Below are positions 1 through 64,000 of a stretch of 64,000 nt of DNA, piece after piece. Position 1 is the stretch's first letter. Each line of letters starts with the position of its first letter. The notes under the pieces were generated by a model. That model was not told where the DNA came from. It searched no databases and saw only the letters and a program-made list of their open reading frames with translations. The stretch spans positions 186,001-250,000 of the forward strand of contig NC_015581.1 of the NCBI RefSeq assembly GCF_000214825.1. Reading direction: 5' to 3'. The position numbers and the translations under genes were made by a program. This stretch comes from Thiomicrospira cyclica ALM1 (GTDB lineage: Bacteria; Pseudomonadota; Gammaproteobacteria; Thiomicrospirales; Thiomicrospiraceae).

Positions 1-1
1 T

Positions 2-358
2 CTCGAACCAGGGCAGTTTGTCGCATTTTTAATCATTAGCTTTGTGTCGGGGTTAAGTTTGGGTGCTGATGTTGCCTTACCCTCATCCATTCAAGCAGAT
101 GTCGCGCAAAACTTATCCAAGCAGCAGGGTCCGATGAGTGGCGTTTTATTTGGTATTTGGGGGATGTTAACGAAGTTGGCCTTAGCCTTGGCGGTCGGCG
201 TTAGCTTGCCTTTGATCGATTGGGCTGGCTGGAATCAGCAAACACCCGAAAGTATGACGATGATGCTCTGGTTGTATGCCGGAGTGCCAATTGCGATTAA
301 ACTGATGGTGTTGGCGTATTTGTTTGGTACTCGTCGCCCAGCGCTTGCGAAATCCTAA
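2..358 (+). CDS. MFS transporter (GPH/MelB type), C-terminal fragment
   Basis: The reading frame is open from the window edge, so this is the 3' end of a larger gene whose start lies outside. The segment LGADVALPSSIQADV resembles the conserved motif of the glycoside-pentoside-hexuronide (MelB-like) branch of the major facilitator superfamily. Three hydrophobic stretches around it are consistent with the last membrane helices, and the end (YLFGTRRPALAKS) is a short cytoplasmic tail. The substrate cannot be told from this fragment. A GTG at 44 is in frame but is not needed as a start because the frame continues upstream. The next gene, znuB, is convergent. Confidence 0.75.
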   Translation, partial: LEPGQFVAFLIISFVSGLSLGADVALPSSIQADVAQNLSKQQGPMSGVLFGIWGMLTKLALALAVGVSLPLIDWAGWNQQTPESMTMMLWLYAGVPIAIKLMVLAYLFGTRRPALAKS

Positions 359-384
359 TCTTAACTAGTTAGATTAATTGGGGG

Positions 385-1185
385 CTAGGTTGCGCGAGGG
401 CGAATGGTTTGCAGTAACAGTGTCAGCAAAAACAAACCTAGCGCACAGACCACAATAGCGGGACCGGTGGGAACGTCAATATACCAAGACAAGCCAAGCC
501 CCAATAGTATCGCTAGACTGGCCAATATCACCGCAAATACCAGCATTTGTTCCGGCGAATGAGCCCAGCGTCTTGCGGTTGCTGCCGGCAAAATCAGCAG
601 GGATGTGATGAGCAAAATTCCAACGACCTTCATCGACATAGCAATGACCAGTGCCAGCAGTAACGTCATTTGAAGTTGGAGGCGCGAAACTGCGACACCT
701 TCTACCTGAGCCAGGTCGGTGTTGAGCGTTAAGTTGATTAACTTATGCCATTGGGTGGTTAAAAATAACGTAACCAGTCCCGCTATACCCAGCATTAATA
801 GCAAATCATAAAGGGTCAGGTTAAGGATGTCTCCAAACAAAAAGCTCATAATATCAATATTAACTTGGGCTTGAAGGGCGACTAAAACCAGACCGCTGGC
901 CAGGCTGCCATGTGCCAAAATACCGAGCAAGGTATCATTGGCGAGCTGCGTGTGGCGTCTTAAAAAGTGCAGGCTAATAACCAGTAAAAACGATGTCATC
1001 AAGATGGCGAGGCTTAAATTAATGCTCAGCATTAAGCCAATGCCAACACCGAGTAAGGCGGAATGGGCTAAGGTTTCACCAAAATAGGCTTGGCGTTGCC
1101 AAACCACAAAGAGACCTAAAGGTGCGGCAATCCATGCCGTGAGTAATCCGCCCAAAAGTGCCAGCCAGATAAAGTAGTCAAGCAT
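385..1185 (-). CDS. znuB: Zinc ABC transporter permease ZnuB
   Basis: A 266-residue, strongly hydrophobic protein of the ABC-3 (ZnuB/MntB) permease family, the inner-membrane channel of the high-affinity Zn2+ importer. Visible family traits are about eight membrane segments, an N-terminal APLGLFVVWQRQAYFGETLAHSALLG stretch (split here only for description) that fits the conserved start of the family, and the VVGILLITSLLILPAATAR segment. Its start overlaps the end of znuC by 8 bases, so the two are translationally coupled. The cognate binding protein gene znuA starts divergently about 30 bases upstream of znuC. Manganese specificity is possible for this family, but the histidine-rich ZnuA next door favours zinc. 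Confidence 0.9.
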   Translation of the reverse strand: MLDYFIWLALLGGLLTAWIAAPLGLFVVWQRQAYFGETLAHSALLGVGIGLMLSINLSLAILMTSFLLVISLHFLRRHTQLANDTLLGILAHGSLASGLVLVALQAQVNIDIMSFLFGDILNLTLYDLLLMLGIAGLVTLFLTTQWHKLINLTLNTDLAQVEGVAVSRLQLQMTLLLALVIAMSMKVVGILLITSLLILPAATARRWAHSPEQMLVFAVILASLAILLGLGLSWYIDVPTGPAIVVCALGLFLLTLLLQTIRPRAT

Positions 1186-1939
1186 GGTGATGAGGTTCCG
1201 TGTGTTGATGTTCGCAATGATGGGGCTGATGCTGATACCAGGCCTGGTAGGGGCTCATATCGCCAAATTGGGCCAAAAAGTCGGGATGGTCTTGAATGTG
1301 CGCGAGACTGCCACTACAACAAACATGACGATTCAAGCAGATAACCTGATCGGTGTTTTTCATCACCAAATGTAAATCGTGGCTAATCATTAACACGGCG
1401 CAGCGGCGTTGGCGTTGTTGCTGATAAATCAGTTGGTAGAGTTGGTTTTGGCTTTGTAGGTCAATGCCCTGTACGGGCTCGTCAAGAACCAAAAGATTCG
1501 GGTCGCGGATGAGTGCGCGTGCTAATAGTACCCGTTGCAGTTCACCACCGGACAGGCTGTGCACCGGTTGTTCTAGCAATTGGCTTAATAGTAATTGTTC
1601 ATTAAGCTCGTCAATGGCTGTGTTAAGATGCTTTTGGCTTGTTTTAGCATCAAACCCCAGTGCTAGAAAACGTCTAACACTCAACGGCAGAGTTGGGTCA
1701 ATAAACAACTTTTGTGGCATAAAGCCCACCCGCAAGTTTGCAGCGTGAGTAACATAGCCACTGGTTGGGGTAAGAATTTTTAATAGGATTTTAACCAAGC
1801 TTGACTTCCCGGCGCCATTGGGACCGATTAGGGTCGTGATTTGGTCAGCTGCAAGGGTTAGGTTGATATTGTCTAATGCGAGGCGTTGTTGCCTGTAGCT
1901 CTGACAGATATGGTGCGCTTGGATAAGAATATTTTTCAT
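1178..1939 (-). CDS. znuC: Zinc ABC transporter ATP-binding protein ZnuC
   Basis: A 253-residue ABC ATPase that powers zinc import. The Walker A motif GPNGAGKSS, the signature LSGGE and the Walker B segment LLVLDEP followed by the H-loop ISHD are all present in order. The C-terminus is histidine-rich (HQPHHCEHQHTEPHHHA), as is common in ZnuC proteins and suggestive of zinc sensing or binding. The gene overlaps znuB by 8 bases. The start is 31 bases from the chosen start of divergent znuA, so each promoter must lie partly inside the other gene. I could not find a convincing Zur box in that short gap. Confidence 0.92.
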   Translation of the reverse strand: MKNILIQAHHICQSYRQQRLALDNINLTLAADQITTLIGPNGAGKSSLVKILLKILTPTSGYVTHAANLRVGFMPQKLFIDPTLPLSVRRFLALGFDAKTSQKHLNTAIDELNEQLLLSQLLEQPVHSLSGGELQRVLLARALIRDPNLLVLDEPVQGIDLQSQNQLYQLIYQQQRQRRCAVLMISHDLHLVMKNTDQVICLNRHVCCSGSLAHIQDHPDFLAQFGDMSPYQAWYQHQPHHCEHQHTEPHHHA

Positions 1940-1970
1940 AAGTTAGTTAGTTTACATGGAGACGTACAGA

Positions 1971-2948
1971 ATGCGAAGATTGCTCAAGCAAATTTTTATA
2001 GTGTCGTGTTGCTGGTTAGGGGTTAGTAGTGTGTCGGCACAGAATGGGGCAGACTCATCAACTCAGCCCTTGCATGTTGTGACCTCTATACCGCCACTAG
2101 CAGGCTTGGTTTATCCTTTGTTAGATGAGTTCGATACGCTGAATGTCATTTTGGATGCGGGACGTTCGCCGCATGGTTTTCAATTACGCCCTAGTCACAT
2201 GCGTGAGTTGCAACAAGCCGACTTTCTGTTGATGGTTGGAACTTCGGTTGATGCTTGGATGCAACGCACTGCTGAACGCACGGACATTCCCGAGTTGCGT
2301 TTATTTGATGCTGCTCAAACGGATTGGTTGCTGCGACGTGAGTCCGGTGGCTGGGATCGCGAGCACCATCACGGACACGGACACGGACACGGGCACGGGC
2401 ACGGACACGGACTGCAAGCCATGGCTAGGATTGATGGTCATATTTGGCTTGATATTCAACGAGCGACAGGTTGGATTGGCGAGATAAGCCTTGCGTTGCA
2501 GCAATTACGACCCGAGCGTGCGGCTGATTTTCAGGCGCGTGAACAGCAGGTCGTAGCTAGCTTGATGGCGGCTCAGCAGGCCTGGTCAGAGCAGTTAGCT
2601 CCCTTTCAAGATCAGCCGTTTGTAGTGATGCACGATGCGTATCAGTATTTTGAATTGCGTTTCGGCTTGAATGCTGTTGGTGCTGTATATATGAACCCAG
2701 AAGTCGCACCGAGTGTTCGTCGGATTCAAGAAATTAGAGATACCCTAGTGGCGCAAGGCGTTGTTTGTGTTTACCAGGAGCCACAGTTTCCAACCGATCG
2801 TTTACGCTCTGTATTGCGCGGCATGGATGTAGGTCTAGGTAAGCTTGATCCGCTGGGCGCCGACGGCGTACTCATACCCTATGAAGCCTTTTATGATCGA
2901 CTTGTGCAAGCCTTTATTGGATGTATGCGAGATGGTAATAACCCATAG
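1971..2948 (+). CDS. znuA: Zinc ABC transporter periplasmic binding protein ZnuA
   Basis: A 325-residue cluster A-I solute-binding protein that captures Zn2+ in the periplasm for ZnuBC. The ATG at 1971 is preferred over the in-frame ATG at 1956 because GGAG at 1958-1961 sits 9 bases before it, and the protein then opens with a typical signal peptide (MRRLLKQIFIV...SVSA). Likely ligand histidines lie in SPHGFQ, DGHIWLD and VMHDAYQ. Between the first two is the histidine loop typical of zinc-specific members, here an HGHGHG run encoded by a 6-bp tandem repeat. The last 17 bases overlap the downstream P-loop gene. Confidence 0.92.
   Translation: MRRLLKQIFIVSCCWLGVSSVSAQNGADSSTQPLHVVTSIPPLAGLVYPLLDEFDTLNVILDAGRSPHGFQLRPSHMRELQQADFLLMVGTSVDAWMQRTAERTDIPELRLFDAAQTDWLLRRESGGWDREHHHGHGHGHGHGHGHGLQAMARIDGHIWLDIQRATGWIGEISLALQQLRPERAADFQAREQQVVASLMAAQQAWSEQLAPFQDQPFVVMHDAYQYFELRFGLNAVGAVYMNPEVAPSVRRIQEIRDTLVAQGVVCVYQEPQFPTDRLRSVLRGMDVGLGKLDPLGADGVLIPYEAFYDRLVQAFIGCMRDGNNP
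2373..2408 (+). repeat. Hexanucleotide tandem repeat encoding the (GH)n loop of ZnuA
   Basis: Six consecutive 6-base units, four GGACAC and two GGGCAC, encode alternating Gly-His. The unit length is a multiple of three, so copy-number change by slippage would alter loop length without breaking the frame. This corresponds to the flexible His-rich loop known in zinc-specific ZnuA proteins. Confidence 0.85.
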
Positions 2949-3684
2949 TTTGTTTCTTATGGGGTTGCCGGGATGCGGTAAAACCTCGGTGGTTGAAAAA
3001 CTGCAGGCTTTTCAGCGTAATGCCGTATTTGGTGATGTGAATGTTGCGGTGCGTGAATCTGTCGACTTTGATTTTGCCGCCAATCCAGAGGAGCAGTCCT
3101 GCTTGGTGTGGGATGCGCGCGAAACGTTTGATGCCTATGAGCCAGACTGGTTGCAGTCGTTTTTTGCAAAGACCAAGCCGTTGATTGTAACCTATTGGAC
3201 AAGGCTGGACTTAATGACGCAAAGCCAGTTCAATCGACAACTAAAAACCTGGTTTAACGGGCAAGTTTTTTACGCTGATACCCTGACACCAGTCAAGGCA
3301 ATGTCACTGTTATCAGCGGAATCAGATTCGGCATCGAATCCGGCATCAAGTCTTTTTGAACGAGACTTGGTGGTGTTGGAGGTGTCAATTGGGCGAGTGG
3401 TTTTGGAGCATTTGCTGTTTGTGCTAGAGATGGTGCAACAAAATCATCAGCGGCCGATTTGGCGTGCTGAGGGTACATTACTCACTCAAGAATATGTTAA
3501 TCCCGTGGTGTTAGATATGACGCGAGGTCAGTTGCGGACTGAAGGCTTACAGCCAAAGTCTGGCACCGAGCCACAGATGCTACTTGGACAGTTAACATTT
3601 TGGCTGGATAAATCCATTGATCCAGCGCAGTTGCAAGACTGGATTGTAGCAACGCTTGCGCCAGGTGAGCGAATCGTCATATAA
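2932..3684 (+). CDS. COG0523/CobW-like P-loop protein with a degenerate G domain
   Basis: A 250-residue protein with a P-loop GLPGCGKTS at residues 11-19. The layout fits COG0523 (CobW/ZigA-type metal chaperone GTPases): P-loop, a VWDARETFDAY segment where the family has its VVDA strand, YWTRLDLMT at the NKxDL position, and a C-terminal segment (RPIWRAEGTL ... LTFWLDKSIDPAQLQDWIV) like the CobW C-terminal domain. The diagnostic CxCC metal motif is absent, and the guanine-specificity Asn-Lys is replaced by Thr-Arg. The start at 2932 overlaps znuA by 17 bases, so it is probably co-transcribed with it and may serve zinc homeostasis. Family assignment is by eye and moderate. The suf promoter lies inside its 3' end. 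Confidence 0.6.
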   Translation: MVITHSLFLMGLPGCGKTSVVEKLQAFQRNAVFGDVNVAVRESVDFDFAANPEEQSCLVWDARETFDAYEPDWLQSFFAKTKPLIVTYWTRLDLMTQSQFNRQLKTWFNGQVFYADTLTPVKAMSLLSAESDSASNPASSLFERDLVVLEVSIGRVVLEHLLFVLEMVQQNHQRPIWRAEGTLLTQEYVNPVVLDMTRGQLRTEGLQPKSGTEPQMLLGQLTFWLDKSIDPAQLQDWIVATLAPGERIVI

Positions 3685-3685
3685 T
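3656..3685 (+). promoter_or_regulatory. Candidate sigma-70 promoter of the suf operon
   Basis: TTGCGC (3656-3661) and a perfect TATAAT (3680-3685) are separated by 18 bases, 45 bases before sufB. The promoter is inside the last codons of the upstream CobW-like gene. Confidence 0.6.
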
Positions 3686-3708
3686 ACCCTACCAAATTAC
3701 TCAGAAAT
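3684..3708 (+). promoter_or_regulatory. Candidate IscR type-1 binding site upstream of sufB
   Basis: A 25-base segment starting ATACCCTACCA and ending TACTCAGAAAT, with AAT between the arms, agrees with the published E. coli IscR type-1 consensus (as I recall it) at 20 of 25 positions; about 9 would be expected by chance. It overlaps the -10 element and likely transcription start, the position of a repressor site. A similar box lies at iscR (40875-40899). Confidence 0.5.
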
Positions 3709-3729
3709 TCGGACCAAGGACACAAGGCC

Positions 3730-5208
3730 ATGCAAACAACCCAGTATGAAGAAATTAATGACATTCTGGCAAAAAATCAACACTACAAAGAAGGCTTCTT
3801 CACTCAAACGCTGGTTGAAACCTTTGCTAAGGGGTTGAATGAGGATGTGGTGCGCGCTATTTCGGCGAAGAAAAACGAACCCCAGTGGATGTTAGATTTC
3901 CGGTTGAAAGCCTTTAAACATTGGCAAACAATGCCAGAACCACACTGGGCCAAAGCCGAATATGAGCCGATTGATTACCAAGATTACAGCTATTACTCTG
4001 CTCCAGAGTGCGGCAGTTGTGCGGGTGCTTGCTCTACAGATGGTGATGGTGAAGCGCAGAATGAAGGGATTGACCCAGAAGTCGCTAAAGCCTTTGCAGC
4101 TCTGGGTGTGCCCATTGATAATAGCGACGCCAATATTGCTGTTGATGCTATTTTTGACTCGGTTTCTGTGTCAACAACCAAGCGAGATCAATTAGAAAAA
4201 CTGGGTATTATTTTTTGTTCTTTTTCAGAGGCGGTTCATGAACATCCAGAATTGGTTCAGCAGTATTTGGGTACCGTAGTCCCTTATCACGATAATTTCT
4301 TTGCCGCTTTAAATTCTGCGGTAGCCTCAGATGGTACCTTTGTGTTTATCCCTGAAGGCGTCCGGTGCCCGATTGATTTATCGACCTATTTCCGGATTAA
4401 TGAAGCCAAGACGGGTCAGTTTGAGCGTACCATTTTGATTGCTGAAAAAGGCAGTTACATTAGTTATATTGAAGGCTGTTCGGCGCCGATTCGTGATACC
4501 TACCAGCTCCATGCGGCGGTGGTTGAAGTGATTGTGCATGAGGATGCCGAAGTTAAATACTCAACAGTACAAAACTGGTACCCAGGTGATGATGATTGCC
4601 ATGGCGGTATTCTAAATTTTGTAACCAAGCGCGGAGTTTGTGAGGGGCGTAATGCCAAACTATCATGGACGCAGGCCGAGACCGGCTCAGCCATTACCTG
4701 GAAGTACCCGAGCTGTATTTTGAAAGGTGATAATTCGATTGGTGAATTTTATTCAGTTGCTTTAACGAATCGGCGTCAACAAGCCGATACGGGTACCAAA
4801 ATGATTCACATCGGCAAAAATACCCGTAGTACGATTATTTCTAAAGGCTTGTCGGCGGGTAAAAGTGATAATACCTACCGTGGTCTGGTTAAAATTCTAC
4901 CGACCGCCGAAGGTGCGCGAAACTTTACCCAGTGCGATTCGATGCTAATCGGTAACCAGTGCGGCGCACACACATTTCCTTATATTGAAGTCAAAAATCC
5001 AACCGCGCAAGTGGAGCATGAAGCGACTACCTCCCGCATCGGTGAGGATCAGTTGTTCTATTGTCAGCAGCGGGGCATTAGTGAGCAGGATGCCATCTCG
5101 ATGATTGTTAATGGTTTCTGTAAAGAAGTCTTTAAAGAACTACCGCTCGAGTTTGCTCAAGAAGCGGAAGAGCTGCTAGCAATTAGCCTAGAGGGTTCGG
5201 TTGGGTAA
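3730..5208 (+). CDS. sufB: Fe-S cluster scaffold subunit SufB
   Basis: A 492-residue SufB, the core scaffold of the SufBC2D complex that builds iron-sulfur clusters in the cytoplasm. The length and the conserved C-terminal part ([44 protein letters not shown]) are typical. It carries the N-terminal cysteine cluster CGSCAGACS, found in many SufB proteins. It is the first gene of sufB-sufC-sufD-sufS. No sufA, sufE, sufU or sufT lies in the cluster. A candidate promoter and IscR-like box lie just upstream. There is no strong Shine-Dalgarno, but an AAGG lies about 8 bases before the ATG. Confidence 0.97.
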
Positions 5209-5217
5209 GCCAGCCAC

Positions 5218-5242
5218 TTAAACCATCTCGAGTTTGGTTTAA
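5218..5242 (+). promoter_or_regulatory. Hairpin between sufB and sufC
   Basis: Inverted repeat TTAAACCA / TGGTTTAA (8 bp stem, 9-base loop) followed by an A/T-rich tract rather than a clean U-run. It may act as an RNA-processing or attenuation element that adjusts the SufB to SufCD ratio. Function is inferred. Confidence 0.5.
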
Positions 5243-5286
5243 AATATTTTATTTAAATTTTATTTAACGCAAAAGCGAAGACTACT

Positions 5287-6045
5287 ATGTTTCTCAATAT
5301 CGAAAACTTACATGCTCAAGTTGAGGATAAATCAATCCTAAAAGGGATTAACCTACAGATTAATCCGGGTGAAGTTCACGCCATTATGGGTCCAAATGGT
5401 TCGGGCAAAAGCACGCTATCAAGTGTGCTGGCGGGTCGTGAAGATTATGAAGTATCTGAGGGTTCCGTTAGCTATCAAGGACAAGACTTGCTTGATATGG
5501 ATGCCGATGAGCGTGCTCAGGAAGGGGTGTTCTTGGCTTTTCAGTATCCTGTCGAAATTCCAGGGGTATCCAATAAGTTGTTCATGCACACCGCGCTCAA
5601 TGCAAAACGTGCTGCCGCTGGTGAGGCGCCTTTGGATATGTATGACTTCGAGCAGTTGGCATTAACCAAAATGAAAATGCTTGAAATGTCGCCGGTAATG
5701 CTTGAACGCTCAGTCAATGTGGGTTTTTCTGGTGGTGAAAAAAAGCGTAATGATATTTTTCAGATGGCGATGCTTGAGCCGAAGCTATGCATTATGGATG
5801 AAACCGATTCTGGTTTAGATATTGATGCGTTACGTATTGTAGCTAGTGGTGTCAATGCTTTGCGGTCACCAGAGCGCAGTTTTATCGTTGTCACTCATTA
5901 CCAGCGCTTACTTGATCACATTAAGCCGGATTTTGTTCACGTGCTATATGATGGCAAAATCATCAAATCAGGTGGTTTTGAATTAGCCCATGAGTTAGAG
6001 GAGAAGGGGTATGACCACCTTATCCAAGCCTATGAAAAAATTTAG
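5287..6045 (+). CDS. sufC: Fe-S assembly ATPase SufC
   Basis: A 252-residue ABC-type ATPase that drives conformational change in SufBC2D. Walker A is GPNGSGKST, the signature is FSGGEKKRNDIFQ (the SufC-specific form), and Walker B is LCIMDETDSGLDIDAL, which has the SufC-typical Glu-Thr-Asp-Ser. The H-loop is VVTHYQRLL. Its last 35 bases overlap sufD. It is separated from sufB by 78 bases holding a hairpin. Confidence 0.97.
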   Translation: MFLNIENLHAQVEDKSILKGINLQINPGEVHAIMGPNGSGKSTLSSVLAGREDYEVSEGSVSYQGQDLLDMDADERAQEGVFLAFQYPVEIPGVSNKLFMHTALNAKRAAAGEAPLDMYDFEQLALTKMKMLEMSPVMLERSVNVGFSGGEKKRNDIFQMAMLEPKLCIMDETDSGLDIDALRIVASGVNALRSPERSFIVVTHYQRLLDHIKPDFVHVLYDGKIIKSGGFELAHELEEKGYDHLIQAYEKI

Positions 6046-7351
6046 TCCTGTCGCAAAAGCGGCGATGGATTACTATCAATCGCAGGCGACGCGACTCATC
6101 CAGGCGGAAGGTGAGGGTCACGCCCTTGCGCGCTTTAGACAAGCCGCATTACATCATTTTGTTGAGCAAGGTTTTCCAACGCGCAAAGACGAGGATTGGC
6201 AGTTCACGCCGCTTAGCAATTTTCTAAAGACGCACTATCACTTTAATGGCGTTTCTCAGTTTGATAAAGCAAGTATTGCCAAGATTAAGCCACCGGTTGA
6301 TGCTTGGCATTTGGTGTTTGTTGATGGCTGTTTTAGTGAGGCGCTGTCTGATGATTTGGTTAAATTGCCCAAGGGTGTTTCCATTGAATCGGGCAAAGAT
6401 GCACTCGACTTTGAGCAGGGTTTTCGTGTGTTTGCAAAGCACGAAGATGAAATCGAACAGGATGCGTTTGGTATGCTAAATGCCATGCTGTTTGATGATG
6501 GCGTATTTATTGAGCTGGCTGCGCATACACACCTTGATAAACCAATTGCAATTAGTTATGTTCAGACCCTGAAAGACCATGCCAATACAACGCGTAATAA
6601 GATCAAGTTAGGGGTTGGTTCTCAGTTACAGTTAATTGAGCAATATGTAGCTTTAGATGATGCCTGTGGTTTTGAAAATAGTGTTTGTGAAATTGAACTT
6701 GCCGAGCAAGCGCAAATGAGTCAAGTTGTTTGGCAAAACCTGCCTGATCAGGCGATGTACTTTAATAACCAATTTATTGACTTGGCCGAACAGTCTCAAT
6801 TTAAAACTCACTATGCTGGCTTGGGCGGTGCTATTTCACGCCATCAAAATCATATTCAAATGGCCGGTGATCGCATTGAATCGGAGCAGAATAGTATTTG
6901 CTTTGCTCGTAATCAGCAGATTATGGATACCCGAACCTACACAGGTCACAAAGCTGAAAATGGGCTTAGCCGTCAGTTGCATAAACTGGTGTTAACGGAT
7001 CAGGCGATTGGCGTGTTTAATGGCATGATTAAGGTTGACCAGATTGCCCAGAAAACCGATGGAATGATGGATAACAAGAATTTGTTGCTATCAAATAAGG
7101 CACAAATGAATGCGAAGCCGCAATTAGAAATTTATGCCGACGATGTTAAGTGTTCGCATGGTTCAGCATCAGGGCAAATTAGTGCTGATCAAATATTCTA
7201 TTTGCAGGCGCGCGGACTTTCGAAGCAGCAAGCTCGACAACTCGTAACCTTAGCCTTCTTAATGGAGCCATTGGAAACCGTTTCAGGTGCTGCAACGCAG
7301 GTCTGGTTGCAGAAAGCCTTAGCGACATCGGTTACTCCGCATTTAAACTAA
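6011..7351 (+). CDS. sufD: Fe-S assembly protein SufD
   Basis: A 446-residue SufD, structural partner of SufB in the scaffold complex. The ATG at 6011 follows a strong purine-rich Shine-Dalgarno (GAGGAGAAGGGG), so it is preferred over the ATG at 6032 even though it overlaps sufC. Family segments RNKIKLGVGSQ, TYTGHKAENGLSRQ, GMIKVDQIAQKTDG and the C-terminal KCSHGSASGQI are present; the last includes the conserved Cys-His region at the SufB-SufD interface. Confidence 0.95.
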   Translation: MTTLSKPMKKFSPVAKAAMDYYQSQATRLIQAEGEGHALARFRQAALHHFVEQGFPTRKDEDWQFTPLSNFLKTHYHFNGVSQFDKASIAKIKPPVDAWHLVFVDGCFSEALSDDLVKLPKGVSIESGKDALDFEQGFRVFAKHEDEIEQDAFGMLNAMLFDDGVFIELAAHTHLDKPIAISYVQTLKDHANTTRNKIKLGVGSQLQLIEQYVALDDACGFENSVCEIELAEQAQMSQVVWQNLPDQAMYFNNQFIDLAEQSQFKTHYAGLGGAISRHQNHIQMAGDRIESEQNSICFARNQQIMDTRTYTGHKAENGLSRQLHKLVLTDQAIGVFNGMIKVDQIAQKTDGMMDNKNLLLSNKAQMNAKPQLEIYADDVKCSHGSASGQISADQIFYLQARGLSKQQARQLVTLAFLMEPLETVSGAATQVWLQKALATSVTPHLN

Positions 7352-7373
7352 CACAATATTGTATCGAGGAACT

Positions 7374-8591
7374 ATGATCGACAATCAAGCCATTCGCGCG
7401 GAATTCCCCTTGCTGTCGCAAACCGAAAAGGATTTGCCGTTGGTGTACTTAGATAACGCCTCTACAAGTCAAAAACCACAGCAGGTCATTGATGCGGTGG
7501 CCAAGTATTATGCGAGTGAAAATGCAAATGTTCACCGAGGCGTTTACGGCTTAAGTGAACGCGCGACCGAAGCATTTGAGGGCGTCAGGGGGCAGGTTCA
7601 GCGCTTATTAAATGCCAATACTACTAAAGAAGTGATTTTTGTTCGCGGTGCCACCGAAGGCATTAACTTGGTTGCCAGTTCATGGGGTCGCAGCAGCTTA
7701 AAGCCGGGCGATCAAATCATTGTTAGTGAGATGGAGCATCACTCCAACCTAGTACCTTGGCAACTGCTCGTTGCTGACTTGGGTATTGAAATTGTGAAAT
7801 GGCCGATTGATGCCCGTGGTCAGTTGCATTTAGAGGATTTAGCAGGCCTGCTAAATGATAAAACTCGCTTGGTTGCGGTGACTCATATGTCTAATGCGCT
7901 GGGTTCTATCAACCCGATTAACGAAATCATTACAATGGCGCACCAGCAGGGTGCTAAGGTTTTGGTGGATGCGGCACAGTCAATTTCGCATATGCCAATT
8001 GATGTACAGGCGCTGGATGTTGATTTCTTGGTTTTTTCTGGACATAAAATGTATGCGCCAACCGGTATTGGCGTGCTATATGCCAAGCAAGCGTTACTTG
8101 AACAAATGCCCCCTTACATGGGCGGTGGCGATATGATTTATCAAGTGAGTTTTGAAGCCACTACGTTTAATGAGTTGCCCTATAAGTTTGAGGCAGGTAC
8201 GCCCAATATTGCCGGTGTTATAGGTTTAGGTTCGGCCATATCCTTTATTGAGCGGGTCGGTTTTGACACGATTGCTAAGATTGAAAATGACCTACTAGAT
8301 TATGCAACGGCGCGACTGTCAGCGATACCAGGCCTGCGCATCATTGGTGAGGCGGATCACAAGGGTGCGGTTATTTCGTTTGTGTTTGATCAAGCGCATC
8401 CTCATGATATTGCGACCTTGATCGATCAAGACGCGATTGCACTGCGGGCAAGCCATCACTGCGCCATGCCGGTCATGCTGAAGTTCAACTTGCCAGCGAC
8501 TTTGCGGGCATCTTTTGGGGTTTATAATAATCGTGATGATGTGGATCGATTGTGCGCTGCCTTGGTAGATGCACTCGATATGTTGGCGTGA
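7374..8591 (+). CDS. sufS: Cysteine desulfurase SufS
   Basis: A 405-residue class V PLP-dependent aminotransferase-fold enzyme that takes sulfur from cysteine for cluster assembly. The PLP lysine is in FSGHKMYAPTG and the persulfide cysteine is in LRASHHCAMP (about residue 363), the group II SufS arrangement. The ATG at 7374 after GAGGA is chosen over a TTG at 7359. Group II enzymes normally need SufE or SufU as sulfur acceptor; none is in this window. This is the last gene of the suf operon. Confidence 0.96.
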   Translation: MIDNQAIRAEFPLLSQTEKDLPLVYLDNASTSQKPQQVIDAVAKYYASENANVHRGVYGLSERATEAFEGVRGQVQRLLNANTTKEVIFVRGATEGINLVASSWGRSSLKPGDQIIVSEMEHHSNLVPWQLLVADLGIEIVKWPIDARGQLHLEDLAGLLNDKTRLVAVTHMSNALGSINPINEIITMAHQQGAKVLVDAAQSISHMPIDVQALDVDFLVFSGHKMYAPTGIGVLYAKQALLEQMPPYMGGGDMIYQVSFEATTFNELPYKFEAGTPNIAGVIGLGSAISFIERVGFDTIAKIENDLLDYATARLSAIPGLRIIGEADHKGAVISFVFDQAHPHDIATLIDQDAIALRASHHCAMPVMLKFNLPATLRASFGVYNNRDDVDRLCAALVDALDMLA

Positions 8592-8617
8592 TACTTGGCC
8601 AGAATTTTGCTATCATA

Positions 8618-8659
8618 ACTCCATTTTAGCCTTAGGGCTGGTAAGCGCCTAAGCGGAGT
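8618..8659 (+). promoter_or_regulatory. murC leader structure that can pair with its ribosome-binding site
   Basis: ACTCC (8618-8622) can pair with GGAGT (8655-8659), which is the murC Shine-Dalgarno, and inside it CTTAGG (8631-8636) pairs with CCTAAG (8648-8653). The nested stems would hide the ribosome-binding site. Pairing is seen; regulation is inferred. Confidence 0.45.
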
Positions 8660-8664
8660 GGTCA

Positions 8665-10038
8665 ATGAAAGAACAAGTGAGGCACATCCATTTCGTTGGA
8701 ATTGGCGGTGTTGGCATGGCAGGTATTGCCGAAGTCTGTATTAATTTGGGTTTCTCGGTTAGTGGTTCTGATATTCGTCGTCATGCCACGGTCATTCGCT
8801 TGGAAGCCTTAGGTGCAAAGATTCAGCTGGGACATCAGCCAGAGTGGGTTCAACAGGCTGATGTTGTTGTCGTTTCTAGTGCCATTGCTAAAGATAATCC
8901 AGAGGCGTCTTGGGCTAAATCCAGTCGCATACCAGTTATTCCGCGTGCCGAGATGTTGGCTGAGCTAATGCGTATGCGTTATGGTATCGCCATTGCCGGC
9001 ACCCATGGTAAAACAACCACGACCAGCTTGACCGCGGCGATATTAACGCAAGGCGGCTTAGATCCAACATTTGTGATTGGTGGCCAGCTCAACCAAGTTG
9101 GTAGTAATGCTCGCCTGGGTTCTAGTCGTTATTTAGTGGCTGAAGCCGATGAGTCGGATGCTTCTTTTCTTCATCTCGCGCCAATGATGTCGGTGATTAC
9201 TAATATCGACATGGACCATATGGAAACCTATCAAGGCGATTTTTCACGCCTTATTCATACCTATAATGAGTTTATTAATCGTTTGCCATTTTATGGATTA
9301 ACGGTGCTTTGTTTAGATGACCCCAATCTGAAGCAAATGATGCCAGATGTGTTGCGTAAGGTTCGCACTTATGGCTTTGATGCGGATGCGGATGTTGTCG
9401 CAGTAAACTGGCAGTCAAAGGGTTTAACCAGTGAGTTTGAAGTTATTACCGCAGGGCGTGAACCTTTTAATGTCCTATTAAATATTCCCGGTCAGCATAA
9501 TGTCAGAAATGCGCTTGCTGCGATTGCTGTCGCGCTTGAGTTAGATGTGCCAGTGACAGCTATTCAACAAGCTCTTGCCACTTTTGCAGGCGTGGGTCGT
9601 CGTTTTGAAGTTTACCCGCAACGAATGATAGGGGGTCATCAGGTGACCTTGGTTGATGACTATGGTCACCATCCTACCGAGCTAAGTGCGACCATTCAAA
9701 CCGCACGAGATGCGTTTGTTGGTAAGCGGCTCGTGCTTGTTTTTCAACCCCATCGTTACAGTAGAACGCGTGATTTATTTGATGATTTTATTGCGGCGTT
9801 ACTTAAAGCTGATTTAATTATATTAGCACCGGTTTATGCCGCCGGAGAGTCACCGATTCCAGGGTTTGATACAAAGTCAATGATTCAAAACTTACGGATT
9901 CGTGGCGCGCAAAATGTGATGTTTGCGGAGGGTTTTGAGGCATTAAGTGCATTGACCGAAGATGTTTTAACGGACGATGATGTGGTGTTAATGATGGGGG
10001 CTGGCGACATAGGTCAGTGGGCAAAGGAATGGCAGTAG
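8665..10038 (+). CDS. murC: UDP-N-acetylmuramate--L-alanine ligase MurC
   Basis: A 457-residue Mur ligase that adds L-alanine to UDP-MurNAc in peptidoglycan synthesis. The N-terminal Rossmann motif GIGGVGMAGIAEV, the ATP-binding GTHGKTTTTS, and the middle-domain segments AEADESDASFLHL and NIPGQHNVRNALAA are all present, with DDYGHHPTE near the start of the C-terminal domain. A clear GGAG precedes the ATG. Downstream ddl overlaps its end. The usual upstream dcw partners (murG, ftsW, murD) and murB are not adjacent; suf genes lie upstream instead. Confidence 0.97.
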   Translation: MKEQVRHIHFVGIGGVGMAGIAEVCINLGFSVSGSDIRRHATVIRLEALGAKIQLGHQPEWVQQADVVVVSSAIAKDNPEASWAKSSRIPVIPRAEMLAELMRMRYGIAIAGTHGKTTTTSLTAAILTQGGLDPTFVIGGQLNQVGSNARLGSSRYLVAEADESDASFLHLAPMMSVITNIDMDHMETYQGDFSRLIHTYNEFINRLPFYGLTVLCLDDPNLKQMMPDVLRKVRTYGFDADADVVAVNWQSKGLTSEFEVITAGREPFNVLLNIPGQHNVRNALAAIAVALELDVPVTAIQQALATFAGVGRRFEVYPQRMIGGHQVTLVDDYGHHPTELSATIQTARDAFVGKRLVLVFQPHRYSRTRDLFDDFIAALLKADLIILAPVYAAGESPIPGFDTKSMIQNLRIRGAQNVMFAEGFEALSALTEDVLTDDDVVLMMGAGDIGQWAKEWQ

Positions 10039-10997
10039 ATATTATGCAGTCTCAAATAGAGGCTTGGCGCGAGCTGTTAGCCGGCGAGTCTATTGCAGTT
10101 ATTTATGGTGGCGTATCGGCTGAGCGTGAAATCTCTTTGCGTAGTGGGCAGGCGGTACTAAATGCGCTCAAGCACGAAGGGCTATCGGTTGCGGGTTATG
10201 ATGTTCAAACGCTGGATGATTTGGTTCATATTGCTCAAAATCATACGCTTGTTTTTATGGCGCTTCATGGACGGTGGGGCGAAGACGGTCAAGTACAAGC
10301 GGTTTTACAAAGTTTAGGGGTGCCGTTTACGGGTAGTGGTATGGCGGCAAGTGCTTTAGCGATGGACAAGATTCGTACAAAGTATGTATGGCAAGGGGCC
10401 GGTTTGCCAACCCCGCATTTTCAACATATATCAGCCAAAAATCTGGATGATGTAGACTGGCTCTCGATTCCTTTACCTGCTATGGTTAAAGCTAGTCACG
10501 AGGGATCAAGTATTGGTTTGTTTAAAGTAAATAATCTCGATGAATTGCAATCGGGTGTTTATAAAGCATTAACGCATGATCATGAAGTCTTAGTTGAGCA
10601 GTGGATAGCTGGGCGCGAGTTTACTTTTGCAATATTGGGGGATACGGTGCTACCTGCTATAGAGCTTCGAACACAGCATGATTTTTATGATTACGATGCC
10701 AAGTATGTGTCGGGTGATACGCAGTATTTGTGTCCAGCAGATTTAAAGGCATCACAATTGGTTGCCTTTAATGCCCTAGCTTTACGTGCTTTTAATATTC
10801 TAGGCGCGAGCGGGATTGGCCGCATTGATTTAATGCTAGATGAGACTCAGCAGCCCTGGTTGATTGAATTGAATACGCTGCCGGGTATGACCGATATGAG
10901 TCTCGTTCCAAAGGCGGCTGAGGTCTTTGGACTTAGTTACGGCGAATTATGTGTTGCTATTTTAGGGCAGGCATTAGATGCAGCAGACTTGGCTTAA
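10029..10997 (+). CDS. ddl: D-alanine--D-alanine ligase
   Basis: A 322-residue ATP-grasp enzyme joining two D-alanines for the peptidoglycan stem. Seen are IYGGVSAEREISLRSG, ALHGRWGEDGQVQ, VKASHEGSSIGLF, and the catalytic end segment GRIDLMLDETQQPWLIELNTLPGMTD. Starts at GTG 10017, ATG 10029 or ATG 10044 are all possible; the only Shine-Dalgarno-like AAGGA ends right at 10028, so the true start is uncertain. It overlaps murC at its start and ftsQ at its end, consistent with one operon. Confidence 0.95.
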   Translation: MAVDIMQSQIEAWRELLAGESIAVIYGGVSAEREISLRSGQAVLNALKHEGLSVAGYDVQTLDDLVHIAQNHTLVFMALHGRWGEDGQVQAVLQSLGVPFTGSGMAASALAMDKIRTKYVWQGAGLPTPHFQHISAKNLDDVDWLSIPLPAMVKASHEGSSIGLFKVNNLDELQSGVYKALTHDHEVLVEQWIAGREFTFAILGDTVLPAIELRTQHDFYDYDAKYVSGDTQYLCPADLKASQLVAFNALALRAFNILGASGIGRIDLMLDETQQPWLIELNTLPGMTDMSLVPKAAEVFGLSYGELCVAILGQALDAADLA

Positions 10998-11709
10998 ATT
11001 TGGGTTGGTCAGTTTATTAGTTGCCTTGGTGGTGGTCTGGACGATTCTGATGATGAAACCTGAACAGAATGCCACAATGTCCTATAAAATAACGACACCC
11101 TTGCAAAAAGTGACACTAGATGATGTTGAAGATTTGATTTGGCCATATCTTGTGAGTGGATTTTGGGAGGCCGATTTAGTCAGTTTGCAACGTGATTTAC
11201 AAGCGCAGCCTTGGATTGAAAGTGCACAGGTATCTCGCGTTTGGCCAAACCAATTAGTGCTAACACTGGATGAGCGTGAGCCAATAGCTCGTTGGGGAAC
11301 GACGGCACTTATTGATCGGAATGGTTTCGTGTTCGAGCCTAATGATGTCGCCGGTTTTGAGCATTTAGTGTTGTTGCAGGCGCACGATTTACAAGCACGA
11401 GCGATGCTACGACATTGGCATCAAGTACAAGAGATAATGAGTCCAAAAGACTGGCGTGTTACCGAGCTTACTTGGTTTGCAGATGATGTGTTGCATATCC
11501 AAGTAGATGTGGGGCACCAATTGTATGTCACTGCCAGTGATAAAGATTTGTTATTGCGACGTTTTGTCAATGCTTGGCCCAAGCTGGGTTCGTCGGCTTT
11601 GGTGACACAGGGTGTCGGCCGGGCGGTGATAAAGCCAGATAAAATGTGGCAAATTGATTTAAGATACAGCAATGGCATTGCGCTAAAACCCTTAAATAAT
11701 GTTGATTGA
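10978..11709 (+). CDS. ftsQ: Cell division protein FtsQ
   Basis: A 243-residue bitopic inner-membrane protein of the divisome that links early and late division proteins through FtsB and FtsL. It has one N-terminal membrane helix (residues about 8-26), a POTRA-like segment (PLQKVTLDDVEDLIWPY ... FWEADLVSLQRDLQ) and the FtsQ motif PWIESAQVSRVWPNQLVL followed by EREPIARW. The start overlaps ddl by 20 bases. The protein is a normal length for the family. Confidence 0.93.
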   Translation: MQQTWLKFGLVSLLVALVVVWTILMMKPEQNATMSYKITTPLQKVTLDDVEDLIWPYLVSGFWEADLVSLQRDLQAQPWIESAQVSRVWPNQLVLTLDEREPIARWGTTALIDRNGFVFEPNDVAGFEHLVLLQAHDLQARAMLRHWHQVQEIMSPKDWRVTELTWFADDVLHIQVDVGHQLYVTASDKDLLLRRFVNAWPKLGSSALVTQGVGRAVIKPDKMWQIDLRYSNGIALKPLNNVD

Positions 11710-11716
11710 GAAGAGT

Positions 11717-12961
11717 ATGGCAAGAAAAAAGTCGGCATCAAATATTGTCGTGGGCCTAGATATAGGCACATCAAAAATTGCGGCAATTGTTGGCAAATTA
11801 AAAGCAAATGCTGAGATCGAAGTTCTTGGCATGGGAACCTATCCATCTAAAGGCCTGAAGAAGGGTGTCGTGGTAAATATTGACTCGACGGTAGACTCTA
11901 TTCAGAGAGCCATTGATGAAGCTGAACGTATGTCTGGATATGAGGTGGGCTCCGTATACGTTGGTATTGCTGGCAGTCATATAAATAGCTTCAATTCAAC
12001 CGGTATGGTTGCAATTCGAAGTCAGGAAGTTACAGATGATGACATAGTTCGTGTGATTGATGCGGCACGAACGCAAGCGATTCCAGGCGATCAGAAAGTG
12101 CTACATATTCTTCCTCAAGAATACACTATCGATAATCAAGATGGCATCCGAGAGCCGGTTGGTATGTCTGGAGTTCGTTTGGAAGCCAAGGTTCACATGG
12201 TCACCGGTTCACTGAGTGCCGCACTGAATATTACCAAGTGCGTAGAACGCTGTGGTTTGGTTGTCAATGATATTATCCTCGAGCAGCTGGCATCAAGTGA
12301 ATCTGTTTTATCTGAAGATGAGAAAGAGCTAGGGGTTTGTTTAGTTGACATTGGCGGTGGCACTACCGATATCGCCGTGTTTTATCAAGGAGCTATTCGG
12401 CATACCGCAGTCATTCCAGTAGCGGGAGATCAGGTTACCAACGATATTGCCGTTGCTTTGAGAACGCCATCGCCGGCCGCTGAAGAGATTAAACGTAAAT
12501 ACGCATGTGCGTTGCCGCAGTTGATTGCCACCGATGAAGAAATTGAAGTGCCAAGTGTGGGCGATCGTCCAGCCCGCTGTTTATCACGAAGAACATTAGT
12601 TGAAGTTGTAGAGCCTCGTTATGAAGAGCTCTTCCAGTTAATTCAGGCCGAATTGCGCCGCTCAGGCTTCGAAGGAATGATGGCGGCCGGTGTTGTTTTG
12701 ACGGGGGGTAGTGCCAAAGTTGAAGGTGCGATCGAATTGGCAGAAGAAGTTTTTAATATGCCAGTGCGTTTGGGTATCCCGCAAGACTTACAAGGTCTAA
12801 AGGATGAAGTCACTGATCCCGCTTTTGCAACGACAGTGGGTTTGTTGATGTATGCTCGCGAACATAGTCGTTATGAACCGGGTCACGAGCCATCGCCTGT
12901 GAAGTCGAATCAAGCGTCTGTGCTAAGCCGTATGAAAGAATGGTTTAACAAAAGTTTTTAA
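11717..12961 (+). CDS. ftsA: Cell division protein FtsA
   Basis: A 414-residue actin-like ATPase that tethers FtsZ polymers to the membrane. GLDIGTSKIAAIVG (phosphate 1), the 1C (SHS2) domain, VDIGGGTTDIAVF (phosphate 2) and LTGGSAKVEG (adenosine motif) are in order, and the C-terminal amphipathic membrane-targeting helix LSRMKEWFNKSF is intact. ATG 11717 is preferred over 11699 because GAGAAG sits just before it. In almost all relatives ftsZ follows immediately; here lpxC follows after 20 bases. Confidence 0.96.
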   Translation: MARKKSASNIVVGLDIGTSKIAAIVGKLKANAEIEVLGMGTYPSKGLKKGVVVNIDSTVDSIQRAIDEAERMSGYEVGSVYVGIAGSHINSFNSTGMVAIRSQEVTDDDIVRVIDAARTQAIPGDQKVLHILPQEYTIDNQDGIREPVGMSGVRLEAKVHMVTGSLSAALNITKCVERCGLVVNDIILEQLASSESVLSEDEKELGVCLVDIGGGTTDIAVFYQGAIRHTAVIPVAGDQVTNDIAVALRTPSPAAEEIKRKYACALPQLIATDEEIEVPSVGDRPARCLSRRTLVEVVEPRYEELFQLIQAELRRSGFEGMMAAGVVLTGGSAKVEGAIELAEEVFNMPVRLGIPQDLQGLKDEVTDPAFATTVGLLMYAREHSRYEPGHEPSPVKSNQASVLSRMKEWFNKSF

Positions 12962-12981
12962 GAATTAAAGTAGGACGAACA

Positions 12982-13893
12982 GTGAAGCAAAGAACCTTAG
13001 CCAATGCGATTCACGCTAAAGGTATTGGCCTCCATACTGGCCACCAAGCCCACATTACATTAAGGCCAGCTCCTGTTGATACTGGGATTGTATTCCGCCG
13101 AGTAGATGTAGAGCCAGCGGTCGAATTTAAAGTAACCCCTGAATTGGTTGCGGAGACCACGCTTTGTACCACGATTCGTGCCGGCAATAAAAAGATTGCT
13201 ACAATTGAGCACCTGATGTCAGCCCTGGCTGGTGTTGGAATGGACAATGTTTACATTGATATTGATGCCGATGAAGTGCCTATCATGGATGGCTCGGCGT
13301 CCCACTTTATTTTTTTAATTCAAGCGGCTGGTATTAAGCTCCAGGATAGTCCTAAGCGTTTTCTGGTAATTAAGCAACCGGTTCGTGTTGAAAATGAATT
13401 GGGCGGATGGGCAGAGTTTAAGCCACATCGTGGCTATAAGTTAAATTTTGCCATCAAGTTTAATCATCCCGCATTTAAACAAACGGCTGAAGATATGACG
13501 CTGGAGTTTTCCTCAACGAGTTATTTTAAAGAAGTGAGTCGTGCACGTACTTTCGGTTTCTTTAATGATATGGAAGCGTTGCGGGCCCAGAAATTGGCAT
13601 TAGGCGCTAGCTTGGACAATGCGATTGGTCTGGATGAGCAAGGCGTGATGAATAAAGGTGGCTTGCGCAATAAAGATGAGTTTGTTCGGCATAAAATTCT
13701 TGATGCGGTCGGTGATTTGTTTATGTCAGGTTACGCCATCGTTGGTGAATTTAGCGCGTTCAAATCAGGCCATGCACTTAATAATCAGTTGTTACGTAAG
13801 TTGTTTTCGGAGCCGGGCGCGTTTGAATTCATGACGGAGTTTGGCGATCAGGATGATCCCATTAACTTTGACAGTTCAAAGGTATTGGTTTAA
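12982..13893 (+). CDS. lpxC: UDP-3-O-acyl-N-acetylglucosamine deacetylase LpxC
   Basis: A 303-residue zinc amidase for the committed step of lipid A synthesis. Zinc ligands are visible in IEHLMSALAGVGMDN and in RHKILDAVGDL, with the active-site KSGHALNNQLLR near the C-terminus. It starts with GTG after a TAGGAC ribosome-binding site, 20 bases after ftsA. The position after ftsA (instead of ftsZ) is the odd feature. The next gene is convergent. Confidence 0.97.
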   Translation: MKQRTLANAIHAKGIGLHTGHQAHITLRPAPVDTGIVFRRVDVEPAVEFKVTPELVAETTLCTTIRAGNKKIATIEHLMSALAGVGMDNVYIDIDADEVPIMDGSASHFIFLIQAAGIKLQDSPKRFLVIKQPVRVENELGGWAEFKPHRGYKLNFAIKFNHPAFKQTAEDMTLEFSSTSYFKEVSRARTFGFFNDMEALRAQKLALGASLDNAIGLDEQGVMNKGGLRNKDEFVRHKILDAVGDLFMSGYAIVGEFSAFKSGHALNNQLLRKLFSEPGAFEFMTEFGDQDDPINFDSSKVLV

Positions 13894-13900
13894 GCCGTTT

Positions 13901-14332
13901 TTATTGCGCCCGATCGCTCAGTTTTTTTAGGGCAAGCGCCAGTTTGCTAGAGGTAACTTGCTCGCTTAAGGCGAGCATTTTTTTGGCTGTTTCTTGGTCT
14001 GGTGGCATGGCAGGCCTGGTTGTTTTGGCTTGGGTAGCGATATTGTGTGGCTGGTTATTTAATCGAATTCTTACCGGGTTTACCAGGTTAAGACCTGGGT
14101 AGGTTTCGTTAATTTGATCCAAGCAAGCGGGGGCAAGAAAGCGAATTTTGCTGGCCCATAACGCCTCATTGATAACCAGCACAAGATACGGATGCTCAAT
14201 ACCAACGGCACAGACATGATGGCGCATATTGTCAGGCAGTAGATTTAAAACATGTTCTTTTAATGCCTGATATTGTTGCGCTTCTTGAATAAGTTTAAAC
14301 AATCCTGATTGATTAAGTGGGTGTTTTGCCAT
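13901..14332 (-). CDS. dciA: DciA-family (DUF721) replicative helicase loader
   Basis: A 143-residue protein of the DUF721 family. Members named DciA help load the DnaB helicase at replication origins. The segment VLVINEALWASKIRFLAPACLDQINETYP (read here as two overlapping pieces, ALWASKIRFLAP and LDQINETYP) is the recognisable family core. Its location between lpxC and secA on the opposite strand is a conserved gammaproteobacterial arrangement. It shares an 89-base divergent promoter region with secA. Family confidence is good; the biochemical role is from family knowledge. Confidence 0.8.
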   Translation of the reverse strand: MAKHPLNQSGLFKLIQEAQQYQALKEHVLNLLPDNMRHHVCAVGIEHPYLVLVINEALWASKIRFLAPACLDQINETYPGLNLVNPVRIRLNNQPHNIATQAKTTRPAMPPDQETAKKMLALSEQVTSSKLALALKKLSDRAQ

Positions 14333-14352
14333 GGCTGTCAGATGTATGAGCG

Positions 14353-14380
14353 TTACGCGCTTAATGTCCTATGCTAGAAT
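14353..14380 (+). promoter_or_regulatory. Candidate secA promoter with extended -10
   Basis: TTACGC (14353-14358), 16 bases, then TAGAAT (14375-14380) preceded by TGC, an extended -10. It lies in the short divergent region between dciA and secA. No SecM-like regulator gene is present upstream. Confidence 0.5.
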
Positions 14381-14421
14381 ACCTCATTTTAAACGATTTT
14401 TTGTTTTAGGTCTCTTTAACT

Positions 14422-17178
14422 ATGTTTATGTCATTTCTGCAAAAACTACTAGGCAATCGTAATCAACGCTTGGTGAAACAATATCAAAAGCGTGTTGAGC
14501 TAATAAACGCCCATGAAGACGCTATGTCCAAGTTGTCTGATGAAGCATTACAGGCAAAAACAGACGAGTTTAAGGCGCGTTTGGCGGCCAATGAAAATCT
14601 CGATACTATTTTGTCGGAGGCTTTTGCGGTGGTGCGCGAAGCGGGTAAACGGGTGTTCGGTATGCGCCATTATGACGTACAGATGATTGGTGGCATGGCC
14701 TTGAATGACGGTCGTATTGCCGAAATGCGCACCGGTGAAGGTAAAACCCTAGTGGCGACTTTGCCAGCCTATCTTAATGCACTAACTGGTTCAGGTGTCC
14801 ATGTCATAACCGTTAACGATTACTTGGCAAAACGTGATGCTGAGTGGATGAGCCAGCTGTACAGTTTTTTGGGTTTGACCACCGGTGTGATTTTTAGCGG
14901 CCAGAGTCATCAAGAAAAGCAATTGGCCTATGCTATGGATATTACCTACGGAACCAACAATGAATTTGGTTTTGATTATCTGCGTGACAATATGGCAATC
15001 TTCAAAGAAGAGCGAGTGATGCGTGACCAAGCCTTCGCAATTATTGACGAAGTTGACTCGATTCTGATTGACGAAGCGAGAACGCCGCTAATTATTTCAG
15101 GTCCAGCAGAAAATAAAGCGCAGGTTTATCACAAAATTAATCCGTTAATTAGTCATCTGGAGCGAGGCGAAGAGGATCCGATTGAGAAAACGGCGTCTGG
15201 TGACTTCACGGTAGATGAAAAAAATCGTCAGGTTTATCTAACAGAGCAAGGCCATGAAAAAATTGAAAACCTGTTGGCCGAGGTTGAGCTGTTAAAAGAA
15301 GGCGAGAGTCTTTATGACGCGACTAATATTGGGTTGATGATTCACGTAAACGCGGCTTTGCGAGCACACGTTTTATTTGAACGCAATCGCGACTATATCG
15401 TTGATGATGGACAAGTGATTATCATCGACGAGCATACGGGTCGTAAGATGATTGGTCGCCGTTGGGGTGAAGGTCTTCACCAAGCCGTAGAAGCGAAAGA
15501 AGGCCTTGAGATTCAAAGTGAGAGCCAAACCTTTGCGTCGATTACCTTCCAAAATTATTTTAGACAATATCAAAAACTATCGGGTATGACCGGTACAGCA
15601 GACACAGAAGCGGGTGAGTTTTTGTCAACCTACAAGTTAGAAGTCGTGGTTATTCCGCCAAATAAAACGCCACAGCGTCAGGACTTAACCGACCTAGTGT
15701 TCTTGGATGTTCAGTCCAAGTTCAAAGCCATTGTCGAAGATGTCAAAGAAACTCACGCTAAAGAACAGCCAGTATTAATTGGTACAGCGTCTATTGAAAT
15801 GTCAGAATTATTATCGGCAGCCTTTACAAAATCTGGTGTGAAACACGAAGTCCTAAACGCAAAACAACATGAACGAGAAGCGCAGATTATTGCCAATGCT
15901 GGGCGTACAGGCGCTGTAACCATTGCAACCAATATGGCGGGCCGTGGTACCGATATAGTGCTGGGCGGTAGTTTAGATGTCGAATTGGATGAGCTGGGTG
16001 ACGATGCCACAGCCGAGGCAAAACAAAAAGTCAAAGCCGCTTGGCAATTACGTCATGACCGTGTTCTTGAGCTAGGTGGCTTAAAGGTGATCGGTTCAGA
16101 GCGTCACGAATCGCGTCGAATTGATAACCAGTTACGAGGACGTTCAGGTCGTCAGGGTGACCCTGGCGTAACACGTTTCTATCTGTCGTTAGATGATGAT
16201 TTAATGCGCCGTTTTGCGTCTGAAAAAGTTAAAGGCATGATGCGCCGTTTAGGGATGGCTGAAGGTGAAGCGATTGAGCATCCGATGGTCAGTCGATCGA
16301 TTGAACGTGCTCAAAAGCAAGTAGAGCGCTTGCATCAAGATGAGCGTGCGAACCTGTTGAAGTTTGATGATGTTTCAAACGAGCAGCGCAAAGTGGTGTA
16401 TCAGCAACGTAATGAATTGATGGAGAGCGAGGAAGTTCGGGAAACCATTCGATTCATGCGTGAAGATGTGGTTAATGAGGTGATTGATGACTTTATTGCA
16501 CCGGGAAGCTTGGATGAACAATGGCGTATTCCTGAGTTAAGTCATGCGCTTGAAGAATCGTTTGGGGTCAAGATTGACGTGCAGGCCTGGTTAGATGCCG
16601 ATGCAACTTTGTTTGAAGAAACCTTGCGTGAAAAAATTGTTGCAGAGATTCAAGCGGCATACGACAGCAAGATGGCCATCATTGATGAAAAAACCCTAGG
16701 GCATTTTGAAAAGGAAATGTTGTTGCGCAACATTGACAAGTTATGGCGTGAGCATTTGTCTGAAATGGATTACTTGCGTCGTGGTATCCATTTACGTGGC
16801 TTTGCTCAACGCGATCCCTTTCAAGAGTATCGTCGTGAAGCTGCCATGCTGTTCCAAGGTTTTTTAAATGAAGTCAAAAAAGAAACCATCAAAATGTTGT
16901 CTCTGGTGCAGTTACATAGTCAGCAAGATGTTGCCGCCTTTGAAAAACAACAGCAGGCAGAGCTTGAAAAGGATATGCAAAAAGCCAAAGCCTCACACCC
17001 AAGTGCAGTAACACCGGCACAGGCTAAGACTGAAGGCAATAATCAGCAGTCATCGAATGCTGAGGATACGTCTAAAGAACAAACTTTCCGCCGGGACGTG
17101 CCGAAGTTGGGGCGTAATGATCCATGCTCTTGTGGGTCGGGCAAAAAATATAAACATTGTTGTGGTAAGTTAGATTAA
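14422..17178 (+). CDS. secA: Preprotein translocase ATPase SecA
   Basis: A 918-residue motor for SecYEG-dependent export. Walker A (MRTGEGKTL), the DEAD-like [21 protein letters not shown], the preprotein cross-linking domain, and motif VI-like [10 protein letters not shown] are present. The C-terminus ends with the zinc-binding SEC-C motif [17 protein letters not shown], which binds SecB and phospholipid. The length is normal. Just before SEC-C is a low-complexity Gln/Ala/Lys-rich linker. The gene is followed by argJ after 22 bases. Confidence 0.98.
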
Positions 17179-17200
17179 TTAATATTTTTCGAGGTGCATC

Positions 17201-18424
17201 ATGCCTGTGGGTCTTGCGTACGAGCTGCCAGATATTCATCCGGTTGCCGGTGTTTATTTAGGTGCTACAGCAGCTAAAATTAAAAAAAATGGTAAAACAG
17301 ATTTAGTTGTTATCGAGTTTGCACCGGAAAGTGTAACGGCAGCGACTTTTACGACAAACGCCTGCTGCGCCGCCCCTGTTCATGTGGCGAAAAAACATTT
17401 GGCTAAAACGCAACCTAGGGCATTGTTAATCAATTCAGGCAATGCCAATGCGGCAACTGGTGAATCGGGTTTCGCGAATGCAAAACAAACCTGTCAATGG
17501 TTGGCCGACGAATTGGGTTGTGAGCCAGAAGAGATCCTGCCTTTTTCAACTGGAGTGATTGGCGAACCTTTGCCGATGAACAAAATTCAACTGGGCTTGG
17601 TTGCTGCCGTAGCCGATCGTGCTATTGATCATTGGCCGCATGCGATGGCTGGCATTATGACAACGGACATTGTGCCAAAAATGGTCAGCCGCGTGGTATC
17701 CATTGATGGTCACGATATTACCATTACGGGGATGGCGAAGGGCTCTGGGATGATCCATCCTAATATGGCTACGATGCTTGGATTTGTGGCTACTGACGCC
17801 AAGATTACTGAGGAATTGCTGCAGGCCTGCTTGAGTCAGGCGGTGAAAAAATCCTTCAACCGAATCACGGTCGATGGTGATACCTCAACTAATGATGCCT
17901 GTACACTCACTGCTACCCAGCAAGCGGATATGCCAAGTATTACCGACGCTGAATCGACGGCTTATAAAGCTTTTGCGGTAGAAATTGAACGGGTCATGAC
18001 CGAATTGGCGCAAATGATTGTGCGTGATGGTGAAGGTGCTACTAAGTTTATTAGTGTCGAGGTCAATGGAGGATTATCTGAGGCTGAGTGTTTAAAAGTA
18101 GCTCATGCGGTCGCATTGTCGCCCCTGGTTAAAACGGCGATGTTTGCTTCGGACCCGAATTGGGGACGTATTTTAGCGGCGGTCGGTCGTGCTGGTGTTG
18201 AGCAGTTGGATATCAATCGCTTGGAGATTTTTTTAGGTGATGTTTGTATTGTGCGTGATGGTGGCCGTGCGGCTGACTATACCGAAGACCAGGGGCAAAA
18301 GGTCATGAAGGCTGAAGACATCTCGGTGCGGATTGAGTTGAATCGCGGACAGCACAGTGAAACGGTATGGACCTGTGATTTTTCCTACGACTATGTCAAG
18401 ATTAATGCGGAGTATCGCTCTTAA
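17201..18424 (+). CDS. argJ: Bifunctional glutamate N-acetyltransferase / amino-acid N-acetyltransferase ArgJ
   Basis: A 407-residue ArgJ, which transfers acetyl from N-acetylornithine to glutamate in the cyclic arginine pathway. The autocleavage site is at MAKGSGMIHPNMATMLGF, with Thr becoming the N-terminal nucleophile of the beta chain; LLINSGNANAATG and SDPNWGRILAAVGRAG are further family motifs. A separate argA is also in this window, so first-step capacity is duplicated. It abuts the MutT-ThiE gene directly (stop TAA then ATG). Confidence 0.96.
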   Translation: MPVGLAYELPDIHPVAGVYLGATAAKIKKNGKTDLVVIEFAPESVTAATFTTNACCAAPVHVAKKHLAKTQPRALLINSGNANAATGESGFANAKQTCQWLADELGCEPEEILPFSTGVIGEPLPMNKIQLGLVAAVADRAIDHWPHAMAGIMTTDIVPKMVSRVVSIDGHDITITGMAKGSGMIHPNMATMLGFVATDAKITEELLQACLSQAVKKSFNRITVDGDTSTNDACTLTATQQADMPSITDAESTAYKAFAVEIERVMTELAQMIVRDGEGATKFISVEVNGGLSEAECLKVAHAVALSPLVKTAMFASDPNWGRILAAVGRAGVEQLDINRLEIFLGDVCIVRDGGRAADYTEDQGQKVMKAEDISVRIELNRGQHSETVWTCDFSYDYVKINAEYRS

Positions 18425-19384
18425 ATGTCCGGTGTTGTGCCGGTTGCCGTTGGTTGTCTCATTCGCAATGGTGAGGTATTAATTGGCCAGCGCTTAGCTC
18501 GGCAATCCTTTGCCGGTGAGTGGGAGTTTCCAGGTGGCAAGTTAGAAGCCAATGAAACACCGATTGAAGCTTTGGTTCGTGAGTTTAAAGAGGAGACAGG
18601 TTTAACAACCTCTGATTGGCAGCCGTTAATTAGTTATCCTTGGACCCATCAACTACCCAATGGCTCCGTTCAGGTGCAATTGCATGTCTATATAACTGAA
18701 CAGGCAAGCGGTCAGTTGTCAGCACCAGAAGGCCATTTATTTGCATGGTGTCCCTTGTCAATGCTGGATCAACGTCACTTGTTGCGAGCCAATAAAGGCA
18801 TTGTTAGGGCACTGCAATTGCCATCAGCTTATATGATCACCGGTGGTTTTCATGACCAACAAGACGCATTATCTCGTCTTGAAGAGGCTCTAAAGCAAGA
18901 GGTCAAGTTAGTTCAGTTACGTGCAAAACACCTCGATAAGCAAGCTTACATCGCATTAGCGAATGAGATGGTTAAGCATTGCCATGGTCATGGCGCCAAG
19001 TTAATTGTAAATACCTCGGTCGCTTGGTTCGACGAGATGCCAGCGGTGGATGGTTTACAGCTAGCATCCAGTGAGTTAGCGGCCTTAACGCATCGCCCGA
19101 TTGCAGCTAATAAATGGTTGGGCGTTTCGACTCATAATGCTTTTGAGCTTGCCAAAGCAACCGAGCTCGAAGCCGATTTTGCCTTACTCTCACCCGTTAA
19201 AGCCACCCAGACTCATCCAGACAGCACCCCGTTGGGATGGGCGAAGTTTGAGTTGATGACTCAAGCCTTACCTATCCCGGTCTATGCTTTAGGTGGTCTT
19301 AGCCTGGATGATCTGTTGCAAGCAAAAGCGACAGGCGCACAGGGCATAGCGGCTATCAATGGTTTGTGGCCGCAAGCGATTTAA
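18425..19384 (+). CDS. mutT: Nudix hydrolase MutT fused to a ThiE/TenI-like domain
   Basis: A 319-residue two-domain protein. Residues about 1-130 form a Nudix domain with the full Nudix box (GGKLEANETPIEALVREFKEETGL, i.e. G-x5-E-x7-RE-x2-EE-x-G), matching MutT 8-oxo-dGTP pyrophosphohydrolase. Residues about 135-319 are a TIM-barrel of the thiamine phosphate synthase/TenI family (VQLRAKHL, LIVNTSVAW, LGVSTHNAFEL, PVYALGGL). This fusion is known in gammaproteobacteria near argJ and secA. Whether the second domain makes thiamine phosphate is unproven. It ends overlapping coaE (convergent) by 4 bases. Confidence 0.9.
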   Translation: MSGVVPVAVGCLIRNGEVLIGQRLARQSFAGEWEFPGGKLEANETPIEALVREFKEETGLTTSDWQPLISYPWTHQLPNGSVQVQLHVYITEQASGQLSAPEGHLFAWCPLSMLDQRHLLRANKGIVRALQLPSAYMITGGFHDQQDALSRLEEALKQEVKLVQLRAKHLDKQAYIALANEMVKHCHGHGAKLIVNTSVAWFDEMPAVDGLQLASSELAALTHRPIAANKWLGVSTHNAFELAKATELEADFALLSPVKATQTHPDSTPLGWAKFELMTQALPIPVYALGGLSLDDLLQAKATGAQGIAAINGLWPQAI

Positions 19385-19989
19385 TGCGGGTCTGGTTGTT
19401 TATCTAACCAGGCCTGCAGTGCCGAATGCAGGTCTGCTAATTCTTGATTATTTTCAATAATGGTGTCTGCGAGTGCTTGTCGTGTGGCACGATCAGCCTG
19501 CTGGGCGATGATTGTTGCAATCTGTTCCGGTGAGCGTTGATCACGCAGCTGGACACGTTGCGTTTGTTGTTCAGGTTCACATTCGATTAATAACACCTGG
19601 TCGATTTGATAAGCCGGTTGCATCACCTGATGAATAACGGGGATGGCTACAAAGACCAGTGGGTGTTTATTTTTGAGTTCAGTGACTTGCTTGGCAACAT
19701 GCTGACGCACTAACGGATGAATGAAACCTTCAAGCGTGTTTTTTAAATCAGGCTCGGCAAAAAAAGCCGCCGCGAGTTGTTTGCGATCGAGATCGCCATT
19801 CGGATCTAAAAATCGATCACCCGTCTCTGTGACCAATGCGTTGTAACCCGGCTGATTCTTTTGCATCAATTGTTTGGCTACCTTATCTGTGTCGATCACC
19901 GGGTAGCCCTGTTGCGAAAAATAATCACAAGCGGCAGACTTACCACAGCCAATGCCGCCAATAACCGCAACTACTTGCCCCGATTTCAT
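19381..19989 (-). CDS. coaE: Dephospho-CoA kinase CoaE
   Basis: A 202-residue P-loop kinase for the last step of coenzyme A synthesis. GGIGCGKSAACDYF is the P-loop, followed by VIDTDKVAKQL and later QQTQRVQLRDQRSPEQ (lid region). The start is the ATG at 19989, which follows AAAGGTGTGG and overlaps the stop codon of the upstream parvulin gene (ATGA). Longer in-frame extensions upstream are just the reading frame running through that gene. The usual pilBCD and yacG neighbours are absent. Confidence 0.95.
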   Translation of the reverse strand: MKSGQVVAVIGGIGCGKSAACDYFSQQGYPVIDTDKVAKQLMQKNQPGYNALVTETGDRFLDPNGDLDRKQLAAAFFAEPDLKNTLEGFIHPLVRQHVAKQVTELKNKHPLVFVAIPVIHQVMQPAYQIDQVLLIECEPEQQTQRVQLRDQRSPEQIATIIAQQADRATRQALADTIIENNQELADLHSALQAWLDKQPDPH

Positions 19990-20273
19990 GGCCACACCTT
20001 TTGATGCACCCAAACAATATGCCAACCTTGTGAGCTGGCAAAGGGCTCGCTGGGCTGGGCAGTAGGGGCTTGCCAAAGACCCTGTTCAAAATCGCGTGCA
20101 AGCAGGCCTGGTGCCATAAAACCCAAGTCACCCTCGTGAGCTTTGCTTGCGCAAATAGAGTAGCGTGTCACTGCGTCCTCGAAGGTAAGTTCATGATTGA
20201 CTAATCGCGTATATAGGCGAACAGCAATTTTGCGTGATGGTAGCAGGATATGACTGGCGTGGATTAATGGCAT
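19986..20273 (-). CDS. Small parvulin-type peptidyl-prolyl isomerase
   Basis: A 95-residue single-domain PpiC-like rotamase. ASHILLPSR at the start, a central KAHEGDLGFM and the terminal PFASSQGWHIVWV are the three hallmark strands of the parvulin fold. There is no signal peptide, so it should act in the cytoplasm, like E. coli PpiC. It is translationally coupled to coaE by an ATGA overlap, which is an unusual pairing. The start ATG lies 54 bases from the divergent amidotransferase gene. Confidence 0.85.
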   Translation of the reverse strand: MPLIHASHILLPSRKIAVRLYTRLVNHELTFEDAVTRYSICASKAHEGDLGFMAPGLLARDFEQGLWQAPTAQPSEPFASSQGWHIVWVHQKVWP

Positions 20274-20288
20274 TATTTTTTGTAATCG

Positions 20289-20313
20289 GTAAAATGGTGA
20301 AACTCTATTTTAC
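20289..20313. promoter_or_regulatory. Inverted repeat in the divergent ppiC / amidotransferase control region
   Basis: GTAAAAT and ATTTTAC form a perfect 7-bp inverted repeat with an 11-base spacer, between two divergent genes. The form and location suggest a transcription-factor site; the factor is unknown. Confidence 0.35.
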
Positions 20314-20327
20314 TGGATGAAAGACAT

Positions 20328-22136
20328 ATGTGCGGAATTTGCGGTGAGTTTTTGTGGCGAGACGGGCAACAGGCTGATCCTATGCGCATTAATAAAATGT
20401 TGACGCAGTTAGTTAAGCGTGGTCCCGATGCAAAGGACTTTTGGGTTCAAGAGCAGGTGGGATTTGGTCATACCCGCCTAGCCATTATTGATTTAACGCC
20501 AGCAGGTCAGCAACCCATGCGAGATCAAGAACTCACTTTGGTCTTTAATGGCTGTATTTATAACTATAAAGCTTTGCGAGCTGAGCTGATTATTTTAGGG
20601 CATGAATTTCAGTCGGATTCTGATACCGAGGTTATTCTAAAAGCCTATCGCCAATGGGGTTCTGAATGTTTGAACTATTTGGATGGTATGTTTGCATTTG
20701 CCATTTGGGATGATCATCAACAACAGTTGTTTTTAGCGCGCGATCGCTTTGGGATTAAACCGTTATATTATGCGTTGACGGACGAAGGTTTGCGGTTTGC
20801 CTCTAATACGCAAGCGCTATTAGCGTCTGGCGGTATAAATTTGGATATTGACCCAATAGGTCTGCATTTTCAGTTAACCCTACATGGTGTGATTCCTGCA
20901 CCCCATACCATTCTAAAAGGGATTAAAAAACTACAGCCTGGGCATTACATGCTGGTGCAGCCAGACGGACAAATCTTTGTGCGCCAATATTGGCAGCTCA
21001 ATGCGCAGCGTCCTGATGCCTCGGACCTGAGTCAGCCCCAAACTGAGCAGGCCTGGTTAGACGCAACGCACGACGCGCTTAAAAAAGCGGTGGCTAAGCG
21101 GGTCGCAGCGGCTGATGTGCCAGTAGGTGTTTTGCTGTCAGGCGGGCTGGATTCGAGTTTGTTGGTAGGCTTATTGGCCGAAGCAGGTATGGATAGGATT
21201 CAGACCTTTTCGATAGGCTTTGAAGATATCGCCGATGAGCAGGGCTCAGAGTTTGAATTTTCCGATAAGGTCGTGGCACGTTATAACACTCAGCATCATA
21301 AATATGTTGTGCCGAATAGTGATGTGTTGCCTCGTTTGCCAGAGGCGGTTGCTGCCATGTCCGAACCTATGGTCGGTCAAGACGCGGTGGCTTTTTATCT
21401 GTTATCAGAACAGGTGTCTCAAGATGTGAAAGTGGTGCTATCGGGTCAAGGTGCGGATGAAGTATTTGGAGGCTATTTTTGGTATCCACAGATGGCCGCA
21501 TCAACCGGGTCAACCATTGCACGTTTTGCGCCTTATTATTTTGACCGCAGTCATGAGGAATGGTTGCAAACGGTTGATGCCCGCTTTCATCTCGATGATG
21601 TGACCAGTGCTTATGTCTCTGAACGTTTAACGGAGCCAGGAGCAGATGAGTTTTTAGATCAAGTACTTCGTTTCGATGCGACCACCTTAATTGTCGATGA
21701 CCCTGTAAAACGGGTCGATAATATGACCATGGCTTGGGGTTTAGAAGCTCGTGTACCTTTTTTAGATAAGGATTTGGTGGAGCTGGCGATGCAGGCTCCG
21801 CCTGAACTTAAATTAGGCGATGATGGGAAGACCCTCTTAAAGCGGATCGCGCGTGGTCTGGTGCCTGATGAGGTGATTGATCGTCCGAAAGGTTATTTCC
21901 CCATGCCTGCACTGAAGTTTGTTCGTGGTGAGTTTTATCAATTTATGCGTGATATTTTAATGAGCCCTGCGGCGCAAGCGCGGGGTTTATTTAATCCAGA
22001 TTATGTTGCTCGATTGTTGGCGAATCCGGAAGCCTCAGAAAACTTTACTGCGATTAAGGGCTCTAAATTATGGCACTGCGCACTATTAGAATTATGGTTG
22101 CAAACCCATGTTGACCCATATCGATCGGCAGACTAA
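20328..22136 (+). CDS. N-acetylglutaminylglutamine amidotransferase (asparagine synthetase family)
   Basis: A 602-residue class II glutamine amidotransferase with nucleophile Cys2 (MCGICGE), an N-terminal glutaminase domain, and a synthetase domain with the PP-loop LSGGLDSSL. Compared with ordinary AsnB, the details FNGCIYNYKALRAEL, VIPAPHTILKGIKKL, AMSEPMVGQDAVAFYLLSEQ and SGQGADEVFGGYFWYPQM match the branch that makes the osmolyte N-acetylglutaminylglutamine amide. The usual partner (the GNAT/ATP-grasp N-acetylglutaminylglutamine synthetase) is not in this window. A plain asparagine synthetase role cannot be excluded. It is followed by grxD on the same strand. Confidence 0.8.
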   Translation: MCGICGEFLWRDGQQADPMRINKMLTQLVKRGPDAKDFWVQEQVGFGHTRLAIIDLTPAGQQPMRDQELTLVFNGCIYNYKALRAELIILGHEFQSDSDTEVILKAYRQWGSECLNYLDGMFAFAIWDDHQQQLFLARDRFGIKPLYYALTDEGLRFASNTQALLASGGINLDIDPIGLHFQLTLHGVIPAPHTILKGIKKLQPGHYMLVQPDGQIFVRQYWQLNAQRPDASDLSQPQTEQAWLDATHDALKKAVAKRVAAADVPVGVLLSGGLDSSLLVGLLAEAGMDRIQTFSIGFEDIADEQGSEFEFSDKVVARYNTQHHKYVVPNSDVLPRLPEAVAAMSEPMVGQDAVAFYLLSEQVSQDVKVVLSGQGADEVFGGYFWYPQMAASTGSTIARFAPYYFDRSHEEWLQTVDARFHLDDVTSAYVSERLTEPGADEFLDQVLRFDATTLIVDDPVKRVDNMTMAWGLEARVPFLDKDLVELAMQAPPELKLGDDGKTLLKRIARGLVPDEVIDRPKGYFPMPALKFVRGEFYQFMRDILMSPAAQARGLFNPDYVARLLANPEASENFTAIKGSKLWHCALLELWLQTHVDPYRSAD

Positions 22137-22201
22137 CGTCTTAGATATAAATAACGTATAATAACCAAGCATTTTACTAGGAAATTACCAAGGAGTTTAG
22201 G

Positions 22202-22552
22202 ATGAGTTTTGAAATTGATGAACAAACCGTACTGGCTAAAATTGATGAGCAAGTCAAAAATAACCCTGTCGTGCTCTATATGAAGGGCACTCCACAAATG
22301 CCATCGTGTGGTTTTTCGAGTCGTACCGCCGCGGCATTAGTTGAAACGGGGGAGAAGTTTGCATTTGTAAATGTCTTGGCTGATCAGGGTATTTATCAGT
22401 TTTTACCGAAATACCAAGATTGGCCAACCTTTCCTCAGCTTTATATTGATGGTGAGTTGCAGGGCGGCTGTGATATTACGCTAGAGCTGGCTGAAAGTGG
22501 TGAATTAAAAACATTGATGGCGGCGGCTAATGCCAAGGTAGATCAAGCTTGA
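22202..22552 (+). CDS. grxD: Monothiol glutaredoxin Grx4/GrxD
   Basis: A 116-residue glutaredoxin with the monothiol active site CGFS (Cys36) in KGTPQMPSCGFSS, and the glutathione-binding WPTFPQLYIDGELQGGCD. Proteins of this family carry and transfer [2Fe-2S] clusters, often with BolA, so it is functionally linked to the SUF and IscA proteins elsewhere in the window. A GGAG ribosome-binding site and a perfect TATAAT (22157-22162) lie upstream; I saw no good -35 to match it. Confidence 0.95.
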   Translation: MSFEIDEQTVLAKIDEQVKNNPVVLYMKGTPQMPSCGFSSRTAAALVETGEKFAFVNVLADQGIYQFLPKYQDWPTFPQLYIDGELQGGCDITLELAESGELKTLMAAANAKVDQA

Positions 22553-22581
22553 TTTATCAGATTTTGCGCTAATGAGCCTAG

Positions 22582-23223
22582 TTAAGCACGACTAGGCTTA
22601 GCCAGTTTCCATTGGTTCGCAATTTTACAAAACAGTCGGCCTGTCTGCAGCGTATCGTAAGCGGCTTCATGTGCTTTTTCATGATCCCAATCAAATCCAG
22701 CTAGTTTAACGGCTTTACTTAATACGGTTTCTCCATAAACCAAACCTGCTAAAGACACGGTGTCAAAAGTGCTAAATTGGTGAAATGGCGACTTCATTTT
22801 ATTGCGTTCTGCCGCATGTTTTATAAAGTTCAAGTCAAACATCGCATTGTGGCCTACTAAAATGGCACGCGTGCAACCACTGGCTTTAACGGCGGAATTG
22901 ATCGGTTGAAACAGTTTTTCAAGCGCATTTCGTTCAGATTTGGCATCCCGGAACGGGTGATAAGGATCTTCAATGCCATTAAACTTCAGCGCACTTTGAT
23001 CAAGCTTTGAGCCTTCAAATGGTAAGATATTTTCCTGGAACAAAGCTCCCGTGATTAACTCACCCTGCGCATTCATCTCGAGTAGCAGGACGGCTACCTG
23101 TAACAAAGCATGGCTATTGGGGTCAAAGCCAGCTGTTTCAACATCGACCACAACGGGCAGAAAACCACGAAAACGGTCTCTGATTTGAGTGACACTAAAT
23201 GATTCTGCGCAAGATTGGGTCAT
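22582..23223 (-). CDS. rnt: Ribonuclease T
   Basis: A 213-residue DEDDh 3'-5' exoribonuclease that trims tRNA and rRNA 3' ends. Exo I is VVDVETAGFDPNSHALLQVA, Exo II contains GHNAMFDLNFI, and Exo III with its His is EKAHEAAYDTLQTGRLF. Length and the LPFEGSKLDQSALKFNGI segment are typical. It overlaps argA by 4 bases, so both are one transcript reading leftward. The 3' end faces grxD; a stem (GCCTAGT / ACTAGGC) lies at the junction, without a U-run. Confidence 0.95.
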   Translation of the reverse strand: MTQSCAESFSVTQIRDRFRGFLPVVVDVETAGFDPNSHALLQVAVLLLEMNAQGELITGALFQENILPFEGSKLDQSALKFNGIEDPYHPFRDAKSERNALEKLFQPINSAVKASGCTRAILVGHNAMFDLNFIKHAAERNKMKSPFHQFSTFDTVSLAGLVYGETVLSKAVKLAGFDWDHEKAHEAAYDTLQTGRLFCKIANQWKLAKPSRA

Positions 23224-24503
23224 GTTAGGGCTTTAATAAGTACTTTAGATTGACGTTGAAAGTTGTAAAGTTGTTGTTTTGGGGGCGGGAGTTCATCTAG
23301 GCTGGCTAATACAAATCCCTGTTCGATAAACCAGTGGTATGTATGCGTGGTGAGCAGAAATAATTGCGTGATCGCTTGCTCCTTTGCTTTAAGGCTAAGG
23401 AAGTTGATTAATTCTTCACCTAAGCCCTGTCCCTGGTAATTGGGATCAATGGCTAGGCAGGCAAGTTCGGCTTGCGAACCCGAGTGATGGTAAAGCGCCG
23501 CACAGCCTAAAATATGGCTGTCACGTTCGATAACAAAAAATTGATTGATCTCAAGCTCGAGACGTTCTCTAGAGCGTTTCACCAGCATCCCTTTTTGTTC
23601 TAGAGGGCTGATCAAATCAATAATGCCACTAACATCCTCAATCCGAGCTTGACGTATTTCGTGATAGCGGTCGGTAAATACCAGCGAACCTATGCCGTCA
23701 CGACTATAGAGTTCAATCAATAAGCTGGTCGGATCCGACTCATTGAGAAGATGAATGCGTTTGACTTGCTGGGCATTATTTGTAAGACATTGAATGAGAT
23801 CGGCTTGATCTGTGTTCTTTGCCTGCCAATGCGATAGTTGCGCCAAACTGAGTTGTTTAGGCAGGTCTGCCATTTGATCGCTAGAGGTGAAGACCATCAG
23901 CTTGTCGGCTTTGATTTTGCTCGCGACCCAGCAGGCCTGCTCAAGGGTGTTTAGGTTGAACACCTCGCCTGTTAACGAATAGGCCAGCGGTGTTAATAGC
24001 GCGATTTGATTGGAGTCTAGTATCGCTTGCAAGGCCGTTTGGTTAATCTTGCGAATAAGGCCGGTATGTTGGTAATCAATACCATCAATAACCCCTCTAG
24101 GCTTAGCAATAACCCAGTTCCCAGAGCAGAGGGTTAATGGAAAAGGGTGGTGGGTTTGCTGGCGGCTAAAGGCGGCCTCAAGCATACTACGTACCTCACC
24201 AATGGTGCGTTGTAAGATCGGCAACATTTCAGGTGAGGTAATTCGAATCTGGTGATGACTTGACCAAACAATGTTAGCCTGTTCAAGGGCTTGATTAATC
24301 TGTAAGGTTGCACCCATGACAATAATCAACCTTAGTCCGAGTGCATTAAGATGCGAGATGTCCTCGGCAAATTCTTGCAGTTGTTCACGATGCTCTAACA
24401 ATTCACCCGGTAAGTAGACCACACAGACTTTGCCACGATGCTGGGCAACGTAGTCAGAAGCTTGGCGAAGATTGTTAAGAAAATCAAGTTCAGATTGTTT
24501 CAT
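23220..24503 (-). CDS. argA: Amino-acid N-acetyltransferase (N-acetylglutamate synthase) ArgA
   Basis: A 427-residue classic bacterial NAGS: an N-terminal amino-acid-kinase-like domain (residues about 1-280, arginine-sensing in the family) and a C-terminal GNAT domain with the acetyl-CoA loop ACLAIDPNYQGQGLGEELI. It starts arginine synthesis and lies upstream of and overlaps rnt. The divergent gene is ilvD across a 118-base gap. With argJ also present, ArgA probably replenishes the acetyl cycle. Confidence 0.94.
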   Translation of the reverse strand: MKQSELDFLNNLRQASDYVAQHRGKVCVVYLPGELLEHREQLQEFAEDISHLNALGLRLIIVMGATLQINQALEQANIVWSSHHQIRITSPEMLPILQRTIGEVRSMLEAAFSRQQTHHPFPLTLCSGNWVIAKPRGVIDGIDYQHTGLIRKINQTALQAILDSNQIALLTPLAYSLTGEVFNLNTLEQACWVASKIKADKLMVFTSSDQMADLPKQLSLAQLSHWQAKNTDQADLIQCLTNNAQQVKRIHLLNESDPTSLLIELYSRDGIGSLVFTDRYHEIRQARIEDVSGIIDLISPLEQKGMLVKRSRERLELEINQFFVIERDSHILGCAALYHHSGSQAELACLAIDPNYQGQGLGEELINFLSLKAKEQAITQLFLLTTHTYHWFIEQGFVLASLDELPPPKQQLYNFQRQSKVLIKALT

Positions 24504-24527
24504 GAGATTTCGTAATTATGAGAAAAT

Positions 24528-24545
24528 GTTAAAAGTATTTTTAAC
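24528..24545. promoter_or_regulatory. Inverted repeat in the argA / ilvD divergent region
   Basis: GTTAAAA and TTTTAAC form a perfect 7-bp inverted repeat with a 4-base spacer in an A/T-rich gap of 118 bases. It does not match the ArgR box as I know it. Regulator unknown. Confidence 0.35.
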
Positions 24546-24621
24546 AACTACAGACTTTTTTAAGTATAGCAAAGCAATAACGAAAAGTTTGATTATCTAA
24601 GCGTTTGTTTAAGGAGAAACT

Positions 24622-26526
24622 ATGCCAGCATATCGTTCAAGAACCAGTACACATGGTCGCAATATGGCAGGAGCCCGTGCACTATGGCGTGCTACCGGGA
24701 TGAATTCTGAGGATTTTGGGAAACCTATCATTGCGATTGCGAACTCGTTTACCCAGTTTGTTCCAGGTCATGTGCATTTGAAAGACCTTGGTCAACTTGT
24801 TGCTGGGGTCATTGAACAGTCTGGTGGTGTAGCAAAAGAGTTTAATACCATTGCGGTTGATGATGGTATTGCTATGGGCCATGACGGGATGTTGTACTCT
24901 TTGCCATCTCGTGAGGTGATTGCCGATTCGGTTGAGTATATGGTCAATGCGCATTGCGCCGATGCCTTAGTGTGTATCTCCAATTGTGACAAGATTACGC
25001 CCGGGATGTTGATGGCGGCGATGCGCTTAAATATTCCGACGATTTTCGTGTCTGGTGGCCCGATGGAGTCTGGTAAAACCGTGATTGGTGGACAAACCAT
25101 CAAGCTGGATTTGGTTGATGCCATGGTCATGGCGGCTGATGACAAGGTTACCGATGAAGAGGTTGAGTCTGTCGAGGTTTCAGCCTGTCCAACCTGTGGT
25201 TCTTGTTCCGGTATGTTTACCGCAAACTCCATGAACTGTTTGGCAGAAGCGTTGGGGATGGCCTTACCTGGCAATGGATCGGCGTTGGCTACCCATGCTG
25301 ATCGTAAACATTTGTTTGAAGAGGCGGGTCGGCGCATTGTTGAAATTGCCAAAGAATACTATGAGAAAGACAATGACAAGGTGTTGCCCCGTTCGATTGC
25401 GACCTTTAGCGCCTTTCAAAATGCCGTGGCGTTGGATGTTGCTATGGGTGGCTCAACAAATACCGTGTTGCACCTGCTTGCTGTCGCACATGAGGCGGGC
25501 GTAGAGTTTACGATGTCAGATATTGATGCCATGTCTCGTAGAGTGCCCTGTTTATCCAAGGTTGCTCCTAACTCTAAAATTTATCATATGGAAGATGTCC
25601 ACCGCGCCGGTGGGATTATGCGCTTGTTAGGCGAGCTGGATCGTGGCGGGCTATTAGACCCGGATACCTATACCGTCCACTCATCAACCCTGGGCGCGGC
25701 TCTTGAGCTATGGGATATCCGCCGTAATCCTTCTGAAGCTGTTAAAAAGTTTTATTTGGCGGCACCAGGAAATGTCAGAACGACACAGGCATTCAGTCAA
25801 GATAAGCGCTGGAAAACGCTTGACAGTGATTATGAAAATGGCTGTATCCGTTCAGTTGAGCACGCCTACACACAAGATGGCGGTTTAGCAGTTCTGTTTG
25901 GAAATATTGCTCAGGATGGTTGTATTGTTAAAACGGCAGGTATTGATGAAAGTATGCTGGAAGTGGAGCAGCTTCAATACACGACCAGTGTGCCAACCTC
26001 AACGATTCGCGTTTTTAGTGGCCCAACTCGAATCTATGAGAGTCAAGATGCGGCTGTAGCGGCGATTCTAGGGGACGAAGTTCAAAAGGGCGACGTGGTT
26101 CTTATTCGTTACGAAGGGCCAAAAGGTGGACCGGGTATGCAAGAAATGCTCTACCCTACAAGTTATTTAAAATCGAAGGGTCTTGGTAAGTACTGTGCGC
26201 TGCTAACAGACGGTCGTTTCTCCGGAGGCACATCTGGTTTGTCAATTGGCCATGCATCGCCTGAAGCGGCTGAAGGTGGTAATATTGGGTTGGTTGAAGA
26301 GGGTGATATTATCGAAATCGACATTCCAAACCGATCGATTAATGTTAAGTTGAGCGATTATGAACTGTCTCAGCGTCGCCAAAAAATGTTGGCTAAAGGC
26401 GATAAAGCTTGGAAGCCAGAGCATCCCAGAGAGCGTCGCGTGTCTGCCGCTTTGCGTGCCTATGCCGCCATGACAACCAGTGCCGCTTTTGGCGCTGTTA
26501 GACGCGTTGAACAAATTGAAAAATAG
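24622..26526 (+). CDS. ilvD: Dihydroxy-acid dehydratase IlvD
   Basis: A 634-residue Fe-S dehydratase, the third common step of valine and isoleucine synthesis. Cluster cysteines are seen in [13 protein letters not shown] and [34 protein letters not shown] near the C-terminus contains the catalytic region. An AAGGAG precedes the ATG. Its activity depends on cluster supply from SUF. A TerB-like gene follows after 12 bases. The other ilv genes are 30 kb away. Confidence 0.97.
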
Positions 26527-26538
26527 GAGCGCAGTTTT

Positions 26539-26937
26539 ATGTTTGTAGATCGTCTTAGTCAAGCACAGCGTCAGGCATTATTAGATCTAGCCGTCATTAT
26601 GGCTGGAATTGATAATGATGTATCCGCTGAAGAGCTGCAGTACTTGGAAGAATTAGCTAGCAATTATAATTTAACATTGGATTTAGAAAATCACGGAGCT
26701 AATTCTATAGACGATTTAATATCTATTGTTGATAGTAAGCAAGCGAAGGTCATTGTTTTACAAGAGTTAATAAAGTTGTCCTATAAGGATGGTCACTTTG
26801 GTCCTGAAGAACAGCAAAAAGTGTTTCAGATTGCGCAAAAATTGGGTTTGAATGATCCAGAGCTTTTATTAGCTATTGAACGCTGGGTAAGACAGGGTTT
26901 TGATTGGTTGCATGAAGGAGAGCAGCTGTTAGGCTAA
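26539..26937 (+). CDS. TerB-like (tellurite resistance B family) protein
   Basis: A 132-residue soluble, acidic, all-helical protein. The start (QRQALLDLAVIMAGIDNDVSAEELQYLEELA) and the middle repeat (LIKLSYKDGHFGPEEQQKVFQIAQKLG) show the two EF-hand-like acidic helix pairs typical of the TerB fold, which is thought to bind metal. It shares a transcript with ilvD and is followed by a strong terminator. The biological role is unknown; linkage to tellurite is only the family name. Confidence 0.65.
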   Translation: MFVDRLSQAQRQALLDLAVIMAGIDNDVSAEELQYLEELASNYNLTLDLENHGANSIDDLISIVDSKQAKVIVLQELIKLSYKDGHFGPEEQQKVFQIAQKLGLNDPELLLAIERWVRQGFDWLHEGEQLLG

Positions 26938-26980
26938 GAAGTTCGCTGGATTCAGCGGTTTTATTTAAAATTAATCCAAT

Positions 26981-27008
26981 AAAAAACCCGGAAACTTCCG
27001 GGTTTTTT
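26981..27008. terminator. Bidirectional rho-independent terminator between terB-like gene and soxA
   Basis: CCCGGA / TCCGGG stem with AACT loop, flanked by A6 on one side and T6 on the other, so it can end transcription from both converging units. Confidence 0.9.
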
Positions 27009-27024
27009 ATTGAGTCAGATAATA

Positions 27025-27888
27025 TTACTGACGGTAGCTTGGTGCATTTATTTCTAAACCACTAGAAATATAAGCCTGGAAAAACTCCATGTTACGATAT
27101 TCTTCACCCTGAACCTTATGAGCTGTGTGACGCATATTTTTGTGACAGCCCTCATAGCGGCGGTGAAGCGTACCTAAACCGTCACCAGACGCACGAGCCC
27201 ACTTACCACGCCACACTGGGAAATGAGATACATGACCTAGTGCTGGGGAGAGGATGTCAGAACGAGCATTACGAGATGCGTTGTAAACGTGACAACTTGC
27301 ACAAGCTAATCCAAGTTGACCACGTGGTTCCATAAACTCTCGTTCACCAGCCGCAAATGCTGCTGCCGCACCGGGTGAATTAATCACAACATTGATTTTC
27401 TGACCACGAGCTTCATAACCTAGGTAAGCGCCAACATGAGCAATATCACCACGCTTCCACCCAAAAGGCTTTAAGCCAGCTTCAGTACGGCAACGGTTAA
27501 TATCACCTTCAAGTGTTACAACAGCTTGAAGATCTTCGTTGAAGTAAGGATAGCTAGGACGGATATTGGCGACACCCTGATCAGAACCAACCATACAGCC
27601 CATGTAAGCATTTAGGTCTTTGTTAAATAACTCTTCGCCACGTTCAACAAAGTCCATGTACTGAGGAAACTCTTCTTCAGCTTGCCATTGCATACGACGA
27701 TCTTCATCGTAGCCATAAATGCCATTAATATAATCTTCGAATGGACGGTCTGGATGTTTTGCTTGGAAGTATTGAACCAAATCCATACGACTTTTTTCAG
27801 CTGTTGCGTTGTATTCAACTGCAATAGCTTGGCCTCCAAATGATGCGGTCATAGCTAGAGCTATTGCGCTTGAAAGTGTCTTCTTCAT
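27025..27888 (-). CDS. soxA: Sulfur-oxidation cytochrome SoxA
   Basis: A 287-residue periplasmic c-type cytochrome, catalytic half of SoxAX, which joins thiosulfate to the carrier SoxYZ. It has a signal peptide (through GGQAIA) and one heme site CASCH at about 196-200. The active-site cysteine that becomes the heme ligand and persulfide is in RRYEGC (about 248). The first site of dihaem SoxA is not a CxxCH here (YMGCMV), so it is a mono-heme type. It is the last gene of soxXYZA but is set apart from soxZ by a terminator-like hairpin. Confidence 0.95.
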   Translation of the reverse strand: MKKTLSSAIALAMTASFGGQAIAVEYNATAEKSRMDLVQYFQAKHPDRPFEDYINGIYGYDEDRRMQWQAEEEFPQYMDFVERGEELFNKDLNAYMGCMVGSDQGVANIRPSYPYFNEDLQAVVTLEGDINRCRTEAGLKPFGWKRGDIAHVGAYLGYEARGQKINVVINSPGAAAAFAAGEREFMEPRGQLGLACASCHVYNASRNARSDILSPALGHVSHFPVWRGKWARASGDGLGTLHRRYEGCHKNMRHTAHKVQGEEYRNMEFFQAYISSGLEINAPSYRQ

Positions 27889-27929
27889 TTTGAATCCTCC
27901 ACAAAAGAGCTTTAATTGTTTTTATGATT

Positions 27930-27935
27930 ATTATA
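27930..27935 (-). promoter_or_regulatory. Candidate -10 element for a separate soxA promoter
   Basis: A perfect TATAAT on the minus strand, 42 bases before the soxA ATG and just downstream of the soxZ-soxA hairpin. No good -35 sits at 17 bases, so confidence is low to moderate. Confidence 0.4.
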
Positions 27936-27948
27936 TTGTCTAAGCTAA

Positions 27949-27972
27949 AAAAGCGGGGCAAGCCCCGCTTTT
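27949..27972 (-). terminator. Intra-operon terminator-like hairpin between soxZ and soxA
   Basis: AAGCGGGGC / GCCCCGCTT with a 2-base turn, followed on the minus strand by a run of T. It could end most soxXYZ transcripts, or stabilise their 3' ends, so lowering soxA relative to soxYZ. Confidence 0.75.
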
Positions 27973-27981
27973 ATCTACAAA

Positions 27982-28293
27982 TTAACGTAGGGTAAAGGTT
28001 TCAGACCCGGTTTCACCTGTATTATCAACTAGGTTGATAGTTACTTCATCACCAGAATTTGCTGCAACGTTTACGTGCATGTAAGGGTTGGTAGAAATGT
28101 TTGCTGACCACTGAGCGTCAACAACACGGTTACCGTTAACACTAACATCAACGTTGGTAATAAGTTTCATTGGGAATGGCTTGCCAGTTGACTGGTCCAT
28201 ACGTGCGCCAGACTCCATTGGATGACGAATTAGTGATTTAACTTCAGCAACGCCACCACGGACTTGACCACGAGTTCTGATATTAATAGACAT
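27982..28293 (-). CDS. soxZ: Thiosulfate oxidation carrier subunit SoxZ
   Basis: A 103-residue immunoglobulin-fold protein that pairs with SoxY to carry sulfur intermediates in the periplasm. IRTRGQVRGGVAEVKSLIRHPMESG near the start and the end region ISTNPYMHVNV followed by DEVTINLVDNTG are characteristic. It lacks its own signal peptide, as is usual, and is exported with SoxY by the Tat route. It lies 59 bases after soxY. Confidence 0.96.
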   Translation of the reverse strand: MSINIRTRGQVRGGVAEVKSLIRHPMESGARMDQSTGKPFPMKLITNVDVSVNGNRVVDAQWSANISTNPYMHVNVAANSGDEVTINLVDNTGETGSETFTLR

Positions 28294-28352
28294 CGATTAT
28301 TCCTTCTAAATAAATTTGTTAAAGTCGTTAATTAGCAATATGTTGGGTGGAA

Positions 28353-28820
28353 TTAACCGCCACAACCACCGATAGTTACGCGAACTTCTTGTTCAGCTTT
28401 GAACAGGTTGCCGCCAGCTTTAACAACACCCATTACAGTTTGCGTGCTACCCATACGGATACGCGTTGATACAAAGCCTTGAGCCGCGCCAGAGAATTTG
28501 TATTCACAAACTAGTGGATTTGGGTTATCAGATGCAATGATTACGATAGATTCAACACCGCTCATACCTGAAGCATCTACTGTGATTGGTGTTACAGCAC
28601 CATTTTCAGCAATTGCTGGAGCCGTTAATTTAACATCATCAGATGATGCTGCGTTTGAAGAACCAAAAACACCGGTCAATGCATCATTAACATTTTTTGC
28701 TTCGAAAGCTTGCTTATTCCAGCTAGCTAACACAGTAGCAGGCGTTAAAAGACCCGCGCTTACTGCAACAGAAGCGGCACCAGTAGCTAGAGTAGCTTTC
28801 AAAAATGATCTACGTTTCAT
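28353..28820 (-). CDS. soxY: Thiosulfate oxidation carrier protein SoxY
   Basis: A 155-residue protein whose C-terminal GGCGG swinging arm holds the substrate-binding cysteine; the arm is visible as the last residues (VTIGGCGG). The N-terminus is a twin-arginine signal (MKRRSFLKATLATGAA), so folded SoxYZ is exported by Tat. It sits between soxX and soxZ. A weak AGGAG-type ribosome-binding site precedes the ATG. Confidence 0.97.
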   Translation of the reverse strand: MKRRSFLKATLATGAASVAVSAGLLTPATVLASWNKQAFEAKNVNDALTGVFGSSNAASSDDVKLTAPAIAENGAVTPITVDASGMSGVESIVIIASDNPNPLVCEYKFSGAAQGFVSTRIRMGSTQTVMGVVKAGGNLFKAEQEVRVTIGGCGG

Positions 28821-28849
28821 ATTTATTTTAACTCCTAGGTTAGTTTGAT

Positions 28850-29233
28850 TTATAGGGTGTATAGGTAGTCAACGATAAGGTTAATTTCCTCATCAGATAA
28901 TATACCATGACGACCGAATAATGGCATCATGCTGTACTTAACTTCAGTTTCTTTAACGCCCCATAACTTATCAAAAAGTTTTTGTCGATCAGGGTAGCGA
29001 AGTTGCATTGCAATGAGTGCTGGCCCAATGTTACCTGGCGAAGTCCCTTCTGGCATCATGTGGCAAGCAAGACAGTTGCCTTGTGCACGATTCCAGGCAA
29101 GTTCTTTACCTTGAGCAACACGTTGTTTCATTTCTTCTTCAGAAACCTCATTTGCCGACACAGCCATTGGCGATGCTAGCATTGCTGATACAGCAAGCGT
29201 ACCTAAAACACGCTTTAATTTAGAATGACCCAT
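28850..29233 (-). CDS. soxX: Sulfur-oxidation cytochrome SoxX
   Basis: A 127-residue mono-heme cytochrome c, small subunit of SoxAX. It has a signal peptide (residues 1-27) and one heme site CLACH at residues 54-58, with GNIGPAL after it. A methionine ligand candidate lies in SMMPLFG. It is the first gene of the sox operon and has a strong GGAGGAG ribosome-binding site. soxB and soxCD are not in this window. Confidence 0.95.
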   Translation of the reverse strand: MGHSKLKRVLGTLAVSAMLASPMAVSANEVSEEEMKQRVAQGKELAWNRAQGNCLACHMMPEGTSPGNIGPALIAMQLRYPDRQKLFDKLWGVKETEVKYSMMPLFGRHGILSDEEINLIVDYLYTL

Positions 29234-29260
29234 TCTCTCCTCCTAAAGTGCCTCTATTCG

Positions 29261-29286
29261 ACCCCAGTTTATGTCTATTTTGGGGT
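29261..29286. promoter_or_regulatory. Inverted repeat in the soxX leader
   Basis: ACCCCA and TGGGGT form a perfect 6-bp inverted repeat with 14 bases between, 28 bases upstream of the soxX start. It could be an operator or a leader hairpin. Confidence 0.4.
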
Positions 29287-29323
29287 TCTTTGACTGAGCT
29301 GCAAAATGAATATTCGCTCTTGG

Positions 29324-29351
29324 TTTATAAGCTTACGGAGTTGATACTTAA
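29324..29351 (-). promoter_or_regulatory. Weak candidate promoter for soxXYZ
   Basis: On the minus strand TTAAGT (29351-29346), 16 bases, TATAAA (29329-29324). The rest of the 209-base gap between soxX and bepA is A/T-rich and shows nothing else clear. Confidence 0.35.
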
Positions 29352-29442
29352 AAGCAAGTGTTTTTAAAGTCTTTAGCTATAGTTTTATTTAATAGCTTGA
29401 AAGATTATTTCTATACATGGGTGCTTTTCTGGTGTTTTATTT

Positions 29443-30819
29443 TCATGATATCTTTGCTATTTTTTGCTCTAAGTCTTTGATTTTTTTTGTTAATTCTGTT
29501 TCGTTCTTAGTATGGTTTTTTGCTTGTTTAACTAGGTGCTTCGCGCGAGCTATATTCCCTATCTCTATTTCTCTGACAGCTTGGAAATAAAGTGCATGTG
29601 CGGTTTTATCATTTTGCATATAAAGTTCGCTAATAGTTGCAAGTAGTTCAATGCTTTGATTCGATTGAATACGTTGTCCTTCTAAGTAGACTATTGCATC
29701 ATCTAATTTTTGATTATCTATAAGATGCTGTGCAATCGTATTGGCAAGTGCATTGTCTTGTGGGTAAATGATTGCTAACGCTTTTAAATGTTCTGGAGTT
29801 TCCTGTCCTCGGTCTTTTATGTCGGCTGCTGCGATTTTTAGCAGGCGATTGTTGGGGTGTTCTGCTATGGCTGTATCGAGGCAACTTAGTTGATCAATAC
29901 TGTCTGGGGTATTTAGTGCTTTTAAATAGGCTTGGTAACAGATGAGTGAGTTTTGCTTGGCTGCTGACAGTCCTTTTGTTTCGATACGGCCAGGGTTGAG
30001 TCGAGCTTGTATCAGTTTTAGGTTTAGTCGTTGTTCAGGTTGCACTGGTAATTGCTCCGCTCGAGCCATTGCTAATGCCGTCCTTCGTTCAGTAACTGGG
30101 TGTGTAAGTAGAATCTCAGGCGGGCGGTTGGTGTGGTTATGCTGGCGATGGAGTTGATCAAAAAAGCGTGACATGGCGCTGGGACTATAGCCGGCCTTGG
30201 ACAGTAGTTGAATACCAATGCTATCAGCTTCATGCTCGTGTATTCTTGAGAAACGCAATTGGTTTTGAATCGCGAGGCTGTTGCCACCAATAAAAGTTGC
30301 AATACCCGCAGACGGGTTTTGAGTTCCAATAAGAATGGCAGCCAAAAGCGAAGCAAGAGTTGTTATATTGCCTTGTTCAAACTGTTCAAAGCGTCGAGAT
30401 AGATGTTCTTGAGTAATATGCGCTATCTCATGGGCAATGACAGATGCTAGTTCATCTTCACTCGCCGCTGCCAAAATTAAGCCGGTATTAATGCCTATGA
30501 TGCCATCAGGTCCCGCAAAGGCATTAATTTCTGGGCGGTCAATTACAAAGAAGCGGTAGTTTCGTCCGTCGGGAACATGAGCAATTATGTTTTCTCCAAT
30601 TCGACGAATGTAGGCGAGGACATAGGGATCATTTGTCATGTTGTATTCGGTATGGAGCGCGGTCAAAAATGCCCGCCCCAAGGTGAGTTCCATATTGCGA
30701 TCATAGAGCACTAGGCCTGGTGAACCTAAGTCAGGCAAGTTTTGAGTCGCTGTGTGTGCGTGCACGTATGATGATAAGAAAACAAGCGACAGAATGACGA
30801 GTTGAAATAATTTTTGCAT
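29443..30819 (-). CDS. bepA: Periplasmic M48 metalloprotease BepA-type with TPR repeats
   Basis: A 458-residue exported protein: signal peptide (through SYVHA), an M48 peptidase domain with HEIAHITQEH (HExxH) and the Glu ligand in EHEADSIGIQLL, then a C-terminal TPR region (about 270-458). BepA proteins act in outer-membrane assembly quality control. It is divergent from tusA, an arrangement also known in Pseudomonas. No terminator was seen between it and soxX upstream; its promoter is in the 60 bases before 30883. Confidence 0.9.
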   Translation of the reverse strand: MQKLFQLVILSLVFLSSYVHAHTATQNLPDLGSPGLVLYDRNMELTLGRAFLTALHTEYNMTNDPYVLAYIRRIGENIIAHVPDGRNYRFFVIDRPEINAFAGPDGIIGINTGLILAAASEDELASVIAHEIAHITQEHLSRRFEQFEQGNITTLASLLAAILIGTQNPSAGIATFIGGNSLAIQNQLRFSRIHEHEADSIGIQLLSKAGYSPSAMSRFFDQLHRQHNHTNRPPEILLTHPVTERRTALAMARAEQLPVQPEQRLNLKLIQARLNPGRIETKGLSAAKQNSLICYQAYLKALNTPDSIDQLSCLDTAIAEHPNNRLLKIAAADIKDRGQETPEHLKALAIIYPQDNALANTIAQHLIDNQKLDDAIVYLEGQRIQSNQSIELLATISELYMQNDKTAHALYFQAVREIEIGNIARAKHLVKQAKNHTKNETELTKKIKDLEQKIAKIS

Positions 30820-30882
30820 AACCGCTCATTTAAAATATTTTACTATCCGCTATTATAGGAAGTATTAGTGAGGAAGATAGTG

Positions 30883-31098
30883 ATGCAAAAAGTGAATTTA
30901 ATTGGATTAAAATGCCCGATGCCATTGATCAGGTTTAAAAAGACACTCGCTGAGTTCCCTTGCGAAGCGAGCTTTGAGGTCTTCGTCGATGATCCTGGCG
31001 CACTTAGCGACTTCCCAGCTTTTTGCCGTAAGTTCAAATATGAATGTCACGTTCTATCAGAAGAGCCACACATTACCCTGCAGATTAATCGTTCGTAA
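30883..31098 (+). CDS. tusA: TusA-family sulfurtransferase
   Basis: A 71-residue protein with the TusA motif GLKCPMP, in which Cys accepts a persulfide. The ATG at 30883 is chosen because GAGGAAG lies 6 bases before it; the GTG at 30868 is inside that region. Roles range from tRNA thiolation to molybdenum cofactor and, in sulfur oxidisers, cytoplasmic sulfur trafficking. There is no dsr or hdr cluster here to indicate the last. Confidence 0.85.
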   Translation: MQKVNLIGLKCPMPLIRFKKTLAEFPCEASFEVFVDDPGALSDFPAFCRKFKYECHVLSEEPHITLQINRS

Positions 31099-31150
31099 TT
31101 GAACAGAGAAACGATAAAATACCGTAAATTTAACGCACTGGATTGATAAT

Positions 31151-32035
31151 ATGTATAAGAAATTAACCAAAGCCATTATCCCTGTTGCGGGATTGGGGAC
31201 GCGCTTTTTGCCGGCGACCAAAGCGATACCAAAAGAAATGTTGACTGTGGTCGATAAACCATTGATTCAGTATATTGTACATGAAGCCGCTGAGGCGGGT
31301 ATCACTGACATCATTTTAGTGACTCACTCTAGCAAGAATGCGATAGAAAATCATTTTGACACTCATTATGAGCTTGAGGCCAAACTTCTTGAGTCCGCCA
31401 AGCATGATCGGATCGAGGCCATTAGTCAAATTTCACCCAAAGGTATCAATATTATTAGCGTAAGGCAGCCAGAAGCTCTAGGTCTTGGTCATGCTATTTT
31501 ATGTGCGAGTCATATTATTGCTCAGGACGAGCCGTTTGCCGTTTTACTGCCAGATGTTTTGATGTATCACCCAAAAAAAGGGTGTTTGGCTCAAATGGCG
31601 CAGAGTTACGAGCGTGTTCATACCAGCGTGATTGCACTTGAGCAGGTTCCCGATGACCAGGTGCATAAATATGGTATTGCCGGCGTGCAAGACCCTGATT
31701 TACGGATAAATCAATTGGTTGAGAAGCCAAAGCTGGGTGAAGCACCTTCAAATTTATCGGTCGTTGGCCGGTATATTTTTACGCCACGCTTAATGCAGCT
31801 TTTAAAAACAACAAAGCCGGGTGTTGCTGGTGAAATTCAATTAACCGATGCTATGGCGAGCTTGCTCAATGAAGAGGTCATGTTTGGTTATGAGTTTAGT
31901 GGTGGAAAAAGCTACGATTGCGGCGACAAGCAAGGCTTTTTACAAGCAAATGTGGAATATGCGCTTCGAGATGCTGTGCTAGGTAAATCATTTCAAGCCT
32001 ATTTAGAACAATTAGATGTGGCCAGCTTTAAATAG
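31151..32035 (+). CDS. galU: UTP--glucose-1-phosphate uridylyltransferase GalU
   Basis: A 294-residue nucleotidyltransferase making UDP-glucose. GLGTRFLPATKAIPKEML is the nucleotide-binding signature, and LPDVLMYHPKKG and EKPKLGEAPSNLSVVGRYIF follow in order (split by a variable loop). It heads galU-pgi-ugd-like, a set for UDP-sugar metabolism in envelope polysaccharide synthesis. The stop is 37 bases before the chosen pgi start. Confidence 0.96.
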   Translation: MYKKLTKAIIPVAGLGTRFLPATKAIPKEMLTVVDKPLIQYIVHEAAEAGITDIILVTHSSKNAIENHFDTHYELEAKLLESAKHDRIEAISQISPKGINIISVRQPEALGLGHAILCASHIIAQDEPFAVLLPDVLMYHPKKGCLAQMAQSYERVHTSVIALEQVPDDQVHKYGIAGVQDPDLRINQLVEKPKLGEAPSNLSVVGRYIFTPRLMQLLKTTKPGVAGEIQLTDAMASLLNEEVMFGYEFSGGKSYDCGDKQGFLQANVEYALRDAVLGKSFQAYLEQLDVASFK

Positions 32036-32072
32036 GCTGTATAAGCAAAATCAGGATCCCAAGGGGGGGTGT

Positions 32073-33707
32073 ATGGTGGTAAATCAATCATCGGCATGGC
32101 AAGCATTAATGGCATTAGCGGAGTCTGGCGTTGCAACAAAACATTTGCAAGATTGGTTTCAAGCTCAGCCAGATCGTGCCGAGCGCTATTCTATTGAGCT
32201 CGATGAACTTTATTTAGATTATTCTAAAAATCGAATCGATGACCAGGTTTTGGATGGCCTGCTTGCTTTAGCGGAGCAGCAAGGTATGGCGCAATGGATT
32301 GAGCGTTTGGTTACCGGTGACATTGTTAATGATACCGAAGCTCGCCCAGCGCTACATTCAGCTTTACGCGGATTGCAAGGGGCGCCAGCTTCGGGTTTAG
32401 CGGCAAAGGTCCAGCCAGAGATAGAATCCCAATTTAATAAGATGGCTAAAATCGTTAATAAAATTCGTGCAGGGCATTGGCGGGGTTATAGCGGTAAGCC
32501 AATTACAGATGTGGTAAACATTGGTGTTGGTGGGTCTGATTTAGGGCCGCTAATGGTCACTCATGCCTTGCAGGTTCAGCAGTCCCCGGTCAGGTTACAT
32601 TTTGTCTCTTCGATTGATGGTACTCAAACATCTAATTTGCTTAACACCTTGAATCAAGAAACTACACTGTTTGTTTTAGCGTCTAAATCTTTTACAACCA
32701 TTGATACGCTATCAAATGCAGAAACGGCCAAAGATTGGCTAGAAGAACGTATTGAGCGTTCAGGAACACTGATGGCTCAACATTTTATTGGCGTGTCTAC
32801 GCGTCCAGATAAAATGCTTGAGTGGGGTATTCCAGAGGAAAACCAGTTACTGTTTTGGGAGTGGGTCGGTGGTCGCTATTCCATGTGGTCAGCGATTGGG
32901 TTTCCGATCGCACTAAAGGTTGGCATGAAGGGTTTTTATCAAATGCTTGAAGGCGCTAATTTGATGGATGAGCACTTTGCGACAGCGCCTTTGGCTGAAA
33001 ATATTCCGGTCATTATGGGGTTGGTTGATGTTTGGAATATTAATTTTTTAAATATTAATGCCAAGGCGATATTGCCTTATGATGCGCGACTTAAGTACTT
33101 ACCATCCTACTTTGAGCAGTTGGTAATGGAGAGCAATGGCAAGTCGGTTAACCGTAATGGCGATAAGGTGCCTTATAAAACCTGTCCTATCTTGTGGGGT
33201 GAGGTCGGTCCAAATGCACAGCATGCTTTTTATCAGTTGCTTCATCAAGGTACCCAAGCAGTGATGAGTGATTTTATCGTGCCTGTAGAGCGTGATGATT
33301 TTGAACGTTACTCAGGCGCCGATAAAGATGCCTCATTACTTAAGCAGCATCATTTAGCCTTGGCAAATTGTTTTGCTCAGTCTCGTGTGCTGATGTTAGG
33401 CGACGCGGCGATTCCTGATAGTTTAAAAGCAAGTTTTAATAGCCCATATAAACACTATGAAGGTAACCAGCCTTCCAACACCATTCTATTAAAAACCCTT
33501 TCGGCAAAAACACTTGGGATGTTGGTGGCACTCTACGAGCACAAAACATTTGTTGAGTCCGTCGTTTGGGAAATTAATCCTTTTGATCAATGGGGGGTGG
33601 AATTAGGTAAACTAATTGCAAAAGAAACCTACGCTTGTTTAGCTGAGGACGCACCTTTAGCCTCGTTTGATGCCTCGACACAAGCCTTAATGAAGCGAGT
33701 AAAGTAA
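32073..33707 (+). CDS. pgi: Glucose-6-phosphate isomerase
   Basis: A 544-residue isomerase interconverting glucose-6-phosphate and fructose-6-phosphate. Signatures VNIGVGGSDLGPLMVT, FVLASKSFTT, GGRYSMWSAIG and GSPYKHYEGN-like NSPYKHYEGNQPSNTI are visible. The ATG at 32073 follows a very strong AAGGGGGGG; an upstream in-frame TTG-type start would overlap galU and is less likely. It is followed without a gap by the UGDH-like gene. Confidence 0.96.
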   Translation: MVVNQSSAWQALMALAESGVATKHLQDWFQAQPDRAERYSIELDELYLDYSKNRIDDQVLDGLLALAEQQGMAQWIERLVTGDIVNDTEARPALHSALRGLQGAPASGLAAKVQPEIESQFNKMAKIVNKIRAGHWRGYSGKPITDVVNIGVGGSDLGPLMVTHALQVQQSPVRLHFVSSIDGTQTSNLLNTLNQETTLFVLASKSFTTIDTLSNAETAKDWLEERIERSGTLMAQHFIGVSTRPDKMLEWGIPEENQLLFWEWVGGRYSMWSAIGFPIALKVGMKGFYQMLEGANLMDEHFATAPLAENIPVIMGLVDVWNINFLNINAKAILPYDARLKYLPSYFEQLVMESNGKSVNRNGDKVPYKTCPILWGEVGPNAQHAFYQLLHQGTQAVMSDFIVPVERDDFERYSGADKDASLLKQHHLALANCFAQSRVLMLGDAAIPDSLKASFNSPYKHYEGNQPSNTILLKTLSAKTLGMLVALYEHKTFVESVVWEINPFDQWGVELGKLIAKETYACLAEDAPLASFDASTQALMKRVK

Positions 33708-33708
33708 T

Positions 33709-35019
33709 ATGAAAGTAGCAGTTTATGGATGCGAGCTGACTGGATTGGTTACAGCAGGCGCTTTGGCGCAAGTGGGTAACCAAGTTATGGCTCTACCTGT
33801 TGGGTTTGTTAAGGTTGCTGATTTGGAGGCGGGTGTACTACCGCGAGAAGAGCCGGGGTTGGCTAACTTATTGGCTCAGCAGCAGTCTGACCAGCGGTTG
33901 CATTTTGAGTCAGACTGGGAAAAGGGTTTGGTACATGCCGATGTTTTAATCATTGCAACACCTTCCTGGCGAATGGACCGAGCCGAAGCAATCATCGATC
34001 TTATCGGACAAAAAGTTAAAAAAGACCTTGTGGTGGTAAATCAAAGCACATTTCCGGTTGGTACGGCAGATCGTTTCGAGGCCAAGTTAAAATTGGCATT
34101 AGCCGAGCGAGGCGAGGTTTTTGGAGTGTCGGTGGTTGCAATGCCTGATTTTCTGAGCGAAGGCTCTGCAATTGATAATTTTATGCGTCCGGATCGCATC
34201 ATTCTAGGTTCATCAAGTGAAGCTAGTATAAGGGTTATGCGTGACTTGGTAAGGCCTTTTAATCGTGTAACAGATCAGATTAAGGTCATGAGTACACGTG
34301 CCGCTGAATACACAAAGTACGCAGTCAATGCGTTATTGGCAACACGCATTAGTCTAGTTAATGAACTGGCTAACAATGCTGAGCATTTTAATATTGATTT
34401 TGAAGAAGTTCGTCAGGGTCTGGGTTCAGATCACCGTATAGGCTTTAATTATTTGTACCCAGGTTGTGGGTTTGGCGGGCCAAGTTTTGCAGCTGATGTG
34501 CGTTCGCTGGTCGCAAACCTTCAAACAATGGGCTATGATGCTGACCTATTAAAAACCGTTTTATCAAATAATGAAACCCAAAAAGAAGTGTTGTTCCGTA
34601 AAGCATGGCGTTTCTTTGATAATGATTTGCGCGGCATTAAAATTGGAGTGTGGGGTCTGTCTTTTAAACCCAATACCGCTACAGTTGAAAACGCCCCAAG
34701 TGTGAAAGCCATTGAAGCCTTTTGTGCACAAGGTGCTCAAATAAAAGCTTACGATCCCAAAGCTATGATGGATTTTTCAGATCATTGGCGAGGTGCAGAG
34801 CAAGTTGAATTAGTTGATAATATGTATGCGGCTCTTGAAGGCGTCGATGCTTTAATCATTATGACAGAATGGAAAATATTCTGGAGTCCCGACTACGCAC
34901 AAATGAAGCAGTTAATGAAGCGACCGATTATTTTTGATGGTCGCAATATTTATGACCCTGAAATGATGGTTTCTCATGGGTTTCGCTATTTTGGCGTGGG
35001 TCGTGGTGAAGAAGTGTAA
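33709..35019 (+). CDS. UDP-glucose/nucleotide-sugar dehydrogenase-like protein lacking the catalytic cysteine
   Basis: A 436-residue protein of the UGDH family: N-terminal NAD-binding domain, central AEYTKYAVNALLATRISLVNELAN, and C-terminal UDP-binding domain (GVWGLSFKPNTATVENAPS). The family active-site motif is G-G-x-C-x-P-K-D; here it is GFGGPSFAADV, so Ser259 replaces the catalytic Cys and Ala262 the Lys. The nucleotide loop is also altered (YGCELTGLV instead of GxGxxG). MPDFLSEG has Asp in place of the usual Glu. The downstream reading frame is intact, so this is a conserved variant rather than decay. Its true reaction is unknown. Confidence 0.85.
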   Translation: MKVAVYGCELTGLVTAGALAQVGNQVMALPVGFVKVADLEAGVLPREEPGLANLLAQQQSDQRLHFESDWEKGLVHADVLIIATPSWRMDRAEAIIDLIGQKVKKDLVVVNQSTFPVGTADRFEAKLKLALAERGEVFGVSVVAMPDFLSEGSAIDNFMRPDRIILGSSSEASIRVMRDLVRPFNRVTDQIKVMSTRAAEYTKYAVNALLATRISLVNELANNAEHFNIDFEEVRQGLGSDHRIGFNYLYPGCGFGGPSFAADVRSLVANLQTMGYDADLLKTVLSNNETQKEVLFRKAWRFFDNDLRGIKIGVWGLSFKPNTATVENAPSVKAIEAFCAQGAQIKAYDPKAMMDFSDHWRGAEQVELVDNMYAALEGVDALIIMTEWKIFWSPDYAQMKQLMKRPIIFDGRNIYDPEMMVSHGFRYFGVGRGEEV

Positions 35020-35027
35020 GGAACACT

Positions 35028-35789
35028 ATGCAAGAACCTTTAGAGCAAGCTAAAACAGAGCGCGGTATATATTGGTTACCTAACCTGATCACCACCTTGG
35101 CATTATTTGCAGGCTTTTATGCCATTATTGCGGGAATGAATGGTCAGTTTATGCATGGCGCTATAGCGTTATTTGTTGCTATGGTATTTGATGGCTTGGA
35201 TGGTCGCATTGCTCGAATGACAAATTCATCGAGTGCGTTTGGTGCCGAGTATGACAGCCTCGCTGACATGGTTTCTTTTGGTGTTGCACCGGCATTGCTG
35301 ATGTATCAATGGGTGTTATATGACTTGGGCAAACTAGGTTGGATTGTCGCTTTTGTTTTTGTAGCGGGTGCGGCATTGCGATTGGCGCGATTTAACACGC
35401 AGGTTGGGGTTGCCGATAAACGCTACTTTCAGGGTTTAGCTAGTCCTGCGGCGGCAGCCGTGTTAGCAGGCCTGGTGTGGATGATTGAAGCTAATAATCT
35501 TAATTTTGATGGGCTAGTGTGGGTTGCGTTATTATTGACTTTTGCTGGCGGTATTCTCATGGTGAGTAATGTGCGATACAGTAGCTTTAAAGAGTTAAAT
35601 TTAAAAGATAAAGTACCGTTTGTTACCCTGCTTGTGATAGTAACGGTATTTGTCATTATTACGATTAAGCCCTCAGTGTTTTTATTTGGTTTAGCCTTGT
35701 TGTACGCTGTATCGGGACCAATAATGACACTTGTCACGATACGTAAGACACGAGAAGGACGAAAGCGTCAGAAAACTGATACAGAATAA
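35028..35789 (+). CDS. pssA: CDP-diacylglycerol--serine O-phosphatidyltransferase PssA
   Basis: A 253-residue inner-membrane CDP-alcohol phosphatidyltransferase, type II. The motif D-G-x2-A-R-x8-G-x3-D-x3-D is spread over DGLDGRIARMTNSSSAFG and AEYDSLADMVSFG. About eight hydrophobic segments follow. It makes phosphatidylserine, precursor of phosphatidylethanolamine. Its neighbour leuA is 70 bases downstream; pssA next to ilv/leu genes is a common arrangement. Confidence 0.93.
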   Translation: MQEPLEQAKTERGIYWLPNLITTLALFAGFYAIIAGMNGQFMHGAIALFVAMVFDGLDGRIARMTNSSSAFGAEYDSLADMVSFGVAPALLMYQWVLYDLGKLGWIVAFVFVAGAALRLARFNTQVGVADKRYFQGLASPAAAAVLAGLVWMIEANNLNFDGLVWVALLLTFAGGILMVSNVRYSSFKELNLKDKVPFVTLLVIVTVFVIITIKPSVFLFGLALLYAVSGPIMTLVTIRKTREGRKRQKTDTE

Positions 35790-35859
35790 TGGAACGCTAT
35801 GAAATTGACATTCCGTATTTATCGTAAACTTTAGCCATACAAGAAAATAGAGACGAGTG

Positions 35860-37410
35860 ATGAAAGACCATTTAATTATTTTTGATACGACATTGCGTGA
35901 TGGTGAACAAAGCCCTGGTGCTTCAATGACTAAAGAAGAGAAGGTTCGTATCGCTAAGCAATTAGAAAAAATGCGAGTAGATGTCATTGAGGCTGGTTTT
36001 CCTGCCGCGAGCGACGGTGATTTTGAATCCGTTCAGGCTGTTGCCAAGGTCATCAAAGATAGTACTGTGTGCGGTTTGGCGCGTGCTGTTGAACATGACA
36101 TTGTCAAAGCGGGGCAAGCGATTGCACCCGCAAACTCAGGACGTATTCATACCTTCATCGCAACCTCACCGATTCATATGGAAATGAAATTACGTATGAC
36201 ACCTGATCAGGTTGTTGAGCGTGCGGTTTGGGCCGTTAAGCGAGCACGAGATTTTACCGACAATGTCGAGTTTTCTCCAGAAGACGCCGGTCGTTCAGAG
36301 CTCGATTTTTTATGTCGTGTCATTGAGGCTGCGATTGATGCTGGGGCAACCACGATAAATATTCCTGATACAGTTGGTTACAACGTACCCGACCAATTCG
36401 GTTATTTATTTAAGCAGTTATTAGAGCGCATTCCTAATGCCGATAAAGCCATATTTTCAGCGCATTGCCATAACGACTTGGGTTTAGCGGTGGCTAACTC
36501 GATTGCTGCTGTGACTAATGGCGCCCGCCAGGTTGAATGTACAATCAACGGCTTGGGTGAGCGAGCAGGTAATACAGCACTAGAAGAGTTGGTTATGGCG
36601 GTCAGAACCCGCCAAGATTATTTCTCGGTTGATACGCGTATTCATACTCCGGAAATCTTGACGGCATCGCGTTTGGTTTCAAATATCACTGGGTTTAGTG
36701 TCCAGCCAAATAAGGCGATTGTGGGTGCCAATGCCTTCGCCCATGAGTCAGGCATTCATCAAGATGGTGTGCTCAAGCATCGTGAAACTTATGAAATTAT
36801 GCGAGCTGAAGATGTGGGCTGGAGTACCAATAAAATGGTGTTAGGCAAGCATTCTGGTCGTAATGCTTTTAAAACGCGCTTACAAGAACTGGGCGTTGAA
36901 TTTGAAACAGAGCAGCAGTTAAACGATACGTTTGTTCGCTTCAAAGAATTGGCGGATCGTAAGCATGAAATTTATGATGAAGACTTACAAGCGCTTGTAA
37001 CGGAAGCCAATATTGAACGGGTAGAAAATGAGTCTATTCGATTGGTTGCATTGAAAGTGGCCGCTGAAATGGGTGAGCAACCTAGTGCGACGATTACTCT
37101 ATCCGTTGATGGACAGGAGTTTACTGCCAGTGCTATGGGAGGGGGCGTGGTTGATGCGACCTTTAAGGCGATTGAGCAAATCCTCAATTCAAAAACGACT
37201 CTGGAGCTTTATTCAGTAAGCAACGTGACGAATGGGACGGACTCTTTAGGTGAAACGTCGGTTCGGCTTGAAAAAGGTGGTCGCATCGTTAACGGGCAAG
37301 GTTCTGATACGGACATAGTAACGGCTTCAGCGAAAGCATATATCAATGCGCTGAATAAGTTTTCTGATGCCGCCATTAAAGCACACCCGCAACGTCAAGA
37401 AACGGTATAG
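35860..37410 (+). CDS. leuA: 2-isopropylmalate synthase LeuA
   Basis: A 516-residue enzyme that starts leucine synthesis by joining acetyl-CoA and 2-oxoisovalerate. [15 protein letters not shown] and the [13 protein letters not shown]-like [12 protein letters not shown] metal site are visible, and the C-terminal regulatory domain (leucine-sensing) follows residue about 390. The ATG at 35860 is one codon after an alternative GTG. holD-like follows directly. No leader peptide or attenuator was recognised upstream. Confidence 0.96.
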
Positions 37411-37417
37411 GTGACAA

Positions 37418-37936
37418 TTGTCGTCCATTGTCTTTTCTGAACAAAACCCGATGTGGCTTGAACTTGGGGTGACCTTGTGGAAACCTCTGGATGAACCACC
37501 ATCACTCAAATTTAGCACTACTGAGAAAAAACACATGCAAGCCTCTGGGTCAATCGTAAAATACCCCATTCTACTTCTAGCGGATTATGCTAATGACCTA
37601 GCAACAGGCTTGGTTGATAACAATGCCTTATTAAGGGCGGGTGTTAGTAAACTTTGGCAAGATATTCAAATGGTTCACTTTACGTCGGCTCCGTTGCGTA
37701 CTATTGGACTGAATGCACTTCAAGATTACGATGCGTGTTATGAACTTGTCGATCGCTTAATTGAGTGGGATGCCGAGGTACTCCTTTTATTTGGGCAGCA
37801 CGACCTGATGGCTGAGGTTCTAAATGAAGGGTTAGACGTGGTGTGTTTGCCAAGCCTCGAAGATTTGCGGGACAGCCCGGCTGCAAAGCAACGCTGCTAT
37901 CAAGCATTGGTCACATTAAACCTACTTGCGCAGTAA
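37418..37936 (+). CDS. holD: DNA polymerase III psi subunit (HolD)-like protein
   Basis: A 172-residue divergent protein. The match to E. coli psi is by shape: an N-terminal WLELGVTLWKP like QQLGITQWSL, a central strand with ILLLADYANDLATG, and a C-terminal SLEDLRDSPAAKQRCYQAL like LTDLRANPTARAALWQQI. The conserved order holD-rimI supports it. The start is uncertain: TTG 37418 has an AGGTGA upstream, while the ATG at 37451 lacks a ribosome-binding site. It would link chi and SSB to the clamp loader. Confidence 0.65.
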   Translation: MSSIVFSEQNPMWLELGVTLWKPLDEPPSLKFSTTEKKHMQASGSIVKYPILLLADYANDLATGLVDNNALLRAGVSKLWQDIQMVHFTSAPLRTIGLNALQDYDACYELVDRLIEWDAEVLLLFGQHDLMAEVLNEGLDVVCLPSLEDLRDSPAAKQRCYQALVTLNLLAQ

Positions 37937-37943
37937 TCTATTG

Positions 37944-38441
37944 ATGGTACAACCCCAAGTGTATGTTGATCTTACGTCTCCCCTTAATTTGGTGGAAGGC
38001 TTGCACATCACTCCGATGTTCAAGGATGATCTAGACGCTGTGGTGGAGCTTGAGCAGCAAAATGCGGTTGCGCCCTGGCGATTGCGTTCTTTTGAATTGG
38101 CTTTGAATGCGAAACATTGTAATTGGGTTATTTGCAGCGAGGCGGAACTGATAGGTTTTATTTGCGCTAGTCAAGTGCTGGACGAATTGCACATCCTTAA
38201 TTTAAGTGTTGCACAGACACATCGCGGTCAGGGGTTGGCAACTGCGATGATAAAGCACCTTTGCACGATACATCAGGACGTACCGATTCGGATGATTTTT
38301 TTAGAAGTCCGCGAATCAAATAAGCCCGCCCAAAAACTCTATCGAAAATTAGGGTTTAAGCTAGACGGGGTAAGGAAGGGATATTATCAGTGCGCAAGAG
38401 GCATCCGAGAAGATGCCCTACTGATGTCACGTGAGTTTTAA
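37944..38441 (+). CDS. rimI: Ribosomal-protein S18 alanine N-acetyltransferase RimI
   Basis: A 165-residue GNAT enzyme. The acetyl-CoA loop is THRGQGLATAMIKH and the RimI features EQQNAVAPW near the start and LEVRESNKPAQKLYRKLGF near the end are clear. It acetylates the N-terminal alanine of ribosomal protein S18. The ATG at 37944 is preferred to a TTG at 37926 inside the upstream gene. It is convergent with suhB, overlapping by 4 bases. Confidence 0.92.
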   Translation: MVQPQVYVDLTSPLNLVEGLHITPMFKDDLDAVVELEQQNAVAPWRLRSFELALNAKHCNWVICSEAELIGFICASQVLDELHILNLSVAQTHRGQGLATAMIKHLCTIHQDVPIRMIFLEVRESNKPAQKLYRKLGFKLDGVRKGYYQCARGIREDALLMSREF

Positions 38442-39238
38442 CGCTTTAAGTCGCTTCTAATATGCTTGCTAACCCCTTGAACTAGGTGTTTGAAAAGCTT
38501 GGGGTTGGCGGCCAAAACATTACCTGATGTAAGCTGGTTATCACCGCCAGCAAAATCACTGGACCGTCCACCCGCCTCCTGAACTAATAAAATACCGGCT
38601 GCGATATCCCACGACTTTAGGTTAAACTCCCAATAGCCATCTACACGACCACAGGCCACATAAGCTAAGTCAAGAGCGGCGGAACCTGCACGACGCACCC
38701 CTGCCGTTTCAGTCATAAAGTACTTCAAGGTTGCAAGATAGTCATCTATATAATCGAACTGATAATAAGGAAACCCTGTTGCCAATAAGGCATCCTTAAG
38801 ACTTTTTTGATCAGTTACCCTAATGCGGCGGTTATTTAATTTAGCACCTTGGCCTTTTGATGCGCTAAACATTTCATCGCGAGCGGGATCAAAAACCACG
38901 CCATGTTGGAGCTTGCCTTTTTCAAGGACGGCAATGGACACGCTAAATTGGGGGAATTGATGAAGATAGTTGGTAGTGCCGTCTAAAGGGTCAATAACCC
39001 ATTGAATCGGTGAATCAACTTGGTTGTGACCGGTTTCTTCGCCAAGAATGGCATGGTCTGGGTAATATTTTTTGATGGTTTTGATGATAGTGAGTTCAGC
39101 CAGTTGGTCGACTTGGCTGACGTAATTGTTGCGGTCTTTTTCGGTAATCTCAAGACGGTCGATGTCTTGAGCGTATTTCATAATAACTTCACCAGCTTCT
39201 CGAGCGGCGATCATGGCAACATTTAAAATCGGGTGCAT
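38438..39238 (-). CDS. suhB: Inositol monophosphatase family protein SuhB
   Basis: A 266-residue Mg2+-dependent phosphatase of the FIG superfamily. Metal-binding motifs are in LGEETGH, WVIDPLDGTTNYLHQFP and the C-terminal SWDIAAGILLVQEAGG. SuhB also joins ribosomal RNA antitermination complexes in E. coli. The start is the ATG at 39238, giving MHPILNVAMIAAREAG; a longer frame upstream is not supported. It is divergent from trmJ, as in other gammaproteobacteria. Confidence 0.93.
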   Translation of the reverse strand: MHPILNVAMIAAREAGEVIMKYAQDIDRLEITEKDRNNYVSQVDQLAELTIIKTIKKYYPDHAILGEETGHNQVDSPIQWVIDPLDGTTNYLHQFPQFSVSIAVLEKGKLQHGVVFDPARDEMFSASKGQGAKLNNRRIRVTDQKSLKDALLATGFPYYQFDYIDDYLATLKYFMTETAGVRRAGSAALDLAYVACGRVDGYWEFNLKSWDIAAGILLVQEAGGRSSDFAGGDNQLTSGNVLAANPKLFKHLVQGVSKHIRSDLKR

Positions 39239-39343
39239 AACTTTGAGTGTCCAAATTGTAAAAGAAAGAGCGAGATTAACCAAAGGGCAACGCCTAATGT
39301 TAAACTGTTAATATTGCAATTATAAACTATTTAGCAGGTAATT

Positions 39344-40084
39344 ATGCAGGATCAGTTTGAGCCACTACCCTTAATTCGGATTGTTTTGGTTGCTACGTCG
39401 CACCCAGGTAATATAGGCGCTGTGGCGCGAGCTATGAAGAATATGGGTTTGCACGATTTAGTGCTAGTGAATCCAAACCAGTTTCCATCCTATGAGGCAT
39501 CGGCACGTGCTTCAGGCGCGGCTGATATTCTTGATCAAGCACGGGTTGTTTCAACCTTGGCTGAGGCATTAGCTGACTGTCACCAAGTCATCGGTGCGAG
39601 TGCGCGTCTGCGCAAAGTCGCTTGGCCACAGCTATCATCACGTGAGGTAGGTGAGTTTGCGGTAAGGGCTGCCGATGTTGGTCGGGTTGCACTTGTATTT
39701 GGGCGTGAGGATTCGGGCTTAACCAATGAGGAGTTAGATCAGTGTGATAAATTAGGGCATATTGCGTCGAATCCAACATACAGTTCATTAAATCTGGCGG
39801 CAGCGGTGCAGGTTTTTGCTTATGAGTGTCGTATGGCGTGTGGTGCGGTTGTTCCGCAAAGTGAAGGCTATCGTTATCAACCAGCAACTCATGCGGACAT
39901 GGAAGGTTTTTACGTTCATTTAGAACAGGCCCTGTTGCAGGTTAATTATCTAGATCCCAATAAGCATGAACGTTTTATGCGTCGAATGCGACGGTTATTT
40001 AATCGAGCCCAGCCCGATTCAAAAGAAATTGCGATACTGCGTGGCATGTTAACCGCGGTGATAAAAGCGTCTAACCCCCAGTAA
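39344..40084 (+). CDS. trmJ: tRNA (cytidine/uridine-32-2'-O)-methyltransferase TrmJ
   Basis: A 246-residue SPOUT methyltransferase acting on position 32 of tRNA. The knot motifs LVATSHPGNIGAVARAMKNMG, ALVFGREDSGLTNEELD and SNPTYSSLNLAAAVQVFAYE-type segments are present (the last two frame the S-adenosylmethionine pocket). It leads trmJ-cysE-iscR-iscA, the conserved upstream flank of the isc operon. A weak promoter may be TTAAAC (39300) with TATAAA (39321). Confidence 0.94.
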   Translation: MQDQFEPLPLIRIVLVATSHPGNIGAVARAMKNMGLHDLVLVNPNQFPSYEASARASGAADILDQARVVSTLAEALADCHQVIGASARLRKVAWPQLSSREVGEFAVRAADVGRVALVFGREDSGLTNEELDQCDKLGHIASNPTYSSLNLAAAVQVFAYECRMACGAVVPQSEGYRYQPATHADMEGFYVHLEQALLQVNYLDPNKHERFMRRMRRLFNRAQPDSKEIAILRGMLTAVIKASNPQ

Positions 40085-40093
40085 GGAGCAAGC

Positions 40094-40882
40094 GTGTTTA
40101 AATTATTACGAGAGGATGTGCTATGTGTCTTTAGCCGAGACCCAGCAGCGCGTAATATATGGGATGTTTTAACAACCTATCCGGGTGTTCATGCGATTAT
40201 TTGGTATCGGGTAGCTCATTGGTTGTGGCTTAAAGGCTTAAAATGGCTGGCGCGTTGGATTGCCACGGTAGCTCGATGGTTTACCGGGATAGAGATTCAT
40301 CCAGCGGCGACGATTGGTCGTAGGGTATTTATTGACCATGGAATGGGTGTAGTAATCGGCGAGACGGCTGAAGTTGGCAATGATTGTACGTTGTATCATG
40401 GAGTAACCTTGGGAGGTACCTCATGGCAAGAGGGCAAACGCCATCCTACCCTGGGTGAGCGCGTTGTGGTCGGAGCAGGGGCTAAGATATTGGGCCCAAT
40501 TCTGATTGGTGATGATGCGCGTGTTGGTTCAAATGCCGTGGTTGTTAAGGATGTGCCCAGTACCAAAACGGTGGTGGGGATTCCGGGTCGAATTGTTAAG
40601 AAAAAGACAGAAAGTGAGCATAAGCGCGCTAAGATGGCTGAAAAGATTGGTTTTGATGCCTACGGGATAACAGCCAATGGCGACGACCCAATAGAGAAAG
40701 CAATCTACAGTTTGCTCGATCATATTCAGGTGCAGGATGAAAAAATTGCATTACTATCAGCGCAGATTCAAAAGCTCGGTGGTGAGGCTGTTGATATGGC
40801 TATGCCAGATCTATCGGGTGCCGTATTAGAGCCCGATGATCCAGAGCAAGCGGGTCATTTGAAGAAAAAACGTAATAGTTGA
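40094..40882 (+). CDS. cysE: Serine O-acetyltransferase CysE
   Basis: A 262-residue left-handed beta-helix acetyltransferase making O-acetylserine for cysteine synthesis. [24 protein letters not shown] and the hexapeptide series through GANAKILG-like [10 protein letters not shown] are visible, ending in [15 protein letters not shown]. It starts with GTG after AAGGAG. It is a short-N-terminus (EpsC-like) form with an extended acidic C-terminus (about residues 180-262) of unknown role. The product supplies cysteine, the sulfur donor for SufS. Confidence 0.93.
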
Positions 40883-40899
40883 GTGTAGCGCTAGGTTAT
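40875..40899 (+). promoter_or_regulatory. Candidate IscR type-1 binding site upstream of iscR
   Basis: A 25-base segment with left arm ATAGTTGAGTG (10 of 11 consensus positions) and right arm CGCTAGGTTAT (7 of 11), total 19 of 25 against the E. coli type-1 consensus as I recall it. It covers the -35 of the iscR promoter, as expected for autorepression. Confidence 0.5.
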
Positions 40900-40907
40900 T
40901 ATACTAT
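40879..40907 (+). promoter_or_regulatory. Candidate iscR promoter
   Basis: TTGAGT (40879-40884), 17 bases, TACTAT (40902-40907), 34 bases before the iscR start. The -35 lies inside the candidate IscR box. Confidence 0.5.
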
Positions 40908-40940
40908 GATGTTTGGATTTAGAACGGAAGAAGGTTTGAC

Positions 40941-41378
40941 ATGAAACTCACCTCGAAAGGACGTTACGCTGTCACAGCAATGATTGATATTGCACTTTAT
41001 CAAGATGACGGCGCCGTAACCTTAGCTATGATTTCTGAGCGTCAGGCAATTTCACTTTCTTATCTAGAACAGTTGTTTGCAAAGCTAAAAAAAGCTGACC
41101 TGGTTGTATCCACGCGAGGCCCAGGCGGTGGATACCGTCTGAGTCGTGCCGCTACGGATATTAATATTCGGCAAATTATTGACGCTGTAGATGAGGCTAT
41201 TGACGTTAGGCGTTGTGGCGGAAAATCAAACTGTCACAAAGGAAAGCAATGCTTATCCCACCATTTGTGGGAAGATTTGAGTGAAATGATTGGTGACTTT
41301 TTAGCAGATGTTACTTTGCAGACCTTGTTCGACCAGCATCATGCCGCAAAGCGATTTAATATTGCTATGAACTTATAA
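40941..41378 (+). CDS. iscR: Rrf2-family Fe-S cluster regulator IscR
   Basis: A 145-residue Rrf2 transcription factor. The winged-helix DNA-binding part is residues 1-80 ([32 protein letters not shown]). Cluster ligands Cys92, Cys98, Cys104 and a His at 107 are in the same positions as in E. coli IscR, so it should bind [2Fe-2S] and repress via type-1 sites. The gene is followed by an IscA-like gene, not by iscS and iscU. A box matching its own site is upstream. Confidence 0.95.
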
Positions 41379-41391
41379 GTTAGGAGAACGT

Positions 41392-41718
41392 ATGGGAGTA
41401 ACACTAACCCCGTCAGCTGCGCAACGAGTAAAGTTGATGATTGAAAAGCGCGGTAAAGGTATCGGTTTGCGGGTTGCGACTAAAAAAAGCGGCTGCGCTG
41501 GCTTTGCCTATGTTGTAGATTACGTCGATGAAGCGGGTGCTGATGATCATGTATTTACCCACCATGGTATCGATGTATATGTGGATGCAAAAAGCCTGCC
41601 ACCAATTGACGGCATGGAAATCGACTATGTAAAAGAAAGTTTGCTTAATGAAGGTTTTGAGTTCCGCAACCCAAATGTGAAAGACGAATGTGGTTGTGGT
41701 GAGTCTTTTAGCGTTTAA
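41392..41718 (+). CDS. iscA: A-type Fe-S carrier IscA/SufA
   Basis: A 108-residue A-type carrier with the three conserved cysteines: Cys35 in KKSGCAGFAY and Cys100 and Cys102 in DECGCGES. It delivers clusters to apoproteins. It is 13 bases after iscR and has a TAGGAG ribosome-binding site. Whether it works as IscA or as SufA cannot be decided; functionally it must accept clusters from SUF, since the Isc scaffold genes are absent here. Confidence 0.93.
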   Translation: MGVTLTPSAAQRVKLMIEKRGKGIGLRVATKKSGCAGFAYVVDYVDEAGADDHVFTHHGIDVYVDAKSLPPIDGMEIDYVKESLLNEGFEFRNPNVKDECGCGESFSV

Positions 41719-41823
41719 CCCATCCAATGAACTCATTTTATGAGTCTTAACCCATAGTTCGGCTGAAAAAAAAACAAAAAGTTGTTAATATAGAATACAT
41801 TTTTTGTATTTTAGGTAGCCGAG

Positions 41824-42228
41824 ATGGAACAGACACTTTCAATTATTAAGCCTGATGCTGTAAAAAAGCATTTGATTGGTGAGATTATCGGGCGATTTGA
41901 GCGCGAGGGTCTTATTCCTGTCCAACTTAAAATGATGCAATTCACGCCTGAGCAGGCGGCCTCCTTTTACGCAGAACATCTTGGTAGAGACTTCTATGAC
42001 CCCCTTATTGACTTTATGACATCGGGTTCAAGTATTGTTATGGTACTTGAGGGAGAAGATGCTATTGCACGTAATCGTGCCTTAATGGGGGTTACCAATC
42101 CAGAACAGGCTGAGCCAGGCACTATTCGTGCTGATTTTGCTGAATCAACGCGTCTTAATTGCGTGCATGGTTCTGACAGTGTGGCGAGCGCAGAGCGCGA
42201 AATAGCCTTCTTTTTTTCTCAGAGCTAA
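41824..42228 (+). CDS. ndk: Nucleoside diphosphate kinase
   Basis: A 134-residue NDK, exchanging phosphate among nucleotides through the active His in NCVHGSDS. The N-terminal [19 protein letters not shown] and the segment [17 protein letters not shown] are typical. It lies 12 bases before the rlmN start. The 105-base gap upstream holds a 6-bp hairpin (ACTCAT/ATGAGT at about 41732-41746) and another small one (AATACA/TGTATT at 41794-41810), but no clear promoter. Confidence 0.96.
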
Positions 42229-42239
42229 GGTTGTTGCAC

Positions 42240-43397
42240 ATGTCTGTTGAAACTGCTTTAGAGTTGTCCGCACCTGAGTCCTCCAAAATTGATTTGTTAG
42301 GAATGGATCACGACGCGCTTGTGACTTTTTTTGAGTCTATTGGAGAAAAGCCATTTCGCGCGAAACAAGTGATGAAATGGATTCACCAAATGGGTGTCAG
42401 TGATTTTGATTTGATGACCAATATCAGCAAGTCACTTCGGGAGAAATTGAAGCAAAATGCCTGGATTCGTAGTCCCAAAATTATTGCCGAGCAAATATCT
42501 GATGACGGTACTATTAAGTGGCTAATTGAGGTAGATCAGCAAAACTCTATCGAAACGGTTTTTATCCCCGAAGCTGACCGCGGAACTCTCTGTATTTCAT
42601 CTCAAGTAGGTTGTGCCCTAGATTGTTCATTTTGTGCAACGGCGCAACAAGGATTCAACCGAAATCTAGAAAATTGGGAAATTATCGCCCAAATGTGGGT
42701 CGTCAATAAAGCATTGGGCGCTAATCCAAAAGCTGAGCGAAAAATCAGCAATGTCGTATTTATGGGCATGGGTGAACCGTTGCTTAACGTGACACATGTT
42801 TTTCCAGTAGCAAAATTATTAATGGATGATAATGCCTATGGTCTATCAAAGCGTCGGGTCACCATTAGCACGGCTGGGGTTGTTCCCGCGATTGATAAGC
42901 TTAAGGCCGAGGTGGATGTCAGTCTTGCGATTTCTCTGCATGCGCCAAATAATGCGCTGCGTGACGAACTGGTACCGGTGAATAAAAAATACCCCCTTGA
43001 AGTCTTAATGCCTGCGTTACGCCGCTACGTTGCGGATGGACATGCTAAAAAACACATAACGGTCGAATATGTCATGCTTGATCAAGTCAATGATGAAATT
43101 GAACATGCCCACCAGCTTGTCGGATTATTAGGCGATTTGGTTTGCAAGGTAAACCTAATTCCGTTTAACCCTTTTCCTAATACGCCCTATCTACGCTCAT
43201 CAAATAACCGCGTACACCGATTTCAGCGTGTTCTACATGAGGCTGGTATTAATTGCACGATTCGTAAAACGCGTGGCGATGACATTGATGCCGCGTGTGG
43301 TCAATTGGCAGGTAAGGTAAAAGATCGAACTAAGCGAACTTTGCATCGTATAAATTTTGACGGGATCTCGCAAAGTCAACACCACCTTGAGACGTAA
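42240..43397 (+). CDS. rlmN: Dual-specificity 23S rRNA / tRNA adenine-C2 methyltransferase RlmN
   Basis: A 385-residue radical SAM enzyme. The 4Fe-4S motif CALDCSFC (Cx3Cx2C) is in [18 protein letters not shown], and the cysteine nucleophile lies near the C-terminus in [20 protein letters not shown] and LAISLHAPN complete the family set. The ATG at 42240 with AAGG upstream is preferred to the TTG at 42231. It is itself a client of Fe-S assembly. The order ndk-rlmN-rodZ is conserved (pilF is missing). Confidence 0.95.
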
Positions 43398-43401
43398 GTT
43401 T

Positions 43402-43794
43402 ATGACTGATAATGAAGCCACACCTCAAGCTATCACGATCGGCGAAGCGCTAAAAAAAGCGCGCGTTCAACAAGACTATACTAAAGAAGCTATGGCTGAC
43501 GTTATGAAACTTACGGTTGATAAGGTTACGGCGATCGAGTCTTATACAGATTTAGCCAGTCTTTCACCATTTGATCGCGGTTATGTTCGCAACTATGCAA
43601 GTAAAGTCGGGTTGTCATTAGCGCCTTTTGAGCTCCAGTCGAGTGATGTTGCAAAGCTAGCAGCCGAACTACAGCCTATTGCTAAAGAAGACTGGTCTAA
43701 GCCTTTATTTCCATGGATCAGAGTGGCTGTATGGGTCGTTATTGTGGGCTTGCTATTCACCGGCATAGTCGGGTATTTTTTTAGTTATTTTTAA
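43402..43794 (+). CDS. Truncated RodZ-like protein (HTH plus membrane helix)
   Basis: A 130-residue protein with an N-terminal helix-turn-helix of the RodZ type (TIGEALKKARVQQDYTKEAMADVMKL, ...FDRGYVRNYASKVG) and one C-terminal membrane helix (RVAVWVVIVGLLFTGIVGYF). Normal RodZ proteins are about 330 residues with a large periplasmic domain; that domain is absent here. Position between rlmN and hisS fits rodZ, but ispG and pilF are missing too. The cytoplasmic MreB-binding part would remain. The ATG at 43402 has no strong ribosome-binding site. Confidence 0.75.
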   Translation: MTDNEATPQAITIGEALKKARVQQDYTKEAMADVMKLTVDKVTAIESYTDLASLSPFDRGYVRNYASKVGLSLAPFELQSSDVAKLAAELQPIAKEDWSKPLFPWIRVAVWVVIVGLLFTGIVGYFFSYF

Positions 43795-43814
43795 ATCCAG
43801 AGTATTTATCTTTT

Positions 43815-45083
43815 ATGGCAACTAAACTGACTGCGATTCGGGGCATGAATGATTATGTTCAAGGCAATGCGGCCATTCTTAACTATTTGATTCAAACAGC
43901 AGAGCAGGTTCTTCAGCAGTATGCCTATCAACCGGTTTACTTACCTGTAGTTGAAAAAACAGCATTATTTAGTCGTGCGATTGGCGAAGTAACTGACATT
44001 GTCGAAAAAGAAATGTACAGTTTTGATGACAGAAATGGAGATAATTTAAGTTTGCGGCCAGAGGGAACAGCGGGCTGTGTTCGCGCAATGATTGAGAATG
44101 GTTTGCTTTATAACCAGACTCAAAAAGTCTATTACTATGGCCCTATGTTTCGACATGAGCGCCCTCAAAAAGGGCGTTATCGACAGTTTCATCAGTTTGG
44201 CGTCGAGGTTTTTGGGTTCTCTGCGGCAGAGGTTGATGCCGAGTTGATAGCCATTACAGCAAGGTTGTGGGAACAGTTAGGTTTTGACGACTTTGAACTG
44301 CAGCTTAACTCTTTAGGAAGTACCGAAGCGCGTACTCAATATAAGATTGTTTTAACCGACTACTTTAAAGACCATCTGGAGCAACTTGATGAAGATAGCC
44401 TTCGCCGGTTAGACCGTAATCCACTCCGGATTTTAGACAGTAAAAATCCAGCAATGGGCGAGTTGATTGCAAATGCACCTAGACTGGCGGATCACCTCGA
44501 TGAAGCGTCACAAGCCCATTTCAGCAAATTGTGTAGACTGCTTGATGGTTTAGGAGTTGCCTATCAGCTTAACGACAACTTAGTGAGAGGTTTAGATTAC
44601 TATAATCAAACGGTTTTTGAATGGACTACGACTAAGTTAGGTGCCCAAGCTACCGTTTGTGCCGGGGGACGTTATGATGGGTTGGTCACACAGATTGGTG
44701 GACAGCCAACCCCCGCTGTTGGCTTTGCAATGGGATTAGAGCGTTTAATGGTGCTATTGGCCGAATCTGATTTTAAGACGCGTCCTAATGCCGATATTTA
44801 CATGATTGTAGGCAGCGAGCAGGCAATCCAACCGGCAGGATTGTTGTGTGAATCTATTAGGGACTATTTCCCAGGTGTACGTGTTGCCATGCACAGTGGT
44901 GGTGGTGGTCTTAAGAGTCAGTTTAAAAAGGCCGATAAATCTGGCGCTAGGTTAGCATTAGTGTTGGGTGAGGATGAAATTCAGTCACAGACTCTGCAAG
45001 TAAAAGCACTAAGAGAGGATGTGCCACAAGAGACCATTCAATGGAATCAGTTGATAACACATTTAACGACAAGGATGAAATAA
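43815..45083 (+). CDS. hisS: Histidyl-tRNA synthetase
   Basis: A 422-residue class II synthetase. IRGMNDYV at the start, motif 2 (YGPMFRHERPQKGRYRQFHQFG), LVRGLDYYNQTVFEW with the His A motif, and motif 3 (PAVGFAMGLERLMVLL) are visible; the anticodon-binding domain covers the last about 90 residues. It is followed by yfgM after 3 bases. Confidence 0.97.
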   Translation: MATKLTAIRGMNDYVQGNAAILNYLIQTAEQVLQQYAYQPVYLPVVEKTALFSRAIGEVTDIVEKEMYSFDDRNGDNLSLRPEGTAGCVRAMIENGLLYNQTQKVYYYGPMFRHERPQKGRYRQFHQFGVEVFGFSAAEVDAELIAITARLWEQLGFDDFELQLNSLGSTEARTQYKIVLTDYFKDHLEQLDEDSLRRLDRNPLRILDSKNPAMGELIANAPRLADHLDEASQAHFSKLCRLLDGLGVAYQLNDNLVRGLDYYNQTVFEWTTTKLGAQATVCAGGRYDGLVTQIGGQPTPAVGFAMGLERLMVLLAESDFKTRPNADIYMIVGSEQAIQPAGLLCESIRDYFPGVRVAMHSGGGGLKSQFKKADKSGARLALVLGEDEIQSQTLQVKALREDVPQETIQWNQLITHLTTRMK

Positions 45084-45086
45084 GCA

Positions 45087-45728
45087 ATGAGTCGCCATGA
45101 TACTGAACAAGAACAATTAGCTCAATTAAAAGCCTGGTGGGATAAGTGGGGCACATGGCTTCTCAGCGGTGTGTTAATTATTGTATTGAGCTTTTCTGGT
45201 TGGCGTTATTGGCAGTCCAGCCAACTTAGTCAAGCGACAACGGCGTCAATGACTTTTGATATGCTAGAAGTGAGTCAACAATCCGGTCAGTTCGGGGAAG
45301 TGACTCGCGAGGCGCGTCGCTTAATGCAGGATTACCCCCGTAGTCCGTACGCAGCCGGGGCCGCACTAATGCTGGCTAATCACTATATTGCACAAGGTGA
45401 CTTCGAAGAGGCGCAAGCGGCATTGGAATGGGTTATTGATGCACGCCTTGACAATGCATTTAAGGACACAGCGGCACTACGTCTTACAAGATTATATATC
45501 AACGCGCAGCGTTACGAATTAGCACAGCAAACGCTTGATAATATCGCAACGGCGCTTATGCCAGCCGCTACGCGAGCTCAATATGATTATCATCAAGGTC
45601 TCGTATTTAAATTCGCCGGTGATAGCGAACAAGCGCAACGTGCGTTCGAACGTGTACTAGCTAATTCTTCGGCAACACCAGACTTGCGAAACATTGTACG
45701 TTTATATAAGGATGATTTAGCGCTGTGA
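45087..45728 (+). CDS. yfgM: YfgM-type tetratricopeptide ancillary translocon protein
   Basis: A 213-residue inner-membrane protein with a short cytoplasmic start (MSRHDTEQEQLAQLKAWWDKWG), one membrane helix (about residues 25-42) and periplasmic TPR repeats to the end. In E. coli it partners with PpiD at the SecYEG translocon. The position hisS-yfgM-bamB-der is conserved. It overlaps bamB by 4 bases. Confidence 0.88.
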   Translation: MSRHDTEQEQLAQLKAWWDKWGTWLLSGVLIIVLSFSGWRYWQSSQLSQATTASMTFDMLEVSQQSGQFGEVTREARRLMQDYPRSPYAAGAALMLANHYIAQGDFEEAQAALEWVIDARLDNAFKDTAALRLTRLYINAQRYELAQQTLDNIATALMPAATRAQYDYHQGLVFKFAGDSEQAQRAFERVLANSSATPDLRNIVRLYKDDLAL

Positions 45729-46951
45729 AAAAATTGAAACGTATTGGTTTGGTTGCCCTGTTAGGTACCCTGGTAGCCTGTTCAAGTACGCCAACAACTC
45801 TGCCTGAACCTAGCCCACTTGTTCCGGGGATTCCCAGTGCGCCTGTTACTCTTGATTGGCGTTTAAATCTAGATCTAGTTTCTCAAGCGGATGGACGTGG
45901 TTTAGCGATCAATCTTGACGGCGAGCGTGCTTATGTTGCCGCTAGCTCTGGTCTATTGACGGCCTTAGTGGTCAGTAACCAATCTCGCTACAGTGATCAG
46001 GTGCTCTGGCAAGCTCGGTTTGAAGCGCCCCTGATATCGGGGCCGGCGCATGATTCTAGTGGATTGTACTTGGGTACGGCGAAAGGTGATTTGTTGCACA
46101 TTCATGCGGAAACGGGGCGAATTATCTGGCAAGCTCGGGTCAATAGTGAAATTGTAGCAACCCCCGTGTTAACTAATGACCGTGTGATAGTAAGAACAAA
46201 CGATGGTCGTGTGATTGCTATTAACAAATTAACGGGCGAAACGATTTGGGTTGCAAGTGCACAAATGCCCAACTTATTTCTGCGTGGTGGTGCGCCGGTT
46301 TTAGTCGAAGGAAATCAAGTCTTTATTGGCCGCGAGAATGGGTTTGTTGAGGCGCTGTCTTTGCAGAATGGAGAGACAATTTGGCAGGCGCGTTTAGCCA
46401 TTCCAAGTGGTCGAACTGATCTTGAGCGTATGGTTGATATTCAAGCACAGTTAATTTACGATCAAGGCCGCCTATTTGCCCTGGCTTATAACGGGCGTTT
46501 GGCCGCTATAAATGCCCAGACGGGTAATTTTATTTGGACCCGTCCTTTATCGGGTGCCAAAGACTTCAGTCTTCATAATAACCAGCTTATTATTGCCAGT
46601 GATGATCAAATTGTACGAGCCATTGATGCGAGTTCTGGTACAGAAATATGGAATCAATCGGGTCTAGTCGGGCGCCTGCCGGGGCATGTCAACGAAGTCG
46701 CTATTGGTGACGAAGCTGCCATGCTTATTGTGGATGGCTTTGGTTATTTACACTGGTTGTCACCCCTTGACGGTCGATTATTGGCGCGTTATGACCATAT
46801 TGACCATTTACAACGCGGGCGTCAGATATTAGCTACGGCAATTGATGGTGAACGCTATTTTATACTAGACCGCAACGGACAACTTGTCAGCTATCTGCTC
46901 GATACGGGTAACTTTCCAATGCTAAACGAGCAAGCAGACACAAATGAGTAA
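45725..46951 (+). CDS. bamB: Outer-membrane assembly lipoprotein BamB
   Basis: A 408-residue lipoprotein with lipobox LVAC (Cys19) and PQQ-type beta-propeller repeats (for example GDLLHIHAETGRIIWQARV, GRVIAINKLTGETIWVAS, GFVEALSLQNGETIWQARL). It helps BamA fold outer-membrane barrels. It overlaps der by 8 bases and yfgM by 4, so the block is one operon. Confidence 0.94.
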   Translation: MKKLKRIGLVALLGTLVACSSTPTTLPEPSPLVPGIPSAPVTLDWRLNLDLVSQADGRGLAINLDGERAYVAASSGLLTALVVSNQSRYSDQVLWQARFEAPLISGPAHDSSGLYLGTAKGDLLHIHAETGRIIWQARVNSEIVATPVLTNDRVIVRTNDGRVIAINKLTGETIWVASAQMPNLFLRGGAPVLVEGNQVFIGRENGFVEALSLQNGETIWQARLAIPSGRTDLERMVDIQAQLIYDQGRLFALAYNGRLAAINAQTGNFIWTRPLSGAKDFSLHNNQLIIASDDQIVRAIDASSGTEIWNQSGLVGRLPGHVNEVAIGDEAAMLIVDGFGYLHWLSPLDGRLLARYDHIDHLQRGRQILATAIDGERYFILDRNGQLVSYLLDTGNFPMLNEQADTNE

Positions 46952-48371
46952 ACCAATAGTAGCCCTGGTCGGTCGGCCTAATGTCGGTAAATCAACTCTT
47001 TTTAACCGACTAACCAAAACCCGCGATGCGATTGTAGCTGATTTTCCGGGGCTTACTCGTGATCGCCAATACGGTACTGGCAAGGTCGGAAGTTATGATT
47101 ATATTGTGGTTGATACTGGCGGTCTGAGCGGTGAAGATCTAGGTGTCGATACACTTATGGCGAGTCAAGTTCAACAAGCTTTGGCTGAATCGCATGGGAT
47201 TTTTTTTCTAGTCGATGGACGCGCTGGCATTACTCCCGCTGATGAAGCGATTGCAATTTATATACGGGGCTTCGGAAAACCCGTTCAGGTACTGGTTAAT
47301 AAAACTGAGGGTTGCAATTTAGCCGTTTTAACGGCCGATTTCTATGCTCTAGGTCTTGGTGATCCCATAGGGGTATCATCAGCACACGGAGATAATGTTG
47401 CCGAAGCTGTTGATGATTTAATCGACCGCTTGCCGACCGATATCTTCGCTCAAGATTATGAACTCGATGAGCATCCTGGTATTCGAGTGGCCGTCATTGG
47501 TCGACCCAATGTCGGTAAATCGACACTAATTAATCGGATGCTAGGTGAAGATCGTGTTGTCGCATTTGATATGCCCGGGACAACTCGTGATAGTATTTAT
47601 GTGCCATTTGAACGTGATGGTCAAGCTTATACTTTAATTGACACAGCCGGCGTGCGTCGGCGTAAAAAGGTGTCGGAAAAAATTGAAAAATTTTCGGTGC
47701 TTAAAGCAATAGAAGCGATGCAAGATGCCCATGTTGTCGTGATGCTAATGGATGGTTCTGAAGGGATTACCGATCAGGATTTGACTCTACTAGGCCTGGC
47801 AATTGAATCCGGTCGCGGTTTGGTTTTAGCTGTTAACAAATGGGACGGACTTGATAGCGATCAGCGTGCAAAAATTAAATACGAGCTGGATCTGCGATTA
47901 CAATTTATTAGCTATGCCAAAACCCATTTAATTTCCGCATTACATGGCAGCGGTGTTGGTGATTTATTTAGTAGCATAAAGAAAGTCTATCGTGCGGCAA
48001 CCAATAAGGTTTCTACGGCAGATTTAAACCGAGTATTGGAGCAGGCTATATTAGACCACCAGCCGCCATTGGTTGGCGGGCGTCGTTTGAAAATGCGTTA
48101 CGCCCATCTTGGGGGCTTAAATCCACCTCGCGTCATTATTCATGGTAACAAAGTTGATCAGACCCCGGCACCTTATAAACGTTATTTGGAAAATGTATTT
48201 AGGAAGGCGTTTAAGTGGGAAGGTACACCTGTAATGGTTGAGTTTAAAGTGGGTGAGAATCCATTTGACGCAGATCGTAATGAGTTATCGCAGCGTCAGC
48301 TACATCGTAAAAAGCGTTTGACCAGCTACAGAGAATCCAAAAAAACAAGAAATCAACCTCGCCAACGCTAA
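46944..48371 (+). CDS. der: Ribosome biogenesis GTPase Der (EngA)
   Basis: A 475-residue protein with two tandem GTPase domains, each with GRPNVGKST (residues about 8-17 and 188-197) and matching switch and NKxD motifs (first NKTE, second NKWD), followed by the KH-like C-terminal domain. It is needed for 50S subunit assembly. The first NKxD is NKTE, a conservative variant common in this family. The operon ends 30 bases later at a terminator. Confidence 0.97.
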   Translation: MSKPIVALVGRPNVGKSTLFNRLTKTRDAIVADFPGLTRDRQYGTGKVGSYDYIVVDTGGLSGEDLGVDTLMASQVQQALAESHGIFFLVDGRAGITPADEAIAIYIRGFGKPVQVLVNKTEGCNLAVLTADFYALGLGDPIGVSSAHGDNVAEAVDDLIDRLPTDIFAQDYELDEHPGIRVAVIGRPNVGKSTLINRMLGEDRVVAFDMPGTTRDSIYVPFERDGQAYTLIDTAGVRRRKKVSEKIEKFSVLKAIEAMQDAHVVVMLMDGSEGITDQDLTLLGLAIESGRGLVLAVNKWDGLDSDQRAKIKYELDLRLQFISYAKTHLISALHGSGVGDLFSSIKKVYRAATNKVSTADLNRVLEQAILDHQPPLVGGRRLKMRYAHLGGLNPPRVIIHGNKVDQTPAPYKRYLENVFRKAFKWEGTPVMVEFKVGENPFDADRNELSQRQLHRKKRLTSYRESKKTRNQPRQR

Positions 48372-48399
48372 TAAGCTAACAACCTCAAGTATGTAATAG

Positions 48400-48433
48400 A
48401 GCATCTCTTAAATGAATATAAGAGGTGCTTTTT
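48400..48433 (+). terminator. Rho-independent terminator after der
   Basis: An 11-bp stem AGCATCTCTTA / TAAGAGGTGCT (one G-T pair), 8-base loop, followed by TTTTT. It also shows that the GTG at 48425 is not the start of the next gene. Confidence 0.85.
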
Positions 48434-48457
48434 AACCCTTTAAGTGACAAAAAATTA

Positions 48458-51400
48458 ATGAGCCCTGTTATGAAAACAAGCAAACGTATTCGAGAGATTC
48501 CTTATAACTATACGTCCTTTTCAGATCGTGAAATTGTGATGCGTTTTATAGGCGAGTCGGGCTGGCAAACGATTGAGCAACTGCGCGAAAGTCGCGGCAC
48601 AGGTCGTTCGGCTCAAATGCTGTTTGAGGTGTTGGGTGATATGTGGGTTGTTACTCGTAATCCGTATATTCAGGATGATCTGCTGGAAAATGCCAAGCGT
48701 CGCCAGGGATTAGTCGATGCTTTGCATCATCGTTTAAATCAAGTTGAAGCTCGCTTAAATAATAACAAACTGGCTGAGTCACTGTTAGATGAAGTCAAAG
48801 AAGCGGTTAAACGCTTTAAAGACTGGTTTCCACAGCAGATTGCTTTGCGCCAAAAGGTCAGCAAGCGTTTAAAGAAAATCACCCGTTTGGATAATGTTGA
48901 TTTTGGCGGCTTGGCTCGTGTTTCTCATGCAACCGATGCTACTGACTGGCGGGTGGAGTTACCTTTGGTGGTGATTAGTCCGGATACTGAACAGGAAACG
49001 GCGGATATCGTTGCGGCCTGTATTGAGTTGGGGCTGGTGATTATTCCGCGAGGGGGTGGCACAGGTTATACTGGTGGCGCGATTCCGCTTGAAGCCAATA
49101 CGGCGGTCATCAATACTGAAAAGCTTGAATTTTTGAGCATGGTCGAAAAAGTAGAGTTGCCGGGTGTAGGCGTTAAAGTGCCTACAGTGCGTACCGGAGC
49201 CGGGGTGGTCACCAAGCGGGTAACCGAATTGGCCGAACGCAATGGTTTGGTTTTCGCTGTTGATCCCACCTCGCATGATGCCTCGACCATTGGCGGCAAT
49301 ATTTCCATGAACGCCGGCGGCAAAAAAGCCGTGCTCTGGGGTACGACCCTGGATAATTTGGCATCCTGGAAAATGGTGATGCCGGATGCCAGTTGGTTGG
49401 AAGTGGTGCGGGTTAATCACAATCTCGGCAAACTGCAAGACCAAGCCACTGTGAGTTTTGAACTGCATCGCTATGAATCTGATGGCAAAACCCCACGCGG
49501 CGAGATTGAACGCTTGGATATTCCCGGTTCGGCGTTTCGTCAAGCAGGCCTGGGTAAGGATGTCACCGATAAGTTTTTAAGTGGGTTGCCCGGTGTGCAA
49601 AAGGAAGGCTGCGACGGTTTAATTACGTCGGCGCGGTTTATTTTGCATCGGATGCCGGAGCATATCCGTACCGTGTGTTTGGAATTCTTTGGTACCGATT
49701 TAAGTCTCGCGGTGCCGGCTATCGTTGAAATCACCGACTATATCGAAAGCAAAAAAGCCCAGGGTATATTGTTGGCCGGTTTGGAACATTTGGATGAGCG
49801 CTATGTGCGGGCGGTGAAGTACAACACCAAGGCGAATCGTCGGGAACTACCGAAAATGATTTTGCTGGGCGATATTGCCGGTGATAATGGCTTTGAAGTC
49901 GCTAAAACCTGTCAAGAAATCGTTGAGCTGGCTAAAAAACGTAACGCCGAAGGCTTTGTTGCAGTCAGTGCCGAAGCACGCAAACGTTTCTGGTTAGACC
50001 GTTCACGTACTGCGGCCATTTCGGCCCATACCAATGCGTTTAAAATCAATGAAGACGTGGTGATTCCGTTGCCGCGTCTCAATGAATACAACGAAGGGAT
50101 TGAGCGCATCAATATTGAAATGTCGCTCCAAAACAAGGTCGAGATACTCGATGCCTTGGAAACCTATTTTAACGGCGATATGCCAGAATATACCCTGGAA
50201 GATGACTTTGAAGATTCGCAAGGCGATCCGGCGGCTTATTTTAAAACCAAGGTTGATGCGACCCTGGCGCATTTGTCGAATGTAAGGCGGAAATGGCAGG
50301 CGTTTAATGATGGCTTAGATAAGCCAGCTGAGCAGTTTTTAGATTTAATGGATGAATCAGCGCGTACCTTAATTCGTGATAATGAATCCTTGGTTAAATT
50401 GATTTTACGGCGTGATCTCGTGGTGTCCTATCGTCGTGAAGTGTTAGATTTTCTGAAACAAACCTTTATGGGGCATGATTTTGAGCCGATGATGAAGCGG
50501 TTAAAAGAATTGCACTTTGATATACGCAATGCGCGCTTGTTTGTTGCATTGCACATGCACGCCGGTGACGGCAATATCCATACTAATATTCCGGTCCACT
50601 CGAACAACTATCGCATGATTCACCAAGCGGAAGCCGTGGTTGAGCAAGTGATGAAACTTGCGACCGAATTAGGCGGCGTGATTTCGGGTGAGCATGGTAT
50701 AGGCTTAACCAAAATTGAATTCTTGGCACCGGAAAAAATCCAAGCGTTTGTTGACTACAAAAACAAAGTTGACCCGAATGGTCATTTTAATAAGGGCAAA
50801 CTTATGCCCGGCTCCGGTTTGCATAATGCCTATACCCCCTCCTTGTCATTGGTCAAACAAGAGGCGTTGATTCTTGAAGCCAGTGAGCTCGACCAGCTCA
50901 ATAACGACATTAAGGATTGTTTGCGTTGTGGTAAATGTAAGCCGGTGTGTCAGACCCATATTCCACGAGCCAATTTGCTTTATTCGCCGCGTAATAAAAT
51001 TTTAGCGACCGGTCAGGTGATTGAAGCCTTCTTATATGAAGAGCAAACCCGTCGGGGTATTTCATTGCATCATTTTGATGCCATGAATGACGTGGCCGAC
51101 CATTGCACCACCTGCCATAAGTGTGAAACCCCTTGTCCGGTTGATATCGACTTTGGTGATGTGTCGATTCGCATGCGTAAGATTCTAACCGATATGGGCC
51201 AGAAAAAAGTCAGCCTAGGGACCAAGGCCGCCTTGTTCTATCTTAATTCCGGGCAACCAGGCCTGGTGAAGTTGCTCCGCACCACCATGATCGGTTGGGG
51301 GGCGTTGGGCCAGCGAATGGGGCATAGGCTAGCAAAATGGACCGGTCTGTTAGGACGGAAAGAATCGTTACCGGCGAAATCAACCGGTACCACGCCGGTG

Positions 51401-52330
51401 ACGCAACAGGTGATTCATTTTGTGCGCAAACCGCTAGACACGGGGCCTAATCAGCCGACCATGCGCGCCTTATTAGCATTAGAGGATCGCACCATTGTGC
51501 CGATTCTGCGGGATCCACATAAAACTACCGAAGACTCTGAAGCGGTGTTTTACTTCCCGGGGTGTGGCTCGGAGCGCTTGTTTAGTGATATCAGTATGGC
51601 AACCTTGGCGATGCTGTATGAAACCGGCGCACAAACCATTTTACCGCCAGGCTATTTATGTTGTGGCTATCCACAGACCGCCGCAGGCCAAGCGGCGAAA
51701 GGCGCACAAATCACCACAGAAAACCGTGCACTATTCCATCGGGTGGCCAATACCCTCAACTATATGGATATTAAAACCGTGTTGGTGTCCTGTGGTACCT
51801 GTATGGATCAGTTATTGAAGTATGAATTTGAGCAAATTTTCCCAGGTTGTCGGCTATTGGATATCCACGAATATCTAATGGAAAAGGGCGTGAAAATGGA
51901 ATCAACCAATGGGGTGCAATATATGTATCACGCCCCGTGTCATGATCCGATGAAAAAATATGACTCCACCAAAGTGGCTTCAGAATTAACAGGAATCAAT
52001 GTGCCGCTGAATGATCGGTGCTGCAGTGAGGCCGGTACCCTAGCCACCGCAAGACCGGATATTGCCAATCAGTTACGCTTCCGGAAAGAAGAAGAGCTGA
52101 GAAAGGGCATACAAGACCTAACGGGCGCAGACAAAGCGGTCAATGGCAATGTCAAGTTGCTAACGTCCTGCCCGGCTTGTCAGCAAGGGTTAAACCGTTA
52201 TCAAGACGATACTGGCTTAAAAACGGACTATATCGTGGTTGAGTTGGCCAATAACCTGATGGGTAAAGAATGGAAGAAGGATTTTATTACGAGCGTGCAA
52301 TCAGAGGGGATTGATCGTGTGCTACTTTAA
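48458..52330 (+). CDS. DUF3683-containing FAD-linked oxidase and Fe-S (CCG domain) fusion oxidoreductase
   Basis: A protein of about 1290 residues. Order: DUF3683-like N-terminus (about 1-180), FAD-binding PCMH-type domain (about 190-400; [36 protein letters not shown]), FAD-oxidase C domain (about 400-800; [23 protein letters not shown]), two 4Fe-4S sites ([25 protein letters not shown]), and two CCG domains ([34 protein letters not shown]). This is a GlcD/GlcF or D-lactate dehydrogenase architecture in one chain; oxidation of a 2-hydroxy acid such as glycolate or lactate to the respiratory chain is likely but substrate is unknown. Start is at 48458 or ATG 48470; neither has a good ribosome-binding site. 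Confidence 0.85.
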
Positions 52331-52359
52331 GTAGTGTAGCGTTTGTAATCAAACCAATA

Positions 52360-52385
52360 AAAAAGCCCCGAATTGGGGCTTTTTA
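52360..52385. terminator. Bidirectional terminator between the FAD/Fe-S oxidoreductase and cytochrome c
   Basis: AAAAAGCCCC / GGGGCTTTTT with a 5-base GAATT loop, about 30 bases after the oxidoreductase stop and 25 before the cytochrome stop. It works for both converging genes. Confidence 0.9.
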
Positions 52386-52408
52386 CTTCACATCGTTATA
52401 ACCAAATA

Positions 52409-52720
52409 TTATCGTGGTGTTTGCTGTGAATAATATTCTGCGAGTTCACGAATTTCTTCGTCGGTTAAGCCACGGGCAAAAGCCGCCATGGATTCATCTC
52501 GTCTGAAACCGTCGCGATAATCTTTCAACGCTTTTTCAAGGTAAGCTGCGTGCTGACCGGCAAGTTTTGGGAAGTTAGGTACTACACTGATACCATCGGC
52601 ACCATGACAACCAATACAGGTGTTTAATTTCGCAGGCTGTTGAGCCATTTGGGCAACGGCTACGTTTGTAGCAGTCATGAAGCCTAATGAAACAGCTAGA
52701 ACCATACTTTTTTTATTCAT
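52409..52720 (-). CDS. Small periplasmic cytochrome c (c4/c-553-like)
   Basis: A 103-residue exported mono-heme cytochrome. The ATG at 52720 after GGAG is chosen; it gives a signal peptide (MNKKSMVLAVSLGFMTATNVAVA) and mature chain with heme site CIGCH in LNTCIGCHGADGISVVPNFPKLAGQ. YRDGFRRDESMAAFARGLTDEEI carries the Met ligand candidate. It could carry electrons from Sox or from other dehydrogenases to an oxidase. It lies downstream of another cytochrome gene and is separated from it by a hairpin. Confidence 0.85.
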   Translation of the reverse strand: MNKKSMVLAVSLGFMTATNVAVAQMAQQPAKLNTCIGCHGADGISVVPNFPKLAGQHAAYLEKALKDYRDGFRRDESMAAFARGLTDEEIRELAEYYSQQTPR

Positions 52721-52741
52721 TGTTTTCTCCATGCCTTTAGT

Positions 52742-52758
52742 TGAAACATTCTGTTTCA
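52742..52758. promoter_or_regulatory. Inverted repeat in the leader of the c-type cytochrome gene
   Basis: TGAAACA / TGTTTCA with 3-base spacer, a 17-base near-palindrome 21 bases upstream of the cytochrome ATG. A hairpin or operator; function unknown. Confidence 0.4.
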
Positions 52759-52766
52759 CAAAGTAA

Positions 52767-52792
52767 AAACCGCCTGTTAATACAGGCGGTTT
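52767..52792 (-). terminator. Terminator-like hairpin between the two cytochrome genes
   Basis: AAACCGCCTGT / ACAGGCGGTTT, 11-bp stem with a TAAT loop, followed on the minus strand by a T-run. It likely ends the upstream cytochrome c5 transcript. Confidence 0.8.
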
Positions 52793-52805
52793 AGCGGCGA
52801 TTAAC

Positions 52806-53111
52806 TTACAAAGAAGCCATATAAGCAGCTAGGTTAGCGATATCAGCGTCAGAAAGACTTGCCGCTGAAGGTGCCATGACACCTGTCATAGGACCAACTT
52901 GCTCACCAGCACGGTAGCGCTTTAATAGGTTAGCAAGCTCATCAGCGTCACGACCAGCAACCGCTGGACCTACACCACCTTGACCTTGCATACCATGGCA
53001 ACCCATACAAGTAGCGTATGCACCTTGACCAGCTTGTACGTCACCCGCTTGAGCGGCCATACCAAAAGTCATTAACCCCGCAGCTGTTGCAGCTAAGATT
53101 GTTTTTTTCAT
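52806..53111 (-). CDS. Cytochrome c5-like electron carrier
   Basis: A 101-residue exported mono-heme cytochrome c. Signal peptide through AAQA, then heme site CMGCH (ATCMGCHGMQGQGGVGPAVAG); the Met ligand candidate is in VGPMTGVMAPSAASLSDADI. The gene has AGGAGAG before its ATG and a good sigma-70 promoter 52-80 bases upstream. It is probably an abundant small periplasmic shuttle. Confidence 0.88.
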   Translation of the reverse strand: MKKTILAATAAGLMTFGMAAQAGDVQAGQGAYATCMGCHGMQGQGGVGPAVAGRDADELANLLKRYRAGEQVGPMTGVMAPSAASLSDADIANLAAYMASL

Positions 53112-53162
53112 TTTGCACTCTCCTAAAGCACGACAAAAAATTTTAGGGAAATCCCTATTAAT

Positions 53163-53191
53163 ATTAGACCTTAATCACTCAATTGAGTCAA
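53163..53191 (-). promoter_or_regulatory. Promoter of the cytochrome c5-like gene with a palindromic operator candidate
   Basis: On the minus strand TTGACT (53191-53186), 17 bases, TCTAAT (53168-53163). Between them lies a perfect 12-base palindrome ACTCAATTGAGT (53177-53188) in the spacer, a typical operator position. Confidence 0.55.
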
Positions 53192-53327
53192 GTTAAGTCA
53201 TGGTTATTGAATAGCATGTTCATGGTTTTTACGCGAAGCATAAGCAATGTAGTTAATAGACGAATATCTTCTTTTTTGCTGTAGAAACCATCTAAAATAG
53301 TTAGTCGGTTAAAAGGAGAAGTGTTAA

Positions 53328-53501
53328 ATGGCATTAATAAAAATTTGGTTATTGGTAATGTTGGCAACGTTTGCTAGCTGGTATGTATTAAAATTGATTA
53401 ATAACCCGAAGCCTTTGGCCTGGGTGTTTTTGTTTTGGGTCATGGTCATTGGCTTAACGGCCGGTTTACTTTATTTTATCTCGGTGTTTTTGGCCGCCTG
53501 A
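53328..53501 (+). CDS. Small two-helix membrane protein (57 aa), overlooked ORF
   Basis: An ATG preceded by a strong AAAAGGAG ribosome-binding site (7-8 bases away) opens a 57-codon frame ending at TGA 53501. The product has two membrane helices: about residues 4-24 (KIWLLVMLATFASWYVLKLI) and 32-54 (WVFLFWVMVIGLTAGLLYFI), with NNPKP between them. It overlaps the 3' end of rsgA by 36 bases in convergent orientation. I do not recognise a family. The 216-base gap before it holds the cytochrome c5 promoter and no clear promoter for this gene. Confidence 0.6.
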   Translation: MALIKIWLLVMLATFASWYVLKLINNPKPLAWVFLFWVMVIGLTAGLLYFISVFLAA

Positions 53502-54482
53502 GTTTTTTGATGGGTCTGTAAACGCTTGGCGCATTCCTTGAAAGCTGTTGAAGCGTGTTTCAGCAATGTCGCCCTCTTCAACGGCCTGACGAATCGCACA
53601 GTCTGGTTCATGTTGATGGGTGCAATTGTCAAAACGACACTGCCCCAAATATGGGGCAAAATCGGCATAATAGCTCTCAAGTTCCGACAGATCACAAGGG
53701 GCAGGGGTAAAGCGGCGGACGCCAGGTGAGTCAATAATGTCACCACCGCAGCGCAGATGGTACAAGATGCTATTGGTGGTGGTATGAACGCCCAAGCCGG
53801 TCGCCGAAGATAGTGAGCTCGTGCGAATAGCTAGGTCAGGGATCAGTGCATTAATTAATGAGGATTTACCGGCCCCCGACGGACCTACAAATACCGATGT
53901 TTTTTGATTTAAAAACTGTTCAATATCATCCAAGCCATCGGCTAAATGTGCCGAGACCGTTATGATATCAATGCCCATTTCATCATAGGGAAGCAAGATT
54001 TCAGCTAAGTTATCCCAAGCATCATCTGTCTGAAGTAAATCAATTTTGTTAATGATTAGCGCAACAGGAATATCCAACTGCGCGGCGGCAACGAGGTAGC
54101 GGTCAATCATGTCAGGGTGTACGCCAGGCTCTATTGGCGCGACAATGCCAATCACATCAATATTGGCAGCAACCATCCGAGTCTGACCTCGAAAACCAGG
54201 TCTGGTAAGTTCACTGTAGCGAGGTGATACGGCACTGACAATCCCACGACCACTTTCACCATCGGCTTCCCAAAAAACGCGATCACCGGCTACGAGCTTG
54301 CCTAGGTGCTGGCGAACGGCACAATTATGGATGGCGCCATCTTCGGCTTCTACCAACAGTCGCTGACCAAAGTTGGTAATAACCAGGCCTGCTGACAGCC
54401 CTTCAATCGGTTGCTCTGCCGTTTTAATGCGTTGCTTGGTCATGCGGCGTTGTTGCTGAAGACTCAGCTTACGTTTACTCAT
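53466..54482 (-). CDS. rsgA: Small-ribosomal-subunit biogenesis GTPase RsgA
   Basis: A 338-residue circularly permuted GTPase for late 30S assembly: OB fold (about 40-110), then G4 (NKIDLL) before G1 (GPSGAGKSSLINAL) and G3 (DSPG), then a zinc site Cys-x4-Cys-x-His with QCRFDNCTHQHEPDCAI. The start is close to the phhB stop (8 bases), so it is the last gene of the ste24-phhB-rsgA leftward unit. The orn gene is divergent upstream of the unit, a common arrangement. Confidence 0.96.
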   Translation of the reverse strand: MSKRKLSLQQQRRMTKQRIKTAEQPIEGLSAGLVITNFGQRLLVEAEDGAIHNCAVRQHLGKLVAGDRVFWEADGESGRGIVSAVSPRYSELTRPGFRGQTRMVAANIDVIGIVAPIEPGVHPDMIDRYLVAAAQLDIPVALIINKIDLLQTDDAWDNLAEILLPYDEMGIDIITVSAHLADGLDDIEQFLNQKTSVFVGPSGAGKSSLINALIPDLAIRTSSLSSATGLGVHTTTNSILYHLRCGGDIIDSPGVRRFTPAPCDLSELESYYADFAPYLGQCRFDNCTHQHEPDCAIRQAVEEGDIAETRFNSFQGMRQAFTDPSKNSGGQKHRDKIK

Positions 54483-54490
54483 GGCGAGAT

Positions 54491-54832
54491 TTACGTAAAT
54501 AACGCATTAATTTTCGCCGCCATAATGACGTCATTTTGACTTAAACCCTTAATGCTGTGTGTTTTTAAGGTGATTACACACTGGTTGTAGCCAAACTGGA
54601 TATCCGGATGATGATCTTCCTGGTGTGCTATCCAAGCGACGGCATTGATAAATGCGAGCGTCTGATGGTAGTTTTTAAATTTAAAGGTTTTGTTCAGACT
54701 CGAGAAATCTAAGCTGACGTCCCAACCAGGTAGCATATTTAAATAGCTTTCGATGGTAGGAATAACCAGCCCCTTAGTGCCTGGTGGAATATCTGAGCAG
54801 TGCTGATTGATCAGATCGGGTAAATCGGTCAT
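54491..54832 (-). CDS. phhB: Pterin-4a-carbinolamine dehydratase (PhhB/PCD)
   Basis: A 113-residue PCD. The motif region FKFKNYHQTLAFINAVAWIAHQEDHHPDIQFGYNQC (seen in two parts) has the conserved EDHHPD His pair. It recycles tetrahydropterin and can act as a coactivator. No phenylalanine hydroxylase gene is nearby, so a molybdopterin or folate role is possible. It sits between the M48 protease and rsgA. Confidence 0.9.
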   Translation of the reverse strand: MTDLPDLINQHCSDIPPGTKGLVIPTIESYLNMLPGWDVSLDFSSLNKTFKFKNYHQTLAFINAVAWIAHQEDHHPDIQFGYNQCVITLKTHSIKGLSQNDVIMAAKINALFT

Positions 54833-54844
54833 AAGGTCGCTCCT

Positions 54845-56107
54845 CTATCCTTGCGTGGGGGTTACGGCTAATGATTTTAAGTGGTCAATTCGAATCTTCG
54901 CCGGTGGGTGGCTGTCATGATAAGCCGAGTAGCTAGGGTCTGGGGTAAGACTGCTGGCATTATCGCGATACAGCTTTAACAAAGCGCTAATCAAGTGATT
55001 AGAGCCCACGTGCTTAGCGGCGAAGGCATCGGCTTCAAATTCATCCTTGCGGCTTTGAACCGCCATTATAGGACCCAGAAAAAAGAACACCAGTGGTACC
55101 GCAGTTACAAAGAGTAATAAAGCGGCTGCCGGGCTTGGCGTGGTGATGCCGAGCCCGGCATAAAATGCTGGCCAGTGCACTAGCCAACCAAGGAGTGCCA
55201 TGCCTGCTAAACTCAGCAGCGCACTCATAATTAATCGTTTTTTAATGTGGCCATGTTTGAAGTGTCCGAGCTCATGCGCCAACACTGCTTCCACCTCATC
55301 AATACTGAGCTTTTCTAACAAGGTATCAAAAAACACAATGCGTTTATTTTTGCCCATGCCGGTAAAGTAGGCGTTGCCATGGCCGGATCGCGATGAACCG
55401 TCCATCACAAAAATGCCATTCGATTCAAACCCTGTGCGTTCTAGCAAAGCTTCAATACGTTGCTTCATCTCGCCGTCTTCTAACGGAGTGAACTTGTTAA
55501 ACAAGGGGGCAATCCATTTTGGGTAAGCCCATAGCAGCACGAGATTAAAGGCCATCCATACTGCCCAGACAGCAACCCACCAGGCCTGGTCAATAAAGCT
55601 GTTCATTAACAACACAATAATCCACAGTAACGGTAAGCCAAGAACGAACATCAGCAACCATTGTTTGACCAAGTCGCTGATAAATTGTGTAGGGCTGGTG
55701 CGATTGAAACCAAATTTAGCTTCAATTTTAAAGGTGCTAATGAGGCTGAATGGCAAATGGAGTAGCGCTAAAAACCAGAATGTAAATAATAAAAAACCGA
55801 CATCTTGCCAAATGGGGGCTAGCTCAAAGCCTTGCCAAATATGGTAGATGTCTTGAAAGCCACCACCTAGGGTCATTATAAGGATTAACGCGGCATCAAA
55901 AAATAAAATAAAACGGGCCAGCTGGAGCTTCTCTCGACTATAGTCGGCGGCCTTTTGGTGGGCAGCAAGATCTACAGTTTCGGCAAACGCTTCTGGAACC
56001 GCCTCTTTATGTAAGGCAATGTGAAGTTGGTTTTTAATGTTGAGGACTAACTCAATAACAAGGTTGGCTGCCCAGCTGATTAAAAACAAAATACTGACTA
56101 AATTCAT
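54845..56107 (-). CDS. Membrane M48 metalloprotease (CAAX prenyl protease 1/Ste24-like)
   Basis: A 420-residue integral-membrane protease. The active site is VLAHELGHFKHGHI (HExxH) with a downstream Glu in FEADAFAAKHV, and about seven membrane segments, as in Ste24-like enzymes. GHGNAYFTGMGKNKRIVFFDTLL is the family strand before the active site. It is distinct from the soluble periplasmic BepA-type M48 at 29-31 kb. It is divergent from orn across 105 bases. Confidence 0.88.
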   Translation of the reverse strand: MNLVSILFLISWAANLVIELVLNIKNQLHIALHKEAVPEAFAETVDLAAHQKAADYSREKLQLARFILFFDAALILIMTLGGGFQDIYHIWQGFELAPIWQDVGFLLFTFWFLALLHLPFSLISTFKIEAKFGFNRTSPTQFISDLVKQWLLMFVLGLPLLWIIVLLMNSFIDQAWWVAVWAVWMAFNLVLLWAYPKWIAPLFNKFTPLEDGEMKQRIEALLERTGFESNGIFVMDGSSRSGHGNAYFTGMGKNKRIVFFDTLLEKLSIDEVEAVLAHELGHFKHGHIKKRLIMSALLSLAGMALLGWLVHWPAFYAGLGITTPSPAAALLLFVTAVPLVFFFLGPIMAVQSRKDEFEADAFAAKHVGSNHLISALLKLYRDNASSLTPDPSYSAYHDSHPPAKIRIDHLKSLAVTPTQG

Positions 56108-56212
56108 GAATAGGCTCCTCGATAGGCGCTATGCCAAGTTAATGTCTTAGCTTTTGTCAAAAACGAATAACAGGTATTATGGTCGATTATTCTATGTCAA
56201 AACGGAAAAGTT

Positions 56213-56758
56213 ATGAAATCTGATACCAATTTAGTGTGGATTGATTTAGAAATGACTGGCTTAGAGCCTGGGTTTCACAAAACCATAGAAATTGCGACGG
56301 TGGTAACAGACGCTAATTTAAACCTATTAGCCGAGGGACCAGTAATGGCAATTGCCACTCCCGAAGCGGAGTTGGCCAAAATGGATGCTTGGTGCCAAAA
56401 AACGCATGGTGCATCCGGATTAACGGCGCGGGTGCAAGCCAGCAAGGTGACACTGGCCGAGGCCGAACAAGCCACCGTTGAGTTTTTGTCGCAGTTTGTG
56501 AGTAAAGGGCAGTCGCCTATGTGCGGTAATAGTATCTGTCAAGACCGCCGATTTTTAGCGGTGGATATGCCTAATTTAGAAGCCTATTTTCATTATCGTA
56601 ATCTTGATGTCAGTAGTATCAAAGAATTAGCTAAACGTTGGTATCCCAGTATCTACAGTGGTTTTAAAAAAAAGAATGCTCACCTGGCATTAGACGATAT
56701 TTATGAATCCATTGCTGAATTGCGTTATTACCGCGAACAATTGTTTCCAAAAGCTTAA
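56213..56758 (+). CDS. orn: Oligoribonuclease
   Basis: A 181-residue DEDDh exoribonuclease that degrades 2-5 nucleotide RNAs and pGp[14 protein letters not shown] (Exo I), [13 protein letters not shown] (Exo II), and [14 protein letters not shown] (Exo III with His) are clear. It lies divergent from the M48 protease-rsgA unit. Nothing is unusual. Confidence 0.97.
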
Positions 56759-56823
56759 TTTCCGAGTAAAATAGTAGGAAATTATCTTGCATCGTGTCTA
56801 TTGACTTTAAAAGGTAATTTTGT

Positions 56824-56852
56824 TTCGCAAATTGCGTTAATTTCGTTATAAT
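56824..56852 (+). promoter_or_regulatory. Candidate ilvB promoter
   Basis: TTCGCA (56824-56829), 17 bases, TATAAT (56847-56852), 74 bases before the ilvB start. Confidence 0.5.
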
Positions 56853-56881
56853 TAACAACTTTTCAAATTTTATTCGTCGAG

Positions 56882-56901
56882 ATGCTGCTAATACTCAGCA
56901 T
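56882..56901 (+). promoter_or_regulatory. Leader hairpin upstream of ilvB
   Basis: ATGCTG / CAGCAT with an 8-base loop between promoter and start, without a U-run. No leader peptide rich in branched-chain codons was seen, so classic attenuation is not supported. Confidence 0.35.
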
Positions 56902-56925
56902 TTCAGTCAATGGAGGACCATTATT

Positions 56926-58623
56926 GTGGAACTAACTGGTGCCCAAATTCTCGTTCATTTTTTAGAGGATGAGGGGGTAGAGCATATATGGGGTTATCCA
57001 GGCGGCGCGGCATTGCCCATTTACGACGCACTGGATACCGATGCAAAAGAATTGAAACATATTCTCGTGCGTCACGAACAAGCAGCTGTGCACGCAGCTG
57101 ATGGATACGCCCGCTCTACAGGTAAGCCAGGTGTGGTACTGGTGACATCGGGACCTGGGGCAACCAATACTGTTACAGGTATTGCGACAGCCTACATGGA
57201 TTCGATTCCTATGATAGTGTTTACTGGACAAGTGCCAACCAGCTTGATTGGTTTGGATGCGTTTCAGGAAGTAGATACCGTAGGCATTACCCGTCCCATT
57301 GTGAAGCATAATTTCTTAGTTAAGGATGTTAAAGATCTAGCAATTACGCTCAAAAAAGCCTTCTATATTGCTACCACGGGTCGACCAGGCCCGGTTGTTG
57401 TTGACATTCCCAAAGATGTACAAAACGCCACAAGCACCTATGTTTATACACAAGAAGTTGAGCTGCGCTCCTACTTACCTGTAACAAAAGGTCATAGCGG
57501 TCAAATAAAAAAAGCGGTAGAGCTCATGCTCTCTGCCGAGCGACCTATTTTCTATACCGGAGGCGGTGTGGTCTTGGGTGATGCGTCAGAGGAGTTGGTG
57601 TCACTGGTCAAATCTTTGGGTTATCCGATAACCCAAACACTAATGGGGCTTGGAGCCTATCCTGCGCAAGACCAGCAAAACCTTGGCATGCTTGGTATGC
57701 ACGGTACCTATGAGGCAAATTTGGCCATGCATCATTGTGATGTGTTGATTGCTATCGGTTCGCGTTTTGACGATCGTGTCACCGGAAATATCGAGAAGTT
57801 TTGTCCAACCGCCAAAATCATTCATGTCGATATTGATCCAGCGTCAATCTCAAAGAATGTCATGGTGGATGTGCCAATTGTTGGTCCCGTTAAACAGGTA
57901 GTTGCTGAGATGAATCAACATCTTGCTAAGCTTGAAAAAGGCCGTAATAAAGAAGCATTGGACGCTTGGTGGGCGCAAATTGCTGAATGGCGTGAGATGA
58001 ACTGCCTTAAGTTTGATGAGAGCGGTACAAAAATTAAGCCACAAGCTGCGGTAAAAGCTGTATGGGAAGTGACCAAAGGCGATGCGTATGTCACGTCAGA
58101 CGTGGGTCAACATCAAATGTTTGCGGCTCAATATTATACGTTCGAGAAACCACGCCGCTGGATTAACTCTGGTGGTTTGGGCACCATGGGCTTCGGTTTG
58201 CCGGCGGCTATGGGTGTTCAAATGGCGTTGCCTGATGCAACGGTTGTTTGTATAACCGGTGAAGGTTCTATTCAGATGAATATTCAGGAGCTATCAACCT
58301 GTTTGCAATATGGTTTACCGATCAAAATTGTTAGTTTGAATAACGGCTATCTTGGCATGGTTCGTCAGTGGCAAGAGTTCTTTTACGATCGTCGTTACTC
58401 GATGTCGTATATGGATTCTTTGCCAGATTTTGTCAAGCTGACGGAATCTTATGGCCATGTTGGTGTGCGCATCGATGATCCAAAAACAATGCGGCAACAG
58501 CTCGAAGAGGCGTTTGCCTTGAAGGATCGTTTAGTCTTTATTGATATCCTGACTGATCCGCAAGAGAACGTCTATCCTATGATTCCAGCCGGTGCCGGAC
58601 AAAACGAAATGATTTTGGTGTAA
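56926..58623 (+). CDS. ilvB: Acetolactate synthase large subunit
   Basis: A 565-residue thiamine-diphosphate enzyme for valine, leucine and isoleucine synthesis. GYPGGAALPIYDAL, VRHEQAAVHAADGYARSTG with the catalytic Glu, GPGATNTVTGIATAYMDSIP, and the ThDP motif GEGSIQMNIQELSTC-type GEGS...N are present. It begins with GTG after GGAGGA. Five bases separate it from ilvH. Confidence 0.96.
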   Translation: MELTGAQILVHFLEDEGVEHIWGYPGGAALPIYDALDTDAKELKHILVRHEQAAVHAADGYARSTGKPGVVLVTSGPGATNTVTGIATAYMDSIPMIVFTGQVPTSLIGLDAFQEVDTVGITRPIVKHNFLVKDVKDLAITLKKAFYIATTGRPGPVVVDIPKDVQNATSTYVYTQEVELRSYLPVTKGHSGQIKKAVELMLSAERPIFYTGGGVVLGDASEELVSLVKSLGYPITQTLMGLGAYPAQDQQNLGMLGMHGTYEANLAMHHCDVLIAIGSRFDDRVTGNIEKFCPTAKIIHVDIDPASISKNVMVDVPIVGPVKQVVAEMNQHLAKLEKGRNKEALDAWWAQIAEWREMNCLKFDESGTKIKPQAAVKAVWEVTKGDAYVTSDVGQHQMFAAQYYTFEKPRRWINSGGLGTMGFGLPAAMGVQMALPDATVVCITGEGSIQMNIQELSTCLQYGLPIKIVSLNNGYLGMVRQWQEFFYDRRYSMSYMDSLPDFVKLTESYGHVGVRIDDPKTMRQQLEEAFALKDRLVFIDILTDPQENVYPMIPAGAGQNEMILV

Positions 58624-58628
58624 GTCTT

Positions 58629-59120
58629 ATGAAACATATAATTTCGATGCTCATTGAAAATGAGTCAGGAGCACTATCGCGTGTGGCAGGCCTTTTTTCG
58701 GCGCGTGGCTACAACATTCACGCCCTAACCGTTGCGCCAACGGAAGAAGAGTCTTTGTCTCGCTTAACCCTCGTTACTAGTGGCACGGAACAGCAAATTG
58801 AGCAAATTGTCAAACACCTCAATCGTCTGATTGATGTGGTTAAGGTCGTTGATTTAACCGACGGTCCTCACATTGAACGCGAATTGATGCTGATAAAACT
58901 CACTGCGCAAGGTGCCTTCCGTGAGGAATTGGTTCGTCTAACGGACATCTTCCGCGGAACGATTGTGGATGTTACTGCAACTACTTATACCGTCCAATTA
59001 GTCGGTGAAACCCAAAAGTTAGACGCGTTTGTTTCGGCCATCGATCCTGCTTTGATTATGGAAACAGTTCGATCGGGCGCAATGGGTATTATGCGCGGCG
59101 AGAAGTGTCTCCAGCTCTAA
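58629..59120 (+). CDS. ilvH: Acetolactate synthase small (regulatory) subunit
   Basis: A 163-residue ACT-domain protein, the valine-sensing subunit. ISMLIENESGALSRVAGLFSARGYNI and RLTLVTSGTEQQIEQIVKHL are the first ACT domain; the second half carries the ALS-SSC C domain. It follows ilvB directly; ilvC follows after 98 bases. Confidence 0.96.
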   Translation: MKHIISMLIENESGALSRVAGLFSARGYNIHALTVAPTEEESLSRLTLVTSGTEQQIEQIVKHLNRLIDVVKVVDLTDGPHIERELMLIKLTAQGAFREELVRLTDIFRGTIVDVTATTYTVQLVGETQKLDAFVSAIDPALIMETVRSGAMGIMRGEKCLQL

Positions 59121-59146
59121 CCACATCCTAGCAAGCCTGGTCTTAA

Positions 59147-60235
<1,089 letters not shown>

Positions 60236-60259
60236 GTTCTGTTTTTATCCGCTGATAAT

Positions 60260-60285
60260 AAAAAGGCTCCTTATGGAGCCTTTTT
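60260..60285. terminator. Bidirectional terminator between ilvC and gltD
   Basis: AAAAAGGCTCC / GGAGCCTTTTT, 11-bp stem with a TTAT loop. Confidence 0.92.
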
Positions 60286-60288
60286 AAT

Positions 60289-61698
<1,410 letters not shown>

Positions 61699-61711
61699 CT
61701 ATAGAGTCCTT

Positions 61712-64000
61712 TTAAGCCGCATCATTAGCAAACAGTTGCATCAGTGTTTTCATATCGATGGCGCGTGATTTAACGAGCCAGAAGTGGCCAATATATTGAC
61801 TAAAGTTCGATAGTACTTCCTGTCCCCATGGGCTTTGTGTTTTCTGCACATACTCAGTTATTAGCTGTTTTAGGTAATTGCGATGATCTTCGGTCACTTC
61901 GGTATCAATCCGAATCGCTTCAACCATTTCACCATTTAAGCGATCCGGTAACGAGCGATCTAGGTCAAGAATAAAGGCCATACCGCCTGACATACCCGCT
62001 CCAAAGTTGACGCCAACCTCACCCAGGCTAACAATAGTACCACCGGTCATGTATTCGCAACCGTGGTCGCCTAACCCTTCAACAACGGCAATCGCACCAG
62101 AGTTACGTACCGCAAAACGCTCACCACCGGTGCCTTGAGCGAATAAACGTCCGCCTGTTGCGCCGTATAAACAAGTATTGCCGACAATAGGGGTAAATCG
62201 TGGATTAAACGCCGAACCTTTAGGTGGCGTGATGACTATTTCACCACCCGCCATGCCCTTACCGACATAGTCGTTCGCATCGCCTTCCAAGTGCAAATTA
62301 AGACCGTCGACGTTAAATACGCCAAAAGATTGTCCTGCAATGCCGGTTAGTTTTAAGGTAATAGGGCTCGATGCCATGCCATGGTTGCCATAGCGTTCGG
62401 CAATCTCGCCAGCAACACGTGCGCCAATAGAGCGACCGGTATTAACCAATTTAAAGTTGAAGATACCGCCAGATTTAGCCTCAATCGCTGGTAGTACTTG
62501 TTTGACCATATCTTCAGCTATGTCGCCACGATCCCAAGGATTGTTACGCGCTACCTGAACCGTTTGAGGTTTATCTGCTGGGACACCGCCATCACTAATA
62601 ATACTCGACAGATCGAGGTTACGTTGCTTATCGGTTAATGGGTTGTCAATGATTGCGAGCAGGTCAGTGCGTCCAACAAGCTCACCCAGACTGCGTACAC
62701 CTAATTTAGCCAACCATTCACGTGTTTCTTCCGCAACAAATTGGAAGTAGTGCATAACCATCTCTGGTAATCCAATATAGTGCTCTTTGCGCAGACGCTC
62801 ATCCTGGGTTGCTACACCGACGGCACAGGTGTTTAGGTGACAGATACGTAAATACTTACAACCAAGTGCAATCATCGGTGCGGTTCCAAATCCAAAGGAT
62901 TCCGCACCCAAAATGGCCGCTTTCACCACATCAAGTCCTGTTTTTAAACCACCATCGGCTTGCACAATAACTTGACCACGCAAGTCATTAGCACGCAATA
63001 CTTGATGCGTTTCTGCCAAGCCCATTTCAAACGGGTTACCCGCATATTTTACTGAGGTAATTGGGCTGGCACCGGTGCCACCATCATAGCCGGAAATGGT
63101 AATGAGGTCGGCATAGGCCTTAGCAACACCGGCTGCAATGGTACCAACACCTGGCTCTGCTACCAGCTTAACGGATACAAGAGCATTCGGATTAATTTGC
63201 TTTAGGTCATAAATGAGCTGAGCCAAATCTTCAATTGAGTAGATGTCATGATGCGGTGGCGGCGAGATCAGAGTGACGCCTGGAACAGAGTGACGAAGTT
63301 TGGCAATCGTCATATCTACCTTATGACCAGGCAGCTGACCACCTTCACCAGGCTTGGCACCTTGGGCTACTTTGATTTGTAATACTTCGGCATTACGTAA
63401 ATAGTGCGCAGTTACGCCAAAACGCCCTGAAGCGATTTGTTTAATCTTCGACATTTTTTCTGTGCCGTAACGACTTGGATCTTCCGCACCTTCGCCCGAG
63501 TTGGAGCGAGCACCTAAGCGGTTCATAGCGATTGCTAACGACTCATGGGCTTCCGGTGATAAGGCACCTAGTGAAATCCCGGCACTATCAAAACGCTTGT
63601 AAATGCTGGTTAAAGGTTCTACTTCATCAACAGAAATGCCTTTAATATCCTTGCGGAAGGTGATCATGTCACGAATCGTCATCGCTGGACGATTATTGAC
63701 GAGGTCGGCAAAAATATCGTAGTAGCGTTTTTCGCCGGTTTGAACGGCTTTGCGTAAATTGTCGACAACGTCAGGGTTGTAGGCATGATATTCACCACCA
63801 TGCACATATTTTAATAAGCCTCCCTGAGCCATTTGTTTGCGTGGATTAAACGCTTCTTTGGCTAAACGCAGTTGGTCTTGCTCTAGATGTTCGAACTTAG
63901 TTCCTTCGATACGATTAGCGGTACCAGGGAAGCAAAGACTAACAATTTCAGAACTTAACCCCACAGCTTCAAATAATTGCGAACCACGGTAGGAAGGTAG
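61712..64000 (-). CDS. gltB: Glutamate synthase large subunit GltB, C-terminal part
   Basis: The frame is open to the window edge, and the residues before the GTG at 63964 ([13 protein letters not shown]) match GltB, so the gene continues outside. The 763 residues seen contain the FMN-binding synthase domain ([48 protein letters not shown]-type [17 protein letters not shown] with a Cys of the 3Fe-4S) and the GXGXG beta-helix domain ([28 protein letters not shown]). The N-terminal glutaminase is outside the window. It fixes ammonia with GltD. Confidence 0.96.

Follow-up and report, generated by a model that had tools for sequence, protein, structure and literature searches.

A conserved UDP-glucose dehydrogenase-like pseudoenzyme encoded behind galU and pgi in Thiomicrospira cyclica, and its possible role as a UDP-glucose sensor

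The closest described relatives of the protein analysed here, which we name UgdX, are the TuaD/BceC-type UDP-glucose 6-dehydrogenases (TIGR03026, NF047673; structures 2y0e, 3gg2 and 4a7p). UgdX resembles these enzymes in its three-domain full length, its Pfam families and its UDP-sugar contacts, but it lacks the catalytic Cys and the NAD contacts, has a shorter loop in the N-terminal domain, carries invariant residues of its own and is linked to galU and pgi. The E. coli/S. pyogenes-type Ugd (PRK15057; 1dli/1dlj) is a distant homologue that served as a reference for residue roles; unlike UgdX, it has the canonical Cys and GxGxxG motif, and in most relatives it is encoded by a separate gene elsewhere. 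UDP-glucose is a nutrient signal read by the moonlighting enzymes OpgH in E. coli and UgtP in B. subtilis (PMC3723540), and this use of the UDP-glucose level is a logic that UgdX is proposed to share. Neither is homologous to UgdX; each is an active glucosyltransferase and inhibits the assembly of FtsZ. GalF, a paralogue of GalU, is a suggested GalU modulator and offers a works-like analogy, being an atypical relative of such an enzyme of UDP-glucose metabolism, although its fold is different and it is a nucleotidyltransferase homologue.

The window is the whole stretch of 64,000 nucleotides that was analysed, positions 186001-250000 of the T. cyclica ALM1 genome, which is a single contig of 1,932,455 bp. 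The ugdX open reading frame is intact, and its first base lies 1 nt past the end of pgi. The genes of the locus, in window coordinates, are as follows.

31151..32035, plus strand: galU, UTP-glucose-1-phosphate uridylyltransferase (UDP-glucose synthesis); an orthologue is equally placed in f1, f102, f154 and f171 loci
32016..33707, plus strand: pgi, glucose-6-phosphate isomerase (longest open reading frame), on the same strand as ugdX and stopping 1 nt before it
33709..35019, plus strand: ugdX, UDP-glucose dehydrogenase-like pseudoenzyme of 436 amino acids, assigned from domain matches, clade and residue counts
35028..35789, plus strand: pssA-like phosphatidylserine synthase, following ugdX in part of the order and outside the cross-family association
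35857..37410, plus strand: leuA, 2-isopropylmalate synthase, which comes next in part of the order

An earlier note on this DNA had called the gene intact and given the order as galU-pgi-ugd, which is right; pssA and leuA come after. The longest pgi open reading frame (32016-33707) overlaps galU by 20 nt, and pgi may in fact start at an internal ATG. Promoter and terminator scans gave no useful signal.

The window protein matched PF03721 (N-terminal), PF00984 (central) and PF03720 (C-terminal), all above the Pfam cut-offs, placing it in the NDP-sugar dehydrogenase superfamily. Its TIGR03026 score was 308.5 bits (cut-off 189.8), and its match to NF011631, reflecting the distant homology to E. 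coli/S. pyogenes-type Ugd, was 76.5 bits, while its score of 319.1 bits against the TuaD equivalog NF047673 fell far below the curated cut-off of 700 bits, leaving it outside that family. The closest solved structure, aligned end to end by phmmer, was 2y0e, the canonical UDP-glucose dehydrogenase of B. cepacia. AlphaFold2 modelling of the window protein with three relatives reached a mean pLDDT of 49, so we base no structural claim or fold search on it.

Residues were counted at the 18 sites described as invariant, with their roles, in a survey of 229 nucleotide-sugar dehydrogenases (PMC4794789), from which residue roles were taken, and at further functional sites. We compared 70 distinct pseudoenzymes with 39 canonical sequences, all 39 of which carry the canonical residue at every counted site. 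Sequences were assigned to one set or the other on the Cys column, so the Cys count holds by construction; the remaining columns are independent of this assignment. The following segments of the window protein depart from the canonical enzymes.

34468..34497, plus strand: active-site segment, residues 254-263, GFGGPSFAAD (Ser259 for Cys260, Ala262 for Lys263, Asp263 for Asp264); Cys in 0/70 pseudoenzymes
33730..33747, plus strand: former GxGxxG dinucleotide loop, residues 8-13, CELTGL, with Gly9 changed to Glu; Gly9 in 1/70 pseudoenzymes vs 39/39 canonical sequences
33796..33798, plus strand: Pro30 replacing Asp29, which holds the NAD adenosine ribose (role from PMC4794789); Asp in 0/70 vs 39/39
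34687..34689, plus strand: Glu327 replacing Arg327, which binds the NAD pyrophosphate; Arg in 3/70, Asp or Glu in 59/70

Where the window protein has GFGGPSFAAD, UGDH reads GYGGSCFPKD. Gly7 and Gly12 of the GxGxxG motif are still present, and it is the middle Gly9 that has become Glu. Lys263, a contact of the nicotinamide ribose, is kept in 2/70 pseudoenzymes and Tyr10 in 4/70. The VGTPxxxDGSAD loop is shortened in the window protein, and all 70 pseudoenzymes have a shorter N-domain loop around Thr83. Part of this loss depends on where the gaps are placed, since Thr84-Pro85 of the window protein could align to the canonical Thr83-Pro; Thr83 was therefore scored with caution. The old Cys position is occupied by Asn, Ser, His, Tyr, Gly or Thr, with Ser or Asn in 61 of the 70. 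Compared with a catalytic UDP-glucose 6-dehydrogenase, the window protein thus lacks the nucleophile Cys, GxGxxG together with Asp29, and Arg327 together with Lys263.

The earlier note had correctly read Ser259, Ala262 and CELTGL, and the departure proved wider than it claimed, extending to Pro30, Glu327 and the short loop. Its view that two-step oxidation to UDP-glucuronate is unlikely was borne out: with the Cys and the NAD residues lost, this reaction is very unlikely, and the status of UgdX as a dead dehydrogenase is well supported by the residue counts. The same note had considered that Cys253 might stand in for the missing nucleophile. This was ruled out, since canonical enzymes carry a Cys there too, besides the catalytic one (31/39), and the pseudoenzymes are not invariant at this position (54/70). 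No other Cys was near-invariant across the 70-member pseudoenzyme clade.

The UDP-sugar side of the site presents a different picture. The contacts Lys204, Asn208, Arg244, Gly257 and Lys320 are all found in the window protein, and the following positions are fixed across the pseudoenzymes.

34315..34317, plus strand: Lys203, equivalent to SpUDPGDH Lys204 (sugar C6 contact), kept in 70/70
34435..34437, plus strand: Arg243, equivalent to SpUDPGDH Arg244 (contacting the glucose 2-OH from across the dimer), kept in 70/70
34666..34668, plus strand: Lys320, contact of the UDP-glucose diphosphate (role from PMC4794789), kept in 70/70
34606..34608, plus strand: Trp300, in QKExLFRKxW, invariant in the pseudoenzymes (70/70) and variable in canonical sequences

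Gly257, Gly258 and Asn219 are likewise each present in 70/70, Asp264 in 64/70 and Asn208 in 58/70. By residue content, then, the predicted NAD half of the site is dismantled in the UgdX clade and the UDP-sugar half is retained. Besides Trp300, all 70 pseudoenzymes share Glu293, Gln341, Phe255 and Arg213, and nearly all have Arg297 and Trp392, at positions where canonical sequences mostly differ. Some f154 members (L174, L175, L181, L182, L183 and L185) read GFGGNTFPQT or GFGGNNFPQT and have also lost the general-base Asp264; canonical UGDH genes lie elsewhere in this family. Because Asn208 or Asp264 is lost in some divergent members, the pocket may differ at its glucose end, and a different UDP-sugar may be the ligand.

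The protein is widespread among relatives of T. cyclica. Within the order to which the window belongs, 59/63 genomes and 7/7 genera had a match to UgdX, although in a few the sole match was distant and off-locus (e.g. G009). The substitutions recur in 9/9 sampled Thiomicrospira genomes, and related ones occur order-wide: core members have CELTGL or CELSGL with GGP[SN]FAxD, and divergent members at the same locus have GGPNFMAD, GGPNFARD, GGPHFAQD, GGEHLEMD or GGAYLERD. A search of 369 genomes from the class, extended by follow-up searches, found UgdX in three further gammaproteobacterial families, f102, f154 and f171; the neighbourhood in f171 (tol-pal, ubiG, tamA) resembles that of Halomonadaceae. 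A phylum-wide pattern search, covering GFGGx[S/N]F forms, found no UgdX outside Gammaproteobacteria among the sampled genomes; pattern matches in G622 and G805 were rejected, as there is no UGDH-like open reading frame at those places. In two trees, of 52 and 56 proteins, the pseudoenzymes formed one clade apart from the canonical enzymes with 100/100 support. UgdX thus appears as a pseudoenzyme branch of the nucleotide-sugar dehydrogenases, for which a single origin is the simplest reading of trees whose branches are long and whose inner order is weak.

Gene context is shared across these families. Directly upstream of the gene and on the same strand, galU or pgi was found for 67/69 pseudoenzymes with enough flanking sequence vs 1/39 canonical genes, the latter drawn by profile score rather than at random. 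The relatives inspected in the order of the window have galU-pgi-ugdX, followed by pssA-leuA in some of that order; f102 and f154 also have galU-pgi-ugdX, and f171 has galU-ugdX without pgi. Canonical ugd adjoins galU in P. aeruginosa. Given such neighbours elsewhere and the non-random canonical sample, the ancestral ugd may already have sat in this operon. Position alone is therefore no proof of a partner, since adjacency to galU could derive from an ancestral galU-pgi-ugd operon, and one canonical locus likewise has pgi upstream.

Collectively, the kept UDP-glucose residues, the lost Cys and NAD residues and the conserved place right after galU in several families suggest that UgdX probably works as a regulator that binds UDP-glucose, not as an enzyme. 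We assign a probability of roughly 55% to the reading that UgdX, a conserved pseudoenzyme within the UDP-glucose dehydrogenase family, serves as a UDP-glucose sensor or feedback regulator at the glucose-6-phosphate/UDP-glucose branch, with GalU, and then Pgi, as its likeliest partner; we infer the sensor or regulator function from residue conservation and gene context only. UgdX would dimerise, with the conserved Arg of one subunit extending over the dimer to the sugar bound by the other, and would bind but not oxidise UDP-glucose or a closely related UDP-sugar. Occupancy of the sugar site would then be relayed to a partner, most likely GalU and next most likely Pgi, making UgdX a putative sensor or feedback regulator at this branch. 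The interface or the conformational switch may involve Glu293, Trp300 and Gln341, and also the near-invariant positions Arg297 and Trp392.

Having lost the cofactor half and wholly retained the sugar half, UgdX clearly exemplifies the change of an enzyme into a likely ligand receptor, and its fixed place behind galU indicates a testable partner. If UgdX is a UDP-glucose sensor, it would provide a handle on how the UDP-glucose level is read in these bacteria, a task for which E. coli and B. subtilis use unrelated proteins. More tentatively, the clade may represent a widespread and undescribed group of UDP-glucose receptors that arose from UDP-glucose dehydrogenase, have lost the redox half and control GalU and the glucose-6-phosphate/UDP-glucose branch in several gammaproteobacterial families. 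A search of the freely available literature found no description of such a clade and no paper joining 'UDP-glucose dehydrogenase' with 'pseudoenzyme'.

The best-surviving alternative, which we nonetheless consider unlikely, is that UgdX is a non-catalytic structural or scaffold subunit, for instance holding GalU and Pgi together, in which bound UDP-sugar merely stabilises the fold. The tight linkage to galU and pgi would fit such a role, as would the invariant new surface candidates Trp300, Gln341 and Glu293, and the UDP-sugar residues may serve folding or dimerisation. A purely structural role, however, leaves unexplained why five substrate-contact residues are conserved in 70/70 pseudoenzymes, and the galU-ugdX pair of f171 lacks the pgi that a scaffold of this kind would join. 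Somewhat less probable again is a changed enzyme that uses Lys204, Asn208 and Asp264 for NAD-free chemistry on a UDP-sugar, such as hydrolysis, epimerisation or transfer. The retention of Lys204 (70/70), Asp264 (64/70) and Asn208 (58/70), with 61/70 carrying Ser or Asn where the Cys once stood, is compatible with this, but that position varies and Asp264 and Asn208 are gone in some lineages, unlike what a conserved new active site would show.

The earlier note had proposed a new role for the protein, for example as a sensor or in a one-step oxidation. A non-catalytic, sensor-like role fits best with the loss of the NAD site and the retention of the UDP-sugar site, and that part of the proposal stands. 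An NAD-dependent dehydrogenase performing a one-step oxidation with Ser259 is highly improbable, since the dinucleotide site has gone along with the Cys: Asp29 is found in 0/70, Gly9 in 1/70 and Lys263 in 2/70, Arg327 is mostly replaced by an acidic residue, and position 260 is not a conserved Ser. In favour of this reading, Asp264 and Lys204 are retained, and a Ser alone can permit part of the chemistry, as the C276S variant of human UGDH accumulates a covalent adduct (PMC3184952).

An equally improbable reading is that UgdX is a dead regulatory subunit of canonical UGDH in a hetero-oligomer. UGDH forms dimers or hexamers with inter-subunit sugar contacts (PMC3184952), and many pseudoenzymes, f171 offering one instance, coexist with a canonical enzyme. 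In T. cyclica, however, the earlier note's suggestion to look for a second, canonical ugd yielded just a truncated fragment of the E. coli type: ugdX is the only gene in the genome with an N-terminal UGDH domain above the cut-off, the fragment is the only other central-domain match, and no other intact nucleotide-sugar dehydrogenase was found in this genome. The complete one-contig genomes G011, G031, G064 and G067 each gave a single match at E 0.001 and showed no canonical partner either. The function of UgdX thus needs no catalytic dehydrogenase partner. The truncated ugd (L002:1198-2106; G000:C1:1453168-1453671, outside the window) lies in a 302-aa open reading frame in which chromate-transporter-like sequence is in frame with the C-terminal part of ugd; it has GYGGYCLPKD, lacks the NAD domain and is a remnant of a canonical ugd still intact in several relatives. 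Databases name UgdX-like proteins nucleotide-sugar or UDP-glucose dehydrogenases, as TIGR03026 is matched well above its cut-off, and such automatic naming predicts UDP-glucuronate synthesis where it is probably absent; in T. cyclica, UgdX is the sole full-length member.

That UgdX is a functionless decaying remnant or a sequencing error, as the loss of many motifs might suggest (the earlier note had allowed for a sequencing error should relatives prove canonical), is ruled out for practical purposes by clade-wide conservation and low dN/dS, with identical losses in independent genomes, near-universal full length, and relatives at this locus that also lack the canonical Cys. Nine close pairs, which come from two families, had dN/dS values of 0.009-0.047; such closer pairs were taken because dS was saturated inside Thiomicrospira. 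Within that genus, the dN of ugdX was close to that of pgi. By these sequence-based measures, UgdX is a selected protein under strong purifying selection and no relic. Nearly all members are full length. One f171 pseudoenzyme (L090:5483-6601, in G424) has an apparent frameshift near the C-terminal part that leaves 372 amino acids, and the same genus has intact copies (e.g. L133).
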